NCBI GenBank assembly: GCA_009835735.1
Contig: VXWX01000013.1
Span: 1-54,204 of the forward strand
DNA: 54,204 bases
Direction: 5' to 3'
From: Acidimicrobiaceae bacterium
Lineage (GTDB): Bacteria > Actinomycetota > Acidimicrobiia > Acidimicrobiales > Aldehydirespiratoraceae
Both the position numbers and the translations under genes were made by a program. The notes under the pieces were generated by a model. It worked only from the letters and a program-made list of their open reading frames with translations. It ran no database searches and was not told the origin of the DNA. Each line of letters begins with the position of its first letter. The stretch's first letter is position 1. This document shows, one piece after another, positions 1-54,204 of this stretch.

Positions 1-987
1 AAGCTCCTCAACATGATGGACGACCCCCGCCACCAGCGCATCCGCCAACTCGTCACCAAGGGATTCACCCCGAAGCGGATCACTCGCCTGCGGGCCGATC
101 TGGAGGCCATCACAGGCAGCACCCTCGACTCGGTGGCGCCCGAGCCCGGCCGTCGGGGAAGCTGCGACCTGGTGACGGACGTGGCCGCCGAACTGCCGCT
201 GCAGGCCATCTGCCTGCTATTGGGCGCCCCCGGCGAGGATCGCCACGCGCTGTGCGAGTGGGTCGACATCACGTCGTCGGACTTCAGCGACGAGGTCCCG
301 TCGTCCGTGCGGGCGGAGGCCAGCGCCAGCCTGTTCCAGTACGGCCAGCGGCTGATCCGGGATCGCACCGCAGACCCCCAGGACGACCTGCTGTCGGTCG
401 TGATCCACGGGGAACTGCCCGACCAGGACCCTCCCCGCCTCGACGAGACCGAAGTGGCCATGTTCTGGAGCCTGCTGTTCACCGCCGGTGCGGAGACCAC
501 CCGCAAGGCGATCGCCACCGGCATCTGGGAGCTCTCGAAGTCGCCCGAGCAGTTCGAGGCTCTCCGGGCCGACCGGTCCCTGATGCCGGCGGCTGTCGAG
601 GAGATCGTCCGCTGGACGACGCCGTCGGTCTACAAGCGCCGCACCGCCACCAGAGACACCGTCCTCGGAGGGCAGCAGATCCGCGCCGGCGACAAGGTTG
701 TGGTGTGGGAGATGTCGGCCAACCGGGACGAGGCGATCTTCGACGCACCGTTCGAGTTCCGCATCGACCGTGCCCCGAACAACCATGTCGGGTTCGGGCA
801 CGGGCCCCACTTCTGCCTGGGGGCCAACCTGGCCCGGCTCGAGGTTGACGTGATGCTCGACGCTGTCCTCGATCGCTGGCACCACATCGAGGCCACCGGC
901 GAGCCCACCTACACCCGCACCAACCGGCTGTCGGGGCTGCGGACCCTGCCCATAGCCTTCACCGACATCGCGCCACCGGCCGACTAG
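1..987 (+). CDS. Cytochrome P450, 5' end cut by the window
   Basis: Heme-thiolate monooxygenase that would hydroxylate a hydrophobic substrate with electrons from a ferredoxin or flavodoxin system. The frame is open from base 1 (it reads K-L-L-N-M-M-D-D-P), so the start lies upstream and roughly 80 N-terminal residues are missing. Visible motifs, numbered from base 1: the I-helix AGAETT near residue 162 (Glu where many P450s have Asp), the K-helix ExxR in EEIVR, and the heme loop FGHGPHFCLG with the cysteine ligand at about C272. The C-helix stretch DDPRHQRIRQLVTKGFTP resembles the bacterial CYP124/125/142 type that acts on sterol or isoprenoid chains; this is a resemblance, not an assignment. 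The hydrolase, racemase and deacetylase genes follow closely on the same strand, so it probably belongs to a catabolic operon. Confidence 0.9.
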   Translation, partial: KLLNMMDDPRHQRIRQLVTKGFTPKRITRLRADLEAITGSTLDSVAPEPGRRGSCDLVTDVAAELPLQAICLLLGAPGEDRHALCEWVDITSSDFSDEVPSSVRAEASASLFQYGQRLIRDRTADPQDDLLSVVIHGELPDQDPPRLDETEVAMFWSLLFTAGAETTRKAIATGIWELSKSPEQFEALRADRSLMPAAVEEIVRWTTPSVYKRRTATRDTVLGGQQIRAGDKVVVWEMSANRDEAIFDAPFEFRIDRAPNNHVGFGHGPHFCLGANLARLEVDVMLDAVLDRWHHIEATGEPTYTRTNRLSGLRTLPIAFTDIAPPAD

Positions 988-997
988 ACAACAGCGG

Positions 998-1825
998 ATG
1001 AGCACAGCCCGCAACGGCCAGATCGAGATCGCCTACGAGACCTTCGGCACGGACGGGGATCCTGCGCTGATACTGCTCCACGGCCTTGGTTCGAGCATGC
1101 TCGTGTGGCCCGAGGAGATGTGCGCCGGATTCGTTGATCGCGGCTTCTTTGTGCTGCGAATGGATCACCGCGACTCGGGGCTGTCCACGGTGCTGCCCGA
1201 CGGTGCCCGCTACACCCTTCAAGACATGGCCGGCGATGCGGTCGCGGTACTCGACTCGGCCGGATGTGACAGGGCCATCGTCTGCGGCTACTCGCTCGGC
1301 GGAATGGTGGCGCAGGCCGCGGCCGCGGCCTGCGGCGAGCGGGTGGCCGGGCTGGTCTCCATCTCGTCGCACACCGGCGAGGCCGGGGTCGGTGATCCCA
1401 CGCCCGAGGCCCTGGCCGCGCTCACCGCTCCGCCTGCGGGGACTGTCGAAGCCCAGATCGAAGTCGACCTGGCCGGTTACCGGATCTGGTCCAGTCCCGA
1501 TTGGCGCAATGAGCGAGCCGAGCGGGAGTACCTGGAGCGCAGCTACCGGCGGGCGTGGCATCCCGGCGCGTCCCAGCGCCAGTTCAAGGCCGCGGCCCGC
1601 AGCGGCAGCCGGGCCGAGGCGCTGCGAAGCCTCGATCTTCCCACCGTGGTGATCCACGGAAGCGCCGATCCGCTGATCACCCCTGACGCAGGCCGCCGCA
1701 CCGCCGAGCTGGTGCCGGGTGCCGAGTACGTGGAGATAGAGGGAATGGGCCACGACCTGCCGCCCCAGGTGTGGGCTCCAATAATCAGCGCCGTCACCGC
1801 CCTGTCGGCCCGTATCGCTTGGTAG
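998..1825 (+). CDS. Alpha/beta-hydrolase fold esterase
   Basis: A 275-residue alpha/beta hydrolase without a signal peptide, so cytoplasmic. Features in order: the oxyanion-hole HG motif in LLHGLGSS (about residues 27-34), the nucleophile elbow GYSLGG with Ser99, an acid-loop HGSADPLIT and a C-terminal GMGHDLP that carries the catalytic His. Length and motifs fit the broad group that includes aclacinomycin methylesterase RdmC-like and 3-oxoadipate enol-lactonase-like hydrolases. It starts 10 bases after the P450 and ends 22 bases before the racemase gene, which suggests co-transcription and a role in hydrolysing an ester or lactone made in the same pathway. The substrate cannot be read from the sequence. 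Confidence 0.85.
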   Translation: MSTARNGQIEIAYETFGTDGDPALILLHGLGSSMLVWPEEMCAGFVDRGFFVLRMDHRDSGLSTVLPDGARYTLQDMAGDAVAVLDSAGCDRAIVCGYSLGGMVAQAAAAACGERVAGLVSISSHTGEAGVGDPTPEALAALTAPPAGTVEAQIEVDLAGYRIWSSPDWRNERAEREYLERSYRRAWHPGASQRQFKAAARSGSRAEALRSLDLPTVVIHGSADPLITPDAGRRTAELVPGAEYVEIEGMGHDLPPQVWAPIISAVTALSARIAW

Positions 1826-1847
1826 GCAACCGAGGAAGGAGACACCT

Positions 1848-2990
1848 ATGGGGCCGTTGACAGGAATCCGGGTGATCGAGATCGCCGGCATCGGGCCGGG
1901 CCCGTTCTGCGCCATGATGCTGGCCGACATGGGTGCCGATGTCGTTCGGGTCGATCGGGCCTCCGCGGTGCGCGGCGGTGATCCCGATCACCCGCCGCGG
2001 GACCTTCTCAACCGGGGCAGGCGTTCAGTCGGCATCGACCTCAAGTCTTCCGAGGGTGTCGAGACCGTGCTGTCGCTGGTGGAGGGCGCCGACGGGCTGC
2101 TGGAGGGGTTCCGGCCCGGCGTGGCTGAGCGGCTCGGGATCGGGCCGGAAGACTGCCTGGCCCGCAACCGGAGCCTGGTCTACGGCCGGATGACCGGGTG
2201 GGGCCAGGACGGCCCCTACGCCGCGGCTGCCGGCCATGACCTGAACTACATCGCGCTGGCCGGCGCGCTGCACGGCATCGGCCGGCAGGGTGAGGCCCCG
2301 GTGCCACCCCTGAACCTGGTGGGCGACTTCGGGGGCGGCGGCATGTACCTCGCCTACGGGATGGTGTGCGCGATGCTCGAAGCGCGGACCTCGGGCCGGG
2401 GCCAGGTAGTGGATGCGGCCATGGTGGACGGGGCCGCCTCGCTGATGACCGCATTCTTCGGCATGGCCGGCTCGGGCTTCTGGAGTGACGAGCGGGGCAC
2501 CAACATGCTCGACACCGGCGCCCACTTCTACAACGTGTACGAGACCGCCGACGGCCGCTACATCTCGCTGGGACCCATCGAGCCCCAGTTCTACGCGGAA
2601 CTGCGGGAGCGGCTCGGACTGCACGGTCCGGAGTGGGACCCGCAGATGGACCGGTCCGGCTGGCCCGAACTCAAGGAGAAGCTCGCGGCCGTGATCGCAC
2701 AGCGCACCCGCGACGAGTGGTGTGAACTGCTCGAGGGCACCGACACCTGCTTCGCGCCCGTGCTGTCGCTGGCGGAGGCCCCCGAGCATGCCCACAACCG
2801 CGAGAGGGAGACCTTCGCCGAGGTGGCCGGAATCGTCCAGCCCGGCCCGGCGCCGCGCTTCAGCCGGACCCCGGGGGCGATCCGCCGCCCGCCGCCCCAC
2901 GCCGGCCAGCACACCGACGAGATCCTGGCCGAGCTGGGGCTCGACGCGGCAGCGATAGCGGAGCGCCGGGAGTCTGGGGCCGTCGCCTGA
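1848..2990 (+). CDS. Alpha-methylacyl-CoA racemase (family III CoA-transferase fold)
   Basis: A 380-residue CaiB/BaiF-fold protein. The catalytic set of mycobacterial alpha-methylacyl-CoA racemase MCR (His126, Asp156, Glu241) aligns with His130 in AAGHDLNYI, Asp160 in LVGDFGGG and Glu245 in GPIEPQF, with identical spacing. This favours racemase over CoA transferase. Such an enzyme converts (2R)- to (2S)-methylacyl-CoA so that branched side chains of sterols or isoprenoids can enter beta-oxidation, which matches the CYP124/125/142-like P450 three genes upstream. GAAGGAG lies about 8 bases before the ATG. The stop overlaps the next start (TGATG), indicating translational coupling. Confidence 0.9.
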   Translation: MGPLTGIRVIEIAGIGPGPFCAMMLADMGADVVRVDRASAVRGGDPDHPPRDLLNRGRRSVGIDLKSSEGVETVLSLVEGADGLLEGFRPGVAERLGIGPEDCLARNRSLVYGRMTGWGQDGPYAAAAGHDLNYIALAGALHGIGRQGEAPVPPLNLVGDFGGGGMYLAYGMVCAMLEARTSGRGQVVDAAMVDGAASLMTAFFGMAGSGFWSDERGTNMLDTGAHFYNVYETADGRYISLGPIEPQFYAELRERLGLHGPEWDPQMDRSGWPELKEKLAAVIAQRTRDEWCELLEGTDTCFAPVLSLAEAPEHAHNRERETFAEVAGIVQPGPAPRFSRTPGAIRRPPPHAGQHTDEILAELGLDAAAIAERRESGAVA

Positions 2991-3832
2991 TGGCGACCGC
3001 CGTCTTCTTCCACGCCCATCCCGACGACGAGGCCCTCTCCACCGGCGGGACGATGTGGCTGGCCTCGGATGCCGGCCATCGCGTGGTGCTGGTGTGCGCC
3101 ACCGACGGCTCGCGGGGCGAGACGCCCGGACTCGACGACGGCCAGGAACTCGAGGCAGAGCATCTGGCCGAGATGAGGGAGGCGGAGCTGCGGACCGCGG
3201 CCGAGTTGCTTGGCGTGCACCGGGTCGTGATGCTCGGCTACCGGGACTCGGGCATGGCTGGGGACCCCGCCAACGAGGACCCTGAGTGCTTTTGGCAGGC
3301 AGACGACCTCGAGGCGGCTGAGCGGTTGGCCGCGGTCCTGAGCGACGAGCAGGCCGATCTGCTCACCTGCTACGACGCCAACGGCACTTACGGGCACCCG
3401 GACCACATCAAGGTTCACCGCGTCGGGGTGCGGGCCGCGGAGCTGGCCGGCGTCGGCGTCGTGTACGAGGCCACGCTGCACCGCGATCACTTCCGCTCCT
3501 CGATGAAGGAGTTGATGCGCATGGCTGCCGAAGCGGGCCTGGATCCGATCCGGGAGCAGGACCAAGCCGAGTTCGAGGCCGAGCTCGACGAGGGGACCGT
3601 CGGTGTGGAGGGCTCCCGGATCACCCATCACATCGACGTGCGGGCTGCCCTGGACGCCAAGCGGGCCGCGATACGGGCCCACGTCTCACAGATCCCGGCC
3701 GACTCGTTCTTCGTGGCCCTGCCCGACGAGGCCTTCGCGCTGGCCTTGGGCACCGAGTGGTTCATCCGCCGCGGCGCGGCTGCCGGCGATGCAACGTCGA
3801 CGGATCTCTTCGCTGCGCTCGATTCGGAATGA
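2990..3832 (+). CDS. PIG-L / LmbE family zinc deacetylase
   Basis: A 280-residue zinc-dependent N-deacetylase. The family signature AHPDDEALSTGG is at residues 9-20, supplying His10 and Asp13 as metal ligands with the neighbouring Asp12 as likely base; a second histidine cluster, GHPDH, is near residue 138. In actinobacteria this family includes MshB (mycothiol biosynthesis) and Mca (mycothiol S-conjugate amidase). The length is near both (about 290-300), but motifs alone do not choose between them. Its place at the end of a catabolic operon suggests removal of an N-acyl group or processing of a mycothiol conjugate of a reactive intermediate; that is inference. The start overlaps the previous stop by one base, and the stop overlaps the next start by four (ATGA). 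Confidence 0.85.
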   Translation: MATAVFFHAHPDDEALSTGGTMWLASDAGHRVVLVCATDGSRGETPGLDDGQELEAEHLAEMREAELRTAAELLGVHRVVMLGYRDSGMAGDPANEDPECFWQADDLEAAERLAAVLSDEQADLLTCYDANGTYGHPDHIKVHRVGVRAAELAGVGVVYEATLHRDHFRSSMKELMRMAAEAGLDPIREQDQAEFEAELDEGTVGVEGSRITHHIDVRAALDAKRAAIRAHVSQIPADSFFVALPDEAFALALGTEWFIRRGAAAGDATSTDLFAALDSE

Positions 3833-4224
3833 GCACACCGAACCTGGTGGCGGCGTCGACTGTCGACGGCGTCCACGACTGGTTCTCGTGGGTGGTGATC
3901 TTCTCCAACGCACTGGCCGGGCTGTGGGCGTTCGCTGCGCACCGCCGCCCGACCCTGCGCTCCCGTGCTCTGTGGCTCACCACAGCCGCGGCGCAGGTCA
4001 CCGTCTTCGTGCAAGCCGGACTGGGATCATGGCTCATGGTCGTCCAGGATCGCGACGCTCCCGACCTCCACGCCCTCTACGGGTTCTCGGCGCTGGTCGC
4101 GGTCGGCATCGCCTACAGCTACCGGCAGCAGTTGCGCAGCCACTTGTACCTGCTCTACGGCTGCACGGGCCTGTTCCTGATGGGCCTCGGCATCCGGGCG
4201 GTGATCCTGGATTCGGTTGCATGA
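3829..4224 (+). CDS. Small four-helix membrane protein
   Basis: A 131-residue protein with four predicted transmembrane segments: about residues 15-35, 46-70, 77-94 and 103-125. The ATG at 3829 overlaps the stop of the PIG-L gene (ATGA). It is preferred to an in-frame start further upstream, because that would add residues encoded inside the deacetylase gene in another frame. I do not recognise a family. The context suggests co-expression with the catabolic operon; a small transporter-like or membrane-anchoring role is possible but unsupported. Confidence 0.7.
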   Translation: MSTPNLVAASTVDGVHDWFSWVVIFSNALAGLWAFAAHRRPTLRSRALWLTTAAAQVTVFVQAGLGSWLMVVQDRDAPDLHALYGFSALVAVGIAYSYRQQLRSHLYLLYGCTGLFLMGLGIRAVILDSVA

Positions 4225-4315
4225 GGCCGGCGGGAGCGGGGAGGCCGCGGCCATGCGCGTCCCGTCATGAGCGTCCGGGTACTGTCGGCCGCGGCGACAA
4301 AGGAGTCGTTCGACT

Positions 4316-6007
4316 ATGACTATGACCATGGCGGCGCCGGTCAGCGACATGGCTAGCGATGTGGCCGCGGAGCTCCTCTCGTCCCTAGGCCTGGCGGCGG
4401 TGGACGTTCGCTACGGACTGACCCAGGACGAGTTGTTCGCGGCTGCGGTCTCCGGCGACCGGGGTCGGGTGCGCCCCGGCGGTCCCGACGATGAGCACAA
4501 GGCCCATGCCACCGCGCTCGGCGACGACGGACCGCTGGTCTTCTACTCCGACCCCTCCTGCACCGGGCGGCCGGTGCACGACACGTTCTGCGTGGATCGG
4601 GCCTCGATCAGCGAGCAGGTGTGGTGGAAGGACGGCTTCGCGCCCTTCGACGCTGGCGCGTTCGACGCTCTGGTGGACCGGGTCGTCGCCCACCTCAATG
4701 AGCGCCGGGCCCGGCTGTACGTGACCGACGTCTACTGCGGCGCGGACCCCGACTTCGCCGAGCCCTGCCGGTTCGTCGGCGAATACGCCTCCCACGCCTA
4801 CTTCTGCAACATCATGCTTCCCGCTCACCTGGACGGAGCACCCGATCACCGAGACCACGGCTGGGTCCTGTTGAACGTGCCGTCCTTCCACTGCGACCCC
4901 GGGCGCGACGGCACCCGCTCGGGGCGGGCAGTGATCCTCGACATGGGGCGCCGCTTGGCCTTGGTGCTTGGTCGGGCCGACTACTGCGGGGTCAACAAGA
5001 AGACGATGTTCACGATCATGAACTTCGTGTCGCCGGGCAGGGGACAGCTGTCGATGCACTGCTCGGCCAACGTGGGGTCGGGTGGCGACGCCGCCATCCT
5101 GTTCGGCCTGTCGGGAACGGGCAAGACCACCTTGTCGGCCGACCCCGATCGTGATCTCATCGGTGACGACGAGCACATCTGGACCGGCTCCGGGATCGCC
5201 AACTACGAGGCCGGGTGCTACGCCAAGCTGATCGACCTCGACAAGCAGGCCGAGCCCGTGATCGCAGCCGCGCTGTCGATGAAGGGCACGCTCATCGAGA
5301 ACGTCCCCGCCGTCGACGGTCGCACCCTGGCCGTCACCCACCCGCAGGATCTGGACTTGCGGGACCGGTCCATCACCGAGAACACCCGCTTCGCCTACCC
5401 GCTGGAGTGCAACCCGCACGTGGCCCCGGGCCATCGCGGCCCTCATCCGACGACGATCGTGCTGCTGACCGCGGACGCCTTCGGTGTGCTGCCGCCCGTG
5501 GCGATCCTGGACCCCGACGACGTGATGTACCACTTCGTCACCGGTTTCACCGCCAAGCTTGCCGGTACCGAGGTGGGTGTCACCGAACCGGCCGCAACCT
5601 TCTCGCCCTGCTTCGGTGCGCCGTTCATGTCCCGCAAGCCCGACGTGTACGCCCGCCTCTTGAAGCAGCGCATGCACGAGCACCGGGCCCGCTGTGTGCT
5701 GCTGAACACAGGCTGGTCGGGCGGCGCCTACGGCGCGGGCCGCCGCATGCCGCTACCGGTTACCCGCCGGCTGCTTGACGCCGCGCTAGCGGGGGAATTC
5801 GACGACGTGGCCACCCGTACCCATCCGATCCTGGGCCTGCGGATGCCGGTGACCTGTGACGGCATCGACGATGAGATCCTCGACCCCCGAGCCACTTGGG
5901 ACGATCCGGATGCCTACGACGTTGCGGCCGTGAGGCTCAGGGACCTGTTCCGCACCAACTTCAGCCGGCAGGGCTACGCCCAGATGGGGATCGCAGCCGC
6001 GATGTAG
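4316..6007 (+). CDS. pckA: Phosphoenolpyruvate carboxykinase (ATP)
   Basis: Cytosolic gluconeogenic enzyme: oxaloacetate + ATP to phosphoenolpyruvate + ADP + CO2. The 563-residue length is close to the E. coli enzyme (540). ATP-type hallmarks are the kinase-1a P-loop GLSGTGKTTLS (Lys270), the following kinase-2 region GDDEHIW, and the long conserved block GFTAKLAGTEVGVTEPAATF with the F-S-P-C-F-G-A-P-F run after it. The ATG at 4316 has AAAGGAG about 7 bases upstream; further in-frame ATGs at 4322 and 4328 are possible starts. The gene stands alone, with a 91-base leader containing a TACTGT that could be a -10 element. Actinobacteria commonly use the unrelated-in-sequence GTP form (PckG), so the ATP form is worth noting. 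Confidence 0.95.
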   Translation: MTMTMAAPVSDMASDVAAELLSSLGLAAVDVRYGLTQDELFAAAVSGDRGRVRPGGPDDEHKAHATALGDDGPLVFYSDPSCTGRPVHDTFCVDRASISEQVWWKDGFAPFDAGAFDALVDRVVAHLNERRARLYVTDVYCGADPDFAEPCRFVGEYASHAYFCNIMLPAHLDGAPDHRDHGWVLLNVPSFHCDPGRDGTRSGRAVILDMGRRLALVLGRADYCGVNKKTMFTIMNFVSPGRGQLSMHCSANVGSGGDAAILFGLSGTGKTTLSADPDRDLIGDDEHIWTGSGIANYEAGCYAKLIDLDKQAEPVIAAALSMKGTLIENVPAVDGRTLAVTHPQDLDLRDRSITENTRFAYPLECNPHVAPGHRGPHPTTIVLLTADAFGVLPPVAILDPDDVMYHFVTGFTAKLAGTEVGVTEPAATFSPCFGAPFMSRKPDVYARLLKQRMHEHRARCVLLNTGWSGGAYGAGRRMPLPVTRRLLDAALAGEFDDVATRTHPILGLRMPVTCDGIDDEILDPRATWDDPDAYDVAAVRLRDLFRTNFSRQGYAQMGIAAAM

Positions 6008-6027
6008 CGGCCGGCTAGCCCCGCGAT

Positions 6028-6315
6028 CTAGAGCTCGGGCGTGCCCATGTCGACCTCCGAGCCGATACGCAGCCGGGTGGCTCGCCCATCGTCGTCAAGG
6101 TCGAACTGCACTCGCTGACCCTGGCGCAGCATGCGGAACAACGAGCCCTCGAGGGCGTTGTCGGCGAGGTCGATGTCGGTGAGGTCAGCTTCGTTGACGA
6201 GCACCCCGTCGCCGGTCACGGGGTCGTAGCTCTTGATGACACCCTGCACGGAGCCGCATCGTAGCGGCGCGCGGTCGGCGTCGACTTCGACACTCGCGCC
6301 GAGACGCTTTGACAC
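6028..6315 (-). CDS. Divergent cold-shock-domain-like protein
   Basis: A 95-residue cytosolic protein. Residues 22-80 resemble an S1/cold-shock fold: G-x-IKSYDPVTGDGVLV, then LEGSLFRMLRQGQRVQFDL, matching the CSD pattern G-x-(I/V)-K-x-(F/Y)-x-x-x-x-G-x-G-(F/V)-I followed by GQ-x-V-x-F. The aromatic RNP1 residues (FGFI) of true CspA are not conserved, so nucleic-acid binding is uncertain. The start is GTG on the minus strand at 6315, 20 bases from the divergent FakA start. It converges with pckA, ending 20 bases from its stop, with no clear terminator between. RNA chaperone or regulator is inference. Confidence 0.65.
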   Translation of the reverse strand: MSKRLGASVEVDADRAPLRCGSVQGVIKSYDPVTGDGVLVNEADLTDIDLADNALEGSLFRMLRQGQRVQFDLDDDGRATRLRIGSEVDMGTPEL

Positions 6316-6322
6316 GGTTCAG

Positions 6323-6328
6323 TATCAT
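6323..6328 (+). promoter_or_regulatory. Candidate -10 (TATCAT) for a leaderless fakA transcript
   Basis: TATCAT fits the actinobacterial TANNNT -10 pattern and ends 7 bases before the ATG at 6336. That places the expected transcription start at or next to the A of the ATG, and no ribosome binding site is visible. Both facts suit a leaderless mRNA. No convincing -35 lies 16-18 bases upstream. Confidence 0.35.
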
Positions 6329-6335
6329 CGGTGCC

Positions 6336-8021
6336 ATGGCACCGATCGTTCTCGACGCGGTCACGCTGCGCCGCGTGATCGTCGGCTTCCACGGAGGACT
6401 CGCCGACCACCGCCAGGTAATCGACAACCTCAACGTCTATCCGGTTCCGGATGGGGACACCGGGACCAACATGACGCTCACCATGAAGTCCGTCGTCGAG
6501 AGCCTCGACGGCGTCGCCGACGACCTTGAGCCTCTGTGCGCCGCACTCGCCCACGGGGCGCTCATGGGTGCCCGGGGCAACTCCGGAGTGATCCTCGCTC
6601 AGATCCTTCGAGGCGTGTCCGGCGTATTCCGCGACGCTGCGGCGGCCGGCTCCGTGCCCGACGCACCGGTAGTGGCCCAGGCACTGGCTGCCGCCAGCGA
6701 CGGCGCCTATTCGGCGGTGGCGCGGCCGGTGGAGGGCACCATCCTCACGGTCATCCGCGAGGCCTCGGAGTCGGCTCAGGCTGCCGCCGCGGCCGGAGGC
6801 GGCTTGACCGAGGTGTTCGACGCGGCCCGCGAGCGCGGCTACGACGCTCTTGAACGAACCCCCGAGATGCTGGCGGTGCTGGCCGAGGCTGGGGTGGTCG
6901 ATGCGGGCGGGGCCGGACTGCTGCTGCTGTTCGACGCCTGTCTGGCCGAGATCGACGGCCGGCCCATGCCTGAAGCCCCGGAACTCTCCGCGGCGCCGGC
7001 GCCGGCCGCGGTGGCCAGCGAGGCCCGGCCGGTGGAGGAGTCCTCGATAGCTGACCTGCGTTACGAAGTGATGTTCCTGCTGGACGCTCCCGACCCTTCT
7101 GTTGACGGCTTCAAGGCCGCGTGGCAGGAGATTGGGGACTCGATCGTGGTGGTGGGCGGGGACGGCATCTGGAACTGCCATATCCACACCGACGACATCG
7201 GCGCGGCCATCGAGGCCGGGATCGCGGTGGGTCGGCCCCACCGTATTCAGATCACCGACCTGCTCGACCAGGCGGCCGAGCACTCCGAGTCGTTCGAGGC
7301 GCCGGACCAGCTCCTGAGCCTCGACGACGCAAGCTCCGCGCCGGCTGTACAGATCACCGAGGCCGATCAATGCTCGGTGGTGGCGGTGGGAGCCGGTGCC
7401 GGTGTGGTCGAGATTCTCATGTCGATGGGGGCGAACCGCGTGGTGGCCGGCGGCCAGTCCATGAACCCTTCCACCGCGGAGTTGCTCGCTGCCGTCGACT
7501 CGCTTCCCACCGGCCATGTCGTGGTCCTGCCCAACAACAAGAACATCATCCCGGTGGCCGAGCAGGTTGACGGCGAGACCGAGCGCACGGTTTGCGTCGT
7601 GCCCACCCGCAGCGTGGTCGAGGGCATTGCCAGCCTGCTGGCCTTCTCTCCGGGGGCCACCGCTGCCCAGAACTCCGAGGCGATGGCCGACGCAGCCGAA
7701 TCCGTTACCCCCGGTGAGGTCACCCAAGCTGTCCGTGACGCGTCCAGTTCGGCCGGTCCCATCACAACAGGGGACTGGCTGGGTATCGGCCCCGACGGGA
7801 TCGCGGCGGTGGAGTCCGACGCAGCTGCGGCCGCGACCGCGCTGTTGAGCACCATCATCGACGACGACCACGAGCTGCTCACCGTCCTCACCGGCACGGA
7901 TGCCGACGCGGCGACCACCGAGGCCATCGTCGGCCATGTGGCCGAGCACCACCCCGACGTGGAGGTAGAGGTGACCGAAGGCGGCCAGCCGCTGTACCCG
8001 TACTACTTCGGCCTGGAATAG
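6336..8021 (+). CDS. fakA: Fatty acid kinase catalytic subunit FakA (DAK2/YloV family)
   Basis: A 561-residue two-domain protein. The N-terminal DhaL/DAK2 kinase domain carries the nucleotide and metal loop NVYPVPDGDTGTNM (about residues 33-46) and GARGNSGVILAQILRG (about residues 79-94). The C-terminal half is the FakA-type domain (VVVLPNNKNIIPVAEQV). With a FakB lipid-binding partner, which is not in this window, it phosphorylates exogenous fatty acids for membrane lipid synthesis. The yloV-recG order is widely conserved, as here. ATG 6336 is preferred to a TTG at 6309, because the homology begins just after the ATG and the TTG would overlap the divergent gene. Confidence 0.9.
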   Translation: MAPIVLDAVTLRRVIVGFHGGLADHRQVIDNLNVYPVPDGDTGTNMTLTMKSVVESLDGVADDLEPLCAALAHGALMGARGNSGVILAQILRGVSGVFRDAAAAGSVPDAPVVAQALAAASDGAYSAVARPVEGTILTVIREASESAQAAAAAGGGLTEVFDAARERGYDALERTPEMLAVLAEAGVVDAGGAGLLLLFDACLAEIDGRPMPEAPELSAAPAPAAVASEARPVEESSIADLRYEVMFLLDAPDPSVDGFKAAWQEIGDSIVVVGGDGIWNCHIHTDDIGAAIEAGIAVGRPHRIQITDLLDQAAEHSESFEAPDQLLSLDDASSAPAVQITEADQCSVVAVGAGAGVVEILMSMGANRVVAGGQSMNPSTAELLAAVDSLPTGHVVVLPNNKNIIPVAEQVDGETERTVCVVPTRSVVEGIASLLAFSPGATAAQNSEAMADAAESVTPGEVTQAVRDASSSAGPITTGDWLGIGPDGIAAVESDAAAAATALLSTIIDDDHELLTVLTGTDADAATTEAIVGHVAEHHPDVEVEVTEGGQPLYPYYFGLE

Positions 8022-8049
8022 CCGCCGGCGGGCCTGCACCACAACGCCG

Positions 8050-10194
8050 ATGCCCGAAGGCGACCCGCCCCTCAGCCTCCGGGACTTGGACGCCATCGGC
8101 GTCGACCGCCTCCGCGATGTCGGCCGGAAGCGTGCCACGGCGCTGACTGCGATGGAGATCAACTCGGTGCTGGACCTGCTTCATCACTATCCGCGCCGCT
8201 ACATCGACCGCACGAACCAGTCCCGCATCGCTGAGCTCGCCGAGGGAGAGGACGCATTCGTAGAAGGCTCTGTGCAACGGAGCTCGTCGAGGCGCACCAA
8301 GCAGCGCCGAACGCTCGTCGAGGTCATCATCTCCGACGACACCGGCCGCCTAAAGCTCACCTTCTTCAATCAGCCCTGGCAGGAGCAAAGCCTACGACCA
8401 GGCCGTCAGGTGATCGTCCACGGCCGGCCGATGCGATACCGGGGCTCCCTCCAGATGACGAATCCGGTCGTCGACTTAGTCGGCGACCGCACAGGGCGAT
8501 TCGTTCCCGTGTACCCGCAATCGGAGAAGGTGAACGTCAGCACATGGGAGATAGCCAAGTTCGTCGACCAGGCCCTCAACCGCTGCCAGCCTCGTGGCAT
8601 AGTCGATCCGATTCCGCCGTCCTTGTTGCAGCAGTTCGACTTCGTCGGCCGTCAGACCGCGTTCAACGGGATTCACCGGCCTGTCGACATGCGAGAGTCG
8701 AGCCAGGCGCGGCGTCGCCTCAAGTTCGATGAGCTCCTGCGTGTGCAGCTTGAACTGGTCCGGCGCAAGCGCTGGCTGGAGCGGCATACGGTGGGTGTGT
8801 CGCACGCCGTTGACGGCGAACTGGTCGACCGCTTCCTGGCCCGCCTTCCGTTCCCGCTGACCGGCGCCCAGCAGCGGGTGATCGACGAGATCGCAGGCGA
8901 TCTGGCCCAGCCTCACCCCATGCACCGGCTGTTGCAAGGAGACGTGGGTGCTGGCAAGACGGTGGTGGCCCTCTGTGCCATGCTCATCGCGGTTCAGGGC
9001 GGATTCCAGGGCGCCCTGATGGCACCGACCGAGGTGCTGGCCGAGCAGCACTTCGAGACGATGGCCTCGCTCCTTGACGACCTGTCGGTGCCTGATGAGT
9101 CGAGGCTCGGCGGCGAGCGACCGCTGCGGGTGGAGCTGCTGACGGGGAGTCGAGGAGCGGCGGATCGGCGCCGCGCGGTGGCGGGACTGGCATCCGGGGA
9201 CATAAACATCGTCGTCGGCACCCACGCCCTGATTTCCGAGGGTCTGGAGTACCAGGCTCTGGGAGTGGTGGTCATCGACGAGCAGCACCGCTTCGGAGTG
9301 GAGCAGCGGGCTGTGCTGCGTGACCGCGGGCCTAGGTCGGTCATGCCCGATCTGCTGGTCATGACCGCGACGCCCATCCCCCGCACCGCGGCCATGACCG
9401 TGTACGGCGATCTGGACGTGTCCGTGCTCGACGAGCTGCCCGCGGGCCGGTTGCCGGTGGCCACGTCATGGGCTCGCGGCCCATTGGAGGAGGCCCAGGT
9501 TTGGGAGGCCGTGCGCGCCGCAGTGTCCGAGGGACGACAGGCCTATGTCGTGTGTCCTGTCATCGAGGAGTCCGGCGTGCTCGACGTTCGCTCGGTTACG
9601 GAGACGTACGACCGCCTGACCGGCGACGGAGGCGAACTGACCGGGCTTCGGGTCGGCCTCTTGCACGGGCGGGTCACCCCCGCAGAGAAGGAAGCCACCA
9701 TGGGGCTGTTCCGCTCGGGGGCGCTCGACGTGCTGGTGTCCACCACCGTCATCGAAGTCGGTGTGGACGTGCCCAACGCGACCACCATGGTGGTGATCGA
9801 CGCCGGCCGGTTCGGCATCGCTCAACTCCATCAGCTCCGCGGCCGGGTGGGCCGGGCCCACCTCGCCTCCAGCTGCTACCTGGTGGGCGAGGCCGCAACT
9901 ACGGAGGCCGAGGCCCGGCTCAAGGCGGTAGTGGACTCCAGCGACGGCTTCGATCTGGCCGAGGTGGACCTGGAACTGCGGGGCGAGGGCACGATCATGG
10001 GTGAGCGCCAGAAGGGTCGCAACGACCTCCGGCTTGCCTCGCTGCGACACGACAAGGAATGGGTGGTCAAGGCTCGCGACGCCGCGATCGAGTTGCTTGA
10101 GGCGGACCCGGACCTGCGAAGCCATGCGGCGCTGGTGGACGAGATTGACCTGATGCTCGGCGACCGCGAGGCCGAGTACCTGCTGAAGAGCTAG
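8050..10194 (+). CDS. recG: ATP-dependent DNA helicase RecG
   Basis: A 714-residue superfamily 2 helicase that remodels stalled forks and branch-migrates Holliday junctions. It has an N-terminal wedge/OB region (about 1-260), Walker A GDVGAGKT (Lys303), the DEQH box at residues 410-413, the motif III block MTATPIPRTAAMTVYGDLDVS, and the RecG C-terminal segment GEGTIMGERQKGRNDLRLA. Full family length and all helicase motifs are intact. It starts 28 bases after fakA and is followed 11 bases later by rsmD. Confidence 0.95.
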   Translation: MPEGDPPLSLRDLDAIGVDRLRDVGRKRATALTAMEINSVLDLLHHYPRRYIDRTNQSRIAELAEGEDAFVEGSVQRSSSRRTKQRRTLVEVIISDDTGRLKLTFFNQPWQEQSLRPGRQVIVHGRPMRYRGSLQMTNPVVDLVGDRTGRFVPVYPQSEKVNVSTWEIAKFVDQALNRCQPRGIVDPIPPSLLQQFDFVGRQTAFNGIHRPVDMRESSQARRRLKFDELLRVQLELVRRKRWLERHTVGVSHAVDGELVDRFLARLPFPLTGAQQRVIDEIAGDLAQPHPMHRLLQGDVGAGKTVVALCAMLIAVQGGFQGALMAPTEVLAEQHFETMASLLDDLSVPDESRLGGERPLRVELLTGSRGAADRRRAVAGLASGDINIVVGTHALISEGLEYQALGVVVIDEQHRFGVEQRAVLRDRGPRSVMPDLLVMTATPIPRTAAMTVYGDLDVSVLDELPAGRLPVATSWARGPLEEAQVWEAVRAAVSEGRQAYVVCPVIEESGVLDVRSVTETYDRLTGDGGELTGLRVGLLHGRVTPAEKEATMGLFRSGALDVLVSTTVIEVGVDVPNATTMVVIDAGRFGIAQLHQLRGRVGRAHLASSCYLVGEAATTEAEARLKAVVDSSDGFDLAEVDLELRGEGTIMGERQKGRNDLRLASLRHDKEWVVKARDAAIELLEADPDLRSHAALVDEIDLMLGDREAEYLLKS

Positions 10195-10205
10195 GTCTGG
10201 CCGCT

Positions 10206-10763
10206 GTGAGCATCCGCGTCGTGGCCGGCTCGGCCAAGGGCCGCCGTCTGGAGGCGCCGGTGGGCGACATTACCCGCCCTACCCCCAACCGGGTGCGGGA
10301 GGCGGTGTTCAACTCGCTCTACTCTCTCGGCGCCATCGAGGGCGCCAGAGTGGTCGACCTGTTCGCCGGCACTGGTGCGCTGGGGATCGAGGCGCTGAGC
10401 CGTGGCGCGGCCGAAGCGACCTTCGTCGAACACGACCGGGCCGTGGCCTCCCTGCTGCGGCGCAACCTCGAGGCCACCGGCCTGGCCACCGCCGCGACCG
10501 TGATGGTCGTCGACGTCGATGCCGCTCTTGACGAGCTGGCTCGACACTGCTTCGACGTTGCTCTGGTGGACCCGCCGTACGCCTTCGATGACTGGCCGCA
10601 GCTGCTGGCCCGGGTGCCGGCTGAACTGGTCGTAGCCGAGTCGGATCGCCGGGTGGATGTAGGACCCCGCTTTGCCATCCACCATCACCGGCGTCATGGC
10701 GGTACCGTGGTGACGTTCGCACAAGCTGCCGAGAGGCCGAGCGGAACTGGAGCCGATCAGTGA
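10206..10763 (+). CDS. rsmD: 16S rRNA (guanine966-N2)-methyltransferase RsmD
   Basis: A 185-residue Rossmann-fold methyltransferase that uses SAM to methylate G966 of 16S rRNA in the 30S subunit. It shows the family N-terminal block GSAKGRRLEAPVG...TRPTPNRVREAVFNSL, SAM motif I DLFAGTGALGIEALSRGA and the catalytic DPPY at residues 122-125. The start is GTG. The stop overlaps the coaD start (GTGA), reproducing the conserved rsmD-coaD pair. Confidence 0.95.
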   Translation: MSIRVVAGSAKGRRLEAPVGDITRPTPNRVREAVFNSLYSLGAIEGARVVDLFAGTGALGIEALSRGAAEATFVEHDRAVASLLRRNLEATGLATAATVMVVDVDAALDELARHCFDVALVDPPYAFDDWPQLLARVPAELVVAESDRRVDVGPRFAIHHHRRHGGTVVTFAQAAERPSGTGADQ

Positions 10764-11245
10764 CCCGTGTGCTGTACCCCGGATCCTTCGACCCGATCCA
10801 TGACGGCCATCTCGAGATCATCGAGACGATCGCCCAACTGTTCGACGAAGTGGTGGTGGCGGCCACGCGCAACCCGCAGAAGGGTGAGGGCCTGTTCAGC
10901 CTGCACGAGCGCGAGCAGCTGATCAAGGAGTGTGTCGCCCACCTGCCCAATGTCTCGGTGGCGATGTTCTCCAACCTCGTGGTCAACCTGGCCCAGGAGG
11001 TCGAGGCTGATTTCATCGTGAAAGGCCTGCGAGCAGTATCCGACTTCGAGAACGAGCTTCAGATGGCGCAGATGAACCACGCTCTCGCCGGCGTACAGAC
11101 GATCTTCATCCCCTCTGCAAGCAAGAGGTCGTTCGTGGCCTCCAAGCTGATCCGGGAGGTCGTCCGCCTCGGTGGGGACGTGTCGTCAATGGTGCCCGAG
11201 CCGGTGCAGGTTCGGCTGGCCGGTCACCTAGAGGCCGAGCGGTAG
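10760..11245 (+). CDS. coaD: Phosphopantetheine adenylyltransferase
   Basis: Penultimate step of coenzyme A synthesis: 4'-phosphopantetheine + ATP to dephospho-CoA + PPi. The 161-residue length is normal for this hexameric enzyme. The nucleotidyltransferase motif HxGH is His14-Asp-Gly-His17 within YPGSFDPIHDGH, and the C-terminal block S-x-S-K-R-S-F-V-A-S-K-L-I-R-E is the actinobacterial form of the ISSS(x)VR motif. The start is GTG, coupled to rsmD. Its last codons contain one copy of a 15-base sequence repeated after khpA. Confidence 0.95.
   Translation: MTRVLYPGSFDPIHDGHLEIIETIAQLFDEVVVAATRNPQKGEGLFSLHEREQLIKECVAHLPNVSVAMFSNLVVNLAQEVEADFIVKGLRAVSDFENELQMAQMNHALAGVQTIFIPSASKRSFVASKLIREVVRLGGDVSSMVPEPVQVRLAGHLEAER
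11228..11242 (+). repeat. 15-base gene-junction repeat, copy in the coaD end
   Basis: CTAGAGGCCGAGCGG is identical to 23748-23762. Its core GAGGCCGAGCGG also occurs at 10733-10744 (rsmD/coaD junction). Relatives lie at 11835-11854 (SepIVA-like/DUF177 junction) and 25036-25056 (trmD/rplS junction). No stem-loop is evident. Confidence 0.5.
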
Positions 11246-11247
11246 CA

Positions 11248-11832
11248 ATGAGTTCGAGCGACGTGGTCCCGCCGACGGGGACGGGCTCTGCCGAGAGTTC
11301 ATCTGAGGCTCGGCGACTGGCCGTCGAGCAATTGCTCACCCAGGCCGTCCGGATTGTGGAGCGGTCGCGGCCGATGCCGTTCTCAACCTCGGTGATGATC
11401 AACGGCGAAGAGCTGTTGGGGATACTGCAGAAGGCGTTCGCGGCTCTTCCCGAGGAGTTGCGGGCTGCTCGGTGGATGCTCAAGGAACGCGACGACATGC
11501 GGCTCCGCACACAGAGAGAGGGCGAAGACATCATCGCGGCGGCCCGGGCTCGCGCCGAGCAGATGGTCCAGCGCAGCGAGGTCGTCAAGGCCGCGGAGAT
11601 GCGGGCGAGACGGACCGTCGACGAAGCCGAGGAGCGGGCCAGGAGGATGAAGCTCGAGACCGAGGACTGGTGCGACCAGCGGCTGGCAGCCTTCGAGGCG
11701 ATGCTGCACAAGACGGCCACCGCCGTGTCGACCGGGCGCCAGCGACTCCAGGACACCCGGTTGCCGCGCCCGGCGCCGGCGCCCGCTCCGGCCGAGCCCG
11801 ACGACGACATATTCGACCAGGACCTGGGTTGA
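11248..11832 (+). CDS. SepIVA/DivIVA-like coiled-coil septation protein
   Basis: A 194-residue, highly charged protein. It has a short globular start (the MPFSTSVMINGEELLGIL block, about residues 45-62), then a long helical Arg/Glu/Ala-rich coiled coil (about 75-170) and a Pro-rich acidic tail. In mycobacteria the same locus, close to DUF177, rnc, fpg, smc and ftsY, holds SepIVA (Rv2927c), a DivIVA-domain protein needed for division and cell-wall placement. Position and architecture support orthology, while sequence identity is only impressionistic. A homologue of the F-type ATPase b subunit is a less likely alternative, since there is no membrane segment. Confidence 0.65.
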   Translation: MSSSDVVPPTGTGSAESSSEARRLAVEQLLTQAVRIVERSRPMPFSTSVMINGEELLGILQKAFAALPEELRAARWMLKERDDMRLRTQREGEDIIAAARARAEQMVQRSEVVKAAEMRARRTVDEAEERARRMKLETEDWCDQRLAAFEAMLHKTATAVSTGRQRLQDTRLPRPAPAPAPAEPDDDIFDQDLG

Positions 11833-11856
11833 CCAGAGACCGAGCGGAGCGAGGTC

Positions 11857-12354
11857 GTGGCCCGAGCGGCCCGTGAGCGCAGCGAACAAGAGCGGGCAAC
11901 ACGGCTGGTGGTGGACTGTGTCCGGCTTGATGCCGGCTCGGTCGACCACATCGAAGTCAACGACCAGTGCATTCTGGACGAGCCCGGCATCCAGGGGGCT
12001 CTGGTGGTGGACGGGGTGGTGCACCTGGAAGTGGTGGTACGAGCGGCCGGAGGGTCCCTTGTGGCGGACGGGCGGGTCGTGGGGGTGTGGGCCGCGGAGT
12101 GCCGCCGCTGCCTGGAGGACGTGAGGGGCCCTCTGGAGGCGTCGCTGCACGAGGTGTTCGAATGGGAAGCAACCGAGGGTGAGACGTGGCCGATCAGCGA
12201 TCACCGCATCGATCTGGCTCCCGCGGCTCGCGAGGCCGCGGTGCTGGCCCTGCCGCTGGCACCCCTGTGCTCCGAGGACTGCGCGGGACCGGTTCCGGAC
12301 CGGTTCCCGACCGGACCGGCGGCGGTCGATTACACAGCTGGCGGCGGCGTGTAG
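11857..12354 (+). CDS. DUF177 (YceD) family protein, 23S rRNA accumulation
   Basis: A 165-residue YceD/DUF177 protein. The family signature is visible: AECRRCLEDVRGPLEASLHEVF (residues about 76-97) and LPLAPLCSEDCAGPVP (about 133-148), whose paired cysteines resemble a small metal site. Immediate linkage to rpmF (L32), 68 bases downstream, is the conserved hallmark of this family. E. coli YceD is needed for normal 23S rRNA accumulation, and plant relatives bind pre-23S rRNA. The GTG start at 11857 is tentative; it follows a CGAGCGGAGCGAGG repeat rather than a clear ribosome binding site. Confidence 0.85.
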   Translation: MARAARERSEQERATRLVVDCVRLDAGSVDHIEVNDQCILDEPGIQGALVVDGVVHLEVVVRAAGGSLVADGRVVGVWAAECRRCLEDVRGPLEASLHEVFEWEATEGETWPISDHRIDLAPAAREAAVLALPLAPLCSEDCAGPVPDRFPTGPAAVDYTAGGGV

Positions 12355-12422
12355 GCCCTATCACTCCCCGGTAGGCTGCCGGGCCGGATTGTCCGATCAG
12401 CTGCCGAAGACCAGGATCCATC

Positions 12423-12602
12423 ATGGCTGTCCCCAAGAAGAAGACTTCCAAGGCCAAGGGCCGCAGCCGCCGGGCCTCCGCTTGGCAGATCCGTCCAGGC
12501 GGGCGGAGTGTGTGCCCCCGTTGCGGCATCGTCAAGCGTCCCCACCGCGTGTGCGCCAACTGCGGCTGGTACGGCGGCCGGCAGGCCATCGAGGTTGCAT
12601 AG
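12423..12602 (+). CDS. rpmF: 50S ribosomal protein L32
   Basis: A 59-residue ribosomal protein that starts MAVPKKKTSKAKGRSRRAS, the L32 N-terminus. It has two CxxC pairs (CPRC and CANC) forming the zinc ribbon of the C+ form. AGGA lies 7-10 bases upstream of the ATG. The DUF177-rpmF-plsX order is conserved. The 188 bases between this gene and plsX hold no gene I can support; a 35-codon frame at 12696-12803 looks spurious. Confidence 0.97.
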   Translation: MAVPKKKTSKAKGRSRRASAWQIRPGGRSVCPRCGIVKRPHRVCANCGWYGGRQAIEVA

Positions 12603-12790
12603 CCGGCGTGTACTGACGGCTGATCGTCGCTCGGTCGCCCAGTGTTCTTCGCGTGACAATGGAACCTTTGTGGGTGTCGAACGGTCTGAATGACGATGAG
12701 CCCTGGGGTCGGTAGCCGGATCGAGCGAACTGCGTCGGAATTGGTGATGGCGCTGTCGGCCGATCTGAGCGCTCCGCGCTCGCTGGAGCC

Positions 12791-13777
12791 ATGGAGCCGG
12801 TAGCGGTCGACGCCATGGGGGGTGACCGCGCCCCAGGCGAGATCGTGGCCGGGGCCCGGCGCGCCGCCGAGGAGTTGGGGATCCCGGTGGTGCTGGTGGG
12901 GCGGCCCGACGAGTTGGGCGACACCGGCGGTCTGGAGGTCATCGAGGCTTCCGAAGTGATTCCGATGGACGCGGAGCCGGGGTCGAGCGTGCGCACGATG
13001 AAGGACTCGTCACTCGTGCGGGCGGCTGAGGCGGTACGGGATGGTCGAGCGTCGGCGATGGTGTCGGCAGGCAACACCGGCGCCGCCATGGGCTCGGCGC
13101 TGCTGCGCATGGGCCGCATCCGCGGCATAGCCCGTCCGGCGATCGCCACGCCGATACCCACTCCAGGAGGCAGTCCCACCACCATGCTCGACTCGGGCGC
13201 CAACGCGGAGTGCCGTCCGGAGTGGCTCGTGCAGTTCGCTCGGATGGGCTCGGTCTACGCCCGCGATCGTTTCGGCATCGAGCAGCCCCGTGTCGGCCTG
13301 TTGTCGATCGGCGAGGAGGCCGGCAAGGGCAACGACTTCACCAAGACCGTCTTCGAGTTGCTCTCCAACGGCCGGTGGGCCGACGACGTCGGAGCGGAGT
13401 GGATCGGCAACGTGGAGGGCCGCGACATCATGACTCCCACCGTCGACGTGGTCGTGACCGACGGCTTCACCGGCAACGTGACCCTCAAGGCGCTGGAGGG
13501 TGCGCTGCGGGCCCTTTTCGGCCGGTTGCTGGTGGCCATGGACACCGATGACACCTCGCGCCGGGCCGGGGACATGCTCGCCCCGGCCCTCGACGAGATG
13601 GCGCGTGAGCTTCACCCTGACGGCGTCGGCGGCGCGCTGCTGCTGGGGGTGCGGGGCGTCTGCGTGATCTCGCACGGTGCCAGCAGCGCCGCCGCCGTGA
13701 TGAACGCCATCAGAGTGGCCCGCGAGATGGTCGCCGCGGGCATGGTGGACCACATCGCGGCTATCGCCCGCGGATAG
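12791..13777 (+). CDS. plsX: Phosphate acyltransferase PlsX
   Basis: Makes acyl-phosphate from acyl-ACP and phosphate, the first step of phosphatidic acid synthesis by the PlsX/PlsY route. The 328 residues cover the family from VAVDAMGGDRAPGEIV (N-terminus) through SAGNTGAAMGSALL, the GxNAECRPEWLVQFA block, IGEEAGKGN and DGFTGNVTLKALEG. It is a peripheral membrane enzyme in other bacteria; no transmembrane segment is seen. The acpP gene that follows supplies its substrate carrier. Confidence 0.95.
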   Translation: MEPVAVDAMGGDRAPGEIVAGARRAAEELGIPVVLVGRPDELGDTGGLEVIEASEVIPMDAEPGSSVRTMKDSSLVRAAEAVRDGRASAMVSAGNTGAAMGSALLRMGRIRGIARPAIATPIPTPGGSPTTMLDSGANAECRPEWLVQFARMGSVYARDRFGIEQPRVGLLSIGEEAGKGNDFTKTVFELLSNGRWADDVGAEWIGNVEGRDIMTPTVDVVVTDGFTGNVTLKALEGALRALFGRLLVAMDTDDTSRRAGDMLAPALDEMARELHPDGVGGALLLGVRGVCVISHGASSAAAVMNAIRVAREMVAAGMVDHIAAIARG

Positions 13778-13857
13778 CCGGGTGTCGGAGGCTGGTCGCA
13801 TCCCCAACGATATGGTTGTGGGTCGCATCGACGACAGAGCGACGCACGGAGGCGCCG

Positions 13858-14148
13858 ATGCCGGCAGAAACCCATGTGGAGCAGGCACCTATGGGGCGTG
13901 AGGAGGTTCTGGCGCTGATTCGGGACCGTCTCGCGGACATCCTGGAGATCGATCCCTCCGACATCGCAGAGGGAGCCTCATTCGCCGACGACCTCGACGC
14001 CGACTCGCTGGCGCTCATAGAGCTGGTGGAGGGGATCGAGGAGGAGCTGGCCGAGCGGGCAGTCGGCTTTCGCATCGAGGACGAGGACCTGGAAGACCTG
14101 CGCTCTGTCCGTGATGCCGTTGACTACGTCGTAGCGAAGCTGGGTTGA
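13858..14148 (+). CDS. acpP: Acyl carrier protein
   Basis: A 96-residue acidic carrier. The 4'-phosphopantetheine attachment serine is Ser50 in the DADSLALIEL motif. The ATG at 13858 is chosen because CGGAGG lies 7-12 bases upstream; the in-frame TTG at 13816 would add 14 unconserved residues. At 96 residues it is slightly longer than AcpP of E. coli (78), through N-terminal and mid-loop extensions. It sits between plsX and rnc as in many bacteria and serves fatty acid synthesis. A TATGGT at 13811 could be a -10 element for this gene. The stop overlaps the rnc TTG start. Confidence 0.93.
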   Translation: MPAETHVEQAPMGREEVLALIRDRLADILEIDPSDIAEGASFADDLDADSLALIELVEGIEEELAERAVGFRIEDEDLEDLRSVRDAVDYVVAKLG

Positions 14149-14852
14149 CGGTCCAGACCGCTTCGGCGGACGTCGCGACGCTTATGGACCGGCTCGGCCG
14201 CCGGTTCGGCGACCCCGCGCTGCTGGAGCTGGCTCTCACGCACCGCTCCTGGTGCGCTGAGCACTCGGGGTCGTCCTCCAACGAACGGTTGGAGTTCCTC
14301 GGCGACGCGGTGTTGAGCCTTGTGGTGACGCAGAGGCTCTACTCGCGTTTCGGCCACTGGTCCGAAGGCGACCTGGCCAAGACCCGCGCCTCGCTTGTGA
14401 ACTCGGCCACGCTGGCGGAAGTGGGCCGATCGATCGGCCTGGGCGAGCTGCTGCGCCTGGGCCGGGGGGAGGTCGCATCCGGTGGCCGCCTCAAGTCGTC
14501 GATCCTGGCCGACGCCGTGGAGGCGGTTATCGGGGCCGTGTATCTCGATGGTGGCATCGACGCGGCCGACGAAGCGATCGATCGACTATTGGGTTCGCGC
14601 CTCGAAGCCGCAGCCAGTGCTCCCGGCCATGCAGATTTCAAGACACGGCTCCAGGAGCTGGCCGCCCGTCTCGGATTCGCCCCTCCCACCTACCACGTGA
14701 CTACTAGCGGGCCCGCGCACAAGATGTTGTTCGAGGCCGAGGTCCACGCGGGCAGCGCCAGTGGCGTAGGCAGGGGAAGCACCAAGAAGGACGCCGAGCA
14801 GCAGGCGGCCCAGATCGCCTACGCGGCCCTAACTTCAGAGGCCAGATCATGA
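14145..14852 (+). CDS. rnc: Ribonuclease III
   Basis: Double-strand-specific endoribonuclease for rRNA and mRNA processing, 235 residues. The catalytic signature NERLEFLGDAVLSLVVT (about residues 46-62) and the second acidic cluster ADAVEAVIGAVYLDGG form the Mg2+ site. A double-stranded RNA-binding domain occupies about residues 162-232 (FKTRLQELAARLG...STKKDAEQQAAQIAY). The TTG start overlaps the acpP stop; an ATG at 14184 would remove 13 residues and is a reasonable alternative. The stop overlaps the start of the next gene (ATGA region). Confidence 0.94.
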   Translation: MTVQTASADVATLMDRLGRRFGDPALLELALTHRSWCAEHSGSSSNERLEFLGDAVLSLVVTQRLYSRFGHWSEGDLAKTRASLVNSATLAEVGRSIGLGELLRLGRGEVASGGRLKSSILADAVEAVIGAVYLDGGIDAADEAIDRLLGSRLEAAASAPGHADFKTRLQELAARLGFAPPTYHVTTSGPAHKMLFEAEVHAGSASGVGRGSTKKDAEQQAAQIAYAALTSEARS

Positions 14853-15697
14853 GTCGAGACCTTGATTTCGAACTGCCGGAGGTCGAGACGATACGGCGAG
14901 ACCTCGAACGGGAGGTCATCGGCCGCAAAGTCAAGATGGCAGAGGCTGCGAGCATGAAGTGCCTGCGCCGCTACCACACCCGCAAGGCCTTTACTTCGCA
15001 GTTGGAGGGAGCCAAGATCACCGATGTGAGGCGGGTCGGCCTCTACGTGGTGATCGAACTGAGCACCGAATTGCTGCTTGTGCTGTCGCTCGGCTCGTCG
15101 GGCTCGCCCCGCCGCAACGCCAACAAGCATCCCAAGGTCGCGGGGACCGAGGTGGTTATCTCGTTCACCCAGTACGGCCAGCTTCGCTTCGTGGACACCG
15201 AAGGCACCGGCCAGCTGTTCGTGGTGCCCGCCGAGGATTTCCTATCGGCTGTGCCTGAAGTGACCGGCTACGGCCTCGATCCGGTAGCCACGCCCATCTC
15301 ATGGACCGAGATGGGCCGTCTGCTGCTCCAGAGGGACACGAAGCTCAAGACCCTTATCACCGACGACAACTTCGTGGTCGGTATCGGTGACATCTACGCG
15401 GACGAGATCCTGTTCGAGGCGGGGCTGCGCTTCGACCGGGTCTCCAACACACTCTCCACCCAGGAGATCCGTCGCCTTCACCGATCGCTGGTCGGCACCA
15501 TGCACGACGCCATGAAGTACCGGGGGACGTCGGTGCCGGATCGCCCCTTCCTGGATCCGTTCGGCCAGCCGGGCGGCTATGCAGGCCACCTCAAGGTGTG
15601 GGGTCGACACGGCGAGTTGAGCGAGCGGTCCAGGACGCCGATCAAGCGGACCAAGTTCCGCGGCACCTGGACCTACTACTGCGACACCCAGGTCTGA
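14849..15697 (+). CDS. Fpg/MutM-fold protein without catalytic residues
   Basis: A 282-residue member of the Fpg/Nei DNA glycosylase family at the conserved rnc-fpg-smc position, but apparently not a functional glycosylase. Active Fpg begins Met-Pro-Glu-Leu-Pro and uses the exposed Pro as nucleophile. Here the block reads DFELPEVETIRR, preceded by seven extra residues with Phe in place of the catalytic Pro. Also changed: the Lys57 site (RRVGLYVV instead of RR-x-KY), the HLGM loop (SLGSSG) and the PRRFG loop (absent). In the C-terminal zinc finger, CRRC has become SERS and the last pair keeps one Cys (YYCDTQV). The H2TH region (VVGIGDIYADEILFEAGL) and overall length are intact. It may bind DNA without cutting, or be a regulator. 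No in-frame Met-Pro start exists that would restore the active site. Confidence 0.85.
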   Translation: MSRDLDFELPEVETIRRDLEREVIGRKVKMAEAASMKCLRRYHTRKAFTSQLEGAKITDVRRVGLYVVIELSTELLLVLSLGSSGSPRRNANKHPKVAGTEVVISFTQYGQLRFVDTEGTGQLFVVPAEDFLSAVPEVTGYGLDPVATPISWTEMGRLLLQRDTKLKTLITDDNFVVGIGDIYADEILFEAGLRFDRVSNTLSTQEIRRLHRSLVGTMHDAMKYRGTSVPDRPFLDPFGQPGGYAGHLKVWGRHGELSERSRTPIKRTKFRGTWTYYCDTQV

Positions 15698-15758
15698 GCC
15701 TCCCAACCCGGGTGGGGGATGCCCGGATCCGGGATTGGGCGGAACTAGCGTCGCGCGC

Positions 15759-18700
15759 GTGTATCTGAAGACGCTGACGCTGAAGGGCTTCAAGTCCTTC
15801 GCCGAGCCGGCCTCCATCCGGTTGGAACCTGGCGTCACCGTGGTCGTCGGCCCGAACGGCAGCGGCAAATCGAACGTAGTGGACGCGGTGGCATGGGTGC
15901 TGGGTGCCCAGGCGCCGAGCGCAGTTCGCTCCACGCGAATGGACGACGTGATCTTCGCGGGCACGGCCCACAAGCCTCCACTGGGCCGAGCCGAGGTGTC
16001 GCTGACCATCGACAACTCCGACGGCATGCTGCCCCTGGCGGCCAGTGAGGTCCAGATAACCCGCACCCTCTTCCGAAACGGCGAGTCGACCTACGGGCTG
16101 AACGGCACCCCGTGCCGGTTGCTGGACATCATCGAGCTGCTGTCCGACACGGGCGTGGGCCGCCAGCAGCACATGATCGTGTCCCAGAGCCAGATCGACG
16201 CGGTGCTCAATGCCCGTCCCGCTGATCGCCGGGTGGTGGTGGAGGAGGCGGCTGGGATCCTCAAGTACCGCAAGAGGCGGGAACGGGCCCAGCGACGCCT
16301 GCTCGCCACCGACGGCGACCTGACCCGGATGAGCGACCTGCTGAGGGAGGTGCGACGGCGGTTGCGCCCCTTGCAGAAGCAGGCTGAGGCGGCCCGGCGG
16401 CACGCCGATCTGCTCGTTGAGCTGGAGGCGCTGCGAGTGCACCTGGCCGGCTGCGAGATCTCGGATCTGCGGGAGCGGCTGCGCGCCCACAAGGACGAGA
16501 GCGAGGCCCGATCGGCCGAACAAGCCGACCTGCGAACCGAACTCGACACTCTCAGCGCCAGGGTTGCTGCCGACGAGCAACGGCTGGCCCGGCACGGAAT
16601 GGACGATCATTCGGAGCGCCTGGCCCGCATCGAGGGCCTGCGGGCCCGGGCGGTGGGACTGGCTGCGGTCGCGGTCGAGCGCCAGCGCGGAATCGAGCAT
16701 CAGAGGGCCGCTCTCGCCGACCATGACCTGGCCGCGGCGTTGCAAGCCGAGCTGGAGCGCAGCCGTAGCGAGCTCTCCGCGGTCGTGTTGTCCGCCGGCG
16801 CGGCCGATTCGGATCGCCTCCGCCTGGAGGAGATGAAGGAACGACTGGAAGCAAACCGGGCCGCGTTCGAGGCCCAATGGGGCGACCACGGTGGGTTCGA
16901 CCTTGATGTGACCAGCGGGGCTGCCGAGGCCAGGGGCGAGCTGGCTGCCCTTCAGTCAACGATCGGGCTCAACGAGTCGGAGCGGGATCGCCTCGCCCAT
17001 CGCTTGGAAGCGTCCGAACGTCGCTTGCAGGATCTGGCCGGCCGGGTTGATCGACACCGCAGCGAGCACGAGGGATGCAGCAACAAGATCACCGCCCTCC
17101 GTGCAGAGCTCGCAACAGCAGAAGCAACTCGGGTCGACGGCGAGAGTGCCTTGGAGGAGGCCGTAGAGGCCCGTTCAGCGGCCGAGAGCGACTTGCGACA
17201 CTGGGCCGCGCGAAGCGAGGCGCTCGCCATGGCCCTCGATCAGTCCGCGGCGCCGATGCCGATTGACGTGCAGGCCGCAGCCGATGGTGTGCTGGGTTTG
17301 CTGGGCGACCTTGTGGAGGTGGACTCAGGCCTCGAAGCAGCCTTCGCGGCCGCCGCGGGGGACACAGTCGGCGCCGTTGTCGTGAGGCACGCCTCCGCGG
17401 CGCGGCGCGTGCTCGACAGCGTGGAGGCCAGCGACGTCGGCGCGGCTGTGATCGCGTTGGAAGGCAATGGCACCGACGGAGCGAAGGCCGTGCCGGTGGC
17501 CCGGCTCGGGCTGGAGCCGTTGAGGGGCCGGGTGCGAGCCGCCGATCCGGAGGTGGCCCGACTGCTGGACGTGCTGCTCGACTCCACGGTCCTCGTGGAC
17601 GGCGATTGGCGGGCCGCGGCCGACGTGTGGATGCGGCACCCCGGCGTCGTGGTGGTCACACCGGCCGGTGACCGGTTGAGCAGCAGAGGCTGGCGACTCG
17701 GCGTGCACGGCGCCGCCGGACTCCGGCCCGCGCTGGCCGAGGCGGATCAGAGGCTCGAGGCCGCGAGGGCAGTCGTCGAACAGGCCGAGGCCGGATGCGA
17801 TCTGGCCCGGAGCAGACTCGAGGAGAGTCGGGGGCATGTCGACGAGCTTGGCCGCCGGCTGGCTGCGTCCGAACTCGCGGCGTCGTCGTCGACCGACGCC
17901 ATCCACCGTGCCGAGTCTGATCGGCGCGACCTCGACACCGCAACCAGCGCCCTGCGCGATCATTTGGCGGAGACCGACCGCCGCCTGGAGGAGGCCGCCT
18001 CGCGGGTCGCAGAGATCAAGTCCCGACTGCCCGAGCTGGAGGCGGCCGAGGCGCAAGCGCTCCAGCGGAACCGCCAGGCGGCTGAGGCTCGCGCCGATCT
18101 CGACCGGCGTGCGTCGGAGCTGGCAGCTCGGGCCGCCGACCAGAGTGCAACCGACGCCGGGTTGGAGCAACGCCAGCAGATCCTGGGCGCCCGCGTCACA
18201 GAATTGGAGGAGCGGCTGGCCGTCTACCACGCTTCCCGGGCCGCGGCCGAGGGGCGTCTGGCCGTGCTGGAGCGCGAGGCGACGGTGCTTGACGCGCTCA
18301 GGCAGGCGGTGGAGGAGCGAACGGGGATCCTGAACGCAGGCCTCGCCGAGATACGAGAAGTCCGTCGCAGGCACTCTGATGAAGTCAGAGCCCTGGCCGC
18401 GAACCTCGACGACCTGCGGCGCCGCCAGTCCGATGCCGAGAGTCGCTACGAGGTCCTTCGCCAGACCGAGAGCCGGCACGACATAGAGGAGGCCGAGCTT
18501 CGCACGCTGCTGCAGACGGCGGTCGAGCGTCTGCGCGACAGCTACGGCCTGTCCCCGCACGAAGCAGCATCCGCGCAGCTGCCGGAGCTGCCCGACGGGC
18601 TCGACCCGGGGCAGCGGGTGGATCAACTGACCACCGAGTTGGAGATCATGGGCCCGGTCAATCCTCTGGCTCTGGCCGAGTACGACGAGCTCTATGAGCG

Positions 18701-19250
18701 TCACGAGCTGCTGCGAGGCCAACTGGACGACATCCGCGCCGCCCGCCGCGACCTCAACCGGGTGATCCGCTCGATCGACGGCGAGATCAAGACCGTGTTC
18801 AGCTCAGCCTTCGTCGATGTGGCCGCCAACTTCGAGGTGCTGTTCGAGGCGCTGTTCCCGGGCGGCGAGGGACGCCTCAGCCTCACCGAACCCGACGACC
18901 TACTCGACACCGGCATCGAGATCTCGGCCAAGCCGTCTGGCAAGAACGTTAAGCGGTTGTCGCTGCTCTCGGGTGGCGAACGGACGCTGGCCGCGCTGGC
19001 CTTCCTGTTCGCGGTGTTCCGCAGCCGGCCTTCGCCCTTCTACGTGATGGATGAGGTGGAGGCCGCTCTCGACGACGTGAACCTGCACCGCTTCCTGACC
19101 CTCATCGATGAATTCCGCTCGGACGCTCAGCTGGTGATCGTCACCCACCAGAAACGGACCATGGAGGCTGCCGACTGCCTGCAGGGGGTCTCGATGAAGC
19201 CCGGAGGCTCGTCGATGGTGGTGTCGGAGCGGGTCTCCGACGCCGCCTAG
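15759..19250 (+). CDS. smc: Chromosome segregation protein SMC
   Basis: Condensin ATPase that compacts and helps segregate the chromosome with ScpA/ScpB, neither of which is in this window. The full-length protein is 1163 residues. Walker A GPNGSGKS lies at residues 31-38, followed by the first coiled coil (about 170-500), a hinge (about 505-660, GVLGLLGDLVEV...), the second coiled coil, the ABC signature LLSGGERTL (Ser1071) and Walker B YVMDEVEAALDD (Asp1098, Glu1099). The GTG at 15759 gives the canonical start V-Y-L-K-T-L-T-L-K-G-F-K-S-F. A TTG at 15735 in the same frame would add eight unconserved residues. Confidence 0.96.
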   Translation: MYLKTLTLKGFKSFAEPASIRLEPGVTVVVGPNGSGKSNVVDAVAWVLGAQAPSAVRSTRMDDVIFAGTAHKPPLGRAEVSLTIDNSDGMLPLAASEVQITRTLFRNGESTYGLNGTPCRLLDIIELLSDTGVGRQQHMIVSQSQIDAVLNARPADRRVVVEEAAGILKYRKRRERAQRRLLATDGDLTRMSDLLREVRRRLRPLQKQAEAARRHADLLVELEALRVHLAGCEISDLRERLRAHKDESEARSAEQADLRTELDTLSARVAADEQRLARHGMDDHSERLARIEGLRARAVGLAAVAVERQRGIEHQRAALADHDLAAALQAELERSRSELSAVVLSAGAADSDRLRLEEMKERLEANRAAFEAQWGDHGGFDLDVTSGAAEARGELAALQSTIGLNESERDRLAHRLEASERRLQDLAGRVDRHRSEHEGCSNKITALRAELATAEATRVDGESALEEAVEARSAAESDLRHWAARSEALAMALDQSAAPMPIDVQAAADGVLGLLGDLVEVDSGLEAAFAAAAGDTVGAVVVRHASAARRVLDSVEASDVGAAVIALEGNGTDGAKAVPVARLGLEPLRGRVRAADPEVARLLDVLLDSTVLVDGDWRAAADVWMRHPGVVVVTPAGDRLSSRGWRLGVHGAAGLRPALAEADQRLEAARAVVEQAEAGCDLARSRLEESRGHVDELGRRLAASELAASSSTDAIHRAESDRRDLDTATSALRDHLAETDRRLEEAASRVAEIKSRLPELEAAEAQALQRNRQAAEARADLDRRASELAARAADQSATDAGLEQRQQILGARVTELEERLAVYHASRAAAEGRLAVLEREATVLDALRQAVEERTGILNAGLAEIREVRRRHSDEVRALAANLDDLRRRQSDAESRYEVLRQTESRHDIEEAELRTLLQTAVERLRDSYGLSPHEAASAQLPELPDGLDPGQRVDQLTTELEIMGPVNPLALAEYDELYERHELLRGQLDDIRAARRDLNRVIRSIDGEIKTVFSSAFVDVAANFEVLFEALFPGGEGRLSLTEPDDLLDTGIEISAKPSGKNVKRLSLLSGGERTLAALAFLFAVFRSRPSPFYVMDEVEAALDDVNLHRFLTLIDEFRSDAQLVIVTHQKRTMEAADCLQGVSMKPGGSSMVVSERVSDAA

Positions 19251-19269
19251 CGGGTATACGCCTAGCGGG
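19245..19269 (+). repeat. Tandem 15-base repeat at the smc stop
   Basis: GCCTAGCGGG occurs at 19245-19254 and 19260-19269, separated by TATAC, and the second copy is followed by CATAA; the period is 15. The first copy contains the smc stop codon TAG. It may be a slippage scar with no function. Confidence 0.5.
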
Positions 19270-19324
19270 CATAAGGGTCGCCGCTCACGGTTCTCTCACC
19301 TGCTCGGCCTAGCTTCTAGGGCGG

Positions 19325-20551
19325 ATGCAGGACTCTGAGGCTGTCAGCCGGACCGCGGTGGTCAGGCCGCCCGAGGCCGCCCTTGCGGCCCGACGCCCCG
19401 CCTGGAAGGTCGCGGGAGCACTGGTACTGGCCTGCCTGGTTCTGGTTGCCGGTACCGCCCTCGGACTGGTTCTGTTCGATGACCCGCAGAGCGCCGGGCC
19501 GGCCCCCCAGATGAGGCTGGCATCGCCAGACGAGATCACCCCCGAGCCGGTAGCCACGGCCGTCTCAGAAGAGGCCAGGGCTCCAGACGGGCCGGCGGTC
19601 GCTTCGGTCGAGTCGATCCCCGACGCGGCGGCTGCGCAGTACCCCGCGCCCGTCGTCTCTGAGGAGCCGGTGGTGGCCGTGGCCGAGGCCCTGAGCCCCT
19701 CGGTTGTGCTCGTCGAGGTCGATGCGCCGATCGGATTCGGACTGGGCTCCGGGATCGTGTGGGATGCGCAGAACGGCTACATCGTCACCAACCACCATGT
19801 GGTCGAAGGTGTCGACGACGTGGTCGTCACCTTGTCGGACGGCACCCGTCTCGACGGCGAGGTCATCGGTGGGTCGTCCGGGCATGACGTGGCGGTGGTT
19901 CGGGTCGATCCGGTGGATGCTGAATTGGTGGCCGCCTCCTTCGCTCCGGCCTCGTCGGTGAGGGTGGGTCAGCTGGCGGTCGCCATCGGCAGTCCTCTTG
20001 GTCTGACCGGCACGGTCACGGCAGGGATCGTGAGCGCGGTGAGGATCCAGGTCCAGGGAGGTTCCGACCCCAACTCACCGGTGCCGGTGGAGATGATCCA
20101 GACCGACGCCGCCATCAATCGCGGCAACTCGGGTGGCGCCCTGGCCGACTGGCAGGGGCGGGTCATCGGGATGAACACGATGATCCAGACCACTTCAGGC
20201 GGCAACATCGGCTTGGGCTTCGCCGTCCCCAGTGACACTGTGGATCTGATCGCCACCCGCATCGTCAAGGGGGAGTCGCTGGAGCTCGGGTATCTCGGGA
20301 TCAGCGGCCAGGCCGCCGAGGGCGCCATCGTGGGGGTGGTAGTGGTCGAAGTCCTGTCCGGATCCCCGGCCGAGGAGGCGGGCCTGTTGGCCGGCGACAT
20401 CATCGTCAGTCTCGACTCCGAGCACATGCACGACATCGCAGAACTGGCAGCCGCCATCAAGTTGCGCCGGCCCGGAGAGGCTGTCGTGCTGACGATCAGG
20501 CGAGGCGACGATGTCTACGTCGCCACTGCCGTGCTGGACGCGCTGGGATGA
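19325..20551 (+). CDS. Membrane-anchored HtrA/DegP-type serine protease with PDZ domain
   Basis: A 408-residue S1C protease of the cell envelope. It has a short cytoplasmic N-terminus, one membrane segment (about residues 26-50), a linker, and a trypsin-like domain with the triad His158 (TNHHVVEG), Asp188 (GHDVAVV) and Ser269 (RGNSGGAL). A PDZ domain follows from about residue 335 (VVVVEVLSGSPAEEAGLLAGDIIVSLD). This is the actinobacterial HtrA/PepD layout for quality control of envelope proteins. The gene sits between smc and ftsY and overlaps the ftsY start (ATGA), so it is probably co-expressed with the SRP receptor; this is not the usual order. Confidence 0.92.
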   Translation: MQDSEAVSRTAVVRPPEAALAARRPAWKVAGALVLACLVLVAGTALGLVLFDDPQSAGPAPQMRLASPDEITPEPVATAVSEEARAPDGPAVASVESIPDAAAAQYPAPVVSEEPVVAVAEALSPSVVLVEVDAPIGFGLGSGIVWDAQNGYIVTNHHVVEGVDDVVVTLSDGTRLDGEVIGGSSGHDVAVVRVDPVDAELVAASFAPASSVRVGQLAVAIGSPLGLTGTVTAGIVSAVRIQVQGGSDPNSPVPVEMIQTDAAINRGNSGGALADWQGRVIGMNTMIQTTSGGNIGLGFAVPSDTVDLIATRIVKGESLELGYLGISGQAAEGAIVGVVVVEVLSGSPAEEAGLLAGDIIVSLDSEHMHDIAELAAAIKLRRPGEAVVLTIRRGDDVYVATAVLDALG

Positions 20552-21636
20552 CGTTAGAGATCATTGTCGGTCTGGTCGTGCTGGCGGCGGTGGTGCTAGC
20601 GGCGGCCATTGCCGTGCGCAGGCGTCGCCGCCTGCAGGCCGTCGGTGCCCGTGAGGAAGCGACGGCAGTGGACGAGGTTGCGGACCGGGTTGTCGGCCGC
20701 TTGGCCGATAGGGCTGCCGGAAGCACAGAGCGGTCGACGGTCTCGCTGCGCGACCGCCTGTCGAAGGCTCGAACGGCGCTGACCGGGTCATTGGGATCCG
20801 CCCTGGAGCGGGCCTCGACCTCCACCGAAGCGTGGACCGAAGTGACCGAGGCTCTGATCAGGGCCGATGTCGGGTTGGGAGCCAGCTCCGAGATCGTCGA
20901 TGCGGCGAGGTCACGGATCGAAGCCGCTGGACACGAACCCTCCGCGGCGAAGGCGGCGCTGCAGACCGAACTGCGGGAGCGGCTTGAGGGCTACGACCGG
21001 TCGCTGGCTCGACGCTCCGACGGCGGGGGCCCGTCGGTGTGGCTGTTCGTCGGGGTCAACGGCACGGGAAAGACCACCACCATCGGCAAGCTGGCCAAGC
21101 GCGAGGCCGACGCCGGTTCCGGAGTGGTGCTGGCCGCGGGCGACACCTTCCGCGCCGCGGCCGCGGACCAGCTGGCCATGTGGGCGGAGCGCTCCTCGGT
21201 ACACATCGTGCGGGGTTCCGCTGGCGCTGATCCTGCGTCGGTGGTGTACGACGCGGTGGAGTCGGCTGCGGCCCGTGGGGCCGATCTGGTCCTGGCTGAC
21301 ACGGCCGGCAGGTTCCACACCGAACACAACCTCATGGCCGAACTCCAAAAGGTGCGGCGGGTGGCCGACAAGGGATCGGGCGTGGTCACCGAGACCCTTC
21401 TGGTGCTCGATGCCACGACCGGTCAGAACGGCCTGGCCCAGGCCCGGCAGTTCACCGACGCCGTGGACGTGACCGGTGTGGTCCTCACCAAGCTCGACGG
21501 CTCGGCCAAGGGCGGGATCGTGGTGGCTGTGCAGGCCGAGCTCGGAGTGCCGGTGAAGCTTGTCGGAGTCGGCGAGGGGATCGCCGACCTCGTGCCCTTC
21601 GACACCTTGGATTTCGTGGAGGCCCTGTTCGCCTGA
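20548..21636 (+). CDS. ftsY: Signal recognition particle receptor FtsY
   Basis: SRP receptor GTPase that docks Ffh-ribosome complexes at the membrane. The 362 residues begin with a hydrophobic segment (about residues 2-24, then RRRRR), giving a true N-terminal membrane anchor as in other actinobacteria. A short A domain is followed by the NG domain: P-loop NGTGKTTT (Lys175), AGDTFRAAAADQL, DTAGR and TKLDGSAKGG. The start overlaps the protease stop. ffh follows after 45 bases, so the two GTPases that dimerise at the membrane are adjacent. Confidence 0.95.
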   Translation: MTLEIIVGLVVLAAVVLAAAIAVRRRRRLQAVGAREEATAVDEVADRVVGRLADRAAGSTERSTVSLRDRLSKARTALTGSLGSALERASTSTEAWTEVTEALIRADVGLGASSEIVDAARSRIEAAGHEPSAAKAALQTELRERLEGYDRSLARRSDGGGPSVWLFVGVNGTGKTTTIGKLAKREADAGSGVVLAAGDTFRAAAADQLAMWAERSSVHIVRGSAGADPASVVYDAVESAAARGADLVLADTAGRFHTEHNLMAELQKVRRVADKGSGVVTETLLVLDATTGQNGLAQARQFTDAVDVTGVVLTKLDGSAKGGIVVAVQAELGVPVKLVGVGEGIADLVPFDTLDFVEALFA

Positions 21637-21681
21637 GAACCCGTCTTGACGGCAGGACCCTCCGGGTAGTGTGGCCCGGCC

Positions 21682-23151
21682 ATGTTCGACACGCTGACTA
21701 GCCGTTTCGAGACCGTCTTTTCGAGGCTGCGCGGCCGGGGGCGGCTCTCGGCGGAGGATGTCGATGCCGCGCTGCGTGAGATCCGTGTGGCCCTGCTCGA
21801 GGCTGACGTCAATCTGGATGTGGTCACCGGCCTCACCGAGCGCATCCGCCAGCGAGCCGTCGGCGAGGAGCTCTCGGGGGCTCTCAATCCTGCCCAGCAG
21901 GTGGTGAAGATCGTGCTATCGGAGCTCACCGCCAGCCTCGGGGGCGAGCGGCTCACCGTCACCTACGCGTCGAAGCCGCCCACTGTGGTGCTGCTGGCCG
22001 GTCTGCAGGGATCAGGCAAGACAACCAATGCGGCCAAGCTGGCCCAATGGTTCCTGCGGCAAGGCCGCAGCCCGCTGCTGGTCGGTGCCGACCTGCAGCG
22101 GCCCGCCGCGGTCGAGCAGTTGCGGACGCTGGGCGAGCGGGCCGGTGTGCCGGTGTTCAGCCACCGCCGCGGCCCGGTCAAGGCCGCGTCGGCCTCGCTG
22201 GCTGAAGCAACCCGGACGGGGCGCGACGTAGTCATCGTCGACACTGCGGGCCGTCTGGCCATCGACGCCGAGATGATGGATCAGGTGCGCCGGATCTCCA
22301 AGGCGGTGCGGCCCCACTACACGTTCCTGGTGGTCGACGCCACAGTCGGCCAGGATGCCGTGAACTCGGCAAGGACTTTCCACGACACGCTCGCCCTCGA
22401 CGGCGTGATCCTCACCAAGCTGGACGGCGACGCCCGGGGTGGGGCGGCGCTGTCGGTCAAGGAGGTGGTGGGCCGGCCCATAGCGTTCGCCTCCGTCGGC
22501 GAGAAGCTGGAGGACTTCGAGCCGTTCCATCCCGATCGTCTCGCCAGCCGCATCCTGGGGATGGGCGATGTCGAGACGCTGATCGACAAGGCCGAGTCCG
22601 CTTTCGAAGCCGAGCAGGCCACCGAGACCGCTTCCAGACTGCTGGAGGGAACCTTCACGTTCGACGACTTCCTGACCACGATGCAGCAGGTCCTGGGCAT
22701 GGGCAACCTGCGCAGCCTTCTCGGCATGATGCCCGGAGTGCCGCGGGAACTGCGCGGCGCCGAGATCGATGAGGGCCGCATCGGCCGCATCACCGGCATG
22801 ATCCACTCGATGACGCCTCAGGAGCGGGCCGAGCCCGACATCATCGACGCCTCCCGCCGGCAGCGCATCGCGGCCGGTTCGGGCTGCCGCCCCAGCGACG
22901 TGAAAGCCCTCGTCGATCAGTTCAAGCAGATGCGCTCGGCGATGAAGGGGCTCGGAGGACTCGGCGGCAAGCGGATGGCCGCGTCGAAGGCCCGGTCGTC
23001 CCAGCAGGCGGGGCGACCGGGGGGCAAGCCGTCCGCCTCCAAGCGGCGCGGCAGCGGCGGCCGGACCACCCCCAAGGGACCGGTGCCCGTTTCCAAGACG
23101 CCTCTGACCCTGCCAGGGTTGGAAAAGGGTGAGTGGCCCGGGTTGAATTGA
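21682..23151 (+). CDS. ffh: Signal recognition particle protein Ffh
   Basis: The SRP54 GTPase subunit, 489 residues. Its N domain is at about 1-85, the G domain has P-loop QGSGKTTNAAKL (Lys113), DTAGRLAID and TKLDGDARGG, and the Met-rich M domain (about 300-430) has the conserved G-S-G-x-x-P-x-x-V RNA-binding turn (SGCRPSDV). A basic, Gly/Ser-rich tail of about 60 residues is typical of actinobacteria. A TAGTGT about 10 bases before the ATG could be a -10 element for a leaderless transcript; no clear ribosome binding site is seen. Confidence 0.96.
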   Translation: MFDTLTSRFETVFSRLRGRGRLSAEDVDAALREIRVALLEADVNLDVVTGLTERIRQRAVGEELSGALNPAQQVVKIVLSELTASLGGERLTVTYASKPPTVVLLAGLQGSGKTTNAAKLAQWFLRQGRSPLLVGADLQRPAAVEQLRTLGERAGVPVFSHRRGPVKAASASLAEATRTGRDVVIVDTAGRLAIDAEMMDQVRRISKAVRPHYTFLVVDATVGQDAVNSARTFHDTLALDGVILTKLDGDARGGAALSVKEVVGRPIAFASVGEKLEDFEPFHPDRLASRILGMGDVETLIDKAESAFEAEQATETASRLLEGTFTFDDFLTTMQQVLGMGNLRSLLGMMPGVPRELRGAEIDEGRIGRITGMIHSMTPQERAEPDIIDASRRQRIAAGSGCRPSDVKALVDQFKQMRSAMKGLGGLGGKRMAASKARSSQQAGRPGGKPSASKRRGSGGRTTPKGPVPVSKTPLTLPGLEKGEWPGLN

Positions 23152-23188
23152 CCCTTCGCCGACACATCGAGAGATCAGAGGAATCACA

Positions 23189-23500
23189 TTGGCTGTCAAG
23201 TTGCGCCTCATGCGGATGGGGAAGAAGAAACAACCCACCTATCGCGTGGTGGCGGCAGATGCCCGAGCCCCCCGTAACGGGCGCTTCATCGAGATAATTG
23301 GGATATACGAGCCCCGCCAGGATCCGTCGGTGGTGCGGATCGACAACGACCGGGCGCTGCACTGGCTGCGCCACGGTGCCCAGCCCACCGAGCGGGTGGA
23401 GAAGTTGCTGAAGATCAGCGGCGCCTGGGAGACCTTCCGGGGCCCTGAAGCAGCCGAGGCCACTCCCGAGGCAGCCGGCACCGAGGACTCAGGCTCGTGA
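23189..23500 (+). CDS. rpsP: 30S ribosomal protein S16
   Basis: A 103-residue ribosomal protein with the S16 N-terminus AVKLRLMRMGKKKQPTYRVV and IYEPRQDP. The start codon is TTG at 23189, supported by AGAGGA about 7 bases upstream and by exact fit to the family start. It has an acidic C-terminal extension rich in Glu, Ala and Thr. The stop overlaps the khpA GTG start. The rpsP-khpA-rimM-trmD-rplS order is conserved. Confidence 0.96.
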   Translation: MAVKLRLMRMGKKKQPTYRVVAADARAPRNGRFIEIIGIYEPRQDPSVVRIDNDRALHWLRHGAQPTERVEKLLKISGAWETFRGPEAAEATPEAAGTEDSGS

Positions 23501-23751
23501 GCGATCTGGCCCCCACCGCCCAGGCGATGTGCCATTACGTCGTCACGAGCATCGTCGACGACACTGAAGCGGTCCAGGTCACCGCGACGGCGGCCGGCCC
23601 CGACGCGGTACGCCTCGACGTCCGTGTCGCGCAGGGTGAGATGGGCAGGGTGATAGGCAAGCGAGGCCGGGTAGCGCACGCCATACGCACTCTCGTGCGC
23701 GCCGCCGGATCGCGCGACGATGTCGACATCGAGGTTGAGTTCGTCGACTAG
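23497..23751 (+). CDS. khpA: KH-domain RNA-binding protein KhpA (YlqC)
   Basis: A single-KH protein of 84 residues. The RNA-binding loop is GKRG inside GRVIGKRGRVAHAIRTLVRAA. In other bacteria KhpA pairs with KhpB and affects RNA metabolism and cell elongation. The GTG start overlaps the rpsP stop by four bases (GTGA). It lies in its usual place between S16 and RimM. Confidence 0.92.
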   Translation: MSDLAPTAQAMCHYVVTSIVDDTEAVQVTATAAGPDAVRLDVRVAQGEMGRVIGKRGRVAHAIRTLVRAAGSRDDVDIEVEFVD

Positions 23752-24265
23752 AGGCCGAGCGGGTGGCCCGTCTGCGTCGTCCGGGGCGTCCTCAGCGCCT
23801 CTGCTGGAGATCGGCCGCGTCGGGCGGCCCCACGGCACCAGCGGTGAGGTAACCGTCACGCTGGTGTCGAACCGGCCTGAGCGTCTGGAGCCCGGATCCG
23901 AGTTGCAGACCGACTTGGGGACCCTGACAGTCTCCTCGGCCCGGCCTCACAACAAGCGCCACCTGGTGGCCTTCGACGGTATCGACGACCGCAGCAAGGC
24001 TGAGGCGTTGAGGGGGCTGGTTCTGAAAGCCGCGCCGCTCGTGGACCCCGATGAGCTGTGGGTCCACGAGCTGATCGGCGCCCGGGTGGTCGACCAGGCC
24101 GGCACGGACCGGGGCGCCGTGGCGTCCGTCGTGGCCAATCCGGCCGGCGACCTGCTCGAACTCACCGACGGCGCCCTCGTGCCGCTGCGCTTCCTCGTCC
24201 GCTCGGTGCCCGGCGAGCGGATAGACGTCGATGTTCCCGATGGGCTGTTCGAAGCGGCGACATGA
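23720..24265 (+). CDS. rimM: 16S rRNA processing protein RimM
   Basis: A 30S maturation factor, here 181 residues. An N-terminal barrel starts at LLEIGRVGRPHGTSGEVTV and a PRC barrel at about residue 110 begins DELWVHELIGARVVD. Homology starts at about residue 28, but no in-frame ATG, GTG or TTG lies between the khpA stop and that point. The ATG at 23720, 32 bases inside khpA, is therefore the annotated start, with a TTG at 23735 as alternative. The stop overlaps the trmD ATG. Confidence 0.85.
   Translation: MSTSRLSSSTRGRAGGPSASSGASSAPLLEIGRVGRPHGTSGEVTVTLVSNRPERLEPGSELQTDLGTLTVSSARPHNKRHLVAFDGIDDRSKAEALRGLVLKAAPLVDPDELWVHELIGARVVDQAGTDRGAVASVVANPAGDLLELTDGALVPLRFLVRSVPGERIDVDVPDGLFEAAT
23748..23762 (+). 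repeat. 15-base gene-junction repeat, copy after khpA
   Basis: Identical to 11228-11242 (CTAGAGGCCGAGCGG). This copy spans the khpA stop codon. The related 25036-25056 carries the same TAGAGGCCGA and GAGCGG halves with three bases between them. Confidence 0.5.
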
Positions 24266-25017
24266 GCTTTCGAATCGACATCTTCACGATCTTTCCCGAC
24301 TTGGTGGAGACCATGGCCTCGGCCTCGGTCATCGGGCGCGCTCGTACTGCCCACACGCTCGACGTGCGAGTCCACGACCTCAGGATGGCCGCCACCGACC
24401 GCCACCGGAGCACCGATGACGCGCCCTTCGGCGGGGGAGCGGGAATGGTGATGATGCCCCAGCCCCTGTTCGACGCGGTGGAGGCGGTCGAACCGCCCCG
24501 ACCGCTCTTTTTTCTGTCGCCCGCAGGTCGCCGCTTCGACCAGGCCATGGCCGGCGAACTTGCCTCCGGGACCGGGTTCTCGATGCTCTGCGGGCGCTAC
24601 GAGGGCGTCGATGAGCGGGTCTGCCAGCACTTGGTGGACGGCGAGATCTCGGTCGGCGATGTCGTCCTGTCAGGCGGGGAGGCCGCGGCGGGGGTGGTGC
24701 TGGAGGCAGTGGCTCGGTGCGTGCCGGGAGTCCTGGCCAACGAGGCCTCCACCTCAGAGGAGTCCTTCAGCGAAGGGCTGCTGGAGTACCCCCAATACAC
24801 CCGGCCGGCGAAGTTCCGGGAGTGGTCCGTCCCCGAAGTGCTGCTGTCGGGCGATCACGGTCGGGTGGCCCGCTGGCGCCGAGCGCAGTCGCTGGCTCGC
24901 ACCATCCAGCGCCGCCCGGACCTGATCGAGGCCCGCGGCGGCCTCAGCGACGAGGAACGGACGCTGCTCGAAGATCACGGTCTCGACGCCGGTGGAGGCG
25001 GTGAGCGGTCCTCGTAG
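24262..25017 (+). CDS. trmD: tRNA (guanine37-N1)-methyltransferase TrmD
   Basis: SPOUT-class knotted methyltransferase that makes m1G37 next to the anticodon and prevents frameshifting. The 251 residues begin MSFRIDIFTIFPDLVETM. The SAM-binding trefoil knot region is visible as LCGRYEGVDERV (about residues 111-122) and SVGDVVLSGGEAAAGVVLEAV (about 131-151). DDAPFGGGAGMVM (about residues 53-65) is the conserved substrate loop. ATG 24262 overlaps the rimM stop (ATGA). Confidence 0.95.
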   Translation: MSFRIDIFTIFPDLVETMASASVIGRARTAHTLDVRVHDLRMAATDRHRSTDDAPFGGGAGMVMMPQPLFDAVEAVEPPRPLFFLSPAGRRFDQAMAGELASGTGFSMLCGRYEGVDERVCQHLVDGEISVGDVVLSGGEAAAGVVLEAVARCVPGVLANEASTSEESFSEGLLEYPQYTRPAKFREWSVPEVLLSGDHGRVARWRRAQSLARTIQRRPDLIEARGGLSDEERTLLEDHGLDAGGGGERSS

Positions 25018-25062
25018 ACTCGCTCGGCCCGGCCGTAGAGGCCGATGCGAGCGGAGACAGCC

Positions 25063-25410
25063 ATGAACCCCACCGATCTTGTTGATGCGCAGAACCTTCG
25101 CGACGACATCCCGGAGTTCCAGCCGGGCGACACCGTCCGCGTTCATGTGCGGGTCGTGGAGGGCAACAGAGCCCGCACCCAGGTATTCGAGGGCGTGGTG
25201 ATCCGACGTCAGGGCAGCGGCGTGCGCGAGACCTTCACCGTGCGCAAGGTGAGCTTCGGTGTGGGCGTGGAGCGCACGTTTCCCGTGCACACCCCGGTGA
25301 TCGATCACATCGAACGCATCATCCAGGGCGATGTGCGCCGGGCGAAGCTGTACTACTTGCGCGACCGCGTCGGCAAGGCGGCCAAGGTCAAGGAAAAGCG
25401 CTATCGCTGA
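25063..25410 (+). CDS. rplS: 50S ribosomal protein L19
   Basis: A 115-residue ribosomal protein at the 30S-50S interface. Hallmarks are [28 protein letters not shown] and [16 protein letters not shown]. The ATG at 25063 has GCGGAG about 8-13 bases upstream and matches the usual L19 start ([14 protein letters not shown]). An ATG at 25045 would add six residues and lacks a site. The usual downstream genes lepB and rnhB are missing here. Confidence 0.95.
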
Positions 25411-25789
25411 CCCCCAGTCCGGTGCTGCGCATCGGAGTGGCCGGTCGCCGGACCGTTCAAAGCAAGCCCGCGGCGCTTGGGGTGAGCGCAGGGTTGCTCG
25501 CTGGTACCTCGAGGCCGGCTACGAGATCCTGGACCAGAACTGGCGGGTGCGTTCGGGCGAGCTGGACCTGGTCCTGTTCCGGGACGGCGAGATCGTGTTC
25601 TGCGAGGTGAAGGCCCGCCGCTCCGAACGCTACGGCGCGGCCGCGGAGGCGGTGGACCGGCGCAAGCAGCTCAAGATCCGGTCGCTGGCCGTCCAATGGT
25701 TGCAGGCCAACGATCTCCGGGGCCGGGTCCGCTTCGACGTCGCCACCGTCACCGGCGTCGAAGTCGACGTGATCGAGGGCGCGTTCTAG
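25331..25789 (+). CDS. UPF0102 (YraN) family nuclease-fold protein
   Basis: The conserved part (about residues 48-150) reads [22 protein letters not shown], then [27 protein letters not shown]. The E-x-D and E-V-K residues form the PD-(D/E)xK-like site of the YraN family, thought to be linked to DNA processing or competence genes. Between the L19 stop and the start of homology there is no in-frame ATG, GTG or TTG. The only standard start is the ATG at 25331, which overlaps rplS by 80 bases. Either translation starts there, or a frameshift or nonstandard start is involved. comM and dprA lie nearby downstream as usual. Confidence 0.8.
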
Positions 25790-25983
25790 CGCTTGGTGCG
25801 CCGGTCCCAGCATCCCCGGTGCCAGTGCCGTCGCAGGTCCGGCGCCTCGACGGGCACTACGACGTAGTGGCCCGTTCTGGCCGGGATGGTTCGGTTGCAG
25901 TTGGGACAGGTGTAGTCCTTGGTGGCCAGGTAGGACTGGATGAAGCGGACCTCCACCTTGCCAAGGCGCTCCGGTTCGTCCAC
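25786..25983 (-). CDS. Small putative zinc-binding protein
   Basis: A 65-residue protein with a CPNC pair (about residues 26-29) and a later HWHRGCW segment (about 53-59), together giving a plausible Cys/His metal site. It converges with yraN so closely that the two stop codons share the palindrome CTAG. Its GTG start lies 6 bases after the stop of the 36-residue membrane peptide gene on the same strand, so the two are probably one transcript. I do not recognise the family. Strong Cys/His patterning and compact coupling argue that it is real. Confidence 0.6.
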   Translation of the reverse strand: MDEPERLGKVEVRFIQSYLATKDYTCPNCNRTIPARTGHYVVVPVEAPDLRRHWHRGCWDRRTKR

Positions 25984-25989
25984 AGCCGC

Positions 25990-26100
25990 CTATCCCAGGA
26001 GCGCCCAGACCACCAGGCCGATGGCCACCAGCAGTCCCGCGACCACGAAGACAATGTCAGACGGCCGGCGACGGTGTGGACGGGTGGGGTCGAATCCCAT
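25990..26100 (-). CDS. 36-residue single-pass membrane peptide
   Basis: Minus-strand ATG at 26100, stop at 25990. The product begins MGFDPTRPHRRRPSD and continues with one hydrophobic helix (about residues 16-35, ending VVWALLG). The Arg-rich N-terminus predicts a cytoplasmic start with the C-terminus out. It precedes the 65-residue zinc-binding candidate by 6 bases. No clear ribosome binding site precedes the ATG, and the start lies 46 bases from the divergent cytochrome gene. Function unknown. Confidence 0.55.
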   Translation of the reverse strand: MGFDPTRPHRRRPSDIVFVVAGLLVAIGLVVWALLG

Positions 26101-26146
26101 GGCGCAAGTATCGTTGGGCGGCGATCCCCCCGCACTTCTTCGCGCC

Positions 26147-26515
26147 ATGATTCGACGCCGCCGACTTCCGCACCGCCTTCTGCTGGCGGCCGTGATCGTC
26201 GCGATCGCGGCGGCCGGAGCCTGCGCGGCCGATGATGTGCCGGAGGTTCCCGTCGGCCCGGACGGCTTTCCGGACCGGGAGCTCGTGGCGGGGCGACAGG
26301 TCTACATCGACCGCTGCGCCAACTGCCACGGCAACGACGGCGGCGGGGGACGGGGCACGAGGATCTCAGACGGTCGGATGATCACGCAATATCCCAATGT
26401 TGCCGACCAAATCGAGATCATCGCCGACGGGGTTCGGTCCATGCCGGCGTTCGCAGAGGTACTTGATGCCGGAGAGATCACAGCCGTAGTCAGATATACA
26501 CGAGAAGTGCTATAG
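26147..26515 (+). CDS. Exported c-type cytochrome, single heme
   Basis: A 122-residue class I cytochrome c. The signal or anchor sequence is MIRRRR followed by a hydrophobic stretch ending AAAGACA (about residues 1-27); the Cys there is a marginal lipobox. The heme-binding CANCH is near residue 61 and a candidate axial Met lies in RSMPAF near the end. It would carry electrons on the outer face of the membrane. The start is chosen as the ATG directly before the signal sequence. Its place between yraN and comM is unexpected, because lepB/rnhB-type genes are usual in this neighbourhood, and no oxidase or reductase gene is adjacent. Confidence 0.85.
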   Translation: MIRRRRLPHRLLLAAVIVAIAAAGACAADDVPEVPVGPDGFPDRELVAGRQVYIDRCANCHGNDGGGGRGTRISDGRMITQYPNVADQIEIIADGVRSMPAFAEVLDAGEITAVVRYTREVL

Positions 26516-26516
26516 T
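26511..26516 (+). promoter_or_regulatory. Candidate -10 (TATAGT) upstream of comM
   Basis: TATAGT overlaps the last codons of the cytochrome gene in an unusually AT-rich stretch, 94 bases before the comM ATG. A transcript would begin near 26523. The -35 region 17 bases upstream (AGTCAG) is weak. Confidence 0.35.
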
Positions 26517-26609
26517 TCTAATCGGTCGCGCCTGACGCAGGAATGGCCCCACGGCTAGCCACCGGCCGAGTTGACGGTGGCCTCCGCTCCCCGAGCCACG
26601 GAGGCCGCA

Positions 26610-28121
26610 ATGCTCGCTACCGTTCGCTCCGCCACCCTCGTCGGCGTGTGGGGTCACCCCGTGTCGGTGGAGGTCCACGTCGCCGACGGGCTGCCCGGAT
26701 TCACAATCGTCGGCCTGCCCGATGCCTCGTGCCGCGAGGCCCGCGACCGGGTCCGGGCCGCCATCGTGTCCAGCAAGCTCAAGTGGCCTTCGAAGCGCAT
26801 CACGGTCAACCTGGCCCCGAGCGATGTGCCCAAGTCGGGCGCCGGTCTCGATCTGGCTGTGGCCGTGGGCGTGCTCGTCGCCGACGGGCAGCTCGAAGCC
26901 GCGTCGATCGCCGACCTCGGGGTGCTCGGGCAGCTGGGCCTCGACGGGTCGGTGCGGCCGGTGCCGGGGGCGCTGCCCCTGGTCGACGCCATGGACAACT
27001 CGTCGATCGTGGTGGCCGCCCGCGACAGCGGGGTCGCCGAACTGGTGGCCCCCGAACGGGTCCGGCCGGTCAACCACCTCAAGGAAGTGTTCGAAGCGCT
27101 GGCCGGCACTGAGCCCTGGCCCGTTCCGCCCGTCGCTCGAAGCTCACCCCGTCCCGAGCCCGAGCCCGACCTCTCCGACATCGCGGGACAACCGCTGGCC
27201 CGATGGGCGCTGGAGGTGGCCGCCGCCGGCGGGCACCACCTGCTGCTGGTCGGGCCTCCCGGCGCGGGCAAGACCATGCTGGCCCGCCGCCTTGTCGGCG
27301 TGCTGCCGGACCTGTCGCACGAACAGTCCTTGGAGGTCACCCGGGTCCACTCCGCGGCCGGGCTGGCCCTTCCCGACGGCCTGGTCAACCGGCCCCCGTT
27401 CCGGGCGCCCCACCACTCGTCGTCGATGGCTGCGCTGGTGGGCGGGGGCACGGCACGGGCCAGGCCGGGGGAGGTGAGCGCGGCCACCGGCGGCGTGCTG
27501 TTTCTCGACGAGCTCGGGGAGTTCGCACCGTCGGTGCTGGACGCCCTGCGCCAGCCGCTGGAGGAGGGCATGATCCGGGTGGCCCGCTCCCAGGGCATGG
27601 TCGAGCACCCGGCCCGCTTCCTGCTGGTGGCAGCCATGAACCCGTGCCCGTGCGGCGCGGGCGGCACGGTCGGCTGCCGGTGCGCTCCGGGAGCGCTGGC
27701 CCGCTACCAGCGCAGGCTGTCGGGCCCTTTCGTCGACCGCCTCGATCTGGTGGTCCGCGTCGACCGTCCCGATCCGGCCGACCTGCTCGACACCGGGCCG
27801 AGCACCCCCAGCGCCGAGGTCGCCGAACGGGTGGCGGCTGTCCGGGTCCGAGCCCGTCAGCGGGGCGTCGCCAGCAACGGCGAGTTGTCCGGGCCGGACC
27901 TGGAACGGCACGCCCCCATGGACCACGCCGCCACGGAAGTGTTGCGGGCCGCCCTCACCGAAGGACGTCTGAGCGCCAGGGGCCTGCGCCGGGTCCGCAC
28001 AGTGGCCCGCACGATTCGCGACCTTGACGATGGCGGCCACGAACTGCGAGCGACCGACGTGCTTGCGGCTCTCTCGCTCAGGATGCGGCTCGACAGCGCG
28101 GGAGGCCTAGTCCATGGATGA
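26610..28121 (+). CDS. comM: ComM/YifB family Mg-chelatase-like AAA+ ATPase
   Basis: A 503-residue AAA+ protein. The N-terminal YifB domain carries LPGFTIVGLPDASCREARDRVRAA, the Walker A is GPPGAGKT (Lys221), FLDELGEF is the Walker B region, and the NPCPCGAGG cysteine cluster and the Mg-chelatase C-terminal domain follow. ComM of Vibrio is a hexameric helicase that promotes branch migration during natural transformation. The gene is next to dprA, a DNA-uptake partner. ATG 26610 has GGAGG about 6 bases upstream; an in-frame TTG at 26571 is less likely. The stop overlaps the dprA start region. Confidence 0.94.
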   Translation: MLATVRSATLVGVWGHPVSVEVHVADGLPGFTIVGLPDASCREARDRVRAAIVSSKLKWPSKRITVNLAPSDVPKSGAGLDLAVAVGVLVADGQLEAASIADLGVLGQLGLDGSVRPVPGALPLVDAMDNSSIVVAARDSGVAELVAPERVRPVNHLKEVFEALAGTEPWPVPPVARSSPRPEPEPDLSDIAGQPLARWALEVAAAGGHHLLLVGPPGAGKTMLARRLVGVLPDLSHEQSLEVTRVHSAAGLALPDGLVNRPPFRAPHHSSSMAALVGGGTARARPGEVSAATGGVLFLDELGEFAPSVLDALRQPLEEGMIRVARSQGMVEHPARFLLVAAMNPCPCGAGGTVGCRCAPGALARYQRRLSGPFVDRLDLVVRVDRPDPADLLDTGPSTPSAEVAERVAAVRVRARQRGVASNGELSGPDLERHAPMDHAATEVLRAALTEGRLSARGLRRVRTVARTIRDLDDGGHELRATDVLAALSLRMRLDSAGGLVHG

Positions 28122-29286
28122 CGTGACTGCGACGCCGAAGCAGTGGTCGGTGGATGACGGACCCGCGACGCCGAAGGAGCGGGGCGTCTACGCCGCCGCG
28201 TTGGCGTCGTTGCCGCGGGCGACGCCGCGACGGCTCGATCAGCTGCTCCGCAAGCAAGATCCGGCCAAGGTCTGGAAGAAGGTGGAGACAGGCCAGATGG
28301 CCAAGTGGGTGGCCGGCGACGACCTTCACGACATCTGGCGGGACCACGCCCGCGGCACCGACCTCACCGCAATCGCTGCCCAGCTCGAATCACTGGACGC
28401 GTGGGTGACCACGCCGGCCAACATCCAGCATCCGTTCGCCCTCATCTACGACCTCGATCCGGCGCCGATCCTGTTCCGCCGCGGCCGCATGCCCGACCCG
28501 ACGGCGCCGGCCGTGGCCATCGTGGGCACCCGGCGCTGCACCCCCACTGGACGCTCGGTGGCGATGGAGCTGGGTTCGGGCCTGGCCGCAGCCGGTGTGA
28601 CCGTGGTGTCGGGCCTTGCCCTAGGGATAGACGGCGCCGCCCACCGGGGCGCGCTGGCCGCGGACGGCGCACCTGTGGTCGGCGTGGTCGGCAGCGGCCT
28701 CGACGTCGTGTACCCGAGGGGAAACCGCGATCTGTGGGAAGCGGTGAGCGCGGCCGGAACTCTGCTCTCGGAGGCGCCTCTGGGTGCAGAACCGAAGGGT
28801 TGGCGCTTCCCGGCCCGCAACCGGCTGCTGGCGGCCCTCGCCGACGTGGTTGTAGTGGTGGAGTCCAAGCGGGCCGGAGGCTCGATGCACACGGTTGAGG
28901 AGGCCATCCGCCGCGAGGTCACGGTCATGGCCGTGCCCGGCTCGGTGCGAAACCCGGCCGCGGAGGGCACCAACCTGCTGCTGAGCGAGGGCTGTGCGCC
29001 AGTCTGCTCCACCGAGGACGTGCTAGTCGCTTTGGGGCTGACGACCGGCGGTACCATGCTGTCCCGCATCGCGGCGGGCTTGGACCCGCTGCCAGGCCGG
29101 GTGGAAATCGAGACCCTCGACGGGCTCCAGAAAAAGCTGCTCGACCTGCTCGACGACGGCCCCGTGAGCCTCGACGTGCTGGTGCTGCGAGCCGGGTCGC
29201 CCGTGCCGGAGGTGCTGGTGGCCGCCGAGGGCCTTGAGCGCCTGGGCCTGCTGGCCCGGGACGGATCCCGGGTCATGAGGGCGTGA
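28114..29286 (+). CDS. dprA: DNA processing protein DprA
   Basis: Loads RecA on incoming single-stranded DNA during transformation. The 390 residues include an N-terminal SAM-like region and a Rossmann-fold DNA-binding core with IVGTRRCTPTGR (about residues 130-141), VVSGLALGIDGAAHRGAL and the AGGSMHTVEEA block, followed by a C-terminal winged-helix-like domain. The first 20 residues hold a short duplicated segment. The start overlaps comM. In most actinobacteria xerC follows directly; here 2 kb of accessory DNA separates them. Confidence 0.94.
   Translation: MDDVTATPKQWSVDDGPATPKERGVYAAALASLPRATPRRLDQLLRKQDPAKVWKKVETGQMAKWVAGDDLHDIWRDHARGTDLTAIAAQLESLDAWVTTPANIQHPFALIYDLDPAPILFRRGRMPDPTAPAVAIVGTRRCTPTGRSVAMELGSGLAAAGVTVVSGLALGIDGAAHRGALAADGAPVVGVVGSGLDVVYPRGNRDLWEAVSAAGTLLSEAPLGAEPKGWRFPARNRLLAALADVVVVVESKRAGGSMHTVEEAIRREVTVMAVPGSVRNPAAEGTNLLLSEGCAPVCSTEDVLVALGLTTGGTMLSRIAAGLDPLPGRVEIETLDGLQKKLLDLLDDGPVSLDVLVLRAGSPVPEVLVAAEGLERLGLLARDGSRVMRA
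28115..28176 (+). repeat. In-frame 36-base period duplication at the dprA 5' end
   Basis: Two 26-base copies, 28115-28140 and 28151-28176, share TGGATGACG and GCGACGCCGAAG with four changes between. They encode M-D-D-V-T-A-T-P-K and V-D-D-G-P-A-T-P-K, twelve codons apart. Confidence 0.6.
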
Positions 29287-29444
29287 CGCGAATGCCTCGG
29301 AATGCGACCAGCGAGTCCTTGAACTCTTGGGGGAAGCTAGAGAAAGGCAGACGGGGGTCACAACATCAAGGTCAGAACGCACATCTGATGTCACACCATT
29401 ATGGGAAGATGGGCACATGACCGAGATCAGATCACCCAGCGGAC

Positions 29445-29765
29445 GTGGCGTCTAGCGGTGGTTGGGCGAAGAAAATGCATGCCAAGATTCGCATTGAGCG
29501 CATCCGTAGACGGGTGCTGCGTCAAGACTACGGCGGCGAGATGAAAGACCGCAGCACCGTCCGTGTGGCCGCTAGGGTCGTGGAGACCACGGACGGGAAG
29601 GCGCTGCGAGGGAACGTGACCCATCACACCGCTGAGGGTGCTCGGGTGTTCACCGATGGCGCCCGCGCCGACGAGGGACTCCCGAACCGGTCAAGTGTGT
29701 GCCGCTCAGTCGGGGACGGCAAGATCGGCTGGCGGCTCCGGTACCGCGAACTGGTGGCTGCATGA
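29445..29765 (+). pseudogene. IS1595 (ISXO2-like) transposase C-terminal fragment
   Basis: The frame encodes about 106 residues. Residues 33-92 follow the ISXO2-like transposase pattern: MKDRSTVRVAARVVETTD, then G-x-V-x-x-H-T-A-E-G-A-R-V-F-T-D-x-A-R-A-x-x-G-L-P-N and V-x-R-S-V-G-D, with the second catalytic Asp in the VFTDGARA turn. Upstream, GGWAKKMHAK resembles the degenerate remains of the Y-x-G-G-x-x-x-N-x-H region after the first Asp. The first Asp, the zinc ribbon and the terminal N-G-x-E-S-F-W segment are absent, so it cannot be an active transposase. Its stop overlaps the methyltransferase ATG (ATGA), so it might still provide translational coupling. Confidence 0.65.
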
Positions 29766-30583
29766 GAGTCGAGTGCGCCGACAACTTGGCCTTCATGGGG
29801 GCGATTCCTGATGCCTCGGTGCATCTGGTGGTGACGTCACCGCCCTACAACCTCGGCAAGGACTACGAGAGCCGTTCGTCGCTCGACGCCTATCTCGCAT
29901 CGCAAGCCGCTGTTGTGGCAGAGGCAGTGAGGGTGCTACACCCGCGTGGGTCGATCTGTTGGCAGGTGGGCAACTTCGTTGACAACGGCGAGGTCATCCC
30001 ACTCGACGTAGTGCTCTATGACATCTTTGCTAAGCACGACCTCAAGTTGCGAAATCGGATCATCTGGCACTTCGGGCACGGGCTGCACTGCAAGCGGCGC
30101 CTCTCGGGCCGGTACGAGACTGTCAATTGGTGGACGAAGACCGACGATTACACATGGCATCTCGATCCCATCAGGGTGCCTCCAAAATACCCCGGCAAGC
30201 GACACTTCAAAGGACCCAAGGCTGGGGAGTTGTCGTGCAATCCGCTTGGCAAGAACCCGAGCGATGTATGGGAGATCCCCAACGTCAAGAACAACCATCC
30301 TGAGAAGACGATCCACCCCTGCCAGTTCCCGGTCGAGTTGATCGAGCGCCTTGTGCTATCGATGACCGATCCTGGCGACACGGTCTTGGACCCTTACATG
30401 GGTGTAGGATCGGCGGTCATTGCAGCCGAGATGCACGGACGCGTCGGATATGGCTGCGACATAAGCGCGGAATACGTGTCCGTTGCTCGCGAGCGACTCG
30501 ACCGGCTTGCTGAAGGGACCCTGCGAACCCGGCCGATGGGTAAGCCTGTCTACGACCCGAATCTGCCCCGCGGCGGTCACTGA
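29762..30583 (+). CDS. Type II DNA methyltransferase, beta class (N4-cytosine or N6-adenine)
   Basis: Protective methyltransferase of a restriction-modification pair, 273 residues. The order of motifs defines the beta class: catalytic motif IV TSPPYN (Ser26-Pro-Pro-Tyr29) first and the SAM-binding motif DPYMGVGSAV (from Asp210) last. SPPY is most common in N4-cytosine enzymes such as M.BamHI and M.BglII. The middle (about residues 115-165) is the likely target-recognition region. Its stop overlaps the endonuclease start (TGATG), so enzyme ratios may be set by coupling. Base composition and codon use are less GC-rich than the flanking housekeeping genes, which points to transfer. Confidence 0.9.
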   Translation: MRVECADNLAFMGAIPDASVHLVVTSPPYNLGKDYESRSSLDAYLASQAAVVAEAVRVLHPRGSICWQVGNFVDNGEVIPLDVVLYDIFAKHDLKLRNRIIWHFGHGLHCKRRLSGRYETVNWWTKTDDYTWHLDPIRVPPKYPGKRHFKGPKAGELSCNPLGKNPSDVWEIPNVKNNHPEKTIHPCQFPVELIERLVLSMTDPGDTVLDPYMGVGSAVIAAEMHGRVGYGCDISAEYVSVARERLDRLAEGTLRTRPMGKPVYDPNLPRGGH

Positions 30584-31194
30584 TGCAGATGGTGGAGACG
30601 TATTCGCACTTGAATGGCCTGGAATACCTCCTTGTCCACCGGCGAGCGCTGTGGGACGAGGTGCGGGAGGTGATTGCGGGGGTTGACGCCGAGGCATGTA
30701 AGACGAAGGTCTCGAAGGAGCAGCGCAGCTACGGCGTGAAGTTCTACTCGCCGGGGGACATGAATAAGGCGTTTACGACTGGATTCAAGGCTCGTCACTG
30801 GGCTGAGCGCCGCAATACCTTCTGGGTCACCGCTGACGCGAATCTGCTTCGGAGCATCTATGGGCTCACCGCTGACCAGCAGCACGATGCTATCGAGGCG
30901 GCAGGCCATGACCCCATCCAGTCCTACAACCAGACGGACTTCGTCAAGGAACGCATCGCTGTTGAGGTGCAGTTCGGAAAATACGCCTTTGTCGCTCACG
31001 ACCTCTTCGTGAAGCATCTCAGCTTCTACGTTTCCGACATCATCGATGTGGGCATAGAGATACTGCCCATGAAGTCGCTGGAGCGACAGATGTCCTCCGG
31101 TGTGCCCTACTACGAGCGCGACCTACTGAATGTCATCCGTCAAGGCCGAAGTGTGCCCGCCGTTCCGCTTGTGCTGATCGGCGTTGCGCCATGA
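30583..31194 (+). CDS. BglII/BamHI-family type II restriction endonuclease
   Basis: A 203-residue homodimeric-type endonuclease (BglII itself has 223). The segment QTDFVKERIAVEVQFGKY contains Asp119, Glu128 and Gln130, the same spacing as BglII Asp84, Glu93 and Gln95, its Mg2+ site. Further family blocks are IDVGIEILPMKSLERQMSSG (about residues 154-173) and VPLVLIGVAP at the end. The partner methyltransferase is directly upstream. Recognition is probably a six-base palindrome with a central GATC, as in AGATCT or GGATCC, but this cannot be decided from sequence alone. No controller (C) protein gene is visible. Confidence 0.87.
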   Translation: MQMVETYSHLNGLEYLLVHRRALWDEVREVIAGVDAEACKTKVSKEQRSYGVKFYSPGDMNKAFTTGFKARHWAERRNTFWVTADANLLRSIYGLTADQQHDAIEAAGHDPIQSYNQTDFVKERIAVEVQFGKYAFVAHDLFVKHLSFYVSDIIDVGIEILPMKSLERQMSSGVPYYERDLLNVIRQGRSVPAVPLVLIGVAP

Positions 31195-31227
31195 GACCAA
31201 GAGACCTCGACATAGATCCGGAAACCC

Positions 31228-31368
31228 ATGGAGCGTCCGCTGCCAGCGCCGACCCCTGACATGCCCGAGAACATTGCCCGTGCCGTCTTCACTAGCCCGC
31301 CGAAGATCCGGATGACGGGCACGACCTCGAAGGCAGCTACCACGGCTAACTCGATGTCTGGTTACTGA
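31228..31368 (+). CDS. Short accessory frame, possibly a truncated small protein
   Basis: A 46-residue frame whose middle, PDMPENIARAVFTSPPK, resembles a short motif often seen in small proteins of mobile regions (P-E-x-I-A-R-A-x-x-x-x-P-P-K). The tail after that motif is low-complexity Thr/Ala/Ser, which suggests a frameshift. It ends TGATG, overlapping the xerC start, so it could couple translation of xerC. It could also be noncoding debris of the island. Confidence 0.35.
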   Translation: MERPLPAPTPDMPENIARAVFTSPPKIRMTGTTSKAATTANSMSGY

Positions 31369-32279
31369 TGTCGATCAGACCCAAGGACCAAGAGCGGGTT
31401 GCGGACGAATGGGGTCTGGAAGCGTGGCTCGACTCGTTGAGCGGCGTGGCCGACTCCACCCGGGCCGTGTACGCACGCGACGCGGCCGCGGCCGTGCAGT
31501 GGCTCGAGGAGGCGGGTGCGGCTGGCCCTTCGGCGGTGGACCGGCGGACTCTGCGCCGTTACCTGGCCGAGCTGGGCGTCAATCGCTACGCGGCCCGCAC
31601 TATCAGCCGCAAGGTCTCGGTGCTGCGACGCTACTTCGACTGGGCCCGCCGCACCGGCCGTGTGGGCACCGACCCCACGCTCGGGCTGGCCCCGCCCAGA
31701 GGGCCGTCGAAGCTGCCGCAGGTGCTCAAGGACGACCAGATAGACACGCTCATCGAGAAGCCGGCCCGAGCCGGGGACGACGAGGCCCGCGACGCCCGCG
31801 ATCTGGCCATCGTCGAACTGCTCTACGGAAGCGGCCTGCGGGTGAGCGAGCTGTGCGGCCTGCGCCACGAGGACTTGGACCTGGCTCAAGCCCAGGTTCG
31901 AGTGTGGGGCAAGGGCTCCAAGCAGCGCCTGGTTCCCCTCAGCGATCCGGCAGCGGCCGCGCTGCGTGCCTGGCTAGAGGATCATCGTGCTTCGTTCGTT
32001 GCCAACGACACTCCGGCCGACCCGGTCTTCCTCAACCAGCGGGGCCGGGCCATGACGCCCCGCGACGTGCGCCGGGTCATCGACCGCCGCAGCGTGGTGC
32101 CGACCCATCCGCACGCCCTGCGCCACACCTTCGCCACCCACCTGCTCGACGGCGGCGCGGACCTACGGGCCGTGCAGGAACTGCTGGGCCACGCCGACAT
32201 CGCCAGCACCCAGATCTACACCCACGTCAGCCGAGAGCGCCTGCGCGAAGTGCACCGGTCATCGCACCCTAGGGCCTAG
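31368..32279 (+). CDS. xerC: Tyrosine recombinase XerC/XerD
   Basis: Resolves chromosome dimers at dif. The 303 residues have an N-terminal SAM-like core-binding domain (about 10-100) and a catalytic domain with Arg158 (GSGLRVSEL), His249 and Arg252 (HALRHTFATHLL), His275 (LLGHAD) and the nucleophile Tyr284 (TQIYTHVS). All catalytic residues are present. I name it xerC from synteny: the yraN-comM-dprA-xerC order is the actinobacterial one. Sequence alone would also fit XerD. The ATG overlaps the stop of a short accessory frame. Confidence 0.9.
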   Translation: MSIRPKDQERVADEWGLEAWLDSLSGVADSTRAVYARDAAAAVQWLEEAGAAGPSAVDRRTLRRYLAELGVNRYAARTISRKVSVLRRYFDWARRTGRVGTDPTLGLAPPRGPSKLPQVLKDDQIDTLIEKPARAGDDEARDARDLAIVELLYGSGLRVSELCGLRHEDLDLAQAQVRVWGKGSKQRLVPLSDPAAAALRAWLEDHRASFVANDTPADPVFLNQRGRAMTPRDVRRVIDRRSVVPTHPHALRHTFATHLLDGGADLRAVQELLGHADIASTQIYTHVSRERLREVHRSSHPRA

Positions 32280-32290
32280 TTTGTTCGCTG

Positions 32291-34633
32291 GTGACTGACC
32301 AGCATCCCGAGCAAGGTCCCGGAGCGGCTGAGCCTGAGGGGACCCCCGAAGACGACACGGCCGTTCTCACCGCAGAGCTGCTGTCGGCGGAATCGGCTCG
32401 CCGAGACGCTCAGGACCGCGCCGGCGAGCAGGTGCTCTTCGCGGACGACCTCCTGCCGGGGGTCGGCGACGAGGAGATGCCGCTGCGCGAGGGCCTCGCG
32501 ATGGGTGGTGCCTTCACGTTCATCGTGCTGCTCGTGCTCAACAGCCTTGACGAGCTCGAACAGGCCGCCATGGCCGTGCTGGCCCCCGACATCCGTGACA
32601 CCTTCGGCGTCTCCGACGGCACGATCACCTTCATAGCATCTGCCTCGGCTGCCTTCGTGGTGCTGGGCGCCTTCCCGATGGGCTGGCTGGCCGACCGCAT
32701 CAGACGAGCGCCGATCGTCGGGATTGCAAGCGCGGTGTTCTCCGGGATGGTGTTCCTCTCAGGCTTCGCGGTGAACGCGTTCATGCTGTTCTGCACCCGC
32801 TTCGGCGCTGGCATCGCCAAGTCGAACACGATCCCGGTGCACAGCTCGCTGCTGGCCGACACCTACCCCATCGGGGTACGGGGCCGCATCGGCGGGCTCA
32901 CCCAGTCCACCGGCCGGGCCGTGGCCGCCATCAGCCCGATCGCGGTGGGCACCGTGGCTTGGGTCGCCGGCGGTGACGAGGGCTGGCGGTGGGCGTTCTT
33001 CCTGCTGGGCCTGCCGGTGGCGGTGTTCGCGGTGGCCGCCTTCCGGATCCCCGAACCGACCCGGGGCCAGTGGGAGAAGACGAGTGTCCTCAGCCAGGTG
33101 ATCGCCGACCCCGACCCCGCTCCCATCTCGGTGGAGGCTGCCTTCGCCCGGCTGCTGAGGATCCAGACGGTCAGAGCGGTGCTGTTCGCGTTCGTCGCTC
33201 TGGGTTTCGTGCTGTTCACGATTCCCGTTCAGTCCAACCTGTTCCTGGAGGACGAGTTCGGTCTCGGCACGTTCGGGCGGGGGGTGGCCACCTCGGTCGC
33301 TGGTTTCGCCGCGGCGGTGGTGCTGCCGATGGTGGGGCTGCGCTTCGATCGGCTGTACCGCCGCGACCCGTCTTTGACTCTGCGGCTGATCGGGGGACTG
33401 CTGCTCCCAACCTCGGTCCTGGTGCCGCTGCAGTTCGCCATGCCCAACGAGTACCTGTTCGTGGTGGTGGACGTCCCCCGCACCGTGCTGTCGGCAGCCG
33501 CCTTCGCCATGGTCGCTCCGGTGGTGTGGTCGATCGTGCCCTACCGGTTGCGAGGCCTGGGCTCAGCGTTGATCACCCTGTTCATCTTCCTGTTCGGCGC
33601 AGTGGGCGGATCACTGGTCGCAGCGTTCCTCGTCGACTCCTACGGCGTGCAGACCGCGGTGACCGTGCTGGCCCTCCCGGCGGTGTCCATCGGCTCGGTC
33701 TTCTTGATCCGGGGCTCGCGGTCGATCAAGCACGACCTGTCGATGGTGGTTGCCGAACTCGAGGAGGAGCTGGCCGAGCACGACCGCAGGCGCCTCGACC
33801 CAGAGTCCACTCCGGCGCTGCAAGCCAGCAACATCGACTTCAGCTACGGCGCGGTGCAGGTGCTCTTCGACGTCTCCTTCGAGGTGGGTCAGGGCAAGAC
33901 GCTGGCCCTGCTCGGCGCCAACGGCGCAGGCAAGTCGACTGCGCTCAGCGTGGTCACCGGATTGTTGACGCCCGAGCGGGGCGAGATCCGCATGCACGGG
34001 CGCTCGATCACCTACACCACCCCGGAGCAGCGCTCCGCGATGGGTGTGCAGATGCTGCCCGGCGGGCGGGGGGTGTTCCGTGAGCTGAGCATCGAGGACA
34101 ACCTTCGCATCGGCGCTTACAAGTACCGGCGGGACTCCGCCGACGTGCAACGGCGCATCGATCGGGTGGTCGAGATGTTCGAACAACTCGAGGGCCGTCT
34201 TGGTGAGCGAGCCGGCGACCTCTCCGGCGGGCAGCAGCAGATGCTGGCGCTGGCTCGGGTAATGATGCACGATCCCGAGATACTCATCATCGACGAGATG
34301 AGCCTCGGGCTGGCCCCCACCATCGTCCAAGACCTCGTGGCCGGACTCCAGCGGCTACGTGAGGCCGGGCAGACGATGATCGTGGTGGAGCAGTCGCTCA
34401 ACCTGGCGCTGTCGCTGGCCGACGACACCGTGTTCCTCGAGAAGGGCGAGGTGCGCTACGCGGGGCCGGCACGCGATGTCATCGAGCGGCCCGAACTGAT
34501 GCACGAAGTGCTATTCGGCGCCGACCCGGCGCCGGGTGTTGTCGACGACGCCGGGGCCGACAGCACAGGCTCCGCCGCCGGCACTGGCGCTGATAGCACC
34601 GAATCGCCCTCCGACGCGGGCAACGGAAGCTGA
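32291..34633 (+). CDS. MFS transporter fused to a LivF-type ABC ATPase, cassette 1
   Basis: A 780-residue two-part protein. Residues 1-70 are a charged cytosolic lead ending in DDLLPGVGDE. Residues about 72-470 form an MFS transporter of about twelve helices with the cytoplasmic loop GWLADRIRRAP (MFS motif A). Residues about 475-508 are a charged linker. Residues about 510-745 form a complete ABC ATPase: Walker A GANGAGKST (Lys548), signature LSGGQ (644-648), Walker B with Asp668-Glu669, then LGLAP and VEQS, where LivF has Gln instead of the switch His. An acidic Gly/Ala/Ser tail follows. The LivF character and the 6-base spacing to the LivHMG gene say that the ATPase should pair with the LivG domain encoded next door. 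What the MFS half moves is unknown. The GTG start follows xerC by 11 bases. Confidence 0.9.
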   Translation: MTDQHPEQGPGAAEPEGTPEDDTAVLTAELLSAESARRDAQDRAGEQVLFADDLLPGVGDEEMPLREGLAMGGAFTFIVLLVLNSLDELEQAAMAVLAPDIRDTFGVSDGTITFIASASAAFVVLGAFPMGWLADRIRRAPIVGIASAVFSGMVFLSGFAVNAFMLFCTRFGAGIAKSNTIPVHSSLLADTYPIGVRGRIGGLTQSTGRAVAAISPIAVGTVAWVAGGDEGWRWAFFLLGLPVAVFAVAAFRIPEPTRGQWEKTSVLSQVIADPDPAPISVEAAFARLLRIQTVRAVLFAFVALGFVLFTIPVQSNLFLEDEFGLGTFGRGVATSVAGFAAAVVLPMVGLRFDRLYRRDPSLTLRLIGGLLLPTSVLVPLQFAMPNEYLFVVVDVPRTVLSAAAFAMVAPVVWSIVPYRLRGLGSALITLFIFLFGAVGGSLVAAFLVDSYGVQTAVTVLALPAVSIGSVFLIRGSRSIKHDLSMVVAELEEELAEHDRRRLDPESTPALQASNIDFSYGAVQVLFDVSFEVGQGKTLALLGANGAGKSTALSVVTGLLTPERGEIRMHGRSITYTTPEQRSAMGVQMLPGGRGVFRELSIEDNLRIGAYKYRRDSADVQRRIDRVVEMFEQLEGRLGERAGDLSGGQQQMLALARVMMHDPEILIIDEMSLGLAPTIVQDLVAGLQRLREAGQTMIVVEQSLNLALSLADDTVFLEKGEVRYAGPARDVIERPELMHEVLFGADPAPGVVDDAGADSTGSAAGTGADSTESPSDAGNGS

Positions 34634-34639
34634 GACGCG

Positions 34640-37459
34640 GTGGTCCTCGCAGCCTGGATCACACGGCAGCTCGTATTCAACGGAGCGGTCACGGGCCTGG
34701 TCATCGGCATGCTCGCCATGGGCATCGTGCTCATCTACCGATCCACCCGGGTGATCAACTTCGCGGTGGGGAACCTGGGGCTGCCCGCGGCCGGCTTGTT
34801 CGCCCTGATGCAGATCGACTGGGGCTTCCCCTTCTGGATCGGTCTGGCTACTGCCTTGCTGATCGGCACGTTGGCTGGCGCGCTGGTGGAACTGACCGTG
34901 GTGCGCCGCCTGTTCAGACGTCCCCGGGTGATACTGCTGGTGGCCACCGTGGGCGTTGCCCAGTTGATGCGGGCGGTGATCGCCGCGTTCCCCGACATCA
35001 CCGACACTACGCAGCGCTATCCGGTAGCGGCCCGCACCGTTTGGGAGAACGCACCGTTCGGCCTGCGCATCGCCGCTCCCCAGGTGGCGATCATCGTGGT
35101 GGTGCCCATTGTTGCCGTCGCTCTGGGCTGGATGCTGAACCGCACGATCTTCGGGCGTGCAGTTGCCGCCTCGGCTGGCAACCCCGAATTGGCCCGCTTG
35201 TCGGGTGTGAACCCGAAGGTGGTGTCGACGTTCGTGTGGACGGTCGCCGGCCTGCTGTCGTCTCTGTCGATCATCTTGCTGAGCGGCCAGTCGGGGGCGG
35301 TGACCGGCCTGGCGAACCTGGGACCGCTTACCTTGGCCCGAGCGCTGGCCGCGGCCGCCATAGCGGGAATGAGGTCGTTTCCCAGAGCAGTCGTGGCGGG
35401 GCTGGCCATCGGCGTGACCGAGTCGGTGGTGAGATTCAACTACCTGTCCGAGGCGGGTCTGATCGACTTCCTGCTGTTCTGCGCGGTGCTGGTGGCGGTG
35501 TATGTGCAGAGCCGCGGCAGCCCGGAGGAGACGATCCTGGCTTTCGTTCCGCGCATCCGGCCGGTGCCGGCGCGCCTTGAACGGCTGCGGTGGGTCCGGG
35601 CACTGCCCCGGATCACGCTTGCCGCCGCCCTGGCCTTCGCCATCGTCCTGCCGCTGATAGTGACCCTGCCGTCGAGGCATCTGCTGTACGCGACGGTTCT
35701 GGGCTTCGCCATCTGCGCCATGTCGGTGACGGTGATAACGGGCTGGTCGGGCCAGCTGTCGCTGTCGCAGATGGCCTTCGCGGGCATCGGAGCGCTGTCG
35801 GGGGCGGCGTTCAGCCGGGGCTTCGAACTCGATATCGGCTGGCGCGGCTTCCGCTTGATCGATGTGGAGGCGGTCGGGGTGCCCTTCGTGGTGTCGATCC
35901 TGCTGGCGACCCTGTTCACCGCCCTAGTGGCGTTGCTGATCGGCGCTGGAGCGCTGCGGGTGCGGGGCCTGATGCTGGCGGTGAGCACGTTCGCTTTCTC
36001 GATCGCATCGACCCAGTACCTGTTCCGTCGACCGTTCTTCACCGGCGGGAGCAGTTCGAGCGTTCCCTACCAGCGGGGCACGCTGTTCGGCATCGATCTC
36101 TCGTCTCAGCGGTCGTACTACTACTTCACGCTGGGCGGCTTTGTGATCGCCTATGCCGTGGTATCGAGGCTGCGGCGCAGCGGCATCGGCCGCTCCACCA
36201 TCGCAGTGCGTGACAACGCGGCCGGTGCCTCCGCCTACACCGTAAGCCCCACTAGGGCGAAGCTCACCGCGTTCGGTCTGGCCGGGGGGCTCGCCGGCTT
36301 CGGGGGCGCGCTGCTGGGCGGCTTGGTGCAGAACATCCGCTTCTCGCAGGTGCTGTTCCAGGTCGAGGACTCGCTGCGGGTTGTCGGCATGGCCGTGATC
36401 GGAGGGCTGGGCTCGGTCACCGGCGCGGTGCTGGGCGCCGTGTGGGTCGAGGGAATGCCGGCCTTCTTCGGAGACAACGATCTGGTGCCGCTGTTCACGT
36501 CGAGCATCGGGTTGCTGGTCATCATCATGTACCTGCCCGGCGGCTTCATCCAGGTGGTCTACACAGCCCGGGACGGCCTGTTGAGCTGGCTCGCATCCCG
36601 GCTGCCGACCGAGGATGTTCCTGGTGTCGCGCCGGCCTCGCCGGCCAGCCTGAGCCGCCGGGACCCGGCCGGCGGTGATGTCCCCGAAGTTGTGCTGCGG
36701 GCCGAGAACGTGTCGGTGCGTTTCGGCGGCAATCAAGCCGTGTCGCAGGTCAGCATCGAGGTGCGCCGCGATGAGATCGTCGGACTGATCGGCACGAACG
36801 GCGCCGGCAAGACCACGCTGATGAACGCGGTCGGCGGGATGGTCAGATGCGAGGGCCGTGTGGAGCTGATGGGGCGGGACCTGACTGGTGTGTCGGCCGC
36901 GCGGCGAGCCAGTGCCGGCCTGGGTCGGACGTTTCAGGGGGCCACGCTGTTCCCGGAGCTGACCGTGCGTGAGACGGTGATGGTGGCGCTTGAGGCCAGG
37001 GGCCGCACGCCCTTCATTTCAACTGCGCTGCACCTGCCCCACACTCTGGTCAACGAGAGACGCCGCCGCGCCGAGGCTGATGAGCTGATCGACTGGTTCG
37101 GTCTGGGTGCCTACGCCGACCACTACGTGTCGGACCTGTCCACCGGCTCCCGGCGCATCGTCGAGCTGGCCGGCCTGCTGGCGCTCGACGCCCGAGTGTT
37201 GTGCCTGGACGAGCCCACCGCCGGCGTCGCCCAGCGCGAGACCGAGGCGTTCGCCCCCCTTGTCCGCAGGATCCGCAGCGAGCTGGGTGCCGGGATCCTG
37301 CTGATCGAGCACGACATGACGGTGATCATGGGAGTCAGCGATCGGGTGTATTGCCTGGAGTCCGGGTCGGTGATCTCGGCGGGCACTCCCGACGAGGTCA
37401 GGAACGACCCGCTGGTCGTCGCCAGCTATCTCGGCACCGCCAGCGAGACCGCAGGCTAG
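34640..37459 (+). CDS. Fused LivH-LivM-LivG branched-chain amino acid type ABC importer, cassette 1
   Basis: A 939-residue triple fusion: permease LivH (about 1-300, with IYRSTRVINFAVGNLG), permease LivM (about 312-650, with TGWSGQLSLSQMAFAGIGAL) and ATPase LivG (about 683-939). The ATPase has Walker A GTNGAGKTT (Lys724), Walker B CLDEPTAGVAQRE and the switch His in LIEHDM. Its signature motif is LSTGSRR rather than LSGGQ. With the upstream MFS-LivF product it supplies both permeases and both ATPases of a Liv-type importer for amino acids, amides or related small molecules. The substrate is probably set by the binding protein encoded next (37562). Start GTG at 34640. Confidence 0.93.
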   Translation: MVLAAWITRQLVFNGAVTGLVIGMLAMGIVLIYRSTRVINFAVGNLGLPAAGLFALMQIDWGFPFWIGLATALLIGTLAGALVELTVVRRLFRRPRVILLVATVGVAQLMRAVIAAFPDITDTTQRYPVAARTVWENAPFGLRIAAPQVAIIVVVPIVAVALGWMLNRTIFGRAVAASAGNPELARLSGVNPKVVSTFVWTVAGLLSSLSIILLSGQSGAVTGLANLGPLTLARALAAAAIAGMRSFPRAVVAGLAIGVTESVVRFNYLSEAGLIDFLLFCAVLVAVYVQSRGSPEETILAFVPRIRPVPARLERLRWVRALPRITLAAALAFAIVLPLIVTLPSRHLLYATVLGFAICAMSVTVITGWSGQLSLSQMAFAGIGALSGAAFSRGFELDIGWRGFRLIDVEAVGVPFVVSILLATLFTALVALLIGAGALRVRGLMLAVSTFAFSIASTQYLFRRPFFTGGSSSSVPYQRGTLFGIDLSSQRSYYYFTLGGFVIAYAVVSRLRRSGIGRSTIAVRDNAAGASAYTVSPTRAKLTAFGLAGGLAGFGGALLGGLVQNIRFSQVLFQVEDSLRVVGMAVIGGLGSVTGAVLGAVWVEGMPAFFGDNDLVPLFTSSIGLLVIIMYLPGGFIQVVYTARDGLLSWLASRLPTEDVPGVAPASPASLSRRDPAGGDVPEVVLRAENVSVRFGGNQAVSQVSIEVRRDEIVGLIGTNGAGKTTLMNAVGGMVRCEGRVELMGRDLTGVSAARRASAGLGRTFQGATLFPELTVRETVMVALEARGRTPFISTALHLPHTLVNERRRRAEADELIDWFGLGAYADHYVSDLSTGSRRIVELAGLLALDARVLCLDEPTAGVAQRETEAFAPLVRRIRSELGAGILLIEHDMTVIMGVSDRVYCLESGSVISAGTPDEVRNDPLVVASYLGTASETAG

Positions 37460-37472
37460 CCGCAGGCCGCCT

Positions 37473-37502
37473 CGACGAGTCGGTATACTGCGCCGCTCGT
37501 CG
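37473..37502. promoter_or_regulatory. Inverted repeat flanking a TATACT -10 candidate
   Basis: CGACGAG (37473-37479) and CTCGTCG (37496-37502) are a perfect 7-base inverted repeat separated by 16 bases that contain TATACT (37484-37489). The site lies 60-89 bases before the binding-protein gene. It looks like a promoter overlapped by an operator, and would let the binding protein be expressed apart from the transporter. A hairpin in the RNA is the alternative. Confidence 0.4.
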
Positions 37503-37561
37503 GAGGCAGTCTGTGTCGGCGAATCCCCGCCACTGGACCGAAAGAACACTGAAGGAGCACG

Positions 37562-39190
37562 GTGTCGATGATTCACAAGCGGACACAGAGCACACTGCGG
37601 GCACGAGCGGCGGTCCTCGTTGCCGCGCTGGCACTGGTAGCCGCGGCCTGCGGCGGCGGCGACGAAGCGGACGACGAGGTGTCGACACCGGACACCGGCA
37701 GTGCCAGCACCGAGGTCGACAGCTCCAGCAGCGACAGCTCCAGCGCCGACAGTTCCAGTAGCGACAGCGCCAGCACCGACAGCCCAGCCGAAGAGACGGC
37801 CACGACGTCTGACAGCGACCCCGAACCAACCGAGTCAGCGTCCGAGCCGGCCGAGTCCGACAGTGCAGCCGAGCAGCCGGCCGACGAGGCCGACGAAGAG
37901 ACCGCCGTCGAAGAACCCTCCGAGGAAGCCGCGGCACCGTTGGGGTGGAGCGGCCTGGCCCCGAACATGACGGCCGATGCCCCTCTCACCGCGTCGTGGA
38001 GGGGCGTGACTGAGGACACGATCACAATCGGCGTCTCGATGCTCAACTTCGAACTCCTGCAGGAGATGGGACTCACGGCAGCAGGCTGGGGCGACCAGCA
38101 GGGCGTCTTCCAGGCCTTGGTCGACGACCTGAACGCCAACGGCGGGATCCTGGGCCGCAACGTCGTGGCCGTCTACGACGTCTACAGCCCCATCGACGCC
38201 GCCGACGCGGAACGGGCGTGCACCGTTCTCACCCAGGACAACGAGGTGTTCGCGGCTGTGCTCGGATTCGTCGGTCCGCTGGCCGGCACCGCCGACCCCT
38301 GTTTCGCTGGGACCAACAACACCCCGCTCGTGGGTGGTGAGCAGACCCCCGACGAGCTGGCCCAGGCCACGGCTCCGTGGTTCAACGTGGAGCCCAGCAC
38401 CGACGATCACACGTCCAACCTCCTCGACCTGCTGGTCCAGACCGGCAGAGCCGACGGGGCCAGGGTGTTCGTGGTGTCGCACCAGGCCTCGACAGGCGAC
38501 GAGCCTTTGGTGCTCGAGGGGCTTGCCGCGCGCGGGATCGAGGTCGTGGGCAAGGCTGTCCTCGACGCCAACGACGGCGACACCGCTGCTCAGGACCAGT
38601 TGATGCAGGTCATTTCCGAACGGATCAGGGCCGATGGGGCCGACACCGTGATGATCAATGGCAACCCGGCGGCCACCATCCGGGGCCTGGGCTTGAACGG
38701 GATGCTCGATGCGGTGACCATCTGGAGCAACAACGCGGCCGGACTCAACAATCTCGGCGAGACCTTCGACCACGAGTGGGCTCGGGGCGCCATCGCCTCC
38801 GACGGTCCCTCCGAACTAGACATCTGGAACGACGATGTGTTCCAGGACTGCGTGCGGGTGGTCAACGACGCCGGCATCGGGGCCGACTTGCGGCCCACAG
38901 CGGAACTGGCCGACGACGACGAGAACTGGTTCAACCCGGTCCGCCGCTACTGCGGCCATCTGTCGCTGTTCGCGCAGATCGCGGCCGCGGCCGGTCCGGA
39001 CCTTACGCCGGAGACATTCGAGCAGGCGGCCTACACGCTGACCGACTTCGTTCTGCCGGGTGCTCCAGCGAACTCGCTGTCCCCCACCAAGCTCGGCGCC
39101 CGCGACCTGTACCGGCTAACGACCTTCGATCCCGACGTCGGCAACGGCGAGAACGTACCGCTAACCGAACTCATCGACATCGTCCCCTGA
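37562..39190 (+). CDS. Lipoprotein substrate-binding protein, LivJ/type I fold, cassette 1
   Basis: A 542-residue extracytoplasmic binding protein. The signal peptide ends in LVAAAC, so Cys would be lipidated and the protein tethered to the membrane. A tether of about 95 residues rich in Ser, Asp, Glu and Thr follows, built partly from tandem 15-base repeats. The type I periplasmic-binding fold starts near TITIGVSM and includes NANGGILGRNVVAVYD. It should deliver ligand to the LivHMG/MFS-LivF complex encoded upstream on the same strand. AAGGAG precedes the GTG at 37562; the ATG at 37568 is an alternative. A strong hairpin follows the stop. Confidence 0.9.
   Translation: MSMIHKRTQSTLRARAAVLVAALALVAAACGGGDEADDEVSTPDTGSASTEVDSSSSDSSSADSSSSDSASTDSPAEETATTSDSDPEPTESASEPAESDSAAEQPADEADEETAVEEPSEEAAAPLGWSGLAPNMTADAPLTASWRGVTEDTITIGVSMLNFELLQEMGLTAAGWGDQQGVFQALVDDLNANGGILGRNVVAVYDVYSPIDAADAERACTVLTQDNEVFAAVLGFVGPLAGTADPCFAGTNNTPLVGGEQTPDELAQATAPWFNVEPSTDDHTSNLLDLLVQTGRADGARVFVVSHQASTGDEPLVLEGLAARGIEVVGKAVLDANDGDTAAQDQLMQVISERIRADGADTVMINGNPAATIRGLGLNGMLDAVTIWSNNAAGLNNLGETFDHEWARGAIASDGPSELDIWNDDVFQDCVRVVNDAGIGADLRPTAELADDDENWFNPVRRYCGHLSLFAQIAAAAGPDLTPETFEQAAYTLTDFVLPGAPANSLSPTKLGARDLYRLTTFDPDVGNGENVPLTELIDIVP
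37718..37777 (+). repeat. Four tandem 15-base repeats in the binding-protein tether
   Basis: Units at 37718, 37733, 37748 and 37763 follow GACAGCTCCAGCAGC with few changes and encode D-S-S-S-S or close variants. The repeat stays in frame, so copy changes would alter tether length without breaking the gene. Confidence 0.75.
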
Positions 39191-39197
39191 GCCAGCC

Positions 39198-39232
39198 CCT
39201 GACCGTTCACGGGTAATCCGTGAGCGGTCGGG
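39198..39232. terminator. Hairpin between the two convergent binding-protein genes
   Basis: CCTGACCGTTCACGG (39198-39212) pairs with CCGTGAGCGGTCGGG (39218-39232) over 15 positions, two of them G-T wobbles, around a GTAAT loop. It starts 7 bases after the stop at 39190 and lies 27 bases from the minus-strand stop at 39260. Only a short T run (GTTT) follows on the plus strand, so it is a bidirectional or weakly U-tailed terminator. Confidence 0.75.
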
Positions 39233-39259
39233 TCGGGCGGTTTAGGCCACCCCTAGCGG

Positions 39260-40924
39260 CTAGCGGCCCGGCGCGGCGCGGTAGTCGTCGATGGGGACGA
39301 TGCAGATGTTCTCTGCTCCGAACGGGCTGGGCAGGGTGCAGGGGTACTCGAAGCGCAGAGTGTGGATGGCGTTGGGAGCCTGCGTCTTGCCCGGCCGTAT
39401 CGTGAACGGCAGCATCTCGTTGGAGTCGATCGGACCCAGATTGGCCAGTGCCTCGTAGATGTCGGCCCGCGTCGGGTTGTCGCCCGCCGCATAGATGGCC
39501 CGCAGGGCCGTGCGCATGATGTTGCAGACCGTGGTCACCATCCCGTAGGCCGATGAGCCTGAGCCGTCCATCCGGTCGGCGTTCTCGTGGTTGGCTCCCG
39601 ATGGATTGTTGGCACCGTAGGTGTCGTTGCACATCTCGTTGAACGGTCGCGGCTCGTAGTCCTCGAGCCGGTAGGCGCCCGTGTCGGCGTCGTCGATGAT
39701 CAGCGCGCCGTTGTAGAGGTTGCCCGCGGCCTCGCCGCCGAAGGCCACCACCTTGGACGACACCAACTCGCCCGCGTGGGCGTTGAAGTCCGAGGCGTAG
39801 AACTGGACGTCCCCCGGCGCGAACCCCTGGGTGTCCATCTCGAGGATGTAGGTCGGGGTCGACACGACGTTGAGGACGTTGAAGAAGACGTCGATGCCCG
39901 CACTCCGCATCCGCTGCACGGACTCGACGACGCCTTCCAGGCAGAAGGTGCCGCCGGCGCAGCCGATCACGTCGAAGACGGCGACATCGATTCCCTTGGA
40001 GTTCAGGGTGTCGACCAGCCCCGCCTCCACCGCCTCGTACTGGCCCGGCGTGTCGGGCGCGGCGACACCGATCGTCTTGCCGTCGAGCTGGCCGCGGTCG
40101 GCCAGGTCGGCCGCCAGCCAGCGCAGGCTCTCCTCCAGGGTCGGCGACAGCGAGATGAGGCGGTCCCCGCCCCGGCTCATGAACTCCTCGCTCTGCCCCT
40201 GAGTCGAGATGAAGGCGGTCTCGTTCTGCTCGACGATGCACAGGTTGGCCGAGCCTTGGAAGCCGCTGGAGTTGAGCAGGATCACGCCGTTGTAGTCCTC
40301 GATGGCCTGGATGCAGGCCGCGTTGCGGTCTTCGTCCACTGTCGCGCCGAGAACCTCCAGTTCGATGGTGTGCATCTCGATCATGCGGCCTCGCACGCCC
40401 CCGCACTGCTCGTTGACCACCGCAGTGAACGTGTCGTACATCTCGGCCACGTTGCCCACCGGGACTGCGAAGCCCATGGCCGCGAAGTCCTCCAGCTTCG
40501 ACCGCAGGTGCACGAGCGAGATCGAGTCCGCCTCGATGCCCTTGTCGGTGGCTATCCGGTCGGGCGCCGGGTCGTGGGTGTGGCAGAAGGCGTCGAGCTG
40601 GGTGAAGGGGTTGTCGCCGCGGTCGTACGTGGCCTGGAACTCGTCGAATATCCCGTCCCGGGGATCGTCGAAGATGTTCGGTGGCGGACCCTCGGGCTCT
40701 TCGTCGGGCTCGGGGGCGGCTGTTTCTGTTTCGGGCTCTTCGTCGGGCTGGGTCGTGTCCGGCTCGGTGGTCTCCGGCTCGGCTTCGGGTGCCTGTGTGG
40801 TGGGCGCGGCCTCGCCATCGTCGTCGGAGGCCGTCACTTCGACCGACACTTCGCCGCCGCAGGCCGCGGCCAAGAAGGCCAGGATGACGACTGCGGCGAG
40901 CGTCAAGCGCAGATTCTTGATCAT
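39260..40924 (-). CDS. Lipoprotein substrate-binding protein, cassette 2
   Basis: A 554-residue extracytoplasmic binding protein. The signal peptide (MIKNLRLTLAAVVILAF) ends in LAAAC with lipidation Cys, followed by an acidic Pro/Glu/Thr-rich tether (about residues 24-90). The body has a type I binding-protein pattern (for example KTIGVAAPDTPGQYEAVEAG and YASDFNAHAGEL) but differs clearly from the cassette 1 protein, so ligands probably differ. GGAGGA lies just upstream of the minus-strand ATG. It is transcribed away from the MFS-LivF/LivHMG genes of cassette 2, from a shared 177-base region. Confidence 0.87.
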   Translation of the reverse strand: MIKNLRLTLAAVVILAFLAAACGGEVSVEVTASDDDGEAAPTTQAPEAEPETTEPDTTQPDEEPETETAAPEPDEEPEGPPPNIFDDPRDGIFDEFQATYDRGDNPFTQLDAFCHTHDPAPDRIATDKGIEADSISLVHLRSKLEDFAAMGFAVPVGNVAEMYDTFTAVVNEQCGGVRGRMIEMHTIELEVLGATVDEDRNAACIQAIEDYNGVILLNSSGFQGSANLCIVEQNETAFISTQGQSEEFMSRGGDRLISLSPTLEESLRWLAADLADRGQLDGKTIGVAAPDTPGQYEAVEAGLVDTLNSKGIDVAVFDVIGCAGGTFCLEGVVESVQRMRSAGIDVFFNVLNVVSTPTYILEMDTQGFAPGDVQFYASDFNAHAGELVSSKVVAFGGEAAGNLYNGALIIDDADTGAYRLEDYEPRPFNEMCNDTYGANNPSGANHENADRMDGSGSSAYGMVTTVCNIMRTALRAIYAAGDNPTRADIYEALANLGPIDSNEMLPFTIRPGKTQAPNAIHTLRFEYPCTLPSPFGAENICIVPIDDYRAAPGR

Positions 40925-40999
40925 GAGGTCCTCCGGGTCTCCAGGGCAGTCTTTGCGTAGGACAGGCGATCAGTCTCGCCCAGTGGTCCCACTCGCACA

Positions 41000-41052
41000 A
41001 GTCAACCCATTGGCGCCTCAAGCCGTTGACCCACCGGCGGCGCGGCTACTGT
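41000..41052. promoter_or_regulatory. Candidate divergent promoters for cassette 2
   Basis: TTGACT on the minus strand (41000-41005) and TTGACC on the plus strand (41026-41031) point outward toward the binding protein and the MFS-LivF gene. The plus-strand box is followed after 15 bases by TACTGT (41047-41052), a weak -10; the minus -10 is not clear. GTCAAC and GTTGAC together also form an inverted repeat that a regulator could use. Confidence 0.35.
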
Positions 41053-41101
41053 CACCGCACCGACCAGCAGTGCAGGTGGTGCGAGCCTCGCAAGGGGGAG
41101 A

Positions 41102-43321
41102 ATGGCAGACGACTCGCCCGAGATGACCGGACCCGAGCCGTCGGTCGCCGATCTGGCGGAGGCGATCCTCGACGAGGAGGCCAGACGCCGGGCCGAGCAG
41201 GCTGAGCGCGACGCCGAGACCATCCTTCCCGACGACCTGCTGCCGGGTGTGGGTGACGAGCCCATGACCCTGCGCCAGGGTCTGCGGGCCGGCGGCAAGG
41301 CCACCGTGTTGGTCATGTTCCTGCTGGCCTTCATGGACGAGATGCCCCGAGCCATCCGGGTCCTCGCCCCCGACATACAGGACTCGCTGAACGTCAGCGA
41401 CACCGTGCTGTTCGGGATCCTCGGCTTCGGCGGCGTGACCCTGGTGCTGGGTGCGGTTCCCATGGCCGCCCTCGCCGACCGGGTGAAGCGGGTGGCCATC
41501 ATTCCGGTGGCGTCGGCCTTCTGGGGTGTGACCGCATTCCTGAGCGGCCTGATCGTCAACCCGTTCCAGCTGTTCCTAACCAACGCGGGTACCGGTTTCG
41601 GCCAGGCCTACCGCATTCCTGTGTCGAACTCGCTGCTGGTGGACACCTACCCGATCCCGGCCCGGAGCCGGATCTTCGCGCTGGAAGGCCTCGGCCGGCC
41701 CGTCGGCCAGCTCCTCGGCCCTCTGATAATCGGAGGCATTGCAGCCCTGGTGGGAGGAGACGAGCCCTGGCGAGCCGCCTTCTTCGCCGTCGCCGCCGGT
41801 CCGGTGGTGGCCGCCATCGTGTCGGCCCTGGTACTGCGCGAGCCGCCCAGAGGCCGTTTCGAGAAGGAGGCCGTGTTCGGCGACGAGCGGGTGCAGGTCG
41901 AGGAGTTGCCGGTGTCGATCGGCACCGCCTTCGCCCGGCTCCGCAAGATCAAGACCTTCTACTACCTGTCCAGCGGCGTGGGCGTCCTCGGCTTCGCCCT
42001 CATCGCCATTCCTATCCAGTTCAACCTCCTGCTCGAGGACAAGTACGCCATGGGGCCCTTCGAGCGGGGTGTCGTCGAGTCCCTCATCTGGGTGGCCGCG
42101 TTGATCGGCCTGCCCGTGGCCGGACGGCTGTTCGACCGGGGGTTCCGCCGCGACCCGGCCGCCATGATGCGCCTGGCGGGCATGCTGGTGATGGCAGCCG
42201 GCGTGATCTACGCGGTGGCCCTCCCCATGAAGATCCTCGGCGGACTGGTCGCGCTGATGGCCGTGGCCCAGACCCTCATCTCGATGGCGTTCGTGGCCAC
42301 TCCCTCGGTGATCGCGGCGGTGTCGCCCTATCGCATCCGGGCCCAGGCCTTCGCTCTGTTGCCGGTGTTCATATTCCTGATGGGCGGCTTCTTCGGCGGC
42401 TTGATCGTGGGCCAACTCTCCGACGCCTACAACGAGCGCACCGCCATGCTGGTGGCCGCGCCGCCGGCCGCGCTGATCGGCGGCGCCCTGATCGCCTACG
42501 GCAGCCGCTTCATCCGCCTCGACATATCGCGGTCGGTCGAGGAGCTGCTCGAGGAGCGCGAGGAGCAGCAGCGGGCCGCGGCCGATCCTGCCTCCGTGCC
42601 CGCCCTCCAGGTCCACAACCTCGATTTTGCCTACGGAAGCGTGCAGGTGCTGTTCGACGTTTCCTTCGAGGTGGCCCGGGGCGAGGTGCTGGCGCTACTG
42701 GGGACCAACGGTGCAGGCAAGTCCACCCTGCTGCGGGCCGTCAGCGGGCTCGGCATCCCGGACCGGGGCGTAGTGAGGCTCGGGGGCCGCACCATCACCT
42801 ACGCCGAGGCCGAGGACCGTTTCCGCGCCGGGCTGGTGCAGCTCAGGGGCGGGGAGGGGGTCTTCGACGAACTCTCGGTCGCCGACAACCTCAAAGCCTC
42901 AGTATTGGCATCGGGTCTGAGCGACGCCGAGGCCGCGGCCCGGGCCGAGCGGGCGTTGAGCCTGTTCCCGGCCTTGGCCGAGCGCACCGACCTTGCGGCC
43001 CGCGACCTGTCGGGGGGTCAGCAGCAGATGCTGGCGCTGGCCATGGCCCTGATGCACGAGCCCGAGGTGCTGCTCATCGACGAACTCAGCCTGGGGCTCG
43101 CTCCCGTCGTGGTGCAGGAGCTCCTCGGAGTGGTGGAGAGTCTGCGCGAGGCCGGGCAGACGATGGTCATCGTTGAACAGTCGCTCAATGTGGCCCTGGC
43201 CTTCGCCGACCGGGCCATCTTCATGGAGAAGGGCCGGATCCGGTTCGAGGGCTCCGCCCAGGAGCTGGCCGAGCGCGACGATCTGGCCCGGGCGGTGTTC
43301 CTGGGAGGCGAGGGCGGATGA
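41102..43321 (+). CDS. MFS transporter fused to a LivF-type ABC ATPase, cassette 2
   Basis: A 739-residue paralogue of the protein at 32291. It has the same order: charged N-terminus with DDLLPGVGDE (about residues 44-53), MFS domain (about 62-465, motif A-like AALADRVKRVA), charged linker and LivF ATPase (about 500-735). The ATPase has Walker A GTNGAGKST (Lys540), LSGGQQQ, Walker B LLIDELSLGLAP and VEQS. It lacks the long acidic tail of cassette 1. GGGGGAG lies 3-9 bases before the ATG. Conservation of MFS loop motifs and of all ATPase motifs in both copies indicates that both halves are under selection. The LivHMG gene follows after 40 bases. Confidence 0.9.
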   Translation: MADDSPEMTGPEPSVADLAEAILDEEARRRAEQAERDAETILPDDLLPGVGDEPMTLRQGLRAGGKATVLVMFLLAFMDEMPRAIRVLAPDIQDSLNVSDTVLFGILGFGGVTLVLGAVPMAALADRVKRVAIIPVASAFWGVTAFLSGLIVNPFQLFLTNAGTGFGQAYRIPVSNSLLVDTYPIPARSRIFALEGLGRPVGQLLGPLIIGGIAALVGGDEPWRAAFFAVAAGPVVAAIVSALVLREPPRGRFEKEAVFGDERVQVEELPVSIGTAFARLRKIKTFYYLSSGVGVLGFALIAIPIQFNLLLEDKYAMGPFERGVVESLIWVAALIGLPVAGRLFDRGFRRDPAAMMRLAGMLVMAAGVIYAVALPMKILGGLVALMAVAQTLISMAFVATPSVIAAVSPYRIRAQAFALLPVFIFLMGGFFGGLIVGQLSDAYNERTAMLVAAPPAALIGGALIAYGSRFIRLDISRSVEELLEEREEQQRAAADPASVPALQVHNLDFAYGSVQVLFDVSFEVARGEVLALLGTNGAGKSTLLRAVSGLGIPDRGVVRLGGRTITYAEAEDRFRAGLVQLRGGEGVFDELSVADNLKASVLASGLSDAEAAARAERALSLFPALAERTDLAARDLSGGQQQMLALAMALMHEPEVLLIDELSLGLAPVVVQELLGVVESLREAGQTMVIVEQSLNVALAFADRAIFMEKGRIRFEGSAQELAERDDLARAVFLGGEGG

Positions 43322-43361
43322 CCGCCTCGCCGGTTGCTGAGGGCCGGGGGGACGGACGCCG

Positions 43362-46262
43362 ATGATCGAGTTCCTCGGCATCACGGTCGGCCAGCAGTCG
43401 GTGGTGTCGGGCCTAGTGACGGGCCTCACCTACGCGGCCTTCGCGGCCGGGTTCGTGCTGATCTACCGCTCCACCGGTGTGCTCAACTTCGCCCACGGCG
43501 AGGTCGGAGCGTTCGGCGTGGCTCTGTTCGTGCTGCTGCTGGCCCAGTACGGCTTGAACTGGTGGCTGTCGTTCGTGCTCGCTCTGGCGGCCTGCGCGGC
43601 CATCGGCATGGCCATCGAGTTGATCGTGATCAGGCGGCTCTTCGCGTCGCCCCGCCTCGTGGTGTTGATTGCCACCATCGGCGTGGGCCAGATAGTGCTC
43701 TTCGCCAAGTTCAACCTTCCCAGCGTGGTCACTCCCGGGCCGATCCCGTCGCCGTTCAAGGCGACATGGACGCCTACCGACCATCTCCGCCTCCAGGCCC
43801 GCGAACTGGTGGTACTGGCCGTGATCCCGGTACTGATCGCCGCTCTGGCCTGGTTCATCTCGCGCACCCGTTTCGGGCTGGCCGTCCGCGCCTCGGCCTC
43901 CAATGCCGACACGGCACGGGTGTACGGCACCTCGCCCCGGCGGACCTCGACGATCGTGTGGACGATCTCGGGAGCGTTCGCCGCGGCCACCGCCATCTTC
44001 CTGGCGCCCCTGCAGGGCATCAACTCGGCCCAGGCCGGGACCGCGGCGATTGCCGAGCCGCTACTGCTTCGGGTGCTGGTGGTGTCGTTGCTGGCCCGCA
44101 TGCGCTCACTCCCCGGCACGCTGGCCGGCGGGGTGGCGGTAGGTGTGGCCGAGGCGCTCATCCGCAGCAACGTGGACTCGGCCAACCGCTCGGTCGTGGA
44201 CGTGTACCTGTTCCTTGCCGTGCTGGTAGTGGTTCTGCTGGTGATCCGCAGCACCGGCGAGCAGGAGTCCTGGTCGCTCGCGCCGCGGGTGCGAGCCATC
44301 CCGAGCCGCCTGGAGTCGCTGTGGTGGGTCCGCCGCCTCAACGCCATGGGGTTCGTGGCCCTCTTCGGGTGCTTCACCCTTCTGGGCGTGACCCTCTCCA
44401 CCAACAGCTCGCTGTTCACCTGGACGAGCATCGTGCTGTTCGCCATGGTGGTGCTGTCGATGACCGTGCTGACCGGCTGGGCCGGCCAGCTGTCTCTCGG
44501 CCAGTTCGCCTTCGTCGGTCTCGGGGGACTGACCGTTCTCGGGCTGACCCAGGGCAACGACATCCCCGTGCCCTTCGACCTGTTCGACCTGTCGCTGGAC
44601 CTGCCGTGGGCGCTGGCCATGGTGGTGGCCACGACCGTCGGGGTCTTGGTCGCGGTGATCGTAGGGCTGCCCGCACTCCGGGTGCGGGGCCTCTTCCTGG
44701 CCGTGACCACCCTCGCGTTCGCAGTGGCCTCGGCGACCTGGTTGTTCTTGCAGGACTTCTTCACCGGGGGCACGACCTTCCCCCGGCCGGCCGACAAGCC
44801 GGTGCTCGACATCGGCCCGATCCATGTGGACTTCGGCGCCTCGCGCAAGAACTACTACTTCCTGTGCCTGGTCTCGCTGGCGGTGGCGGCCGCAGTGGTC
44901 GCCCGGCTGCGCCGCACCGGTATCGGGCGGTCGTGGATAGCGGTGCGCGACAACGAGGAGATGGCCGCGGCGTCCACCGTCTCGCCCACGCGAATGAAAC
45001 TGACGGCCTTCGGCGTGGCCGGAGGCATCGCGGCCTTCTCCGGCGGGCTGCTCGTGACCCTGGTGCCCTCGCTACAGCCCGACACGCTGTTCCGCGCCAG
45101 CGAATCGATCGTGGTGGTGGCCACCGCCATCATCGGAGGTCTGGGATCGGTGGCCGGCCCAATCCTCGGGGCGCTGTGGGTCCGGGGAATCCCCCAGATG
45201 ATTCCCGAAGAGCTGGACGACCTGGTGCGGCTGGTGACCAGCAGCATCGGCCTGCTGGTGCTGCTCATGTACTTCCCTGGCGGCCTGCTTCAGATCCTCT
45301 ACAGCATCCGGGACAAGCTGCTTGAGCGGGCCGACCGCAAGATGGGGGAACGCGAGGCTGAAGCCCGCGCCGCCCCCTCGCCAGCTGACGACGCCTCGGA
45401 GGCGCCTGAGCCGCGCCGGCCTCCTTCGCCCGTGACGGGCAGCCCCGCGCCGGCCGCGACCGATCCGGGGCCGGCGCTTCAGACCCAGGACGTGTCGGTG
45501 CACTTCGGCGGCAACACCGCCGTCGACCACGTCTCGGTGCATGTCGACCACGGTGAGTTGGTGGGCCTGATCGGGACCAACGGCGCGGGCAAGTCCACAC
45601 TCCTCAATGCCATCAGCGGCTTCGTTCCCGCTGAGGGGCGGGTGTTCGTGCTCGGAACGGACGTGACTGCCCGGCGGTCGCCGGCCCGCCACGCCCGCGG
45701 CCTGGGTCGGGGCTTCCAGGGTGCCCGCATATATCCCGGCCTGACGGTGCGCGAGTCGCTGATGGTCGCCCTTGAGGCACGATCACACTCGCGTCTGGCG
45801 GCATCGATGACCGGGCTGCCGCCGTCACCCGGCCAGGAGAGGACGAAGCGGGCCGAGGCCGACGAGATCATCGACTACATGGGCCTGACCCGTTATGCGG
45901 ATCACTTCGTTGCCACGCTGTCGACCGGCACCCGCCGCATCGTGGAGCTCTCCAGCCTGCTGGCAGTCAACGCCCGCGTGCTCCTGCTGGACGAGCCGAC
46001 GGGCGGGGTGGCCCAGCGCGAGGCCGAGGCGTTCGGCCCGCTCATCAAGCAGGTGCAGGCCGAGTTGGGTGCCTCGGTGATCGTCATCGAGCACGACATG
46101 CCACTGGTCATGGGCATCAGCGACCGCGTCTACTGCCTGGAGGCGGGCGCGGTGATCGCCGAGGGGTCCCCGGAAGAGGTTCGCCGCGATCCGCTGGTGA
46201 TCGCCAGCTACCTCGGCACGTCCGATCAGGCCATCGGCCGCTCCGGCCCCTCAGCGCGCTAG
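43362..46262 (+). CDS. Fused LivH-LivM-LivG branched-chain amino acid type ABC importer, cassette 2
   Basis: A 966-residue triple fusion with the same plan as 34640: LivH (about 1-310, IYRSTGVLNFAHGEVGAFG), LivM (about 323-650, TGWAGQLSLGQFAFVGLGGL) and LivG (about 705-966). The ATPase has Walker A GTNGAGKST (Lys744), Walker B LLDEPTGGVAQRE and the switch His in IEHDM. The ABC signature is LSTGTRR, again not LSGGQ. The LivM-LivG linker is Pro/Ala-rich (about 665-705). Its ATPase partner should be the LivF half encoded at 41102, and its ligand donor the lipoprotein at 39260. The stop lies inside the palindrome GCGCGCTAGCGCGC. Confidence 0.93.
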   Translation: MIEFLGITVGQQSVVSGLVTGLTYAAFAAGFVLIYRSTGVLNFAHGEVGAFGVALFVLLLAQYGLNWWLSFVLALAACAAIGMAIELIVIRRLFASPRLVVLIATIGVGQIVLFAKFNLPSVVTPGPIPSPFKATWTPTDHLRLQARELVVLAVIPVLIAALAWFISRTRFGLAVRASASNADTARVYGTSPRRTSTIVWTISGAFAAATAIFLAPLQGINSAQAGTAAIAEPLLLRVLVVSLLARMRSLPGTLAGGVAVGVAEALIRSNVDSANRSVVDVYLFLAVLVVVLLVIRSTGEQESWSLAPRVRAIPSRLESLWWVRRLNAMGFVALFGCFTLLGVTLSTNSSLFTWTSIVLFAMVVLSMTVLTGWAGQLSLGQFAFVGLGGLTVLGLTQGNDIPVPFDLFDLSLDLPWALAMVVATTVGVLVAVIVGLPALRVRGLFLAVTTLAFAVASATWLFLQDFFTGGTTFPRPADKPVLDIGPIHVDFGASRKNYYFLCLVSLAVAAAVVARLRRTGIGRSWIAVRDNEEMAAASTVSPTRMKLTAFGVAGGIAAFSGGLLVTLVPSLQPDTLFRASESIVVVATAIIGGLGSVAGPILGALWVRGIPQMIPEELDDLVRLVTSSIGLLVLLMYFPGGLLQILYSIRDKLLERADRKMGEREAEARAAPSPADDASEAPEPRRPPSPVTGSPAPAATDPGPALQTQDVSVHFGGNTAVDHVSVHVDHGELVGLIGTNGAGKSTLLNAISGFVPAEGRVFVLGTDVTARRSPARHARGLGRGFQGARIYPGLTVRESLMVALEARSHSRLAASMTGLPPSPGQERTKRAEADEIIDYMGLTRYADHFVATLSTGTRRIVELSSLLAVNARVLLLDEPTGGVAQREAEAFGPLIKQVQAELGASVIVIEHDMPLVMGISDRVYCLEAGAVIAEGSPEEVRRDPLVIASYLGTSDQAIGRSGPSAR

Positions 46263-46332
46263 CGCGCGCTGCAACCGCCCCGGCGGCCCGGTCAGGGACG
46301 GCGGCGGGCCGGCATGACAGACTTGATCGCTG

Positions 46333-47316
46333 ATGAGGCAGTTCATCGGCGTGCTGGCCCAAGCCGACAGCGAGGCCCTGCTGCACGATCCGTTGACCCA
46401 CACCGACTGGATCAAAGCCGGGATCGTGCTGGTCGCCACCGTCGTGCTGGCGATATCGCTGTCCAAGATCCTCCGCCGGACCGTGTCCCGAGGAATTGGT
46501 CACGGCTTCGCCGCCATCCTCACCTCCCGTTTCTTGGGCTACGCCGTGTTCATCGTCGGGCTGTCGTACGCGCTCACCGTGCTGGGAGTGCGGGTGGGCC
46601 CGCTGCTCGGCGCGCTGGGGCTCGGCGGTCTGGTGCTCGCGCTGGCCCTCCAGGGGGTTGTCGGCAACTTCGTGTCGTCGCTGATCCTGCAGGCCCGCCG
46701 GCCCTACACGGTGGGCGACACCGTCGAGCTCGACGGGCGCTTAGGTGTCGTCGAGGACATCGACTCCCGTACTACCCAGATCCGCGGCCTCGACGGCACC
46801 CACATCCGGATCCCGAATGCCAATGTGGCCGCGGCCACCATCGTCAACCTGACCCGAGAGACGGTGAGGCGTAGTTCGCTGGCCGTCGGGGTGGCCTACG
46901 ACACCGATCTCCAGCAGGCGACCGACGCCATCTACGAGGCTCTCGACCGGGCGCCCAGGGTGCTGCCGGAGCCAGAGCCTGCGGTGAACCTCGACGGTTT
47001 CGGCGACTCCAGCATCGGGTTCAATGTGCTCTACTGGCATGCCAGCGACGTTCCCTCCGAACTGGCCACCCGCCACGACCTGGTGCTGGCCATTCATCAG
47101 GCGTTCGCAGCCTCCTCCATCACCATCGCCTTCCCGCAGGTGACGGTGTGGAGCGGCCAGCCGCGACCCGACCGGCTGTACGGAGGAGAGGTGTCCGAGG
47201 TTCGCACCCCCTATCCCGGCTTGGATGTGATGCAGGCCGAGCGGGGCCGCCGCTCACTCGCCTGGCGTCGCGGAGGCCGCCGCCGCTCCGAAGCGGAGCC
47301 GACCGACGATCAGTAG
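46333..47316 (+). CDS. MscS-family mechanosensitive ion channel
   Basis: A 327-residue small-conductance channel that releases solutes on hypo-osmotic shock. It has N-terminal helices (about 28-50 and 66-85) and a pore helix of the MscS type, GPLLGALGLGGLVLALALQGVVGNFVSS (about 92-119). The beta domain follows, with YTVGDTVELDGRLGVVEDI and RIPNANV, then a C-terminal alpha/beta domain. The ATG at 46333 is chosen by position only; no strong ribosome binding site is seen. It stands alone between cassette 2 and the convergent TauE/SafE gene. Confidence 0.9.
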   Translation: MRQFIGVLAQADSEALLHDPLTHTDWIKAGIVLVATVVLAISLSKILRRTVSRGIGHGFAAILTSRFLGYAVFIVGLSYALTVLGVRVGPLLGALGLGGLVLALALQGVVGNFVSSLILQARRPYTVGDTVELDGRLGVVEDIDSRTTQIRGLDGTHIRIPNANVAAATIVNLTRETVRRSSLAVGVAYDTDLQQATDAIYEALDRAPRVLPEPEPAVNLDGFGDSSIGFNVLYWHASDVPSELATRHDLVLAIHQAFAASSITIAFPQVTVWSGQPRPDRLYGGEVSEVRTPYPGLDVMQAERGRRSLAWRRGGRRRSEAEPTDDQ

Positions 47317-47342
47317 CCGGACCGGCCCGGCTCGTCTCGGCG

Positions 47343-48086
47343 CTAGCCGGTGAAGGCCCGGACCACCAGGGTCACTCCTGCGGCCGCCAGCAATCCCAGG
47401 ACTACCCGGTCGAACTGCGAGCCCGACAGCCTGGCCCGCAGGCGCTCACCGATGGGCAGCATGGCCACCACCGGCCCGAAGCCGATCGCAGCCGCGATCA
47501 ACCGGTCCGAGTCGTAGGCGCCGATGGAGGCCAGGGAGGAGATCTGGGCCAGGCCGGCGATCAGGAACAGGACCGACAGCGAGAAGATGTAGGCGTCGCG
47601 GGGCAACCGGTAGGCGTAGAGCCACGATCCGATGATCGGCCCCGACACACCCACGGCCCCCTGCATCACGCCCGAGACGAGACCGACGGCCGGCGAGGCC
47701 CGCCGGGCCGGCTCCGCTGGCACGGTGATGTCGCCGAACCACAGCGACCTGACCACGAACAGCAGCACCGCGGCGGCCAGCACGATCAGGAGAGGCCGTT
47801 CGGGTGCCGACACCAGGACGAACGTGCCGGCCACCGCCCCCGCGGCCGACGTCGCCGACAGGACGAACACGTCGCGGGCCTCGGAACGGGCGTGGCGGGT
47901 GCGCCAGCCGACCAGCATGTTGGCTGCGGCGTTGGGAAGAGTTATGGCCGCCACCGCGGTCTCGATGCCGATGAGGGGCGCCAGGATCGGTATGGCGATC
48001 AGCGGGTAGCCGAGCCCGGTGGCGCTCTTGGCCAGCATGGCCAGCGCCGAGGCCACGCCGACCACGATCAGCTCGGCGGTGCTCAC
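47343..48086 (-). CDS. TauE/SafE (TSUP) family anion transporter
   Basis: A 247-residue membrane protein of about eight helices with the two TSUP repeats: an N-terminal GLGYPLIAIPIL-type motif and a second GVMQGAVGVSGPIIGSWL near residue 140. Family members export sulfite, sulfoacetate or other small organosulfur and organic anions. The GTG start overlaps the stop of the cupin gene (GTGA). It is the last gene of a four-gene minus-strand operon that starts at 50274. Confidence 0.88.
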   Translation of the reverse strand: MSTAELIVVGVASALAMLAKSATGLGYPLIAIPILAPLIGIETAVAAITLPNAAANMLVGWRTRHARSEARDVFVLSATSAAGAVAGTFVLVSAPERPLLIVLAAAVLLFVVRSLWFGDITVPAEPARRASPAVGLVSGVMQGAVGVSGPIIGSWLYAYRLPRDAYIFSLSVLFLIAGLAQISSLASIGAYDSDRLIAAAIGFGPVVAMLPIGERLRARLSGSQFDRVVLGLLAAAGVTLVVRAFTG

Positions 48087-48595
48087 TCCTCTGGCTCTGC
48101 GCCGGTGGCAACGGAGTCGAGCCAGCGGCTCCGCTCGTCGGCGAGCCAGTCCGGGAAGTCGATCTCAGGGTCGGGCAGCGGGGTGACCCCGCGCGCCGAG
48201 CAAGCGTCGGCGAACGCATCCGGGTCATCGCTCCAGCTTCGCGGGTCGCCCAGCATCACCTCGAAGAGGGCGCATCCCGCGTCTCCGGCGACGAGCGGCC
48301 CGAACTGAGCGCCTTCGGGCAACTCGATGTGGGTGCCGGCCTGGCAGAGCTCGTCGCCCACCAGGATCTCTCCCTCCAGCACGAACACGACGTGCGGAGA
48401 GCGGTGGCCGTGGCGCCGCACCACCATGCCCGGGTCGTAGCGGGCATAGAGCGACAGGTAGGGCGGCGCGGCGCGGAAGGCGAACCATTTCTCCCAAACC
48501 GACGACTCGGTGCCGTCAGAGTTGCGCTGCGCCTTGACCCGCTGCCACGGCACGGCGGAGTCATCGATGCGCCGGATGGTCGGGCCGCCGCTCAT
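48083..48595 (-). CDS. Cupin-domain protein
   Basis: A 170-residue protein with one cupin barrel. Cupin motif 1 is seen as YDPGMVVRRHGHRSPHVVFVLEGEI (about residues 51-75, with HGH metal ligands) and motif 2 around GTHIELPEGAQFGPL (about 83-97). It could be a metal-dependent dioxygenase, isomerase or sensor; the sequence does not say. The ATG at 48595 overlaps the stop of the SnoaL-like gene (ATGA), which decides this start over longer in-frame alternatives. Confidence 0.8.
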   Translation of the reverse strand: MSGGPTIRRIDDSAVPWQRVKAQRNSDGTESSVWEKWFAFRAAPPYLSLYARYDPGMVVRRHGHRSPHVVFVLEGEILVGDELCQAGTHIELPEGAQFGPLVAGDAGCALFEVMLGDPRSWSDDPDAFADACSARGVTPLPDPEIDFPDWLADERSRWLDSVATGAEPEE

Positions 48596-49008
48596 CGTGT
48601 CGACCAGTCCGTGCCGGGCTGGTGAAGGGCCCACAGCTCGGCTATGCGCCCGGCCTCGATCCGGTACTGCGCCAGCCAGGCCAGCGACATCGGGGCCGCA
48701 GTGGCCAGGCTCACCCCTCGCAGTGTGAGCCGGATCCATACCGTGGGGCCGTCGGCGGTGATGGCGTCGATGCTCACCTCGGTAGCCCGGACCATCTCGA
48801 AGGCGTCGGCAAGCCGGAGACGGAACTCCCGGCGGGTCAGGGACAGCGTGCCTTCGGCGGTGTGGCGCACCAGAGGGTCGGCAATCAGGTCTTCCAGCGC
48901 GTCGAGGTCCCGCTCCAGCCAGACTCTCTCCCAGTAGGCGCGCACCACCGACTCGGCGGACGTCTCGTTTCTGCTCGCGGCGTGCTCACCACCGGTGTCA
49001 CCGGCCAT
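48592..49008 (-). CDS. SnoaL-like / NTF2-fold protein
   Basis: A 138-residue protein of the SnoaL-like NTF2 fold: VVRAYWERVWLERDLDALEDLIADPLVRH at the N-terminus and a C-terminal sheet ending AELWALHQPG. Such proteins are cyclases, hydrolases or isomerases acting on small hydrophobic ligands. The ATG at 49008 is preferred because AGGGAGG lies about 9 bases upstream; an in-frame ATG at 49026 sits upstream of that site. It is the second gene of the MFS-SnoaL-cupin-TauE operon. Confidence 0.75.
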   Translation of the reverse strand: MAGDTGGEHAASRNETSAESVVRAYWERVWLERDLDALEDLIADPLVRHTAEGTLSLTRREFRLRLADAFEMVRATEVSIDAITADGPTVWIRLTLRGVSLATAAPMSLAWLAQYRIEAGRIAELWALHQPGTDWSTR

Positions 49009-49035
49009 GGCTGCGTCCTCCCTCATCTCGTCTAC

Positions 49036-50274
49036 TCATAGTGTTGTCTCCTCGGGCATGCTGCGCGGCTCGACGATCCGGGCCACCGTCATCACCGCGA
49101 TCACCAGCACACCAAGCACTACCAGCGTCGTGCGGATCCCGATGGCGTCGGCCACGATTCCGATGGGCAGGGCCGCTATGGCGAAACCCGAGAAGCTGAG
49201 CATCAGCAGACTCTGGACCCGTCCGTGGTACTCGACCGGCGTCGACGTGAGCAGCATGGAGTTGTTGAGCGCCTGGAACACGCTGGATGTGGCTCCCACC
49301 ACTGCCATCACCGCCAGCGCGGCGTAGAAGCCGGGCATCACCGCGAACACGGCGAGCGAGGCGCCGAAGGCCAGCCCGCTGCGTGTCTGGAACGGGCGCA
49401 ACCTCCTTCGCTCAAGGTTCGCCAGCGAGATTGAGCCCACCGCGGCGCCCACCGCCGCGGTCGCGTTGAGCAAGCCGAACCCGGTCGATCCACTGTCGTG
49501 GACCTGCTCGGCCACCACCGGCAGGAACGCCATGTGGGGGAAGCCGATCAGCACCACCCCGAACGACACGGCGAGCAGGTGAACTAGGTCCGGGCGGGAG
49601 CGAACGAATCTCAGGCCGTCGGCGATATCGCCCAGCGCGCTGCGACCCGAATGGCTCGCCGGCGTTCCCCGCGGCAGGCCGACCAGCAGGGCCACGCTCA
49701 GGATCCCGAGCCCCCCTGCGGCGAAGAAGACGCCGGCCAGACCGAAGAACGCCACGCCGATCAAGGCGCCCGCCGCGGCCGGACCGGCAACCCGGGCCAG
49801 CTGCACGGTGGACATCGACAGGAACACTGCGTTGGTGATGGCCTCCCGCCCGACGATCTCGGAGATGAAGGAGAGTCGGGCCGGCGCCAGGATCGAGATG
49901 ACCCCGCCCTGGACGACACTGGCGGCGATCAGGATCCAGTACGTCTCGGTGCCGGTGGCCACCACCACGCCCAGGCAGATCGGGGTCGCAGCCTGCAGAA
50001 CGCCCGCCACCAGGAGCACAGTGCGCCGGGGGAAGCGATCGGAGATCACGCCCCCGTAGGGGATGGCGATGATGCTGCAGAATCCGAAGGCCAGCATCAC
50101 GCCGCCGAGGCCGGTGTTGCTGCCCGTGAGTTCGAACGCCAGCCAGGCCCGGGCGATGCCGGCCACCTGCATGGTGAGGAACGTGAACAGCCCGCCCACG
50201 AAGAGCAACCGGAAGTGGCGGTTGCCGAGCGCCGCGAACCGCCCTGGAGGCTTCGGGGATCCGGCGGCGCGCAT
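49036..50274 (-). CDS. MFS exporter (EntS-like, MFS_3 type)
   Basis: A 412-residue secondary transporter with about twelve helices and the loop motif GGVISDRFPRRTVLL (about residues 74-88). The start NRHFRLLFVGGLFTFLTMQVAGIARAWLAFELTGS is typical of the enterobactin-exporter/MFS_3 group, mostly proton-coupled efflux pumps. It is the first gene of a minus-strand operon with SnoaL-like, cupin and TauE/SafE genes, which suggests export of a compound these enzymes handle. It is divergent from coxM across 125 bases. Confidence 0.87.
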   Translation of the reverse strand: MRAAGSPKPPGRFAALGNRHFRLLFVGGLFTFLTMQVAGIARAWLAFELTGSNTGLGGVMLAFGFCSIIAIPYGGVISDRFPRRTVLLVAGVLQAATPICLGVVVATGTETYWILIAASVVQGGVISILAPARLSFISEIVGREAITNAVFLSMSTVQLARVAGPAAAGALIGVAFFGLAGVFFAAGGLGILSVALLVGLPRGTPASHSGRSALGDIADGLRFVRSRPDLVHLLAVSFGVVLIGFPHMAFLPVVAEQVHDSGSTGFGLLNATAAVGAAVGSISLANLERRRLRPFQTRSGLAFGASLAVFAVMPGFYAALAVMAVVGATSSVFQALNNSMLLTSTPVEYHGRVQSLLMLSFSGFAIAALPIGIVADAIGIRTTLVVLGVLVIAVMTVARIVEPRSMPEETTL

Positions 50275-50312
50275 CCGTCAGCGTACCTTTGACCGTGTCG
50301 CCGCTCCGAGGT

Positions 50313-50351
50313 CTGCCCGCATGAGCGGGACAGCCGTTGGTCGTGTAATGT
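50313..50351. promoter_or_regulatory. Hairpin and -10 candidate between the MFS and cox genes
   Basis: CTGCCCGC (50313-50320) pairs with GCGGG-A-CAG (50325-50333) around an ATGA loop with one bulged A. Downstream, TAATGT (50346-50351) is a plausible -10 for coxM, with a leader of about 40 bases. No good -35 is visible. The hairpin could be an operator or an attenuating structure. Confidence 0.3.
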
Positions 50352-50399
50352 CCGCGCCCCGCGTGCATCTGCGCGGACCGCGACGAATGGGGGTCCAGG

Positions 50400-51269
50400 A
50401 TGCTGCCCGCCCAGTTCGACTACGTAGCAGCCTCGTCAGTGGACGAGGCCATCGCCGCAAAGGCCGAGGGGGGTGACGAGACCCGGTTCCTTGCCGGCGG
50501 GCAGAGCCTGCTGCCGATGATGAAGCTTCGATTCGCGACGCCGTCGAAGCTGGTGGACATCAACCGGATAGCCAGCGCCGGCCTCAACTCCATCAGGCGC
50601 CACAACGGCCAGCTGCACATCGGCGCGCTGGTCCGCCACGCCGACATCGCCGCCTCCGATGCGGTCTCCGGCGCCGTGGCCTCGGCCGCCCCCTGGATCT
50701 CCGATCCACTGGTGCGCAACCTGGGCACCCTGTGCGGGTCGGTGGCCCACTGCGACCCCGAGGGCGATTGGAACTCGGTGCTTTTGGCCACTGGGGCCGA
50801 GGTGGTCGTCCAGGGGCCGTCAGACCGGCGGAGGAGCATTGACATCGGTGACTTCGTGGTGGACTTCTTCACCAACTCCCTAGCCGACGACGAGATGGTG
50901 TTGGGGGTGCACATCCCGGTGCCCTCGGGTCCGTCGGGGGGCTCGTACCAGAAGCTGGAGCGCAAGGTCGGCGACTACGCCACCGTCGGGGTGGCCGCCC
51001 ATCTCGAGCTGGCCGCCGACGGCACCATCTCGGCGGCCGGCGTGGCCATGACATCGGTGGCGCCCATCAATCGCAAGGCCACCGAGGCCGAAGCGCTGCT
51101 GGTGGGCAACGCGCCGAGCGCCGAGCTGTTCGCCGAGGCGGGTGAAGCAGCCGCGGCGGCCGCCGATCCCCGCGACGACGTGCGGGGCTCGGCCCGATGG
51201 AAGCGCCAAGTCGTGGCTGCGTTCACCGGCAGGGCCCTTGCGGCCGCCGCCGAGCAGGCCCAGGGCTGA
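50400..51269 (+). CDS. coxM: Aerobic CO dehydrogenase medium (FAD) subunit
   Basis: Flavoprotein subunit that passes electrons from the iron-sulfur clusters to quinone. At 289 residues it has the usual CoxM length. The FAD-binding motifs fall at the expected places: AGGQS at residues 32-36 (AGGHS in Oligotropha CoxM) and TLCG at 110-113 where the family has TIGG. It is first of coxM-coxS-coxL, the canonical order for form I CO dehydrogenase. The coxS ATG follows after 11 bases. Confidence 0.92.
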
Positions 51270-51280
51270 AGGGGGACACC

Positions 51281-51757
51281 ATGGAGATCACGGTCAACAT
51301 CAACGGAACCGACCACACCGCCGACGTCGAGCCTCGCCTGCTGCTCGTCGACCACATCCGCACCGGCGCCGGGCTTACCGGCACGCACATCGGCTGCGAC
51401 ACGACCAGCTGCGGGGTCTGCACCGTTCTGGTGGACGGCACGCCGGTGAAGTCGTGCACCATGCTGGCGGTGCAGGCCGACGGCCGCTCGGTGACCACCG
51501 TCGAGGGACTCAAGTCCGCCGACGGGCTGCACCCGGTCCAGCAGGCGTTCAGCGACGAGCACGGCCTGCAGTGCGGGTTCTGCACACCGGCCATGATGCT
51601 GGTGGGCGCAGCGCTGATCGACGAGAACCCGGCACCGTCCGACGACGAGGTCCGCTGGGCCATCTCGGGGAACCTGTGCCGCTGCACCGGCTACATGAAC
51701 ATCGTCAAGGCCATCCAGGCCGCGGCCGCGGCGGCGTCGTCCAACGGCGACAGCTGA
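51281..51757 (+). CDS. coxS: Aerobic CO dehydrogenase small (2Fe-2S) subunit
   Basis: A 158-residue subunit carrying two [2Fe-2S] clusters. The N-terminal plant-ferredoxin-like cluster uses Cys39, Cys44, Cys47 and Cys59 ([10 protein letters not shown] and SC). The C-terminal cluster uses Cys98 and Cys101 (CGFC) and Cys133 and Cys135 (CRC). AGGGGGA lies 4-10 bases before the ATG. It links the Mo-Cu site of CoxL to the FAD of CoxM. Confidence 0.95.
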
Positions 51758-51770
51758 AAGGGAGCGAGCA

Positions 51771-54128
<2,358 letters not shown>

Positions 54129-54164
54129 TTCGCATCCTTACGCTCGACGAGAGGCGCTAGAGCC

Positions 54165-54204
54165 GTGGACAGACGGAGGTTCCTGCGCCTAGGAGTGGCA
54201 AGCG
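54165..54204 (+). CDS. Start of a Tat-exported protein, cut by the window
   Basis: Only 13 codons are present: GTG start, then D-R-R-R-F-L-R-L-G-V-A-S. The R-R-x-F-L-R pattern is a twin-arginine signal, so the product is probably exported folded, often with a cofactor. It begins 36 bases after coxL on the same strand and may belong to the cox operon. Nothing can be said about its function. Confidence 0.6.
   Translation, partial: MDRRRFLRLGVAS

Follow-up and report, generated by a model that had tools for sequence, protein, structure and literature searches.

An MFS carrier fused to the LivF-type ATPase of a probable branched-chain-amino-acid-type ABC importer in actinobacteria

In the 54,204-nucleotide stretch of DNA analysed here (the window; Acidimicrobiaceae bacterium, contig VXWX01000013.1), two related transport operons, A and B, are separated by two binding-protein genes (Table 1). 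Operon A opens with an uninterrupted frame (32291-34633, plus strand) that, by ORF check, codes for a single 780-aa chain, in which a 12-helix MFS carrier is followed by a short helix and a complete LivF-type ATPase (fusion A). The LivH-LivM-LivG fusion (LivHMG) that the original prediction had placed 6 bases downstream starts at 34640, after the stop at 34633. System B, which was absent from that prediction, encodes a second fusion that is 46% identical to fusion A over residues 15-745 of A. An MscS-type channel is encoded close by (46333-47316), and any link with the transport of osmolytes would be guesswork. Aerobic CO dehydrogenase-type genes occupy 50400-54128, and the product of the large subunit gene (51771-54128) exceeds the NCBIfam equivalogue cut-off of TIGR02416 (1167 bits, cut-off 991) and carries AYRCSFR, which we take to be the form I CO dehydrogenase signature. 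Upstream of operon A, a gene for an N6_N4 DNA methylase is directly followed by one for a BglII-type restriction endonuclease (29699-31194; PF09195, E 4.5e-35), and the two are probably a type II restriction-modification pair.

Table 1. Features of the two fusion operons in the window and of the MFS-LivF chain of operon A.
Feature	Position	Strand	Basis
MFS-LivF fusion A, 780 aa	32291..34633	+	ORF, Pfam
MFS domain, residues 66-488, 12 TM	32486..33754	+	profile; model pLDDT 84.8; PF07690
TM1 acidic pair D87-E88	32549..32554	+	alignment
MFS motif A, D135-R136-I-R-R139	32693..32707	+	conservation across aligned rows
TM4 R170, aligned with DgoT R126	32798..32800	+	alignment
TM4 K177, aligned with DgoT E133, charge reversed	32819..32821	+	alignment
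Helix 479-502, joint from TM12 to ATPase	33725..33796	+	model; linker lengths
LivF-type ATPase domain, residues 508-743	33812..34519	+	Pfam, profiles; nearest solved structure 1ji0 among matches listed
Walker A GANGAGKST	33914..33940	+	motif alignment
Signature LSGGQ	34220..34234	+	motif alignment
Walker B ILIIDE	34280..34297	+	motif alignment
Gln switch Q701	34391..34393	+	motif alignment
LivH-LivM-LivG fusion A, 939 aa	34640..37459	+	two BPD_transp_2 stretches, ABC_tran, BCA_ABC_TP_C; model pTM 0.82
Binding protein, SBP1 type, 542 aa, lipobox-like N-terminus	37562..39190	+	PF13458
Binding protein, SBP2 type, 554 aa, lipobox-like N-terminus	39260..40924	-	PF13458
MFS-LivF fusion B, 739 aa, 46% identical to A	41102..43321	+	Pfam, comparison
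LivH-LivM-LivG fusion B, 966 aa	43362..46262	+	profiles

In fusion A, Pfam detects MFS_1 at residues 92-439 (E 4.3e-28) and ABC_tran at residues 526-669 (E 1.8e-28), both with about 100 bits and well above the curated cut-offs. Together with the single frame, these two domains confirm the original prediction that one polypeptide combines a full MFS transporter with a LivF-type ATPase. Hydropathy indicates 11 strong membrane segments in the MFS part, to which the structure model adds a helix at 163-180 (TM4), giving 12 in total. The 12-TM MFS fold is thus present, as is motif A between TM2 and TM3 (D135-R136-x-x-R139). With the whole MFS-LivF model as query, the Foldseek matches listed were mainly ATPases or ABC exporters; a second look with VIA-align found MFS matches and a full carrier fold.

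The partner chain and its neighbours have the composition of a HAAT importer. LivHMG of operon A contains two BPD_transp_2 stretches (E 2.3e-47), corresponding to the LivH and LivM permease domains, and a LivG-type ATPase with ABC_tran at 702-861 and BCA_ABC_TP_C at 911-934; the Foldseek matches listed for its model span about 250 columns, the size of the ATPase part. Both binding proteins that adjoin the system belong to Peripla_BP_6. The second ATPase is the one in fusion A, for which UrtE and LivF are the best NCBIfam models. It is LivF-like and stands outside the UrtE and LivF equivalogues, whose cut-offs it does not reach (185.1 of 285.8 bits and 168.4 of 441 bits, respectively). Walker A, LSGGQ, Walker B and the Gln switch were all seen in fusion A, as predicted. 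LivF domains of the family have an intact Walker A, LSGGQ or LSGGE, a Walker B with Asp-Glu and the Gln switch, and these motifs are kept in nearly all of the 135 aligned systems, judging by the six commonest variants listed for each. The partner LivG has intact Walker A and B and LSTGT or LSTGS, with a His where LivF has the Gln switch. The Gln switch is typical of LivF, and ABC ATPases pair head-to-tail. LivF:LivG pairing with ATP sites in trans may be proposed from the complementary motifs and from natural F-G chains, which support it only indirectly.

The fusion is found well beyond the window. In a set of 61 genomes, comprising the window's own and 60 relatives, 47 contain an MFS-domain match at E <= 1e-20, and 19 of 396 genomes of a phylum sample match the MFS domain at E <= 1e-25, these matches being partly domain-mapped. 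A scan of genome contigs gave 157 confirmed stretches, of which the best 80 were taken; 79 of these loci encode an MFS-LivF chain whose MFS is full-size or cut only by a contig end (L230), and in the remaining one, L200, the MFS is split across two frames. Ten of the same 80 loci come from cultured isolates (two each from Embleya scabrispora, Yinghuangia seranimata, Y. soli, Streptomyces and Parafrankia), and all ten have LivHMG. Among 72,556 plasmid records, one, from Embleya sp. NBC_00888, matches across the whole MFS query. Counting each MFS sequence once over both locus sets, there are 153 distinct fusions, 129 counted as MFS-LivF (F-type) and 24 as MFS-LivF-LivG (FG-type); the fusion of locus L062, cut at the locus end and probably FG-type, is counted among the 129.

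Whether a LivHMG fusion is always adjacent was a check put forward with the original prediction. For 150 of the 153 fusions, a LivH-containing ORF is located on the same strand at a distance of at most 2.5 kb; of the other three, two are at contig edges and one, L085, has LivHMG 2.9 kb away behind a binding-protein gene. Since the search query was the MFS domain alone, the LivH partner was not selected for. In the 24 FG-type systems the parts are split as LivHM and MFS-LivF-LivG, with both ATPases behind the MFS on one chain, and this second split ties MFS, LivF and LivG together independently. Both the LivH partners and the FG-type chains support the predicted ABC importer with a carrier attached through LivF. 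A single giant chain, LivHM-MFS-LivF-LivG, was considered for frames of 1,700-1,895 aa and rejected: LivHM maps to a different frame that overlaps the upstream part of the long one, and these cases were therefore read as two chains. A Peripla_BP_6 binding protein lies within 2.5 kb in 75 of 135 systems.

The joint between carrier and ATPase is of nearly constant length. Measured between profile ends, the MFS-LivF linker has 17-21 residues in 110 of 111 F-type systems, with one outlier of 59, and 19-21 residues in 23 of 24 FG-type systems, with one of 24 residues. The other joints vary, from 34 to 177 residues between LivM and LivG and from 17 to 87 between LivF and LivG. A helix of fixed length at the MFS-LivF joint only suggests mechanical coupling. 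At the level of sequence, the analysis thus demonstrates one chain, intact domains, a fixed linker, a near-constant partner and two alternative splits, and the join of an MFS to an ABC importer, present in many actinobacteria, looks old, rigid and kept by selection.

We propose that the 780-aa chain would be built into an ABC importer of the HAAT (branched-chain-amino-acid) type as an integral subunit. Of the components, the two permease halves and one ATPase would come from LivHMG and the other ATPase from the LivF part of MFS-LivF, and a lipid-anchored binding protein would bring the substrate to the importer. From the motifs, the hydrolytic site would be formed by LivG Walker A/B and its His, closed by LivF LSGGQ, and the other, weaker site by LivF Walker A/B and Gln with LivG LSTGS. 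Because the connection between the MFS and LivF is a short helix of constant length, LivF motion in the ATP cycle would be felt by the carrier half, and vice versa. Most likely, the MFS of the fusion A clade would be a proton-responsive carrier that acts on the substrate of its own system or on a closely related compound, and the complex would act as a double ABC-plus-carrier permease, with ATP state and carrier state mechanically linked. That the MFS transports the substrate of its own ABC system is the reading that we place first, as a tentative choice somewhat short of probable; a sensor role is placed second. Counted in favour of the first-placed reading are the single frame with both its domains, the carrier fold found by VIA-align, the intact LivF motifs, the LivH partners, the cultured-isolate loci, the FG-type split and the constant linker. 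Of the three roles suggested with the original prediction (a relay, export of an exchange product, a carrier gated by ATP state), a relay in series within one membrane makes little physical sense; the fixed linker favours mechanical coupling. It is tempting to speculate about a new transporter class in which the LivF-LivG motor would drive or clutch the MFS through the rigid helix, which we consider unlikely. If true, a single binding protein and a single motor would serve two substrate paths, ABC and MFS, within one complex, and alternating access of the MFS would not be powered by ion gradients alone.

The conserved charges of the MFS domain bear on transport. Row counts exclude rows with unknown residues, the truncated or split L107 and L112, and hits shorter than about 380 residues, including the pieces of L153 and L200. 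D135, R136, R139, R330 and R421 are all retained in 111 of the 121 F-type rows and in each of the 25 FG-type rows, and the D87/R170 pair is found in 79 of 121 and 22 of 25 rows, respectively; both counts support a working carrier for the system's substrate. The E88/K177 pair occurs in 85 of 121 F-type rows, and FG-type rows have E/K in 10 and E/R in 9 of 25. Positions 87/88/170/177 read DERK in 77 of 121 F-type rows, and DENQ or DDNQ in 16 of 28 members of the group with 30-45% identity to A, to which paralogue B belongs. When aligned to DgoT, D87 corresponds to D46 and R170 to R126, and E88 falls at R47 and K177 at E133. In a part of PMC11649914, DgoT R47 and E133 are described as handling carboxylate and proton, and R47, R126 and E133 are said to be conserved across SLC17. 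Fusion A has E88, R170 and K177 at these places and keeps one of the three charges. The charges of the Spinster group, taken from aligned Spns1, are TM1 Asp-Arg and TM4 Arg...Glu; fusion A has D-E and R...K. Since one of the two DgoT charge pairs is reversed, proton coupling is not to be assumed, a point against the first-placed reading. The exchange of charges at E88/K177 suggests that the ligand is not an organic anion; it may be cationic or zwitterionic.

Co-divergence points in both directions. Over 135 systems, MFS distances correlate with those of LivM at 0.943, LivH at 0.930 and LivF at 0.855 (LivH-LivM 0.950), which is counted for transport of the system's own substrate; these high values may partly reflect similar rates of membrane domains. 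Nearest-neighbour agreement of the MFS (n=135) was 63 with LivF, 62 with LivM, 57 with LivH and 56 with LivG, LivH and LivM agreeing in 78. A closer tie of the MFS to LivH/LivM than to LivF is therefore not supported, as this measure shows no preference, and the result is counted against that reading. In the 74 systems with a unique binding protein within 2.5 kb, the rank correlation with binding-protein distance was 0.784 for the MFS, similar to LivH (0.787) and LivM (0.780), with LivG at 0.647 and LivF at 0.506, again in favour. With LivF and LivG controlled for, MFS and binding protein had a partial correlation of 0.587 (0 of 200 permutations as high); it was only 0.212 when LivH and LivM were controlled for as well, which counts against. 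The DERK core is present in 43 of 52 SBP1 systems versus 3 of 22 SBP2 systems, which is likewise counted in favour. Gene context was compared in the best 80 of 157 loci, in which proline racemase family and ornithine cyclodeaminase/mu-crystallin family genes accompany 14 loci, a GH3 glycosidase 12 and an MscS channel 18. As contexts vary, the imported substrates probably differ between clades, with the architecture unchanged; glycosides would be predicted for the GH3-linked clade, and proline or hydroxyproline for the proline-racemase clade. The core reads DERK in 11 of 12 rows with a GH3 context, and all 10 rows with a proline-racemase context carry DERK or EERK. The four-residue core thus does not follow the inferred substrate, which argues against the first-placed reading; 23 other MFS positions differ between these two contexts.

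In a tree of 97 LivF-type domains, 78 fused domains, a third paralogue and the LivF of locus L072 form one clade (99/95), and 17 other ordinary LivF rows adjoin it from outside. The unfused MFS genes of L070, L071, L072 and L074 nest within the FG-type MFS group; the carrier thus split off again, which is counted in favour of the first-placed reading. At L072 (8959-17098), LivH-LivM-LivF-LivG is one 1,245-aa chain without a fused MFS, a case counted against, and an unfused MFS of the fused clade lies about 3 kb away on the opposite strand. At L099 (13814-16036), the fused MFS groups with unfused carriers and has the linker of 59 residues; it may be a separate fusion. As constraining all fused MFS into one group gave a borderline p-AU of 0.049, the fused MFS may go back to one fusion event or to two. 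The window's genome holds a third system (contig C52 of G000, L100, 5548-10274), consisting of a 665-aa chain and its own LivHMG of 905 aa. The N-terminal 390 residues of this third paralogue gave no Pfam MFS hit and have about 12 hydrophobic segments. They match an MFS profile of all 155 rows (probability 96.9, E 1.5e-10, 347 columns) and a profile of 14 rows only at probability 5.6; in an HMM search, significance was confined to the C-terminal half. At aligned places the motif A Asp and both TM4 charges are missing, its first hydrophobic segment has no acidic residue, and its LivF motifs are normal, which is counted against transport. Relatives of it occur in 10 of 61 genomes. The MFS fold can thus persist in the absence of the charges, and for that branch at least this favours a role as sensor or as structural element.

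Such a sensor (transceptor) would bind substrate, protons or a cytosolic product and switch the LivF ATPase via the fixed helix, with the MFS transporting little or nothing, by analogy with regulatory domains on other importer ATPases. The helix of fixed length, the degenerate third paralogue, a charge core that stays unchanged across differing gene contexts, and the naming of a sensor kinase-MFS family in a table of PMC3924187 are all in keeping with this. However, motif A and central charges in most members, together with close unfused carriers, go beyond the needs of a sensor, and we regard this role as possible but somewhat unlikely. An MFS that only anchors LivF structurally or offers it a platform for assembly, and whose conserved residues reflect folding alone, would fit the third paralogue and L072, where the fused MFS was lost. 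Membrane-embedded charges and motif A are retained, however, and the 17 ordinary LivF rows, from the window's own genome or a relative, do without an anchor, so this role appears quite improbable. To our knowledge, LivF proteins normally need no anchor.

The original prediction had also suggested an exchange product. The full carrier fold, and an architecture that is constant though gene contexts differ, would fit an exchanger that exports a by-product, an ion or a counter-substrate while the ABC part imports; no neighbouring gene, however, suggests a by-product common to the contexts seen, and we consider this role improbable. An artefact, whether through an overlooked stop, a false join in the assembly or the existence of two products, might be read from the split frames in single MAG loci (L153 and L200, on the same contig, and L112). 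This is extremely improbable, as the fusion recurs in 153 distinct sequences from many genera and in ten cultured-isolate loci with a constant linker; the sequencing error removing a stop, named with the original prediction as what might refute it, is contradicted by the same findings. Judged by sequence, both the fusion and its association with LivHMG are firmly established. Transport of the system's own substrate keeps its tentative first place.

Transport driven by ATP (primary) and transport driven by gradients (secondary) are regarded as distinct mechanisms. A family with an MFS in an ABC ATPase, conserved, rich in paralogues and also represented in cultured, non-pathogenic actinobacteria, would be a natural case of mechanical coupling, or of a carrier turned importer sensor. 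Our literature search, with most subscription papers and TCDB outside its scope, found no description of an MFS-ABC fusion. The HAAT family (TC 3.A.1.4), with LivFGHM and UrtBCDE, likewise has two BPD_transp_2 halves, a LivG-like ATPase with the BCA_ABC_TP_C tail, a LivF-like ATPase and a Peripla_BP_6 binding protein. Unlike in these importers, a 12-TM MFS here sits on the N-terminus of LivF, and LivH, LivM and LivG are one chain. The Spinster carriers Spns1 and Spns2 share 16-20% identity with the MFS of fusion A, which alone is joined to an ATPase, and Spns1 has TM1 Asp-Arg and TM4 Glu where fusion A has Asp-Glu and Lys. Compared with the SLC17-type DgoT of E. coli, R47 and E133 are replaced by E88 and K177, so that the charges are exchanged. 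Sensor kinase-MFS fusions (SK-MFS, 2.A.1.34), as far as the table of PMC3924187 that names them goes, likewise couple an MFS with a module that signals or catalyses; that module is a kinase, whereas here it is the ATPase of another transporter.
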